Assembly: GCA_007122875.1 (NCBI GenBank)
Contig: SKSS01000010.1
Coordinates: forward strand, 1 to 36,030
DNA from: Salinarchaeum sp.
GTDB taxonomy: Archaea; Halobacteriota; Halobacteria; Halobacteriales; QS-1-68-20
Direction: 5' to 3'
Length of the DNA stretch: 36,030 nucleotides
The position numbers and the translations under genes were made by a program. Under the pieces are notes generated by a model. That model was not told the origin of the DNA, made no database searches, and saw only the letters and a list, made by a program, of their open reading frames with translations. Of the stretch, positions 1-36,030 are shown piece after piece (position 1 is the stretch's first letter; each line of letters starts with the position of its first letter).

Positions 1-1245
1 TACTACCACGCGCTGGATGAGATCGACGACGAACCGGCCGACGAGCGACCGGACTTCGAAGCGGAGATCGAAAAGCGCGAACGAATCATCGCCCAGCAGG
101 AGGGGGCGATCGAGTCGTTCGGCGAGCAGGCAGCCGCCGAGCGGGAGCGAGCCGAGGCGCTGTACGCGAACTACGACCTCGTCGACGAGGTGCTCTCGAC
201 GGTTCGCTCCGCCCGCGAATCCGGCCACGACTGGGACGAGATCGAAGCCCGCCTCGACGAGGGAGCCGAACGCGGCATTCCGGCCGCGGAGGCGGTCGTC
301 AGCGTCGACAGCGACGGGGGAACGGTGACGATGGCGCTCGACGACCGTGAGGTCGCAGTCGACCCGTCGATGGGCGTCGAGCGGAACGCCGACGAGCGGT
401 ACACGGAGGCGAAACGAATCGAGGAGAAAGCCGAGGGCGCTCGCGAAGCCGTCGAGGCGACCCGTCGGGAACTCGCGTCGATCGAAGCCGACCGGGATGC
501 CTGGGACGCCGCGGAGAACGGACCGAGCGACGACGAATCGGACGAGCAACGGGAGGTCGACTGGCTCTCGCGGTCGTCGGTACCCGTCCGCACGCCGGAT
601 CACTGGTACGAGCGGTTCCGCTGGTTCCGGACGACCGACGGCTTTCTTGTGATCGGCGGGCGGAACGCCGACGAGAACGAGGAGATCGTCAAGAAGTATC
701 TCGATCCGTCGGATCTGTTCGTCCACTCACAGGCCCACGGCGGCCCGGCGACGGTGATCAAGGCGACCGAGCCGAACGAACCGGCCCGAGACGTAACGAT
801 TCCCGAGTCGACCCGCGAGCAAGCCGCCCGGTTCGCCGTCTCGTACTCGTCGGTCTGGAAGGACGGACGGTTCGAGGGCGACGCCTACGTCGTGGACGCA
901 GATCAGGTCTCGAAAACCGCCGAGAGCGGGGAGTACCTGGAGAAAGGCGGCTTCGCGATCCGCGGTGATCGAACCTACTACCGGGACGTGAGCGTCGGGG
1001 TCGCCGTGGGAATCACCTGCGAACCGGAGACGCGAGTGATCGGGGGACCGCCGGAGCCGATCCGCGATCGCGCCGAGACGTACGTGGAGGCACAGCCCGG
1101 CAAGTACGCCCAGAACGACGCCGCAAAACGGATCTACCGGACGTTTCGGGAACGGTTCGCGGACACGTCATTCGTCCGCCGGATCGCGAGCCCGGATCTG
1201 ATCCAGGAGTTTCTGCCGCCGGGCGGCAGCCGAATCCAGGAGTGA
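1..1245 (+). CDS. rqcH: NFACT family ribosome quality-control protein RqcH (5' end lies outside the window)
   Basis: The frame is open from base 1 through the listed ORF (190..1245). Coiled-coil-like N-terminal part, then an NFACT-R (DUF814)-like domain: WYERFRWFRTTDGFLVIGGRNADENEEIVKKYL..DLFVHSQAHGGPATVIK. Confidence 0.93.
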   Translation, partial: YYHALDEIDDEPADERPDFEAEIEKRERIIAQQEGAIESFGEQAAAERERAEALYANYDLVDEVLSTVRSARESGHDWDEIEARLDEGAERGIPAAEAVVSVDSDGGTVTMALDDREVAVDPSMGVERNADERYTEAKRIEEKAEGAREAVEATRRELASIEADRDAWDAAENGPSDDESDEQREVDWLSRSSVPVRTPDHWYERFRWFRTTDGFLVIGGRNADENEEIVKKYLDPSDLFVHSQAHGGPATVIKATEPNEPARDVTIPESTREQAARFAVSYSSVWKDGRFEGDAYVVDADQVSKTAESGEYLEKGGFAIRGDRTYYRDVSVGVAVGITCEPETRVIGGPPEPIRDRAETYVEAQPGKYAQNDAAKRIYRTFRERFADTSFVRRIASPDLIQEFLPPGGSRIQE

Positions 1246-1289
1246 CGGTGGCCCCGCACTTAAGTCTCGCTCCCCCTTACTGAAGCAAA

Positions 1290-2246
1290 ATGCTCTCCGA
1301 AGGGCTTTACTACCCGGCCCGTGGCGACGATGTCGTCGGAACGGCGCTCGTCGGCGGCGTACTCTGTCTGCTCACGGCCGTCTTCGCGCTGGCTGGGCTG
1401 GCTGCCCTCGTCGTCCCGCCTCTCGGCGTGATGCTGCTCGTGTTCGGGCTTGGAACGGCAGTCGTGCTGTTGGGGTACACCAGCCGACTGATGTCGGCGG
1501 TGGCGAACGGGCATCGGGAACCGCCCTCGTTCACTCGATGGGGGCGCCTCGTTCGAGACGGTGTTCGAGCGTTCGTCGCGCTCGTCGCCCTCTGGGTTCC
1601 GGTGGTGATCTTCGGCGGACTCGCGTTCGGCTCGGTCTACGCAGCGAGCGTCGCCGAGGAGCCGGCTTACGCGCTCGTCGCGGTGCTCCTCCTCCTACCG
1701 TTGATACTCATCGTCGGCGTGACGGCGTATCTCTCCCCGACCGTTCTGGCCGTCTCATCACGCGAGACGCGGGCCGTGGACGCGTTAGCGCCGAACCGAT
1801 TCGTTCGGGTCGGCGCGTCGGTCGCGTATCTGAAATCGTGGATTCTCGCCGGAGCGTTCCTCGCCGTCGTGCTGCCGGTCGCGCTCTTGCTGTCGATCCT
1901 GCTGGTCGGCGTCCCCCTCGTGTTCTACGCGCTCATGGTCGCGGCCGCACTGTGGGGGCAGGGATGTGGCATCGCGCTCTCGCTTCGCGAGCCGAGCGGA
2001 TCGGGCGATTCGATCGGTCCCGTCGACCGCGAGGAGTTCGTTCGCGGTCTCGATGTGCCCGTTGGTGTCGACCGAACCGAGTTCGTTCGGAGCGTCCCCC
2101 ACAACGGCCGGACCACCGCCGAGCGGCGATCGGTCGTTGCCCGGCAGCCGAACGCCACCGAAACGGGCGAGCGAGAGCGAGAACGGAAACCGGATCACCG
2201 AGGGCGACCGACAGACGACCGGTCGGAGGACTGCTCGAAGGTATGA
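1290..2246 (+). CDS. DUF4013-like multi-pass membrane protein with hydrophilic C-terminal tail
   Basis: Starts [28 protein letters not shown], several hydrophobic segments, then a polar tail of about 85 aa. Confidence 0.8.
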
Positions 2247-3013
2247 CGGCCGAACGCGACTCGACGGTTCACGACGCCGTTCGGTACCCGCTTCGGGGGG
2301 AGGATGCGATCGGAACGCTGCTGATTGGTGGGCTGCTCGTGTCGCTGTGGCTGGGGGCGGCTACGACCGCTGCGCTCGCGACGGCAGCCGACCCGCGCAG
2401 CGGTGCCGTCGTCGCGCTCCCGACGCTCCCCGTCGTCGGCGGGTCGTGGCTCCTGCTTCTCGGCTTCCTCGTGGCGTGCCTTCGTCGGAGCGCCAACGGA
2501 CGGGACGAACCGCCTCGGTTCGACTCGTGGGGGCAGTTACTGCTCGATGGACTACGGGGGACGGTCGTCGTTGCGGCGTTCGCGCTCCCGATTCTCGTCG
2601 TGTTCGCCATCACGGCGGCCGCTCCCACCGTTGCGCCCACCGTCCCGGCGTCGGCACTCGGCCCGCTGGAGCCGGTTTCCTCGTGGGTTCCGGTCGTTCA
2701 ACCGTGGGTGCCATTCGTGGGCGCGGGGCTGTTCGCTGCCGGCGTGTCGTACCCTGCGGCGGTCGTGCTGTGTGCGATGTCGATCGGCGGCCTTCGAGCG
2801 ATGGGATCGGTGCAGTCGATCGCGGCCGGTGGCACGGTCGAGTTCACGGTCGCCTGGCTGGGTTCCCTCGTGGCGACGGTGCTGGTGATCGTCGTGGCGA
2901 CGCCCCTTCTCGTCCTGTTTGTCGGTGCCGTCGCGATGTTCTACGTTCCGATGGCTGCGAGTCGGTTGCTGGGGCGGGCCTATCGTTCAGGGCTCGCCGC
3001 GCCGCCGGGATAG
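2243..3013 (+). CDS. DUF4013-like membrane protein, tandem paralogue of the preceding gene
   Basis: ATG at 2243 overlaps the upstream stop (ATGA). [37 protein letters not shown] aligns with the N-terminus of the preceding protein. Same frame as the 1538..3013 ORF but starting internally. Confidence 0.82.
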
Positions 3014-3048
3014 CAGGGCACTTACCGCTCGGCCTCCACCCACCCGAC

Positions 3049-4116
3049 ATGCAAGTACGCGACCGCGAGCACCTCGAGGGCGGGCGCGAGCGGTGGACGG
3101 TCGTCCCCGAGACCGTCGACGACCTCTGGCACCTCCATCACGTCATCGAACCCGGTGACCGCGTGGCGGGCGATACGACCCGCCGGATCCGTCGGAACGA
3201 CGACGACATGCGCGATACGGGCGGCGAGCGAGAGCACCTCTGGGTCGCACTCGATGTCGACGACGCGGAGTTTCATCGCTTCGCCAACCGCCTCCGGGTG
3301 AGCGGCCTGATCGACGCCTGTTCGCGCGAGGACCAACTCGGACAGCACCACACGATCAACGTCGAGACCACCGACGAGATCGAGATCGAAAAGCGGTTCA
3401 AACCCGATCAGCGTGATCGGATCGAGGAGGCGATCGAGGCGACGGACGTACCGTCGGTCGCGATCGCCACGGTCGAGGAGGGGCAAGCCCACGTCCACTC
3501 GATCGCCCAGCACGGCACCGAAGAGCGCGCCCGGATCACCGGCACGACCGGGAAAGGCGAGTACGCACGGGGTCGCGACGAACTGTTCGCCGAACTCGCG
3601 ACCGTACTCGGCCGGCTCGACGCCGACGCGATCGTCCTCGCTGGCCCGGGGTTCACCAAAGAGGACGCCTACAAGTACGCCGTCGAATCGGATCCCGAAC
3701 TCGCCGACCGTCTTCGGACTGTCGACACCAGCTCCGTCGGCGACCGCGGCGTCCACGAGGTGCTCAAGCGCGGGGCGATCGACGAGATTCAAGAGGAGAC
3801 CAGAATCGCCCGAGAGGCCGAGTTGATCGACGAACTCACCGAACGGATCGCCACGGACGAGACGGCGACCTACGGTCCCGAGTCGGTCGCGGAGGCCACC
3901 GAGTTCGGAGCCGTCGAGGAACTGCTCGTCCTCGACGAGCGCCTCCGCGAGGAGCGATCCGGACGGGGCGAGTGGGGAATCGACGCCGACGAGATCGTCG
4001 AGCGCGTCGAACAGCAAGGCGGCGAGGTAACCGTGTTCTCCTCAGAGTTCGACCCCGGACGGCAACTCGCCAACCTCGGCGGGATCGCCGCAATCCTCCG
4101 GTATCGGCTCGGATAG
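3049..4116 (+). CDS. pelA: mRNA surveillance protein pelota (Dom34)
   Basis: [39 protein letters not shown]...; C-terminal [32 protein letters not shown] is typical of archaeal pelota. Confidence 0.95.
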
Positions 4117-4160
4117 CGCGCGGGGATCCTTCGGTATCGGCTCGGGTCGAACGGTGAGCG

Positions 4161-4748
4161 TCAGGCGCGGGCGTCGGCATCCTCGCCTTCGACCGCGTCG
4201 GGTTCCGTCGTCTCACTTTCGGGATCTGCCGTCTCGTCCTCGGGTGCTGGCGTCTCGCCTTCGGATGCGACCGTTTCGGCGGTAGTCTCCGCGTCCCCGT
4301 CCTCGTCATCCGTGGCCTCGCCGACGCGAACCGTCAGAACCGGTACTGACGCGGTGCGGACGACCCGCTCGGCGACGCTCCCGAGCAACAGCCGATCGAT
4401 TCCACCGCGGCCGTGTGTCCCCATCACGATCAGGTCAGCACCGATCGCGTTGGCGTACCGGACGATCTCGCCGCTCGGCGTCCCGTCGCGGACGGCTCCC
4501 TCGACGGGCACGTTCCGTTTCGCGGCGAGGTCGCGGACCCGATCGATCGCCTCCTCTCCCTCCGATCTGAGGACGTTGTTGAGACCGTCCCAGGAGGTCT
4601 CCATCGGCAGGCTGGCGAACCCTGCGGTGTTGACGACGTAGACGGCGTGGAGCGTCGCGTCGTGGGTGGCCGCGAGATCGACGGCGTGTTCGATCGCCCG
4701 GTCGACGCCCACCGAGCCGTCCGTCGGGACGAGGATCCGCCCGTACAT
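4161..4748 (-). CDS. Universal stress protein (UspA family) with acidic C-terminal tail
   Basis: MYGRILVPTDGSVGVDRAIEHAVDLA...; nucleotide-binding motif GTHGRGGIDRLLLGSVAERVV. Confidence 0.93.
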   Translation of the reverse strand: MYGRILVPTDGSVGVDRAIEHAVDLAATHDATLHAVYVVNTAGFASLPMETSWDGLNNVLRSEGEEAIDRVRDLAAKRNVPVEGAVRDGTPSGEIVRYANAIGADLIVMGTHGRGGIDRLLLGSVAERVVRTASVPVLTVRVGEATDDEDGDAETTAETVASEGETPAPEDETADPESETTEPDAVEGEDADARA

Positions 4749-4830
4749 TGGGAATCGGTATCAATTGACGATGCACGCTAATAACTGTTCCCCGGATCGG
4801 CCGTCGGTGGACGGCGATTCGCCGACCACG

Positions 4831-5844
4831 CTACCGCACCGTCTTCACCACGTCGGCGCGGTCGGCGCGTCGGACCACTGCGCGAACGGGATCCTTGACG
4901 CCGACGAGGTTGTCCGAGGTTCCGTCGAGGACGGTGAGCGTTGCCGCTCGTCCGGGTTCGATCACGCCACAGTCCAGGCCCGCGAGTTCTGCGCCCGCGA
5001 CCGTGGCCGCCCGGAGAACCTCCCGGGCGTCGAGGTCGGCCAGCGACCACAGCGTGGCCATCTCCCGGAACATCGACGGCGAGCACGTCATCACGTTATC
5101 GGTGCCGAGCGCGAGCGTCGTCCGTTCGTGGAGGTCGTCGATCGGAGCCGTCCCCACGTCCGTCGCCAGGTTCGACCGCGGACAGAGCACGATCGGCACG
5201 CCCTGACGCTCGATCCGATCCAGGTGGTCCGGTTCGGGGTGGACCACGTGAACGAGAAAGTCGGGTTCGAGATCGAGCGCCGGATCGAGGTCCCGGGCGT
5301 TCACCTCCCCTGCGTGAATGCCGAACGGCTTGTCGGCCTCCCGGGCGGCTTCGCGAGCGGTCGAAAAGTCCGCGTCCGCCGCGCCGCTCGCACCGTAGCC
5401 GTCGGCGGTGTCGAGGACGGCGGGATCACCCCGGCCGAAGGCGAGTCCCCGGATCGGCAGGTCGGCGACCGCCTCGCGGAGCGCGGTCACGCCGTCCGGT
5501 CCGCCCTCGCGGAAGTCGAGAAACGCAGCGGTTCCGGTCTCGCTCATCAGCCGGGCGGACGAGTGCATGCCGGCGACGAGTTCGGATCGGTCGGCGGCCC
5601 GGAGCAGACGGTGTTTCAGCCCGTCCGGCGGCGCGACGAGTTCTTCGAGCGTCAACCCGGCACCCGCATCCTTCGCGATCGAGTCGCCGACGTGCGTGTG
5701 TGCGTTGACGAACGCCGGGACGACGATCCGCTCGCTCTCGACACGCTCCTCCTCGATCGCTGTGATCTCGCCGTCGTCGATCACGACCCGTCCCTCGATC
5801 GGTTCGAACGACCGTCCCCGAAGCACCGTTCCCTCGACGATCAC
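4831..5844 (-). CDS. Amidohydrolase family protein (metal-dependent hydrolase/deaminase-like)
   Basis: FVNAHTHVGDS, FGIHAGEV, CPRSNLATDVGTAP, ALGTDNVMT motifs. Confidence 0.9.
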   Translation of the reverse strand: MIVEGTVLRGRSFEPIEGRVVIDDGEITAIEEERVESERIVVPAFVNAHTHVGDSIAKDAGAGLTLEELVAPPDGLKHRLLRAADRSELVAGMHSSARLMSETGTAAFLDFREGGPDGVTALREAVADLPIRGLAFGRGDPAVLDTADGYGASGAADADFSTAREAAREADKPFGIHAGEVNARDLDPALDLEPDFLVHVVHPEPDHLDRIERQGVPIVLCPRSNLATDVGTAPIDDLHERTTLALGTDNVMTCSPSMFREMATLWSLADLDAREVLRAATVAGAELAGLDCGVIEPGRAATLTVLDGTSDNLVGVKDPVRAVVRRADRADVVKTVR

Positions 5845-5903
5845 GGATCGAGTGGGTCGCTCCCGGCACTAAACGGCGTCGGTCGCGGACGATTCGCCGT
5901 CGC

Positions 5904-7127
5904 TCACTCGAACTCGTCGAGTCGCGTGTGGACGCCCCGCCGGGTCTCGGAGACGAGCGTCCCGTCGGTCTCCAGGCCCAGGACTCGCTCGGCGGAGCGC
6001 CCAACCCGGTCGGTCGCGCCTTCGGGGGCGTACACGCCGAGTCGCCACTGGGCGTGCTGAGCGGTTCGCAGCGCCTCCACCAGTGGTGACTGCCGATCGA
6101 GTCGTCTGGTCTCGCCGCCGACCATCACCCGCGTACTTGACTCGCGCATCGTCGGACGGCCGGGCACGTCGACGATCACGTCGGTCGGCCCGACGTTCGC
6201 GTCGGCGGCGATCTCCGCTTCGAACTCGCGGACCGTCTCGAAGTCCGCGTCGATGATGGTCTCCGGAACGTCGTCGATCTCGGCCCAGACCGCCCGCTTG
6301 TGGAGGTTCCGTTCGGCGATCTGCGCGGCGGCGTCGGCGGTCGCCTCGCAGTTTCGGAGCGCGACGAGCAGGTCGTGATCGTCCATCCGGCGGAGGCGAT
6401 CCGCGTCGAGGCCGGTCTCGTCGAGCAGTCGTCCGGTCGCCCGCCGGAGGGTAGCCTTGCTGATCCGCGCGACGTGGTGTTTGTACACGGTCGCGTTCAT
6501 CAGCGCCCGAGCGAGCAGCAGGCTCTCGGCGGTCTGGACGTTCCCCTCCGCGAGGACGAGTTCGCCGTCGTGGAACGTGAGTTCGCGCACCAGCCGTCCG
6601 TGATCGATCGTGCCGTAGGGTACGCCGGTGTGGTGGGCGTCCCTGACGAGGTAGTCCATCCGATCGACATCGAGTTCGCCGGAGACGATCGCGCCGTAGC
6701 GGCCCTCACCGGAGACGAGTTCGGCGATCCGATCGGGGTTCAACCCGTGCTCGGAGAGAACCCTGGCGACGGCACCCGTCCCGAGCAGATCGTCGACATC
6801 GTCGTGGTACTGGCCCGTCTCATGGTGGACGATCGGTTCGACGTTGTGGCTGAACGGGGTGTGGCCGACGTCGTGGAGCATCGCGGCCGCTCGGATCCGT
6901 TCGGCGGCTTTTCCTTCGATCCCGAGGTGATCGAGCGCGCGGTCGGCGAGGTGGTAGACGCCGATCGAGTGCTCGAACCGGGTGTGGTTCGCGCTCGGAT
7001 AGACCAGGCTGACCGTCCCGAGCTGGGAGACGTGGCGGAGTCGCTGGACTGCGGGCGTGTCCAGTAGATCCCTGGCCACGCCGTCGATCGAGACGTGATC
7101 GTGGACCGCGTCCTTGATCGTCTTCAT
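5904..7127 (-). CDS. HD domain-containing phosphohydrolase
   Basis: Start chosen at MKTIKDAVHDHVSIDG inside the longer ORF. TRFEHSIGVYHLA and AAMLHDVGHTPFSHN motifs. TTTTATA box about 25-30 nt upstream on the minus strand. Confidence 0.92.
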   Translation of the reverse strand: MKTIKDAVHDHVSIDGVARDLLDTPAVQRLRHVSQLGTVSLVYPSANHTRFEHSIGVYHLADRALDHLGIEGKAAERIRAAAMLHDVGHTPFSHNVEPIVHHETGQYHDDVDDLLGTGAVARVLSEHGLNPDRIAELVSGEGRYGAIVSGELDVDRMDYLVRDAHHTGVPYGTIDHGRLVRELTFHDGELVLAEGNVQTAESLLLARALMNATVYKHHVARISKATLRRATGRLLDETGLDADRLRRMDDHDLLVALRNCEATADAAAQIAERNLHKRAVWAEIDDVPETIIDADFETVREFEAEIAADANVGPTDVIVDVPGRPTMRESSTRVMVGGETRRLDRQSPLVEALRTAQHAQWRLGVYAPEGATDRVGRSAERVLGLETDGTLVSETRRGVHTRLDEFE

Positions 7128-7253
7128 TACCCCGCCTACGGCGCGTTCGTATAAAAGGCTGGACGTGTGTACCTGGTCGGGATCGACGGAGATCGGTCGG
7201 GCTGACTGCTGATCGATCGTCCTGCAGTGACGAAGACGGCGTCCACAACGCTT

Positions 7254-7277
7254 GTATGCAATGGACACATAGCATAC
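7254..7277. promoter_or_regulatory. Inverted repeat GTATGC-N12-GCATAC upstream of the UPF0175 gene (candidate operator)
   Basis: GTATGC at 7254-7259 and GCATAC at 7272-7277, 3 nt before the ATG at 7281. Confidence 0.4.
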
Positions 7278-7280
7278 GGC

Positions 7281-7571
7281 ATGGGAACGATCTCCGCGCG
7301 AGTGCCCGACGATCTCGAGGCAGCGTTGGCGGCGTACGTCGACGAGGAGAATCTCGATCGAAGTACTGCGGTCCGAAAGCTCCTCACCGAGGGGCTCTCC
7401 GAATGGCGAGTCGAGCGGGCACTCAACCAGCTCGAGGCAGGTGAGGTGAGCTTCAGCCGGGCCGCCGAACTCGCCGACGTGTCCGTGTGGGAACTGTCCC
7501 GGCTGGCGAAAGAGCGAGAGGTGACCTGGGTGTCGTCGGACCATCTCGGTGACGACCTCGACGATCTCTGA
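7281..7571 (+). CDS. UPF0175 family antitoxin-like protein with RHH-like N-terminus
   Basis: MGTISARVPDDLEAALAAYVDEENLDRSTAVRKLLTEGLSEWRVERALNQLEAGEVSFSRAAELADVSVWEL; overlaps the next gene by 1 nt. Confidence 0.82.
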   Translation: MGTISARVPDDLEAALAAYVDEENLDRSTAVRKLLTEGLSEWRVERALNQLEAGEVSFSRAAELADVSVWELSRLAKEREVTWVSSDHLGDDLDDL

Positions 7572-8110
7572 TGTACGTCCTCGATGCGACGCCGTTGATC
7601 TACCTCGCCAAGGTGGATCGACTCGCGCTCTTGACCCAACTCGATGCCGAGTGCGTCGTTCCCGAGCGGGTGTACGACGAGGTAGTGACGGCGGGGCTTG
7701 AGCGGGAGTACGCCGATGCGCGACGAATCGAAGCGCGGGTCGAGGACGGTGCACTCGCGGTTCGCACCGCCGAGCGTTCGCGGCTGTTCGATCGGGTCCG
7801 ATCTTCGACCGCGTTGAGTGACGCCGACGCCGCAGTTCTCGCGATGGCGTCGGCGAACGGGGGGATCGCCGTGATGGACGAGACCTACGGTCGATCGGTC
7901 GCCGAGACCGAAGGGATCGAGGCGCGCGGAACGGCGTATCTCGTCCTCGCGACCGCGAAGCAGGCGGAGCTTTCGACTGACGACGCACGGGCGACGATCG
8001 ATGCGATGCTTGACGCTGGCTGGTACTGTGCGCCGGACCTGTACGCACGGATCATTCGAACGATCGACGCACTCGATTCATCGGAAGCGAACGGGAACCG
8101 AGTCGACTGA
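7571..8110 (+). CDS. PIN-domain (DUF3368-like) toxin
   Basis: MYVLDATPLIYLAKVDRLALL..VPERVYDEVV..LSDADAAVLAMA..GGIAVMDETYGRSVAE keeps the PIN acidic residues. Paired with the UPF0175 gene. Confidence 0.85.
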   Translation: MYVLDATPLIYLAKVDRLALLTQLDAECVVPERVYDEVVTAGLEREYADARRIEARVEDGALAVRTAERSRLFDRVRSSTALSDADAAVLAMASANGGIAVMDETYGRSVAETEGIEARGTAYLVLATAKQAELSTDDARATIDAMLDAGWYCAPDLYARIIRTIDALDSSEANGNRVD

Positions 8111-8157
8111 CCGGGAACGAATGGGAACCGAGCATCTGCTGTCACGCGCGGGTTCGG

Positions 8158-8805
8158 TTACTCCGGCACGTCCCAGTACAGCACCACGCCGTCGTCTATC
8201 GGTTCGATGTCTCGGAGCGTGAGCGTCGGAAACCGCTCTTCGTCCACGAACCCGTCCCCGTCCACGAGCGTCGGGGCGTCCCGTCCGCCGATCACGGTGG
8301 GACCGACGAAGACGCGGAGTTCGTCGACCAGCCCGGCAGCGAACAGCGAGAAGAGCAGTTCGCCGCCCCCTTCGACCATCAGTTGCTCGATTCCGCGTTC
8401 GGCCAGCACGTCGAGCGCCGTGGAGAGATCGGTTCGTTCCTCGCCCGCGACGATCACCGTTGCCCCGGCCTGCGTGAGCGCCGCCCGGCGGTCGTCGGGG
8501 ATCGCGTCGGAGGCGAGAAGGTAGGTCGTCGCCCGGCCGTCGAGTATCCGTGCGTCGGTCGGGGTGCTGCCGCGCGAGTCGGCCACGACGCGGGCTGGAT
8601 TCGTCGACCCGTCGCGTTCGTCGTCGAGCGTGAGCGACGGATCGTCGGCGAGGACGGTCCCGACGCCGACCATCACGGCGTCGCTCTCCGCACGCAGCCG
8701 ATCGACGCGGGCGAAGTCCTCGGGACCGCTGATGGCGATCTGCTCGCGACGGCGCGATGAGAGCTTTCCGTCGACGCTGATCGCGGCGTTCACGACGACG
8801 TGCAT
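8158..8805 (-). CDS. arfC: 2,5-diamino-6-(ribosylamino)-4(3H)-pyrimidinone 5'-phosphate reductase (RibD C-terminal family)
   Basis: MHVVVNAAISVDGKLSSRRREQIAISGPEDFARVDRLRAESDAVMVGVGTVLADDPSLT; VEGGGELLFSLFAAGLVDELRVFVGPTVIGGRDAPT. Confidence 0.92.
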   Translation of the reverse strand: MHVVVNAAISVDGKLSSRRREQIAISGPEDFARVDRLRAESDAVMVGVGTVLADDPSLTLDDERDGSTNPARVVADSRGSTPTDARILDGRATTYLLASDAIPDDRRAALTQAGATVIVAGEERTDLSTALDVLAERGIEQLMVEGGGELLFSLFAAGLVDELRVFVGPTVIGGRDAPTLVDGDGFVDEERFPTLTLRDIEPIDDGVVLYWDVPE

Positions 8806-8937
8806 GGGCGAGATGGGAGGGGATGGCGAAAGGCGGTTTCGGTCCCGTCCGACCGGGGATCGGATTCGATTCGAGGGCGTGGGAACCTATCACGCTAGAC
8901 GGTAGTCCTATCGTGCTACCCCCGGTCGTACCATACC

Positions 8938-9198
8938 ATGTCGATGAGCACGACCATCGAAGACGGTGATGCGAGGACGGTCTCGCTGTCCGAGGCCGCC
9001 GTGATCGCCGTCGCGGACGAACGGGGGATCGATCCGACCGACCTCCCGCCGCTGTACGAGTTCGTCGATCCCGACGCGCTTGACGCCCTGTTCGAGGGGC
9101 GCTGTGAAATGGGCGGGGAGGTCCGGTTCACGCTGGACGGCTGTGTGGTCACGGTGTACGCCGACGGCCGCGTCGAAGCCGACCTCCCGGCCGAGTGA
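8938..9198 (+). CDS. HalOD1 output domain-containing small protein
   Basis: 86 aa: SEAAVIAVADERGIDPTDLPPLYEFVDPDALDALF..VRFTLDGCVVTVYADGRVEA. Confidence 0.88.
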   Translation: MSMSTTIEDGDARTVSLSEAAVIAVADERGIDPTDLPPLYEFVDPDALDALFEGRCEMGGEVRFTLDGCVVTVYADGRVEADLPAE

Positions 9199-9231
9199 CG
9201 CTCGGGGACAGCCGCTGGGTTCGGCTGCCGG

Positions 9232-10467
9232 TCATCGGCGGGCGGCTCGGACGACCCACCCGAGGACGAGAGCGGATGCGATCAGCGAGAGTACGAGACC
9301 GGTGAACGCGGCGGCGTAGCTGATCCGTCCCGCGACGAAGCCCACGTACGTCGGGCCGAGACTCCCCAATCCGAGATACACCGTCCTGACGCCCCCGAAG
9401 TCGCCGCCTGCGCTTCCATGGGGAAAGAGCGTCATCACGAACGCGAGCATCGGCGGCGAGAACGCCATCAGCCCGACGGCGAAGACGACGATCGAGAGCA
9501 ACACGAGTTCCTGCGTCGGCGCGGCCACGATCCCGGCGAGACCGACCGCTCCGACGACGAGTGCGCCGAGCGCGACCGTCGATCGGCCGATTCGATCGCC
9601 GACCGCCCCCGAAAGCGGCTTCACGACGACGCCGATCAGAAACAGCATGGCGAACGCCCCGCTGGCGAGCGCCGGGTCGAACCCGCGTTCGAACTGGAGG
9701 AACGTCGGCAGAAAGCTGACCGCCCCCTGCCAGGTGACGAGATAGAGCGCGTACGCCAGGATCACCAGGCGAACCGTGTCGTCCCCGAACAGTCGGTCTG
9801 CGGTGCCACGAAGATCAAGCCGCGGCCGGGCGACCGCGTACGGCTCGCGCCCCCAGCGGTGGACGAGCAGCGCGACGACGACCGCGAGACAGACGACCGG
9901 GACGAACGCCGCTCGCCACGCGCCGAGCGAGAGCGCGACGATCGCGAGTCCAGCGGCGAACGCCCCGCCGAGATCCCAGTGAGCGGTGTAGACGCCGAAC
10001 GCGCGGCCGCGCTGGTCGACGAACAGGTCCGAGAGCAGCGCGTAGGCCGAACTCGGAAAGAGGCCCGATCCGATTCCGACGACGGCCGCGCCGAAGAGAA
10101 AGGAGACGAAGCCGGCGGTTCCACCCGAGTCGACGATTGCGGGCGTCACGAGCAAAACGAGAAAACCGGTCACGAGACCGGCGAGTCCCGCGACGAGCAG
10201 CGTCTTCCGGGTGAACTGATCGGAGAGTCGCCCGCCCGGAAACTGCCCGAGCGCGTTGAGACCCCAGAGAACTGAGAGGGCGATCCCCGCCTGGAACGCG
10301 CTGATTCCGAGGTCGTCGATGATCGCGGGGAGCAGCGGGGCGAGCACGAGCGTCCCCAATGCGATCGTCGCGTTACCCATCGCAACCGCGCCGAGCATGC
10401 GTCCGGTGTGGCCGCGGAACAGCCGCTCCTCGTGTGGCTTCACCGTCCGTTCCTCGCTCCCGTCCAT
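9232..10467 (-). CDS. MFS transporter
   Basis: About 12 hydrophobic segments; GRLSDQFTRKTLLVAGL resembles the MFS loop 2-3 motif. Confidence 0.92.
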   Translation of the reverse strand: MDGSEERTVKPHEERLFRGHTGRMLGAVAMGNATIALGTLVLAPLLPAIIDDLGISAFQAGIALSVLWGLNALGQFPGGRLSDQFTRKTLLVAGLAGLVTGFLVLLVTPAIVDSGGTAGFVSFLFGAAVVGIGSGLFPSSAYALLSDLFVDQRGRAFGVYTAHWDLGGAFAAGLAIVALSLGAWRAAFVPVVCLAVVVALLVHRWGREPYAVARPRLDLRGTADRLFGDDTVRLVILAYALYLVTWQGAVSFLPTFLQFERGFDPALASGAFAMLFLIGVVVKPLSGAVGDRIGRSTVALGALVVGAVGLAGIVAAPTQELVLLSIVVFAVGLMAFSPPMLAFVMTLFPHGSAGGDFGGVRTVYLGLGSLGPTYVGFVAGRISYAAAFTGLVLSLIASALVLGWVVRAARR

Positions 10468-10601
10468 CGGTCGGGGGGACGCACCCCGGCGAGTTGAGCG
10501 TGCGCATTTCGGAACCTCGTCGATAGCTCCTCGCCATCGCGGTCTTCCACGGCCGAAATCGGCGGGTTCATTTTTATGTCGGCGCGCCCAACTGAGCGAC
10601 G

Positions 10602-11879
10602 ATGACGATCGACGACCGCGCCGAGGGGCTCGCCTCCGACCTCGGTGTCGACTACGAGGAGGTCCGAGACGACCTGGAGACGCTCCGGGCGTACGACGTA
10701 CCGATGGAGGAGGCCGTCCAGAGCCTCCGGCGGAAGTACGGTGACGGTTCCGGGCGCGGCGAACCGGCCGACGTGGAAGTCGCCGACGTGTCGACTGACG
10801 ACTCGTCGGCGACCGTCACGGCCCGCGTCCTCACCGTCGGAACCAGATCGATCCGGTTCGACGGCGAAGAGCGCGTCATCCGGGAGGGGCAACTCGCCGA
10901 TCGAACCGGTCGTATCGATTACACCGCCTGGGAGGACTTCGGGTTCTCGCCCGGCGACACGGTCACCGTGGGAAACGCCGGCGTCCGCGAGTGGGAGGGT
11001 GAACCCGAACTCAACCTCGGCGAGCACACCTCCGTGCGGTTCGAGGAGGAGGCGCTCAACGTTCCCTACGAGATCGGTGGTGAGCGCGATCTCCTCGATC
11101 TCGAACCCGGCGACCGGGGCGTCGAGGTCGAGGTGCTCGTCGAGGAGGTCGAACGGCGGACGATCGACGGCCGAGACGGCGAAACCGAGATCCTGAGCGG
11201 CGTCGTCGCTGACGGCTCGGGACGGCTGCCGTTCACCGACTGGGATCCCCGCGAGACGATCGCCGACGGCGAGTCCGTCCGGATCGAGAACGCCTACGTC
11301 CGCGAGTTCAGGGGCGTTCCCTCGGTCAACGTCTCGGAGTTTTCGTCCGTCGAGACGCTCGATCGGGAGGTCGACGCCGGCGACGCCGCCCAGCGGATGG
11401 GAATCGGCGAGGCGGTCGCCTCCGGCGGCCGCTACGACGTCGAACTCGTCGGCAACGTGGTGTCAGTCCGAGACGGCTCCGGGCTGATCCAGCGCTGTTC
11501 CGACTGCGGCCGGGTGATTCAGTCCGGCCGCTGTCGAAGCCACGGCGAGGTCGATGGCTACGACGACCTCCGGACGAAGGCGGTCGTCGACGACGGCACC
11601 GGCGCGGTGACGGCGGTCCTCGACGACGAACGGACCGCCGACGTGTACGGCGGCGACCTCGACGACGCCCGCGAGCAGGCCCGCGAGGCGATGGATCAGG
11701 AGGTCGTCGCGGACGAGATCCGCGAGCGGCTGGTCGGCACCGCGGTTCGCGTCCGGGGGCACCTCAGCGTCGACGACTTCGGCGCGAACGTCGAGGCGAT
11801 CGAGTTCGAAGAACGAACCGACGATCCCGCCGACCGTGCGCGTGAGCTGCTCGCGTCGGTCGGGGAGGTGGACGGATGA
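10602..11879 (+). CDS. Replication protein A / single-stranded DNA-binding protein with OB folds and a zinc finger
   Basis: Repeated OB-fold segments (GEERVIREGQLADRTGRIDYTAWEDFGFSPGDTVTVGNAGVREWEGEPELNLGEHT) and CSDCGRVIQSGRCRSH. TTTTTAT box at about -28. Confidence 0.92.
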   Translation: MTIDDRAEGLASDLGVDYEEVRDDLETLRAYDVPMEEAVQSLRRKYGDGSGRGEPADVEVADVSTDDSSATVTARVLTVGTRSIRFDGEERVIREGQLADRTGRIDYTAWEDFGFSPGDTVTVGNAGVREWEGEPELNLGEHTSVRFEEEALNVPYEIGGERDLLDLEPGDRGVEVEVLVEEVERRTIDGRDGETEILSGVVADGSGRLPFTDWDPRETIADGESVRIENAYVREFRGVPSVNVSEFSSVETLDREVDAGDAAQRMGIGEAVASGGRYDVELVGNVVSVRDGSGLIQRCSDCGRVIQSGRCRSHGEVDGYDDLRTKAVVDDGTGAVTAVLDDERTADVYGGDLDDAREQAREAMDQEVVADEIRERLVGTAVRVRGHLSVDDFGANVEAIEFEERTDDPADRARELLASVGEVDG

Positions 11880-13330
11880 GCGCCGACACCCCCGGAAACC
11901 GGGAGGTTGCCTACCGGATCTTCGCGGCCGAGTACGAGGACGCGACGCTCGAACACGCCGAGAGCGACGAGGAACGGGCCCCAACGTACGTGGTGACCCC
12001 GACCGGTGCGCGGGTCAATCGCCTCTTTCTCGTCGGCGTCCTCACCGAGGTCACGCCGGTCAACGAGGAGATGCTCCGTGCGCGGATCGTCGACCAGACG
12101 GGTGCGTTCGTCTCCTACGCCGGCCAGTATCAGCCGGACGCCCGCGCCGCGCTCGAACGGACCGATCCGCCGGCGTTCCTCGCGGTGACGGGCAAGGCGC
12201 GAACGTTCGAACCGGACGACGCGGACGTGGTCTACACCTCCGTCCGTCCGGAGTCGGTCACCGTCGTCGACGCGGACACCCGCGATCGGTTCACGGTGAC
12301 CGCCGCGGAACACGCCCTCGAACGGGTGGGAATCGTGGCCGCGGGGATCCAGTCGGGGCTGGACGCCGGGGACCTTCGGGCGGCGCTCGACGAGGCGGGC
12401 GTTCCAGAGGGGATCGCCGCTGGCGTCCCGCTGGCGCTCGATCACTACGGGACGGGACCGGCGTACCTCGCGGCGATCCGGGATCTCGCCCTCGACGCCG
12501 CTCGCGTGGTCGCCGGCGATCGTGACGAGGTTCCCCCGCTCGACGTGGCTCCGGACGATCCCGGTGACGCGGATCTCGACGAACTCGCAGCGCTCGCCCC
12601 GTTCGACGGCCCACTGGAACCGCCTGCGGATGCCGTCTCGTCACCCTCAGCGACGGACGAATCGGAGACGATCCCTCCCGCTGACGGAGAGCCGGATTCG
12701 GCCGCAGCCGGGACGGCGACCGGCAGCGAGCGGGAGACGGTGGACGATCCCGAGGAGGTTGAAGCGGCTGCCGAATCGGAAGACAGCGTCGAGTTCGACG
12801 CGGATCTGGACGATCCCGACCCGGATGAGGAGGACCGCTCCGATCCGGATGAGGAGGACGACGACCTTGACGGCGAGGACGGTGACGACGCTCCCGACGG
12901 AATGTACGAGATTGACGACGAGGAGCGCGAACGGATCGAAGCGGAGTACGGAACCGACTTCACCACGGCGTCCGAGGTCGACGAACCCGGTGAGGCCGGA
13001 ATCGAGACGCCGGATCCGGAACCCGAAGAGGCCGATACCGACGAGGTCGACGAAGCACCGAACGCCGGAGATGCCGATGAAGCCGCCGACCGACCCTCCG
13101 ATCCCGAGGACGACTCCGAATCCACCGACGACGACATCGATCTCGAAGACGCCGTGATGGACGTGATGCGGGAACTCGCCGACGGTGGAGGAGCCGATCG
13201 GGAGACCGTCCTCGCCCGCGTGGTCGACGAACACGGCGCGAATCCGGACGATGTCGAGGAGGCGATTCAGTCGGCGTTGATGGGCGGCCGGTGTTACGAA
13301 CCGGACGAGAACACGCTCCAGCCGATCTGA
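11876..13330 (+). CDS. RPA-associated protein (OB fold, acidic linker, C-terminal winged-helix-like segment)
   Basis: ATGA overlap with the RPA gene; NREVAYRIFAAEYEDATLEHAESDEERAPTYVVTPTGARVNRLFLVGVLTEV; about 170 aa acidic linker. Confidence 0.88.
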   Translation: MSADTPGNREVAYRIFAAEYEDATLEHAESDEERAPTYVVTPTGARVNRLFLVGVLTEVTPVNEEMLRARIVDQTGAFVSYAGQYQPDARAALERTDPPAFLAVTGKARTFEPDDADVVYTSVRPESVTVVDADTRDRFTVTAAEHALERVGIVAAGIQSGLDAGDLRAALDEAGVPEGIAAGVPLALDHYGTGPAYLAAIRDLALDAARVVAGDRDEVPPLDVAPDDPGDADLDELAALAPFDGPLEPPADAVSSPSATDESETIPPADGEPDSAAAGTATGSERETVDDPEEVEAAAESEDSVEFDADLDDPDPDEEDRSDPDEEDDDLDGEDGDDAPDGMYEIDDEERERIEAEYGTDFTTASEVDEPGEAGIETPDPEPEEADTDEVDEAPNAGDADEAADRPSDPEDDSESTDDDIDLEDAVMDVMRELADGGGADRETVLARVVDEHGANPDDVEEAIQSALMGGRCYEPDENTLQPI

Positions 13331-14082
13331 TGGCACGGATCGAGCCGGTTCCGGGAGAGCCGGCCGCGATCGCCGATCTTGGGGACGAACGAGCACTCGT
13401 CCTCGCGGACTACCACGCGGGGATCGAAGCCGCCCTCCGGGACGAACGTGGCGTGAGCATCGAGAGCCAGGCCGCCGACCGACGCGAACGTGTGCTCGAC
13501 CTCCTCGCCCAGACGGGAGTCGACCGACTGCTTGTCCTCGGCGACATCGCGCACTCGTTCGGCGGCCCGCACGGCGCAGAGCGCGGGGAGATCGAGGTCC
13601 TCGTCGAGCGCGTCACCGAACGCGTTCCGCTCACGCTCACGAAGGGGAACCACGACGGCGGGATCGAGGCGATCCTTGACGACCGGCCGGGCGTGACAGT
13701 CGTCGGCGCGGAGGGGGTGCGGATCGAGGACGTGGGGGTCGCACACGGACACGCCTGGCCCGCAGCCGACGTGATGGCCGCGCCGACGGTCTGTATCGCC
13801 CACGAACATCCGCAGGTCCGGCTGACCGACCGAGTGGGCGGTCGCCGGATCGAGCCGGTGTGGTTGCGCGGACGGCTCGATCCGGCCGTGTTCGAGGAGC
13901 GCTACCCAACGGTACGCGCCGACGGCTCACTCGTGGTGATGCCCGCGTTCAACAACCTCGTCGGCGGGACGTGGATCAACGAGGCCGACGACTTCCTTTC
14001 GCCGTTTCTCCCCGAAGGGCTGGCGGAAGGGGAGGCGTACCTGCTCGACGGGACGCGATTGGGCAACTATCGAGACGTGTAA
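13330..14082 (+). CDS. Metallophosphoesterase (calcineurin-like), third gene of the RPA operon
   Basis: LVLADYHAGIE, LLVLGDIAHSFG, LTKGNHDGGIE, VAHGHAW motifs. Overlaps the preceding stop (TGATG). Confidence 0.9.
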   Translation: MARIEPVPGEPAAIADLGDERALVLADYHAGIEAALRDERGVSIESQAADRRERVLDLLAQTGVDRLLVLGDIAHSFGGPHGAERGEIEVLVERVTERVPLTLTKGNHDGGIEAILDDRPGVTVVGAEGVRIEDVGVAHGHAWPAADVMAAPTVCIAHEHPQVRLTDRVGGRRIEPVWLRGRLDPAVFEERYPTVRADGSLVVMPAFNNLVGGTWINEADDFLSPFLPEGLAEGEAYLLDGTRLGNYRDV

Positions 14083-14117
14083 ACGGATGCGAGCCGTCGA
14101 GGCTTCGACCGTTCGCG

Positions 14118-14555
14118 TCAGTCGGCAGCCGCTTTCCGCCGCAATCGAATCACCTCGACGGCCGTCGCCGCCAGATAGCCCAGGACGGCGGCGATCGGTC
14201 CGTAGATAACTACCTCGAACAGCGACCGCGAGATCGCGAAGAACAGCACATCTTGAAACGCCAGCATCGGCAGTTCCGCGCCGATGATTCTCGCCTGTCT
14301 GTCGACGATCAACGGAACGGCACAGAGAAACGCGATCGTCGCCGCGACGAGCCCGTTGAGGGAGATCTGCGCGTAGAAGTCGCTTCGAACGCCGGCAACC
14401 GTCCCCGCGACGGCACCCGCCAGGACCAGTACGATCGGTTCGATCCCTGCGAGCATGATGAACACCCCGGTGAAGGCTCCTGGAATCGCACCCCACAGTA
14501 CCGGCGACCAGTCGACGTCGAACCCGGGATCGAGCCCGGCCCGTCCGTGTTTCAT
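14118..14555 (-). CDS. Small multi-pass membrane protein (DUF5518-like)
   Basis: Start at MKHGRAGLDPGFDVDWSPVLWGAIPGAFTGVFIMLAG inside the listed ORF; about four hydrophobic segments with Gly-rich TMs. Confidence 0.72.
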   Translation of the reverse strand: MKHGRAGLDPGFDVDWSPVLWGAIPGAFTGVFIMLAGIEPIVLVLAGAVAGTVAGVRSDFYAQISLNGLVAATIAFLCAVPLIVDRQARIIGAELPMLAFQDVLFFAISRSLFEVVIYGPIAAVLGYLAATAVEVIRLRRKAAAD

Positions 14556-14656
14556 GGATGATTGATCCGAGTGATCCGGATAAAAATTTGTGGGTTCCTC
14601 ACCGACAGTTGTATACACCCGACGCGCTTTTCGCCCTTGGGCGGGTACTTCCGTCG

Positions 14657-17500
14657 ATGACTGAGGGGCGGTCGGCCGGCGGAGAAGCGGTCTTCTCGCT
14701 GCTCGGCGAGCGGCTGCGATCGGCGCTCTCCGAACGGGGGTTTCGCACGCCAACGCTTCCGCAACAGCGGGCGCTCCCACCGCTCGTAGAGGGGCGGAAC
14801 ACGCTCGTCGTCGCGCCGACCGGCACGGGAAAGACCGAGACCGCGATGTTGCCGGTGTTCGATTCGCTCGTGTCGGATCGCCCGGAGGGAATCGGTGCGC
14901 TCTACGTCACCCCACTTCGGGCGCTGAATCGGGACATGCGCGAGCGGCTGGAGTGGTGGGGCGAGCAACTCGATCTACGGGTCGACGTTCGCCACGGCGA
15001 CACGACAGACTATCGGCGACGACGACAGGCGGTCGATCCGCCGGACGTGCTGATCACGACGCCGGAGACCGTCCAGGCGATGCTCACGGGCGAACGACTC
15101 CGGGAAGGGCTGTCGTCGGTCGACCACGTGATCGTCGACGAGGTCCACGAACTCGCGGGTGACAAGCGCGGGGCGCAGCTCACAGTCGGGCTGGAGCGAC
15201 TGCGACGGCTCGCGGGACCGTTCCAGCGGATCGGTCTCTCGGCAACGGTCGGCGACCCGGGCGAAGTGGGACGGTTTCTGACCGGTGATCGGGGCTGTTC
15301 GATCGTCGAGGTGGACGCCACGAGCCGGCTGTCGCTGTCGGTCGTCTCCCCCGAGACGACGGGTGAGGACGAGCACCTCGCTGCTGAACTGGCGGTCGAA
15401 CCCAAGACCGCGAGTCACGTCCGGACGATCCGTGATCTCGTCGCCGACAGCGAGTCCGCGCTGATCTTCGTGAACACCCGGCAGACCGCTGAAGCGCTCG
15501 GATCGCGGTTTCGGGCGCTCGACGAGTCGATCGGCGTCCATCACGGCTCGCTCTCGAAGGAGGCCCGAATCGAGGTCGAAGACGAGTTCAAAGCCGGTCG
15601 GCTCGACGGTCTGCTGTGTACGTCGTCGATGGAGCTGGGGATCGACGTGGGGCGGGTCGACCACGTAATCCAGTACCGAAGTCCGCGGGAGGTCACCCGG
15701 TTGCTCCAGCGGGTCGGGCGGGCCGGCCACCGATCTGACCGGATCTCGCGGGGGACGGTCGTCGCGGCCGACGCCGACGACGTGCTGGAGTCGATCGTCA
15801 TCGCCCGTCGGGGGCTCGCCGGATCGGTCGAACCGGCCGCGATCCACCATGGTAGCCTCGACGTCGTGGCGAATCAGGTCGCGGGGATCGTCCACGCGAC
15901 CGGCGGGCTGTCGGCCCGTGAGGTGTACGAGACGATCACGGCCGCCTATCCGTTTCGGAACCTCGATGAGGAGACGTTCCGGGAGGTCGTCCGCGAGCTG
16001 TCGCGCAACCGCATCGTCTGGATCGACGAGGAGAGCGATCGCCTGGAGACGAGCGGCGCGACCTGGCAGTACGTGTACGCCACCCTCTCGATGATTCCGG
16101 ACGAGGAGACCTACGAGGTTCGCGACGTGGCCGCCGGCCGAAACGTCGGGACGCTCGACGAGCGATTTGTCGTGAACTTCGCACAGCCGGGCGCGACGTT
16201 CGTCCAGCGCGGACGGATGTGGCGAATCTCCACGATCGAGGACGACGAGAACCGCGTCGAAGTCACGCCGGTCGAGGATCCAGCCGGTGAGGTCCCCTCG
16301 TGGACCGGCGAGGAGATTCCCGTTCCGGAGGCCGTCGCCCGCGAGGTCGGCGAACTCCGACGGATCGCGGCCGAGCAGGTAGCCGACGGCGCACCGATCG
16401 ACGCGGTCGCCCGCGATCTCGCAGCGCGCTATCCGGCCGACGCGGACGTGCTCGAAACGGGGATCGCCACCGTTGGCGAGACCGTCGACGCCGGGCTACC
16501 GGTCCCGACCGACGAGCGGGTCGTCGTGGAGGCGGCCGGGGGAACCGTCGTCGTGAACGCCGCGCTCGGCCACGAAGCCAACGAGACCGTCGGTCGGATC
16601 TGCACCGCGCTGGTGGGGCAGCAAACCGGCTCCTCGATCGGGCTGGACATCGACCCCTACCGAATCGAGCTGTCGGTCCCGCCGGCCGTAAGCGGGACGG
16701 ACGTCGCCGAGGTGCTCCGCGAGACCGACCCCGCGCACGTCCGGCCGATCGTCGAGTTGACCCTCAAGCGATCGAACGCGCTCCGGTTCCGGCTGGCCCA
16801 CGTCGCGGCCACCTTCGGTGCGCTCCGCGGTTGGGAGGGGGCGTCCGCGCGGGATCTCTCGTCGAATCGGCTCCTGGCCGCCCTCGAAGACACCCCGATC
16901 TACGACGAGGCCGTCCGCGAGGTGTTCCACGAGGATCTCGACGCGGACGCGGCGGCCGACGCCATCGCCCGCATTCAGTCGCGAGCCCTCGACCTGACCG
17001 TGATCGGCGAGCGGACGCCCGTCGGTCTCGGCGGACGAACAGGGGGCGGGGAGTTGATCGCGCCGGAGGTGGCTGACGCGAGCGTGATCGAGTCGGTCAA
17101 AGAGCGGCTGCTCGACGACGAGGTTCGGCTGCTGTGCGTCCACTGTACGGAGTGGGAGCGTCGTCGACGGGTCGGCAGTCTGCCCGACGAGATTGTCTGT
17201 CCGAACTGCGAGTCGACCCGGATCGCCGCACTCAACCCGTGGGACGAGGAGACGCCCGCGGCGGTCCGTGCCCGTGAGAAGGACACAGAGCAGGAACGGT
17301 TGACCCGACGAGCGCACCGATCGGCGAACCTCGTCCAGGCGCACGGTCAGAAGGCGATCGTCGCGCTCGCGGCGCGGGGGATCGGACCCGACTCGGCGGC
17401 ACGTGTCCTCGGAAAACTCCGAGAGAGCGAACTGGAATTGTATCGGGACATCCTCGAACGCGAACGGGAGTACGCCCGGACGAAGGCGTTCTGGGACTGA
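14657..17500 (+). CDS. Lhr-type (large helicase-related) DEAD/DEAH-box ATP-dependent helicase
   Basis: APTGTGKTETAMLP (Walker A), DEVHELAG (DExH), LSATVG (III), LLQRVGRAGHR (VI); long Lhr-like C-terminal region with CVHC...CPNC. Confidence 0.92.
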   Translation: MTEGRSAGGEAVFSLLGERLRSALSERGFRTPTLPQQRALPPLVEGRNTLVVAPTGTGKTETAMLPVFDSLVSDRPEGIGALYVTPLRALNRDMRERLEWWGEQLDLRVDVRHGDTTDYRRRRQAVDPPDVLITTPETVQAMLTGERLREGLSSVDHVIVDEVHELAGDKRGAQLTVGLERLRRLAGPFQRIGLSATVGDPGEVGRFLTGDRGCSIVEVDATSRLSLSVVSPETTGEDEHLAAELAVEPKTASHVRTIRDLVADSESALIFVNTRQTAEALGSRFRALDESIGVHHGSLSKEARIEVEDEFKAGRLDGLLCTSSMELGIDVGRVDHVIQYRSPREVTRLLQRVGRAGHRSDRISRGTVVAADADDVLESIVIARRGLAGSVEPAAIHHGSLDVVANQVAGIVHATGGLSAREVYETITAAYPFRNLDEETFREVVRELSRNRIVWIDEESDRLETSGATWQYVYATLSMIPDEETYEVRDVAAGRNVGTLDERFVVNFAQPGATFVQRGRMWRISTIEDDENRVEVTPVEDPAGEVPSWTGEEIPVPEAVAREVGELRRIAAEQVADGAPIDAVARDLAARYPADADVLETGIATVGETVDAGLPVPTDERVVVEAAGGTVVVNAALGHEANETVGRICTALVGQQTGSSIGLDIDPYRIELSVPPAVSGTDVAEVLRETDPAHVRPIVELTLKRSNALRFRLAHVAATFGALRGWEGASARDLSSNRLLAALEDTPIYDEAVREVFHEDLDADAAADAIARIQSRALDLTVIGERTPVGLGGRTGGGELIAPEVADASVIESVKERLLDDEVRLLCVHCTEWERRRRVGSLPDEIVCPNCESTRIAALNPWDEETPAAVRAREKDTEQERLTRRAHRSANLVQAHGQKAIVALAARGIGPDSAARVLGKLRESELELYRDILEREREYARTKAFWD

Positions 17501-17562
17501 GAGAACCGGTGGACGGAAAAGAGAAAACCGTGAGACCGGAACTCAAACGGAGATCTGACACA

Positions 17563-17618
17563 TCCGACGATAGGTGAAAATCCAGTTTCACTCGTGGATT
17601 CTGATAAATAATGTCGGA
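17563..17618. other. Nested inverted repeat in the convergent helicase/tfb intergenic region
   Basis: Outer arms TCCGAC (17563-17568)/GTCGGA (17613-17618); inner arms AATCCA (17579-17584)/TGGATT (17595-17600). Confidence 0.35.
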
Positions 17619-17711
17619 ATAATAGGGTCCGGTGACAATCGTCGCAGTGGAGAGATGACGGGTCGCGGAACGAGCGGCCACACCTCCCCGGTGGCTCTCG
17701 TCTGACCCGCC

Positions 17712-18677
17712 CTAGTCGTGAATCCCCATCGCCTTGATCTGTTCCTGATAGCGATTTCGGATGGTGACCTCGGTCACCTGCGCGACATCGGCGACCTCGC
17801 GCTGGGTCTTCTTCTCGTTGCAGAGCAGGGACGCCGCGTAGATGGCGGCGGCGGCGTAGCCGGTCGGGGACTTCCCGGAGAGCAATCCCTGTTCGGTCGT
17901 TACGTCGATGATCTCGTTGGCCTTCGCCTGTACCTCCTCGGTGAGGTCGAGTTCCGAGCAAAAGCGGGGGACGTACTTCTTCGGGTCGACCGGGTGCATC
18001 TCCAGGGTGAGTTCCTGGGCAATGTACCGGTAGGTCCGGCCAATCTCCTTGCGGTCGACCCGCGACACTGCCGAGACCTCTTCGAGCGAGCGGGGAATCC
18101 CCTCCATCCGGCAGGCGATGTAGAGCGTGCTGGTGGCCACCCCCTCGATAGATCGGCCACGGATGAGATCCTCGGCGAGCGCCCGCCGATACGTCACGCA
18201 CGCGACCTCCCGGACGGAGCGGGGAATGGCCAGCGCCGAGGCCATTCGATCGGTCTCCGAGAGCGCAAACTGGAGGTTTCGCTCGCCGGCGTCCTTCGTT
18301 CGAATCCGCTCTTGCCACTTACGAAGCCGTCGCATCTGGCCGCGCTTTTCCGGCGAGAGCGACCGACCGTATGCGTCCGCGTTCTTCCAGTCGATGGACG
18401 TGGTCATCCCCTTGTCGTGCATCGTCTGGGTCGTCGGTGCGCCGACACGCGACTTGCTCTGACGGTCCTGATGGTTGAACGCCCGCCACTCCGGCCCACG
18501 ATCGATGAGTCGCTCCTCGACGATCAGCCCACAGTCCTCACACGTGAGTTCGCTGCCGTCAGCGCTCGTCACGAGCGTATCCGACTCACACTCCGGACAA
18601 TGTTGTACGCCCTCCCGTTCGTCCGGGCCGGTTGTCGATCGCTCCTCGCGCTCTCGCTGCTGGACAGGGCGTGTCAT
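17712..18677 (-). CDS. tfb: Transcription initiation factor IIB
   Basis: Zinc ribbon [29 protein letters not shown], two cyclin-like repeats, TFIIB signature [18 protein letters not shown]. Confidence 0.96.
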
Positions 18678-18831
18678 CGGTCGACTCTATGGAATCCGCC
18701 GAGACGGTTAAACCTGCGTGTCAGTGGCCAGCCGGGTGACAGTTCGCGGCAAGGGAAGTTTTGGGGTAGTTCCCCACCCGCCGAACGACGGGTACGTTTA
18801 TACTTCGGGACTTCGTCGGTCCGGGCGACGA

Positions 18832-19668
18832 ATGGGGCCGTCGAGCAGTGTCCGTGAAGTGGTTCGAAGCGCGGGTTCGCCCGTGATTCTCGTTGTGGTG
18901 GTGGTCCTCGTCATGCTGCTGGCCGGCGGGGTGTTCGGTGTGGCCGGCGACGGACAGCAGCCGCTGAATACACACGCTGACGGGCCGGACTCCGCCGGGG
19001 ATCGGCTCCCCGACGCGTGGGAGCAGGACGGCGAGACCCCCGACGGGGTCGTCCTGCCCGCCAGCGACCCCGATCGAATGAGCCTGCACGTACGGATCGT
19101 CTACGGGGAGAGAATGGAGCCGCTTTCCGACGAGGAGCGAAACGACCTGGAGCGGATCTGGGCCGATCTGCCGGTCGAGAACCCCGACGGGACGACCGGG
19201 ATCGATCTGCACGTCGAGGACGGCGGCGAACTCGATGAGCGCGTTCGGCTGACCGATCCCGAGGATCGCTACGATGTCGCCGAGACGTACTACTCGCCCG
19301 AGCAGATGGGCGATGCCCACTGCGTCTATCACCTCGTCGTCCTCGGCGAGGTCGACGTCAACGGTCACGCGGGCTACGCGAACGCCCCCGGCCGGTTCTC
19401 GGTCGTCGACGGGCGGTACACCGACAACCACGGCGGCACCGTCTCCTACCGCGTCCGGACGATCACACACGAACTCCTCCACAACGTCGTCGGCACCGTC
19501 CCGGAGGAGGCTCGCGGCGACGACGACCTACACACCGAAACCGGCTGGCTGGCCCACGGGATCGACGACTACGCCGACCACGAGCACCTCCCGGAACCGG
19601 TCGCTGACGATCTCTCCCAACACGGATTCGAACCGGCCGCGGGAGCGGATGGGGAGCAGTGCGGGTGA
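18832..19668 (+). CDS. Membrane-anchored protein with HExxH zinc-protease motif (candidate metalloprotease)
   Basis: N-terminal TM VILVVVVVLVMLLAGGVFGVAG; THELLHNVVGTV at about 19465-19500. TTTATA at about -30 of the ATG at 18832. Confidence 0.7.
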   Translation: MGPSSSVREVVRSAGSPVILVVVVVLVMLLAGGVFGVAGDGQQPLNTHADGPDSAGDRLPDAWEQDGETPDGVVLPASDPDRMSLHVRIVYGERMEPLSDEERNDLERIWADLPVENPDGTTGIDLHVEDGGELDERVRLTDPEDRYDVAETYYSPEQMGDAHCVYHLVVLGEVDVNGHAGYANAPGRFSVVDGRYTDNHGGTVSYRVRTITHELLHNVVGTVPEEARGDDDLHTETGWLAHGIDDYADHEHLPEPVADDLSQHGFEPAAGADGEQCG

Positions 19669-19673
19669 ACCGG

Positions 19674-21926
<2,253 letters not shown>

Positions 21927-21946
21927 TCACGTCACGACTCGATCGA

Positions 21947-22040
21947 GGCTCTTTCGGCGCGGAAACACATCACGATCACGACTCTCTCGACACAGAAAGG
22001 CATCGTGATCGAGACCCTCTCGACGCAGAAACGCATTTAG
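21947..22040. repeat. Three imperfect copies of a 33-bp direct repeat
   Basis: Copies near 21947-21979, 21980-22012 and 22013-22040, e.g. GACTCTCTCGACACAGAAAGGCATCGTGATCGA / GACCCTCTCGACGCAGAAACGCATTTAG. Confidence 0.6.
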
Positions 22041-22063
22041 CCACGTCCGTTGGATCGTCTAGT

Positions 22064-22198
22064 ATGGTCGTCCAGACGGAACGCGATGACATGACCTGGT
22101 TCCGGTGTGAGGCTTGCGGCCTCATGTTCGACGACCGTGAGGAAGCAACGAAACACGAGGACAACTGCGACGCCGAGGGTCCGTCGTACATCCAGTGA
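22064..22198 (+). CDS. Small single zinc-finger protein (C2HC-like)
   Basis: 44 aa MVVQTERDDMTWFRCEACGLMFDDREEATKHEDNCDAEGPSYIQ. Confidence 0.82.
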   Translation: MVVQTERDDMTWFRCEACGLMFDDREEATKHEDNCDAEGPSYIQ

Positions 22199-22205
22199 CG
22201 GCGGT

Positions 22206-22634
22206 TCACGCTTTGCCGACGATCTCGTAGGACTCCTCGCCGAACTCGTCCTCCGCGAACACGAACACCCGGCCACGGGTGATTTCCGGGTCCGCCTCGA
22301 CGACGTGAGCGTACCCGTCCGCCTCGACGGTCACTCCCGGAAACACTTCCTCGCGCTCTCCCGACGCGAGCATCACGCGACCCACGCCGGTCGATTCGAG
22401 GACGTCGTCGTGGGTCTTTCGATCGTTGACGTACAGCATCACGCCCTGGGTCTCGTCGGGGGCCGTCACCAGCACGTGCACGTCCTTTCCCGGCGGCGTT
22501 CTGACCGTCCGGTCGGCCACCTCTGGAACGCCCCGATAGAGCGTCTCTCGGCCATCGAGGTACTCGACGACGACACCCTCCTCACGGAGACTGACGCCGA
22601 CGGTGTCGGGCGGGACATCGCTTCGGAGGCTCAT
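22206..22634 (-). CDS. Conserved haloarchaeal hypothetical protein (DUF5796-like)
   Basis: MSLRSDVPPDTVGVSLREEGVVVEYLDGRETLYRGVPEVADRTVRTPPGKDVHVLVTAPDETQGVMLYVNDRKTHDDVLESTGVGRVML. Confidence 0.8.
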   Translation of the reverse strand: MSLRSDVPPDTVGVSLREEGVVVEYLDGRETLYRGVPEVADRTVRTPPGKDVHVLVTAPDETQGVMLYVNDRKTHDDVLESTGVGRVMLASGEREEVFPGVTVEADGYAHVVEADPEITRGRVFVFAEDEFGEESYEIVGKA

Positions 22635-22756
22635 GACGGCGTCGTTGGGTGCGGGTCGTGAAAAGCGCCGCGTTCGGACGCCACGTCGGGGGCAGTACCG
22701 GCGGTGACGGCGGGGGACCGTCAGCGGTAAGTGCTCGACCCACCCTCTCTCGGTCG

Positions 22757-23626
22757 ATGGAGGGACGTGCAGCGGCCCCCGGTGCGGGAACCGTGCTCAA
22801 CGCGCTGGCGACCGGCGTCGGATCGGCCTTCGCCATCGACGCCGAGGTGACCGCAACCGTCCGCCTCGATCCAGAGTGCGACACCGTCACCGGCGAGGTT
22901 GAGGCGGCTCCGGACGCCGATACGCGCCTGATCGAACGCTGCGTTGCCCGCACGGTCGAGACCTACGCGGACCACGACACGGGATCCGATCGATCACCGG
23001 GTGGCCGCGTTCGAACGGCGTCGGAGCTTCCGATGGCATCCGGGCTGAAGAGTTCGAGCGCCGCCGCCAACGCGACCGTGTTGGCGACCTGTCGCGCGCT
23101 GGGCGTCGACCCCGACCCTGTCGAGGCGACGCTGCTCGGGGTCGAGGCCGCCCGTGAGGTCGGCGTCACCGTTACGGGCGCGTTCGACGACGCAAGCGCG
23201 AGCATGCTCGGCGGCGTGACCGTCACCGACAACCACGAGGACGAACTGCTCGCGACCGACACCGTCGACTGGGACGTACTCGTCTGGACGCCCCCCGAAC
23301 GGGCCTACAGCGCCGACGCCGATGTCGAGCGGTGTCGACGGATCGCCCCCGTTGCCGATCTCGTCGCGGAACTCGCCCTCGACGGCAGATACACGACCGC
23401 GATGACGGTCAACGGACTGGCGTTCTCGGCGGCGCTCGACTTCCCGGCGGGCCCGCTGATCGATGCGCTCCCCCATTCGGAGGGTGTCTCGCTGTCGGGA
23501 ACCGGCCCGAGTGTGACGGCCGTCGGCGATCGGGAGTCGATGGCGGCGCTCCAGGAGACGTGGGAGGAGCGACCGGGGACGACGTGGATGACAGAAACCA
23601 GAGCGGAGGGAGCGAGAATCGAATGA
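22757..23626 (+). CDS. aroK: Archaeal GHMP-type shikimate kinase
   Basis: MEGRAAAPGAGTVLNALATGVGSAFAIDAEVTATV; SELPMASGLKSSSAAANAT (GHMP motif); LSGTGPSVTAVG. Confidence 0.93.
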   Translation: MEGRAAAPGAGTVLNALATGVGSAFAIDAEVTATVRLDPECDTVTGEVEAAPDADTRLIERCVARTVETYADHDTGSDRSPGGRVRTASELPMASGLKSSSAAANATVLATCRALGVDPDPVEATLLGVEAAREVGVTVTGAFDDASASMLGGVTVTDNHEDELLATDTVDWDVLVWTPPERAYSADADVERCRRIAPVADLVAELALDGRYTTAMTVNGLAFSAALDFPAGPLIDALPHSEGVSLSGTGPSVTAVGDRESMAALQETWEERPGTTWMTETRAEGARIE

Positions 23627-23669
23627 ACGATACGAAACGGCCACACCGAACCGACGAGGGAACGAACCG

Positions 23670-23966
23670 ATGACCGAAGAGCATCCCGAACCGGACGAGA
23701 TGAATCTCGACGAACTCCGCGAGGAGATCGAGAACATCGACCGCGAGATCGTCGAACTCATCGCCCGGCGGACGTACGTCGCAGAGACGATCGCGGCCGT
23801 CAAGGATGACCGGGACCTCCCGACCACCGACGAGAAACAGGAAGAACGGGTGATGGAGCGTGCCGGTGACAACGCCGAACGCTTCGACGTGGACGCAAAT
23901 CTGGTGAAGGCGATCTTTCGGCTGTTGATCGAGTTGAACAAAGTGGAGCAGCGCGAGAAGCGATGA
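23670..23966 (+). CDS. Chorismate mutase (AroQ class)
   Basis: MNLDELREEIENIDREIVELIARRTYVAETIAAVKDDRDLPTTDEKQEERVMER. Confidence 0.94.
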   Translation: MTEEHPEPDEMNLDELREEIENIDREIVELIARRTYVAETIAAVKDDRDLPTTDEKQEERVMERAGDNAERFDVDANLVKAIFRLLIELNKVEQREKR

Positions 23967-24070
23967 CAGGGTAACGGATTTCGGCTGCTAAGCGTGTGTT
24001 TTATCCTGATCAGCTATCAGCAGTAGCACCAATGACAAAGGCACCCTCTGTTCGGGAAGCAAGAATAGGT

Positions 24071-24405
24071 AAGCTCCCCACGGCTAAAGCCGTGGGCTTT
24101 CACCATGGACTCCCGATCTAACCAAAGCTGGTGCGGGTTCAAATCCGCTCTCGTTCAGCGTCCCGGCGTTTATACGCACGCCTACGGGTGCGTCTCCGTC
24201 CGAGGACTTGCGCAACGGACGGAGGAGGTTGAAGCCGACGTTCTTCGCCGCGTTGTAATCGGCGTGAAGCTCGTAACCGCACTTCTGACAGCAAAAGGAA
24301 TCCTGCGACGGGCGGTTGTCGGGGTGGGTGAAGCCACAGTCTGTGTGCGAGCATTGCTGGCTCGTGTACTGTGGGTTCACCTGAAACACGGTCGCGGGGA
24401 GGCAC
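24071..24405 (-). mobile_element. tnpB: 3' remnant of an IS200/IS605-type element carrying a 5'-truncated tnpB
   Basis: [57 protein letters not shown]: TnpB zinc finger and final RuvC motif (ADYNAAKN). Ends in hairpin CCCACGGC-TTTA-GCCGTGGG. No N-terminal or RuvC-I/II part present. Confidence 0.88.
24077..24096 (-). repeat. Right-end hairpin of the IS element (candidate omega/re-RNA 3' hairpin)
   Basis: Perfect 8-bp stem with a 4-nt loop; the tnpB stop codon (TAG) overlaps the loop and 3' arm. Confidence 0.75.
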
Positions 24406-24574
24406 ACACCTCCACCTGTCCGTGTTCGCAGCGAACGATATTGCGGTCCGCTTCTACGAATCACGGGGATTCCAGCGGATAGAAACGGTCACTGACGAAA
24501 CGTTTGGTGAACGACGCTACCGCTACAGAAAGACGTTGGAAAACGGCTCCTATACCCACCAGTAATTTTCCGTG

Positions 24575-24859
24575 TCAGGGAAATTCATCGTAGATTGAGG
24601 ACCGATGACCGATCGCGCCGACCTGCATCACGCTCATCTCACGGTCGAACCGGACGATAGCCCGATAGTTGCCGACCCGTACCGACTGCCAGGGCTTCGC
24701 ACCAGTCAGGGGTTTGGCGAACTCCGGCGGGTCGCGGAACTCGTCGGTTACCACCGCGTCGAATTTATCGAGTAGCCGTTGCTGAGTTTCGGCGTCGAGT
24801 GCGTCAAGGCCGTCTGCTGCCCTTTCGGAGAGTTCCCACGTCCACTCGTCGTCATTCAT
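24575..24859 (-). CDS. RelE/ParE-family type II toxin
   Basis: MNDDEWTWELSERAADGLDALDAETQQRLLDKFDAVVTDEFRDPPEFAKPLTGAKPWQSVRVGNYRAIVRFDREMSVMQVGAIGHRSSIYDEF. Start chosen to overlap the antitoxin gene by 8 nt. Confidence 0.9.
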   Translation of the reverse strand: MNDDEWTWELSERAADGLDALDAETQQRLLDKFDAVVTDEFRDPPEFAKPLTGAKPWQSVRVGNYRAIVRFDREMSVMQVGAIGHRSSIYDEFP

Positions 24860-25124
24860 CCGTTCCGAATCGCTCTCGTGCTTCCTCGGCACTTACCGTC
24901 TCTCCTGCGTCGAACTGTCGTTCGCTCTCCAACAGGTCTTCAAGCGTTCGCTTCGACAGGCGCGTTCCGTACACCGCATCCCGGAGCGCCTCACGCATGA
25001 ACTCCGAACGCGAGTTGTAGCCTTGTTCCTGCCACTGCTCGTCTAAGTCTGCGAGGAAATCCTTCGGAAGCCGGAGATTCACCTTCTCGTCGCTCCCGTC
25101 AGCGGCGGTGTCGGATTGAGCCAT
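24852..25124 (-). CDS. Ribbon-helix-helix antitoxin
   Basis: MAQSDTAADGSDEKVNLRLPKDFLADLDEQWQEQGYNSRSEFMREALRDAVYG, followed by a toxin-binding-like tail; upstream of and overlapping the RelE-like gene. Confidence 0.9.
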   Translation of the reverse strand: MAQSDTAADGSDEKVNLRLPKDFLADLDEQWQEQGYNSRSEFMREALRDAVYGTRLSKRTLEDLLESERQFDAGETVSAEEARERFGTDE

Positions 25125-25129
25125 ACGTT

Positions 25130-25147
25130 GTAGTACGTGCGTACTAC
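25130..25147. promoter_or_regulatory. Perfect palindrome GTAGTACG-TG-CGTACTAC, candidate antitoxin operator
   Basis: 8-2-8 perfect inverted repeat, 5 nt upstream of the antitoxin start at 25124. Confidence 0.65.
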
Positions 25148-25624
25148 CCAAGAGTGTTCGGCTTCCCGGAGTCATTGAGGGGGGCCGGTTCAACATCGGA
25201 GAAAACGGCAATATCGACACGAGTCTTTGACATCAGTCCGAGACCTGAGCAAGGTAGAGCAACGGGACAGTCGGTGAAATCGCATCCGCGAGAGGACGGC
25301 CGCGTATGCCACGGGATCGCGTTCGACAGCCCCCAGCGAACCCGAACGGCCGTGTGGTTGTACCAATCCATCGGATGGAGCGACGATCACGTAGTGCCCC
25401 CCGTTCGGCAATGCAGGAGCCGCACGGATGCAGCCCCCTCCCCCCAGTGTACCACTCAACCGGAACTGGACCTGCTCAGAGGAGCAGCACCGCCCCGCGA
25501 CGGCGCACACCCTAGGATACACCTCCCAAAAAGCCCCGTCACTAACTGTTTTGGACGAGCCCTCACCGCTCACCGATTCACCTCGAACCACTCCACCGCG
25601 AAGTCCACGAGCGGCCGACGACGC

Positions 25625-26164
25625 TCACCGAACCGGAATCTCGATGTCGGCGAGCATCGAGCCGGTCGGGACGTGAACGATTCGGACGACGACGGTGTCC
25701 CCCGGAGCGAGCGACACCCCGTCGTCGCGATAGCTCTTGATTCGGAAGCCGATACGCTCGCCAGAGTCCCACTCGCCGCCCTCGAACGCCGGTCCCACCA
25801 GTCGGTTCTCCCGGCGATCCACGATGTCATCACCGTCGACGCTTTCGGCTGGCAGCGCCCCGGCAGTCGGCAGGCCAACGAGACGCGTCCCCCGGTCGTA
25901 CTCCGGAAGCGAAACCACGAGTTCGATCTCCTCGGCCGGAATCGAATCGCCCCGATCGTGGCGAATCGTCACCCGCTGGTCGTCGCCGGGACTGGCGGCC
26001 GTTGCCACCGGCGGATCGGCGTCCACGAACGCCGTTGGCGGCACCGAGGGGTCGGCGAGCGCGAACGCGGACGCGCCCACGAGCGCCGCGAGGACGACGG
26101 TTACGGCAACGAGCGCGACGATCCCGATGACGGGAACCACCGCACGGGAGTCGGGCGGGGACAT
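25625..26164 (-). CDS. Type IV pilin/archaellin N-terminal domain-containing protein
   Basis: MSPPDSRAVVPVIGIVALVAVTVVLAALVGASAFAL, typical haloarchaeal pilin N-terminus. Confidence 0.88.
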   Translation of the reverse strand: MSPPDSRAVVPVIGIVALVAVTVVLAALVGASAFALADPSVPPTAFVDADPPVATAASPGDDQRVTIRHDRGDSIPAEEIELVVSLPEYDRGTRLVGLPTAGALPAESVDGDDIVDRRENRLVGPAFEGGEWDSGERIGFRIKSYRDDGVSLAPGDTVVVRIVHVPTGSMLADIEIPVR

Positions 26165-26267
26165 TGGGGAAGGGTGGTCCCGTTCTCACTCAAAAAGGTT
26201 TCGTGCGGAGACTCACGCCGGCCGGGAGGACGGTCAGAGATGCGGCTGTCGGTGCTCCCTCGTCCGA

Positions 26268-27059
26268 TCAACCGTCGGGATACGCGGCTGCGAGTTCGTC
26301 TAGAGATTCGTGATCGCGGGTGATGTGTGGCACGGTGAGCGGGGAGACGCTGACCCGTCCTTCGACGATGGCTCGTCGGTCGGTTCCCTCGCCCGCGTCG
26401 ACCTCGCCAGCACCGAGACGCTCCCAGACGCGGTCGTGGAGGGTGACGCGGTCGCCGTTCCGGGTGGCGTCCATCTCGTAGGCGGTCGCCGGCCGGGTCA
26501 CCTCCATTCGTTTCGGTTCTCCCGTGGGGAGCGGTGCGTTGAGGTTGAGGTAGTCTGCGGCCTCGAACAGGCCGGTTCCGAACCCACGCTCGACGAGGTA
26601 GCGTGCGGCCCGAGCGGCCTCGGCGTAGTTATCCTGGACGGCGACGACCTCTTCGAAGTCATCGGGATCCCGAGGCGGGACGTACAGCGAGACCGCCATC
26701 GCGGGCACGCCGAAGAAGGCGGCCTCGACCGCAGCGCTGACCGTCCCCGACCGTCCGAGGACGTACGAACCGAGGTTCGCCCCCTGGTTACAGCCGGCGA
26801 CGACCAGATCCGGCGGCTCCGCGAGCGAGCGAAGGCCGGCGATGACACAGTCGACGGGCGTCCCGCCGATGGCGTAGCCGAGATCTCGCTCCTCGACGGA
26901 GACCGATTCGTAGGAGATCGACCGTCCGGTCGCGCTCTGATTTTCGGCGGGTGCGACGACCGTCACGTCGGCGATCGAAGACAGCGCGTCGTAGAGGGCG
27001 CGAAGGCCGGCGCTCTCGATCCCGTCGTCGTTGGTCAGCAGAATCGTTGGGGGTTCCAT
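26268..27059 (-). CDS. surE: 5'/3'-nucleotidase SurE
   Basis: Start at MEPPTILLTNDDGIESAGLRALYDAL; VVAPAENQSATGRSIS; VVAGCNQGANLGSYVLGRSGTVSAAVEAAF. Confidence 0.95.
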   Translation of the reverse strand: MEPPTILLTNDDGIESAGLRALYDALSSIADVTVVAPAENQSATGRSISYESVSVEERDLGYAIGGTPVDCVIAGLRSLAEPPDLVVAGCNQGANLGSYVLGRSGTVSAAVEAAFFGVPAMAVSLYVPPRDPDDFEEVVAVQDNYAEAARAARYLVERGFGTGLFEAADYLNLNAPLPTGEPKRMEVTRPATAYEMDATRNGDRVTLHDRVWERLGAGEVDAGEGTDRRAIVEGRVSVSPLTVPHITRDHESLDELAAAYPDG

Positions 27060-27148
27060 GTCTCCCGGCTGGCAGCGCCACCTCAAAAGCACTCCGGCAT
27101 CCGATCGTGGCTGTTCGATCGTGATCTCGCCGTCAATCGAGCCACCCG

Positions 27149-28576
27149 TCAAACGGGAATCCGATCGACCACGACGTCGTCGTCGACGACGAGGTTGTAC
27201 GCCTCCTCGTCGTCGTTCCAGAGGACGAGGACGCCCTCGAAGGCGAGGAGATCGCCGTAGTCCGCCGCGAGGAGATCGCGATTGAGCGCCGTCTCGCGGG
27301 TCATCACGGCGAAGTGCCCGACGGATTCGCTCCCGTCGCTCACCTTGAGCACCGGGTTTCCATCGTCGGTCAGGTCGTGGCTCAGCTTCGCGGCGAGGAT
27401 GTCGATCCGTTCGGTGACGTGTCGATCCATGTCGGCCATCCGTGCGAATCGATCCGGGTCCGGTTCGACCGTGACCCGGCGACGGCCGTCCGGCCGCAAA
27501 ACCGCGTACGAGAACCGAACGGAGACGTTGACGAACGTCCCGCTTTCGTCGTCGAGCGCCCGCTGAAACGGCGGCACGTCGAGATCCGGCTTCACGTCGA
27601 ACGACCAGCACTCCTCGGTGGGGTGCTCGCCGGGCCAGAGTCTGACGGTTGGGGCGTACACCGAACAGTCCCCACGCTCGTCGGCCAGCGCGCGCTCGAC
27701 GGCGCGGAGTCCGATGCTGGTGTTCCGATCGGCGGGCGCGATCGCCACCAACGAGCCATCGGACGCGAGCGCATCGAGATACCTCGCGGTGACCTCCACG
27801 GGACGATCGAGTTCCGAGAGCACGTTTGCGAGTACGACGAGGTCCCACTCCGTGTCGGATCCGTCTTCGCTCCCGTCGAGGGTCGCCGGATCGAACGCTT
27901 CCGCCGTCGTCCGGTGGACCGTCGTTCGGACGTTACGGCCAGTCTCGTCGAGCAGTTCGTTCAGGGTGTCCGCAGCCTCGTCGCTTGGCTCGACGGCGTG
28001 GTACTCGACGAGGGCGTCGTCCGGGAGCGAATCGAACAGGCCGAGCGCCGGTCCACCGACGCCAGCACCGATGTCGAGCACGCGGAGCGCCCGCGGGAGC
28101 AAGCCGTCCCGAGCGAGTTCGTCGATCACGTACCGTCCGACGGCATAGTAGTTGGGGAGGTGGTAGATCGCGTATCCGAGCGCCGCGAGGTCGTCGTACT
28201 CGACGGGCCGCCCCCGATAGTAGTGCTCTTTGAATTGGCGGATCCGTTCGCGGAGGCGATCCGCTGACGTGCCGTCGTTCCACCCGGGGCCGAACCGTTC
28301 GACGAGCAGGTGTTCGACCCGGCGCGTGTACTCGTCGGGAAACGCGGTCACCGGCTCCCCGCCGTCCGGGATCGGCTCGTCGGAAACGGGGACGAACGTC
28401 CCGTCCTCGCGTTCGATCAGTCCGAGGTCGAACGCCTCCTCACGGATCACCTGCCTGACCGCGGCGGGGTGGGGATGGCCCTCGACGTACTCGGCGATCT
28501 CCTCGGGATCGAGCGGCCGAACGTTTCGAAGGTACTTTGCGTTGTCGACCACCCGCTGTCGTCGGTCGGGATTCAT
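27149..28576 (-). CDS. Rsm22-like small ribosomal subunit SAM-dependent methyltransferase
   Basis: LPNYYAVGRYVIDEL..LRVLDIGAGVGGPALGLFDSLPDDALVEYHAVEPS (SAM motif I region); WDLVVLANVLSEL. Confidence 0.83.
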   Translation of the reverse strand: MNPDRRQRVVDNAKYLRNVRPLDPEEIAEYVEGHPHPAAVRQVIREEAFDLGLIEREDGTFVPVSDEPIPDGGEPVTAFPDEYTRRVEHLLVERFGPGWNDGTSADRLRERIRQFKEHYYRGRPVEYDDLAALGYAIYHLPNYYAVGRYVIDELARDGLLPRALRVLDIGAGVGGPALGLFDSLPDDALVEYHAVEPSDEAADTLNELLDETGRNVRTTVHRTTAEAFDPATLDGSEDGSDTEWDLVVLANVLSELDRPVEVTARYLDALASDGSLVAIAPADRNTSIGLRAVERALADERGDCSVYAPTVRLWPGEHPTEECWSFDVKPDLDVPPFQRALDDESGTFVNVSVRFSYAVLRPDGRRRVTVEPDPDRFARMADMDRHVTERIDILAAKLSHDLTDDGNPVLKVSDGSESVGHFAVMTRETALNRDLLAADYGDLLAFEGVLVLWNDDEEAYNLVVDDDVVVDRIPV

Positions 28577-29313
28577 TGTTCGCCCGCGGATCGGTAGAGT
28601 CGCTCGAAGGTCGGTCGATCGGCATCGGCGATTTCCCTGGCGACTTGGGCGACATCCTCGGCTCCGTCGAACGCGTCCTGAATTTCGGCGTACACCGCCG
28701 GTTGGCCGTCGGTCACGAGATCGACGAGGTCGTCGAGGCGTGTCGAAACCGGCGTCGAAAATCGCTCGGGAACGTCGTCGGCCGCCAGTGCATACGCGAG
28801 GACTGCCGCGTGAGCTTTCGCCTGAATCGACTCCATCGCGGCGTCGTGTTCCTCCGGCGTGGTCTCGAAGAGCCGGTTCCCGCCGTCGGTGAGGGCGTCA
28901 CAGATCGCGTCGGTCACCGGACCCGGCACGTCGGAGACGGCTGCAATCCGTCCGGGTGCCCGTTCGGAGGCGAACAGGGGGTGGAGGCTCAGTCGCTCCC
29001 GGTCGGGTGCGTGGGTAGCCATCGCCGCCACCGGTTCGCTCATCACGCCAGTCACGTCGACGATCGCTCGCTCGGCACGGTCGGCATGCTCCGCGATGGC
29101 CTCCTCGACGGCCGAAATCGGAACGGCGAGACAGACGATGCCGAAGCGTTCCGTTCCGTCGAGATCGCAGGTCCGCCCGCCGACGGCGTCCGCCGCGGTC
29201 GCCGCTGCGTCGGAATCGATGTCGGTGAAGGCGATCTCTGCGCCCAGCTCGTCGCGCAGCGTGTGCGCGAACCAGCGTCCCATCTCGCCAGCGCCGACGA
29301 TCAGCGCGTCCAT
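28573..29313 (-). CDS. tyrA: Prephenate dehydrogenase
   Basis: MDALIVGAGEMGRWFAHTLRDELGAEIAFTDID; VIVDVTGVMSEPVAAM, LSLHPLFASERAPG. Overlaps the Rsm22-like start. Confidence 0.88.
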   Translation of the reverse strand: MDALIVGAGEMGRWFAHTLRDELGAEIAFTDIDSDAAATAADAVGGRTCDLDGTERFGIVCLAVPISAVEEAIAEHADRAERAIVDVTGVMSEPVAAMATHAPDRERLSLHPLFASERAPGRIAAVSDVPGPVTDAICDALTDGGNRLFETTPEEHDAAMESIQAKAHAAVLAYALAADDVPERFSTPVSTRLDDLVDLVTDGQPAVYAEIQDAFDGAEDVAQVAREIADADRPTFERLYRSAGEQ

Positions 29314-29634
29314 CGAGACGCGATAGCCGGTCTCACGGTAAAAGGGGTTCGCTCCACCCGCCGAGGGGTAAGCCGATGGCAACGGTGGACGAGCGATCGG
29401 CACGCACTCACTGGGTGGCTTAACGACGTTAGCACGGCTCCAACGCCGGTGTAGGGTCCCATTGGTCCGCCACACAGTGCTGAACGGTCGACCCCGTTTA
29501 TCCCTTCATCTGTTGGCTCTCCGCATCCGGGCGCGGAGTGCCGGACAGCCTGCAGGGGCGGCATCTGTCGCGGGCGGCGATAGCGACTGCTCTGTTACGG
29601 GCGGAAGCCGGCAGTCGGCGTCCGAACCCAGCAC

Positions 29635-32469
29635 ATGAGCCAACACGATAGTAACTGGACGGTCGATTCGGACGCGATGGCCGGGTACCGTCGATCGTTC
29701 CTCAAGGCGATGGCGACGACTGGCGTCGCAGCGGGTGTCGGGTCCGGCGTTACGGCCGCACACGCACAGATGGACGACGAGGACGACGAACTCGACGAGG
29801 ACGACGAGATGCCTGCCGCGGATGTTCCCGTTGCAGGAGCGTTTCCGACGGGAGCCGCGGTCGGACTCCAACGGGTCGCGTCGGATCTTCCGGGACCGAC
29901 GGGCTTCGAGTACGTCGAAGACGGTGACGAGACGCGTCATTTCATCGTCACGCAGATGGGACAGATATACGAGTTAGACGATACGGATGTCGAGGAAGAA
30001 CCGGACGTAGACGACGAACCGGATGTGGATGACGAACCGGACGTAGACGTGGTCACCGACGAGTACGTACTGGCAGGTGCCACACCCGGCTGGATCGGCG
30101 AGGAACCGGAGGAGATCGCCGGCGAGGAGAACCCAACGCTCGAACTCGTCGCCGGGGAGACGTACACGATCACGTGGGAGAACGTGGACGGGGATCCCCA
30201 CAACATCGTGATTCTCGACGCCGATGAGGGAATCATCGAGCAGACAGAGATCATCAGCGAACAGGGCGAAACGCAGTCGTTGGAGTTCGAGGCCACCGAG
30301 GAGATGGATCAGTACGTCTGTGAGGTCCATCCCGGCACCATGGTGGGTGATTTCGATGTCATCGACGAGGTGGACGATGATGTCGAGGACGAACCCGAAA
30401 TCGACGACGAAGACGATGAGGTCGATGACGAAGACGACGAACTCGACGATGCTGATGACGACGACATCGACGACAACGACGAACCAACTGCGGTAGCCAC
30501 CCCTGACGAGATGGGTCTATTCCTCGACCTCGAGGATCGACTCATCGACCTCGGGATCGGGGAACTCGGCGACTACGACGAGCGTGGACTCCTCGGAGCG
30601 ACGTTCCACCCCGACTTCGAGGAGACGCGTACACTCTACGTGCGGTACAGTGCGCCACTCCCGGACGACTTCGAAGAGAACGACGTGGGCGTAGACGACG
30701 ACGTTGACGTTGACGACGAGGACGACGAGATTGAGGTAGATGACGAGGACGACGAAATCGACGATACGGATGATGATATCGAGGTTGACGACGAGGACGA
30801 CGACATCGAGGTTGACGACGAGGACGACGAAGTCGAAGAGGAAACCTATGACCACCTGGACGTACTCGCGGAATTCCACGTCCCTGAGGGCGAAGACGCC
30901 GCCGATCCTGACTCCGAGCGAGTAATCTTAGAGATTCCGCAGCCACAGGACAACCACAACGGCGGATCACTCGCATTCGGTCCCGACGGGTATCTGTACT
31001 CGGCGATGGGAGACGGTGGAAACGTCCACGACATTGGTTTCGGCCACGTCGAAGACTGGTACGAAGAGAACGAGGGTGGGAACGGACAGGATACCAGCCA
31101 GAACCTCCACGGCGGTATTCTCCGTCTCGATGTCGACGACGTGGAAAACGACATCGACGACGAGGATGACGAGACAGACGTTGATGACGAGGACGACGAG
31201 ATAGACGTTGACGACGAAGATGATGACATTGATGTCGACGACGAAGATGATGACATTGATGTCGACGACGAAGATGACGAGATAGACGTTGACGACGACC
31301 ACCCGTATGACGAGTACGGCTTAACGCGCGATTACGACGTTCCGGACGACAATCCACTGGTCGACGAGGAGGGTGAACTCGACGAGTACTACGCCTGGGG
31401 ATTCCGCAACGCGTGGGGAATGTCGATCGACGACGACGGAAACGTCTGGGTGACGGACGCCGGACAACACGCCGTCGAGTCGGTGTATCAGGTCGAGATG
31501 GGCGGCAACTACAGCTGGAACGTAAAGGAAGGGTCGGTGTGCTTCAGTCCCGAGACGCCGCTCGATCCGCCGGAGGACTGCCCGGACGAGACGCCGGAGG
31601 ATGTCCGTGGTGGGGAGCCACTCCGGGATCCGATCGCGGAGTATCAGCATCAGCGGATCTCCGAGGCGTTCATCGACAGCTCCGTTGTCGTCCGCGGACA
31701 GCGATACGACGGTGACGCGATCGGCGAACTCGGAAACGCGTTCGTCTTCGGCAACTGGAGCAGTGAGGGCGTCGTCGAACCGGACGGAGAGCTACTGGCC
31801 GCCATCCCACCTGAGGAAGTCGACGACGATGATGACGACGACCTCGACGACGATGATGACCTCAACGATGACGAGGTAGACGTTGACGACGAGGACGACG
31901 AAATCGAGGTCGACGACGAAGATGACGAGGTCGACATCGACGATGAGGATGACTTCAACGATGACGGGGTAGACGATGACGACGACCTCGAAGATGACGA
32001 TTTCGAAGACGATGACGTGGACGAGGCCGAGACCGACATCGAGTTCCCGCCGGACGACGAACTCGTGGAGGTCGAGCAGCGATGGGATCTCGAAGAGTTA
32101 GTGATCGAGGGTGCCGAAGACGAGCAGCTCAACCGGTACATCTACGGTGTCGACCGGGACGAAAACGGCGAGCTGTACGTCCTGACGAACACGGACTACC
32201 GTCCGTTCCCAGAGACCGGTGAAGTGTACCGGGTCGTCCCGCCGGAGGAGGGCGAGGAAATTCCCGCGCCCGATCCGGAGGACGTGGAAGTAGCCGAGGA
32301 GGAAGACCCAGAAGAGGAAGAGCCGGACGACGACCCTGACGACGAAGAGGAGTTCCCCGACGACGACGAGGACGACGAGATAGACGTTGATGACGAGGAC
32401 GACGACATCGATGACGACGAGATAGACGTTGACGACGAAGACGACGAAGACGACGAGAACGACTACTAA
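29635..32469 (+). CDS. Tat-exported PQQ-dependent sugar (glucose/sorbosone) dehydrogenase-like protein with internal cupredoxin domain and Asp-rich repeat blocks
   Basis: Tat signal YRRSFLKAMATTGVAAGVGSGVTAAHAQ; cupredoxin ligand pattern DPHNIVI...YVCEVHPGTM; GSDH motifs ERGLLGATFHPDFEETRTLYVRYSA, QPQDNHNGGSLAFGPDGYLYSAMGDGG, GNGQDTSQNLHGGILRLD, WGFRNAWGMSID, GGNYSWNVKEGSVCF. Confidence 0.88.
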   Translation: MSQHDSNWTVDSDAMAGYRRSFLKAMATTGVAAGVGSGVTAAHAQMDDEDDELDEDDEMPAADVPVAGAFPTGAAVGLQRVASDLPGPTGFEYVEDGDETRHFIVTQMGQIYELDDTDVEEEPDVDDEPDVDDEPDVDVVTDEYVLAGATPGWIGEEPEEIAGEENPTLELVAGETYTITWENVDGDPHNIVILDADEGIIEQTEIISEQGETQSLEFEATEEMDQYVCEVHPGTMVGDFDVIDEVDDDVEDEPEIDDEDDEVDDEDDELDDADDDDIDDNDEPTAVATPDEMGLFLDLEDRLIDLGIGELGDYDERGLLGATFHPDFEETRTLYVRYSAPLPDDFEENDVGVDDDVDVDDEDDEIEVDDEDDEIDDTDDDIEVDDEDDDIEVDDEDDEVEEETYDHLDVLAEFHVPEGEDAADPDSERVILEIPQPQDNHNGGSLAFGPDGYLYSAMGDGGNVHDIGFGHVEDWYEENEGGNGQDTSQNLHGGILRLDVDDVENDIDDEDDETDVDDEDDEIDVDDEDDDIDVDDEDDDIDVDDEDDEIDVDDDHPYDEYGLTRDYDVPDDNPLVDEEGELDEYYAWGFRNAWGMSIDDDGNVWVTDAGQHAVESVYQVEMGGNYSWNVKEGSVCFSPETPLDPPEDCPDETPEDVRGGEPLRDPIAEYQHQRISEAFIDSSVVVRGQRYDGDAIGELGNAFVFGNWSSEGVVEPDGELLAAIPPEEVDDDDDDDLDDDDDLNDDEVDVDDEDDEIEVDDEDDEVDIDDEDDFNDDGVDDDDDLEDDDFEDDDVDEAETDIEFPPDDELVEVEQRWDLEELVIEGAEDEQLNRYIYGVDRDENGELYVLTNTDYRPFPETGEVYRVVPPEEGEEIPAPDPEDVEVAEEEDPEEEEPDDDPDDEEEFPDDDEDDEIDVDDEDDDIDDDEIDVDDEDDEDDENDY
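30664..30846 (+). repeat. Asp-rich block 4 (9-residue/27-bp [DE]VDDEDD[ED]I repeats)
   Basis: Translated: DVDDEDDEI EVDDEDDEI DDTDDDI EVDDEDDDI EVDDEDDEV. Confidence 0.85.
31129..31299 (+). repeat. Asp-rich block 5 (27-bp tandem repeats)
   Basis: GACGACGAAGATGATGACATTGATGTC occurs twice in perfect tandem, flanked by diverged copies; protein DVDDEDDEI DVDDEDDDI DVDDEDDDI DVDDEDDEI. Confidence 0.88.
31816..32040 (+). repeat. Asp-rich block 6
   Basis: EVDDDDDDDLDDDDDLNDDEVDVDDEDDEIEVDDEDDEVDIDDEDDFNDDGVDDDDDLEDDDFEDDDVDEAETDIE. Confidence 0.85.
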
Positions 32470-32532
32470 TCGTCCCACTCTGCGGATTCTTTTTCGGTGA
32501 GAAAACGAGCGTCGGAAGGGGAACGACCGCCG

Positions 32533-33711
32533 TCAGTCGAGCCCGAACTTCTTCGGATAGTCGGTGAGGTTCTCGTGTCCGTCTTCGGTGACGACCACGA
32601 GATCCTCAATGCGGATACCGCCGACGTCAGGGTCGTACAGTCCCGGCTCGACGGTGATCACGTGACCCGGTTCGAGTTCTTCGACACCGGACAGCGACAG
32701 CGATGGCTTCTCGTGGACGTCAAGCCCGATCCCATGTCCGGTGCTGTGGATGAACCCCGTCTCTGTCGATTCGTCGGTTCGGAACGTCGGGTGACCTGCA
32801 GCCTCGTAGACGTCGCAGACGGCCTCGTGAACCGCCGTTCCCGTGACGCCAGGTTCGATGGCTTCGAGAGCGGCTTCCTGCGCTTCGAGCGTCACGTCGT
32901 ACCAGTCCCGCGCCGTCTCGGATGGCTCACCCTTCACGAACGTCCGAGTCATGTCGGCGTGGTACTTGCTCTCCTTGTTCCGCGGGAAGATGTCGATCAC
33001 GATCGTCTCGCCGGCCGACAGGGGACCGCTCCCCCGGTCGTGTGGATCCGCAGCGCTCGCTCCACACGCGACGATCGTTTCGTCGAGTGCACACCCCTCT
33101 CGAAGCAGCGTCACCTCGATCTCTTCGGTCACGCGCTCGCTCGTGAGGACCTCGCCGTCGAGCCACAGCGTGCCGTCCTCGACGGTCGCTTCGGAGAGTA
33201 ACTCCTCCGCGGCCGCCATCGCGCGCTCGTTCGCTCGCTGTGCGACCCGTACGTGTTCGATCTCCTCGGCGGTCTTGATCGCCCGTACGTCGGAGATTAC
33301 CCCACGGTCGTCGATCTCGATGTCGACGCTCCGATCGCGCAGGCCGTCCGCGGTGCCGACTGGAAACTGGAACGGAACGGCGATCGATTCGACATCGTGA
33401 TCGGCGAGAAATCCGGCCATCGTCTCGGTTTTTCCGTGTCGTCTGCCGTACTCGGCCACGTTGTCCTGGTAGCCGTAGTCGGAATACCGTGAGACGGTGT
33501 CGGCGCGACTCTCGGATCGGGCACGACCGTACTCCAGCCCGCTGACGAGCAGATGTGTCTCTCCGTCGACGTGCAGAGTCACGAACTGATCCGGAGCGCC
33601 GAAACCAGCAAGATACCGCTGATCGGAGTTCGAACCGTCGGCGCTGATGAGATACCCATCAACACCGGCGTCTTCGAGAAACTCATCGACTGCCGAGAGG
33701 TCACGTGCCAT
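32533..33711 (-). CDS. M24 family metallopeptidase (Xaa-Pro peptidase-like)
   Basis: ETIVIDIFPRNKESKYHADMTRTFVKG, GFIHSTGHGIGLDVHEKPSLS, ELEPGHVITVEPGLYDPDVGGIRIEDLVVVTEDG. Confidence 0.94.
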   Translation of the reverse strand: MARDLSAVDEFLEDAGVDGYLISADGSNSDQRYLAGFGAPDQFVTLHVDGETHLLVSGLEYGRARSESRADTVSRYSDYGYQDNVAEYGRRHGKTETMAGFLADHDVESIAVPFQFPVGTADGLRDRSVDIEIDDRGVISDVRAIKTAEEIEHVRVAQRANERAMAAAEELLSEATVEDGTLWLDGEVLTSERVTEEIEVTLLREGCALDETIVACGASAADPHDRGSGPLSAGETIVIDIFPRNKESKYHADMTRTFVKGEPSETARDWYDVTLEAQEAALEAIEPGVTGTAVHEAVCDVYEAAGHPTFRTDESTETGFIHSTGHGIGLDVHEKPSLSLSGVEELEPGHVITVEPGLYDPDVGGIRIEDLVVVTEDGHENLTDYPKKFGLD

Positions 33712-33805
33712 ACGTCGGTCTTGGTATCCGACGGCAAAACCCTACCGTCTGAGGAAGCGTCGCCCCGTTCGGTAGCATCTTGTCGATCGCTCCCCACCAC
33801 CGCGT

Positions 33806-35098
33806 ATGGACGTGACGATTTCACCGTCAACTGTCGACGGGACGGCACACGTGCCACCATCGAAAAGCTACTCTCACCGGGCGATTCTCGCGGCCGGACA
33901 CGCCGCCAATGCGACGGTTCGGAACCCTCTCCTGAGCGCCGACACCCAGGCGACGATGCGCGCCGTCGAAGCGTATGGGGGACTGGTCGACGAACGCGAC
34001 GACGGAATCGTGATCGAGGGGTTCGCTGGTCGACCCGGCGTACCGGCGGACGTGATCGACTGTGCCAACAGCGGCACCACGATGCGCCTCGTGACCGCAA
34101 CGGCCGCACTCGCCGACGGAACGACCGTTCTCACGGGTGATAGTTCGCTCCGCTCCCGCCCACAGGGGCCCCTCCTCGACGCCATCGAAACGTTAGGCGG
34201 TCGGGCCGAGAGCACCCGGGAGAACGGACAGGCCCCGCTCGTCGTGGCGGGTCCGATCGACGGCGGGACGGTCTCCATCCCAGGGGACGTCTCGTCGCAG
34301 TTTATCTCCGCGCTGCTGATGGCGGGGGCCGTCACTGACGACGGAATCGTCGTCGAACTCGAAACCGAACTCAAATCGGCACCCTACGTCGAGATAACCC
34401 TCGACGTGCTTGACGCGTACGGCGTCGAAGCCACTCGGACGGACACCGGATTCGCTGTCGAGGGAGGGCAGCGGTACGCTCCCTCTGACGGCGAGTACAG
34501 CGTTCCGGGGGACTTCTCCTCCTCGTCCTATCTGCTCGCAGCCGGAGCGCTCGCGGCTGAGGTGAAGGTCATCGTCACCGGTGCCCATCCGAGTGCACAG
34601 GGAGACGCGGCGATCGTGGACGTGCTCGACCGGATGGGTGCGACGATCGACTGGAATCGGGATGCCGGCGAGATTTCCGTCCGCCGATCCGATCTCGCGG
34701 GCGTCGAGGTCGACGTTGGGGACACGCCGGATCTACTACCAACGATCGCAACGCTCGGCGCCGCTGCGAGCGGCGAAACACGGATCGTCAACTGCGAGCA
34801 CGTCCGCTACAAGGAGACCGACCGCGTGAGCGCGATGGCCGACGAACTCACGACGCTCGGTGCGCAAGTCACCGAGCGTGAGGACGAGTTGATCGTCCAC
34901 GGGGACGAAACCGATCTCACGGGAGGAACCGTCGACGGACGCGGCGACCACCGGATCGTCATGTCGCTTGCAATCGCGGGACTGGTTGCCAACGATCCGG
35001 TGACGATCCGTGGCGGTGAGCACGTCGACGTGTCGTTTCCCGAGTTCTTCGACGTGCTGTCGGGACTCGGCGGCGACGTACAGCATCGGCGCTCGTGA
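33806..35098 (+). CDS. aroA: 3-phosphoshikimate 1-carboxyvinyltransferase (EPSP synthase)
   Basis: [91 protein letters not shown]. Confidence 0.97.
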
Positions 35099-35140
35099 GT
35101 TCTGCAAGCGTTAAATGTGCGGCCACCCGATGGCACCCCA

Positions 35141-36030
35141 ATGAACGGCAATCGATTCGGTCGGCTCTTTCAGGTGACGACGTACGGTGAGAGTCACGGT
35201 CCGGGGATGGGTGTCACCGTCTCCGGCTGTCCAGCGGGCCTCGAACTCTCCGAGAAAGACATCCAACGGGAACTCGACCGGCGAAAGCCCGGTCAGTCGA
35301 TGATCACCACATCGCGCGACGAACCGGACGCCGTCGAGATCCGCTCGGGCCTTCAGGACGGCTATACGACCGGCACGCCGATCGGGATGGTCATCCAAAA
35401 CAAAGACGCCCGCTCTGGAAAGTACGAGCCGTTCGTCACCGCTCCGCGTCCGTCTCACGGTGACTTCACGTACTCCGCGAAGTTCGGAACCCGGAACTGG
35501 GGTGGTGGCGGCCGGTCGTCCGCACGGGAGACCGTCAACTGGGTCGCCGCGGGTGCGATCGCCAAGAAGCTGCTCGAACGGGAAGGGATTCGGATCAAAG
35601 CGCACGTGAACCAAATCGGCGAGGTGGAGGCACCCGACGTCACCTTCGAGGAGATGCTCGAACACACCGAGGAAAACGAGGTCCGGTGTGCACACCCCGA
35701 AACCGCCGAGCGGATGACGGACCTCATCCAGGAGTACCAACGCGAGGGTGACTCGATCGGCGGGAGCATTTACTTCGAGGTTCGCGGTGTCCCTCGTGGA
35801 CTCGGAGCACCGCGGTTCGACGCCGTTGAGGCCCGACTTGGGCAGGCGATGATGGCGGTCCCGGCATCGACCGCCTTCGAATTCGGACTCGGGCGCGAGG
35901 CTCGCCGATACGCCGGCATCGATCGGAACGACGAGTGGGAGTTCGACGACGACGGCGAGCCGGTCCCCACCGAGAACGATCACGGCGGGCTACAGGGCGG
36001 AATCACCACGGGAGCGCCGATCTACGGCGA
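35141..36030 (+). CDS. aroC: Chorismate synthase (3' end outside the window)
   Basis: MNGNRFGRLFQVTTYGESHGPGMGVTVSGCPAGLELSEKDIQRELDRRKPGQS...RPSHGDFTYSAKFGTRNWGGGGRSSARET. Absent from the ORF list, presumably because it has no stop in the window. TTAAATG at about -28. Confidence 0.96.
   Translation, partial: MNGNRFGRLFQVTTYGESHGPGMGVTVSGCPAGLELSEKDIQRELDRRKPGQSMITTSRDEPDAVEIRSGLQDGYTTGTPIGMVIQNKDARSGKYEPFVTAPRPSHGDFTYSAKFGTRNWGGGGRSSARETVNWVAAGAIAKKLLEREGIRIKAHVNQIGEVEAPDVTFEEMLEHTEENEVRCAHPETAERMTDLIQEYQREGDSIGGSIYFEVRGVPRGLGAPRFDAVEARLGQAMMAVPASTAFEFGLGREARRYAGIDRNDEWEFDDDGEPVPTENDHGGLQGGITTGAPIYG

Follow-up and report, generated by a model that had tools for sequence, protein, structure and literature searches.

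Split GNAT pseudogene beside chorismate mutase and a candidate site for cassette integration in haloarchaea

How did a GNAT acetyltransferase gene come to lie in two pieces, and why does it stand directly behind a chorismate mutase (CM) gene? The locus belongs to a Halobacteriales genome that is 60% complete (G000), one contig of which, a stretch of 36,030 nucleotides called the "window", was analysed. The original prediction, a GNAT gene split by the remnant of a TnpB element, is confirmed by alignment to a relative (G298) and by tnpB matches; the cassette array surrounding the gene had not been recognised. Considered together with this array, the 3' end of CM is probably a site-specific cassette integration site, and the GNAT gene a passenger that was later destroyed by a TnpB element and a deletion.

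The interrupted GNAT gene

The GNAT 5' remnant (24032-24068, plus strand) starts with the ATG at 24032 and comprises 12 full codons (MTKAPSVREARI) and one further nucleotide. The TTTTAT box noticed earlier is present ~30 nt upstream of this ATG (about 23999-24004, plus strand), as a TATA-like sequence with a putative promoter role. The 3' remnant, including the stop codon, occupies positions 24384-24565 (plus strand); a search of 394 genomes of the order places its closest relative in G298, with 80% amino-acid identity. Both fragments align to this single G298 gene, rather than to different genes. It sits at the same locus, in the order shikimate kinase, chorismate mutase, other genes and GNAT, and does not carry any inserted element. 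Window positions 23932-24068 match G298 positions 7393-7529 with ~75% DNA identity, the upstream leader and the GNAT start being common to both; a chance or misread start is ruled out, since the G298 GNAT begins with MTNAPSVREAR behind the same leader. The similarity resumes at 24383 (GAAACACGG) with 84.7% nucleotide identity over 169 nt (24383-24551), and the encoded 3' segment begins with ETRSRGG, slightly ahead of HLHLSVF. A further relative, L006, has the N-terminal IREA/VREA spacing in common with the window GNAT.

Between the two pieces lies a 315-bp remnant of an IS1341-type TnpB element (24069-24383, minus strand), identified by blastn to intact elements and by its Cas12f1-like_TNB domain, and made of the right end and ~291 nt of tnpB. 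The right end begins at 24069 (GTAAGCT), a terminus common to the intact elements L050 and L051: similarity to both begins exactly at this position, and that to L051 ends exactly at 24383. It harbors a hairpin, CCCACGGC-TAAA-GCCGTGGG (24077-24096, minus strand), with a perfect 8-bp stem, which is conserved in L049 and present with an altered stem in L051. The tnpB 3' fragment (24084-24383, minus strand) covers the zinc-finger/RuvC-III region and corresponds to ~24% of a tnpB gene of 1230 nt. For the antisense ORF 24464-24084, the match is to Cas12f1-like_TNB (E 4.3e-15), and the TnpB match is also above the cut-off in the genome search. Intact tnpB elements that share this right end are found in other haloarchaea, those on plasmids of Halorientalis and Natrinema having a 1230-nt tnpB. 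The window remnant thus displays the right-end hairpin and TNB domain of the IS200/IS605-family IS1341-type elements, without their left end and most of tnpB. Another truncated tnpB lies within a cassette of a different array (L091, 2972-3520 in CM-oriented coordinates).

The boundaries of the insert are defined to the nucleotide. The insertion point, predicted at ~24070/24071, was right within 2 nt and is corrected to 24068/24069 by the same-locus GNAT relative in G298. The deletion junction, expected at 24395-24410, is instead located 12-27 nt earlier in the G298 and tnpB alignments: the tnpB similarity ends at 24383 (CACCTG) and the GNAT similarity starts there, so that the true 3' junction is 24383/24384. 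The two similarities share the single base at 24383, hence microhomology at the junction is trivial at most. The losses proposed at the outset are found as well. From the element, the left end and ~940 bp of tnpB, its 5' part, are absent; from the gene, ~303 bp of the middle are missing, including the acetyl-CoA-binding motif A (Q/RxxGxG/A), the corresponding region of which is kept in G298 (YRIYVLPEQCGEQIGSTLL). The two GNAT pieces are in the same frame by chance, and this frame is closed by a stop at 24119-24121. We judge the window GNAT a dead pseudogene, ordinary in kind. Since the flanks on either side are parts of a single gene in a single orientation, a chimeric assembly is unlikely, as judged from the assembled sequence.

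These features are all accounted for by the predicted insertion followed by an internal deletion. The TnpB element would have entered GNAT codon 13, with its right end towards the GNAT start. A deletion would then have taken away its left end, some three quarters of tnpB and ~300 bp from the middle of GNAT, so that tnpB now abuts the GNAT 3' part. This order of events is the one we infer, as no intermediate bearing the element before its deletion is seen in near relatives. The intact orthologue that had been called for exists in part: the G298 copy (L053, 7493-8219) is uninterrupted by the element, but it has a frameshift of its own near codon 14, and its 3' end is fused to the tail of a gene known from cassettes L077.4 and L086.1. 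It therefore serves as a sequence reference and not as a functional one, and its state indicates that deletions inside arrays may be frequent.

In the TnpB family, guide (omega) RNAs are made from the right-end hairpin and the tnpB 3' region. Both are retained in the 315-bp remnant, the strand of which folds somewhat better than its shuffles (z -2.2), and other TnpB genes are present in the genome. The idea that the remnant has been kept for a guide RNA acting in trans is nevertheless unsupported and highly improbable: these other tnpB genes are not close (best 75% over 133 nt), no Rfam match rises above threshold, and the fragment is embedded in a dead gene, where no trace of selection is seen.

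Repeated chorismate mutase tails and their R ends

Upstream of the GNAT remnant, the window encodes an archaeal shikimate kinase (22757-23626, plus strand), identified as an ORF with an orthologue in G298. This conserved CM neighbour, annotated also in plasmids L095-L099, is followed by CM itself (23670-23966, plus strand; Pfam CM_2, E 2.6e-18). The CM 3' tail (23934-23966, plus strand; TTGAACAAAGTGGAGCAGCGCGAGAAGCGATGA), which emerges from pattern and model searches, forms the first "core" and the proposed integration site. The window-G298 similarity ahead of GNAT starts at this core, inside the last CM codons. Downstream of GNAT, a type II toxin-antitoxin pair is encoded on the minus strand, with a ParE-family toxin (24575-24892; Pfam ParE_toxin, 2.4e-6) and a ribbon-helix-helix antitoxin with a putative start codon (24852-25124; Pfam RHH_1, 1.3e-6). 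Behind this pair comes a displaced second core (25245-25277, plus strand; CTGAGCAAGGTAGAGCAACGGGACAGTCGGTGA, encoding LSKVEQRDSR*), preceded on its 5' side by a conserved cassette right end, R (25200-25244, plus strand), recognised by alignment and by a model match (G000:C10:25201-25277, E 4.2e-14) at a site that belongs to the model's own training set.

The same arrangement is widespread in the order. A pattern of the last CM codons (LNKVEQRE) was searched in 295 genomes: most have a single match and roughly a third, by a hand count of the table, have two or more, while the reversed pattern used as a control gives almost no matches in the same genomes. Multiple tails number 2-5 per locus and are found downstream of CM, on the same strand, 0.35-5.5 kb apart, with distances of 0.5-5 kb being usual. 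Twenty arrays from genomes, and more from annotated plasmids, were compared. The core corresponds to the final ~33 bp of CM. Just upstream of the displaced cores stands a conserved ~25-bp end (R), which is absent from CM and has two related versions, GAATCTGTAACGTCAGTCTGAGAC and GAATCCATTATGGATTTCAGCTAC. A sequence-only model of the R+core site, trained on 46 of them, detects this layout in genomes outside its training set, for instance G034 (2e-19), G055, G061, G062, G035 and G078, and a displaced copy in about 37 of 98 genomes (hand count). Between the CM core and the displaced cores of the same array, 143 codon differences are synonymous and 35 non-synonymous, an excess expected if the displaced copies formerly encoded the end of CM.

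Could the split GNAT be a plain IS-plus-deletion pseudogene, and the tail repeats the leftovers of unrelated duplications, without any site-specific process? Positions 24032-24565 are indeed fully explained without the array, and recombinases are absent from the arrays examined. The conserved R before displaced cores, together with a strand and spacing that agree between unrelated genera, makes this improbable; it also fits poorly with the exchange of whole cassettes, and is contradicted by the core-to-core empty/filled pair (see below).

Cassette exchange and an empty/filled pair

The segments between cores behave as cassettes. The 46 delineated span 0.35-5.5 kb each and carry genes for VapBC/PIN, MazEF, ParE, NikR, LysE, DoxX with an FAD oxidoreductase, P-type ATPase, Nramp, GNAT and others, often on the opposite strand. 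Whole cassettes are found in more than one genus, the similarity stopping at the cores, as exemplified by L096.3/L097.3 (93% over 750 nt), L098/L099 (90% over 720 nt) and L078.2/L081.1 (91%). Their order also varies: the LysE and MazEF cassettes are swapped between G298 and L086, and the GNAT cassette, which adjoins CM in the window, stands in G298 behind LysE and MazEF genes. Before the arrival of the TnpB element and the deletion, the window GNAT was probably a passenger of a CM array.

The clearest case is provided by two congeneric genomes, G142 (locus L128, one core) and G096 (locus L081, two cores). Their CM genes are 97.7% identical, and the downstream flanks, starting 4-5 nt past the core, show 91% identity over 1.5 kb. 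Compared with L128, L081 possesses one extra cassette of ~877 bp exactly between its two cores. The target gene is restored, a displaced copy stands at the far end, and the empty site is found in a relative. The CM tail of the filled locus departs from that of the empty locus at 7 of 33 positions and is similar to the core that precedes this cassette in L078, from another species; it appears to have been brought in by the cassette. Over all shared cassettes, the co-inheritance of core and cassette is weak (mean core identity 0.81 vs 0.76), for which reason the proposal that cassettes bring their own CM tail is treated as suggestive.

Two other routes to such arrays have to be weighed against this pair. 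In the first, a transposase or a Cas1-like integrase would duplicate the CM tail as its target upon insertion, instead of recombining att sites. Each insert is flanked by repeats, the arrays lengthen at a single spot, like CRISPR arrays or casposons, and the arrays yielded no tyrosine recombinase, all of which would suit this route. A duplicated target, however, hardly accounts for a filled L081 tail that departs from L128 and is L078-like although CM is otherwise 97.7% identical, nor for an R conserved on one side only, and we regard it as unlikely. In the second, the arrays would spread solely by ordinary homologous recombination between the CM loci of different species, with no present-day site-specific insertion. 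The conserved CM coding sequence could supply the homology, and the weak overall co-inheritance of cores and cassettes agrees with it. Such recombination, however, moves existing arrays and does not alone create a new core and R boundary, and the L081 insert leaves both flanks nearly unchanged; there is perhaps a small chance that it is the whole explanation.

A putative capture mechanism and its relation to known systems

Site-specific integration at CM, the most economical interpretation, would proceed as follows. A small circular cassette, made of a core, one or more genes and R, would recombine through its R+core site with the last ~33 bp of CM. The gene would keep a coding 3' end while the old CM tail is pushed downstream, and arrays of the form CM-core-cassette-R-core-cassette-R-core would accumulate. 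On balance, we slightly favour the view that this represents a CM-anchored cassette capture system of haloarchaea, previously undescribed, in which a recombinase acting in trans inserts cassettes in tandem, each carrying a replacement CM tail and R. With about the same reserve, the system may be seen as integron-like in function, with another site and another enzyme, its cassettes being often toxin-antitoxin modules and adaptive genes.

The searches for the enzyme and the carrier were negative within their scope. No recombinase occurs in any array examined; an HMM built from haloarchaeal integrases detects no integrase among the array ORFs, and none of the 25 most frequent Pfam families in the cassettes is an integrase. 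No free circular form was found, and the site is absent from the viral contigs and phages searched, while the plasmid matches looked at carry CM itself. In the literature, queries on CM as an integration site and on integron-like arrays or cassettes in haloarchaea returned nothing relevant; the CM-tail cassette array was not found described in the searchable papers.

Integron cassette arrays, including CALINs and archaeal integrons, are likewise built from tandem exchangeable cassettes with a repeated recombination site (Ghaly et al. 2022, PMC9668308, in which neither haloarchaea nor "Halobacteri-" is mentioned). CM arrays are rich in toxin-antitoxin modules. Integrons, however, use a folded attC and possess intI, whereas CM arrays use a coding CM 3' end with R, show no attC-like single-strand fold (37 sites, mean fold z -0.43), have no intI found beside them and often contain opposite-strand genes. 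Islands inserted by tyrosine integrases at the 3' ends of tRNA or protein genes share with CM arrays a restored gene end and a displaced copy at the far end, but CM-array units are 0.35-5.5 kb long, devoid of integrase and accumulated in tandem; the archaeal review on the subject (PMC8371274) does not mention chorismate mutase. Casposons and CRISPR arrays are, like CM arrays, polarised, with repeats at a fixed site. In contrast, Cas1 was not recognised among the cassette families listed for CM arrays, and the repeat is a protein-coding tail, apparently cassette-borne in the one resolvable case (L081/L128).

The broken GNAT alone is of little importance. The CM array, in roughly a third of the sampled genomes and in several families, would be a locatable hot spot for the gain and loss of toxin-antitoxin, transport and enzyme genes in haloarchaea. 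With its defined site and an unambiguous empty/filled pair, it allows the recombinase to be sought experimentally, and it could be a natural integration site for haloarchaeal genetics.

A few R+core sites are located far from CM. In L105 (G050), L106 (G079), L109 (G002) and L110 (G042), VapBC or MazEF modules are accompanied by R and a CM tail; no CM gene was detected in the stretches fetched, that of L109 lying at a contig end, which suggests ectopic or moved cassettes. In G091 (L107), a tyrosine integrase (PF00589, 7720-8901) is encoded ~330 bp from an ectopic R+core site, with its core at 9249, away from CM. It is unlikely as a general partner: its homologues are rare and distant, with matches at E 1e-30 only in 7 of 98 genomes, G091 included, and these are not tied to arrays. 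G026 possesses two shikimate kinase-CM loci, L113 (C1) and L092 (C2), one of which is on a 316-kb plasmid and bears an array. Finally, two successive displaced cores of L090 (4956 and 7011) each stand behind identical 60-bp right ends, which suggests a recent event.
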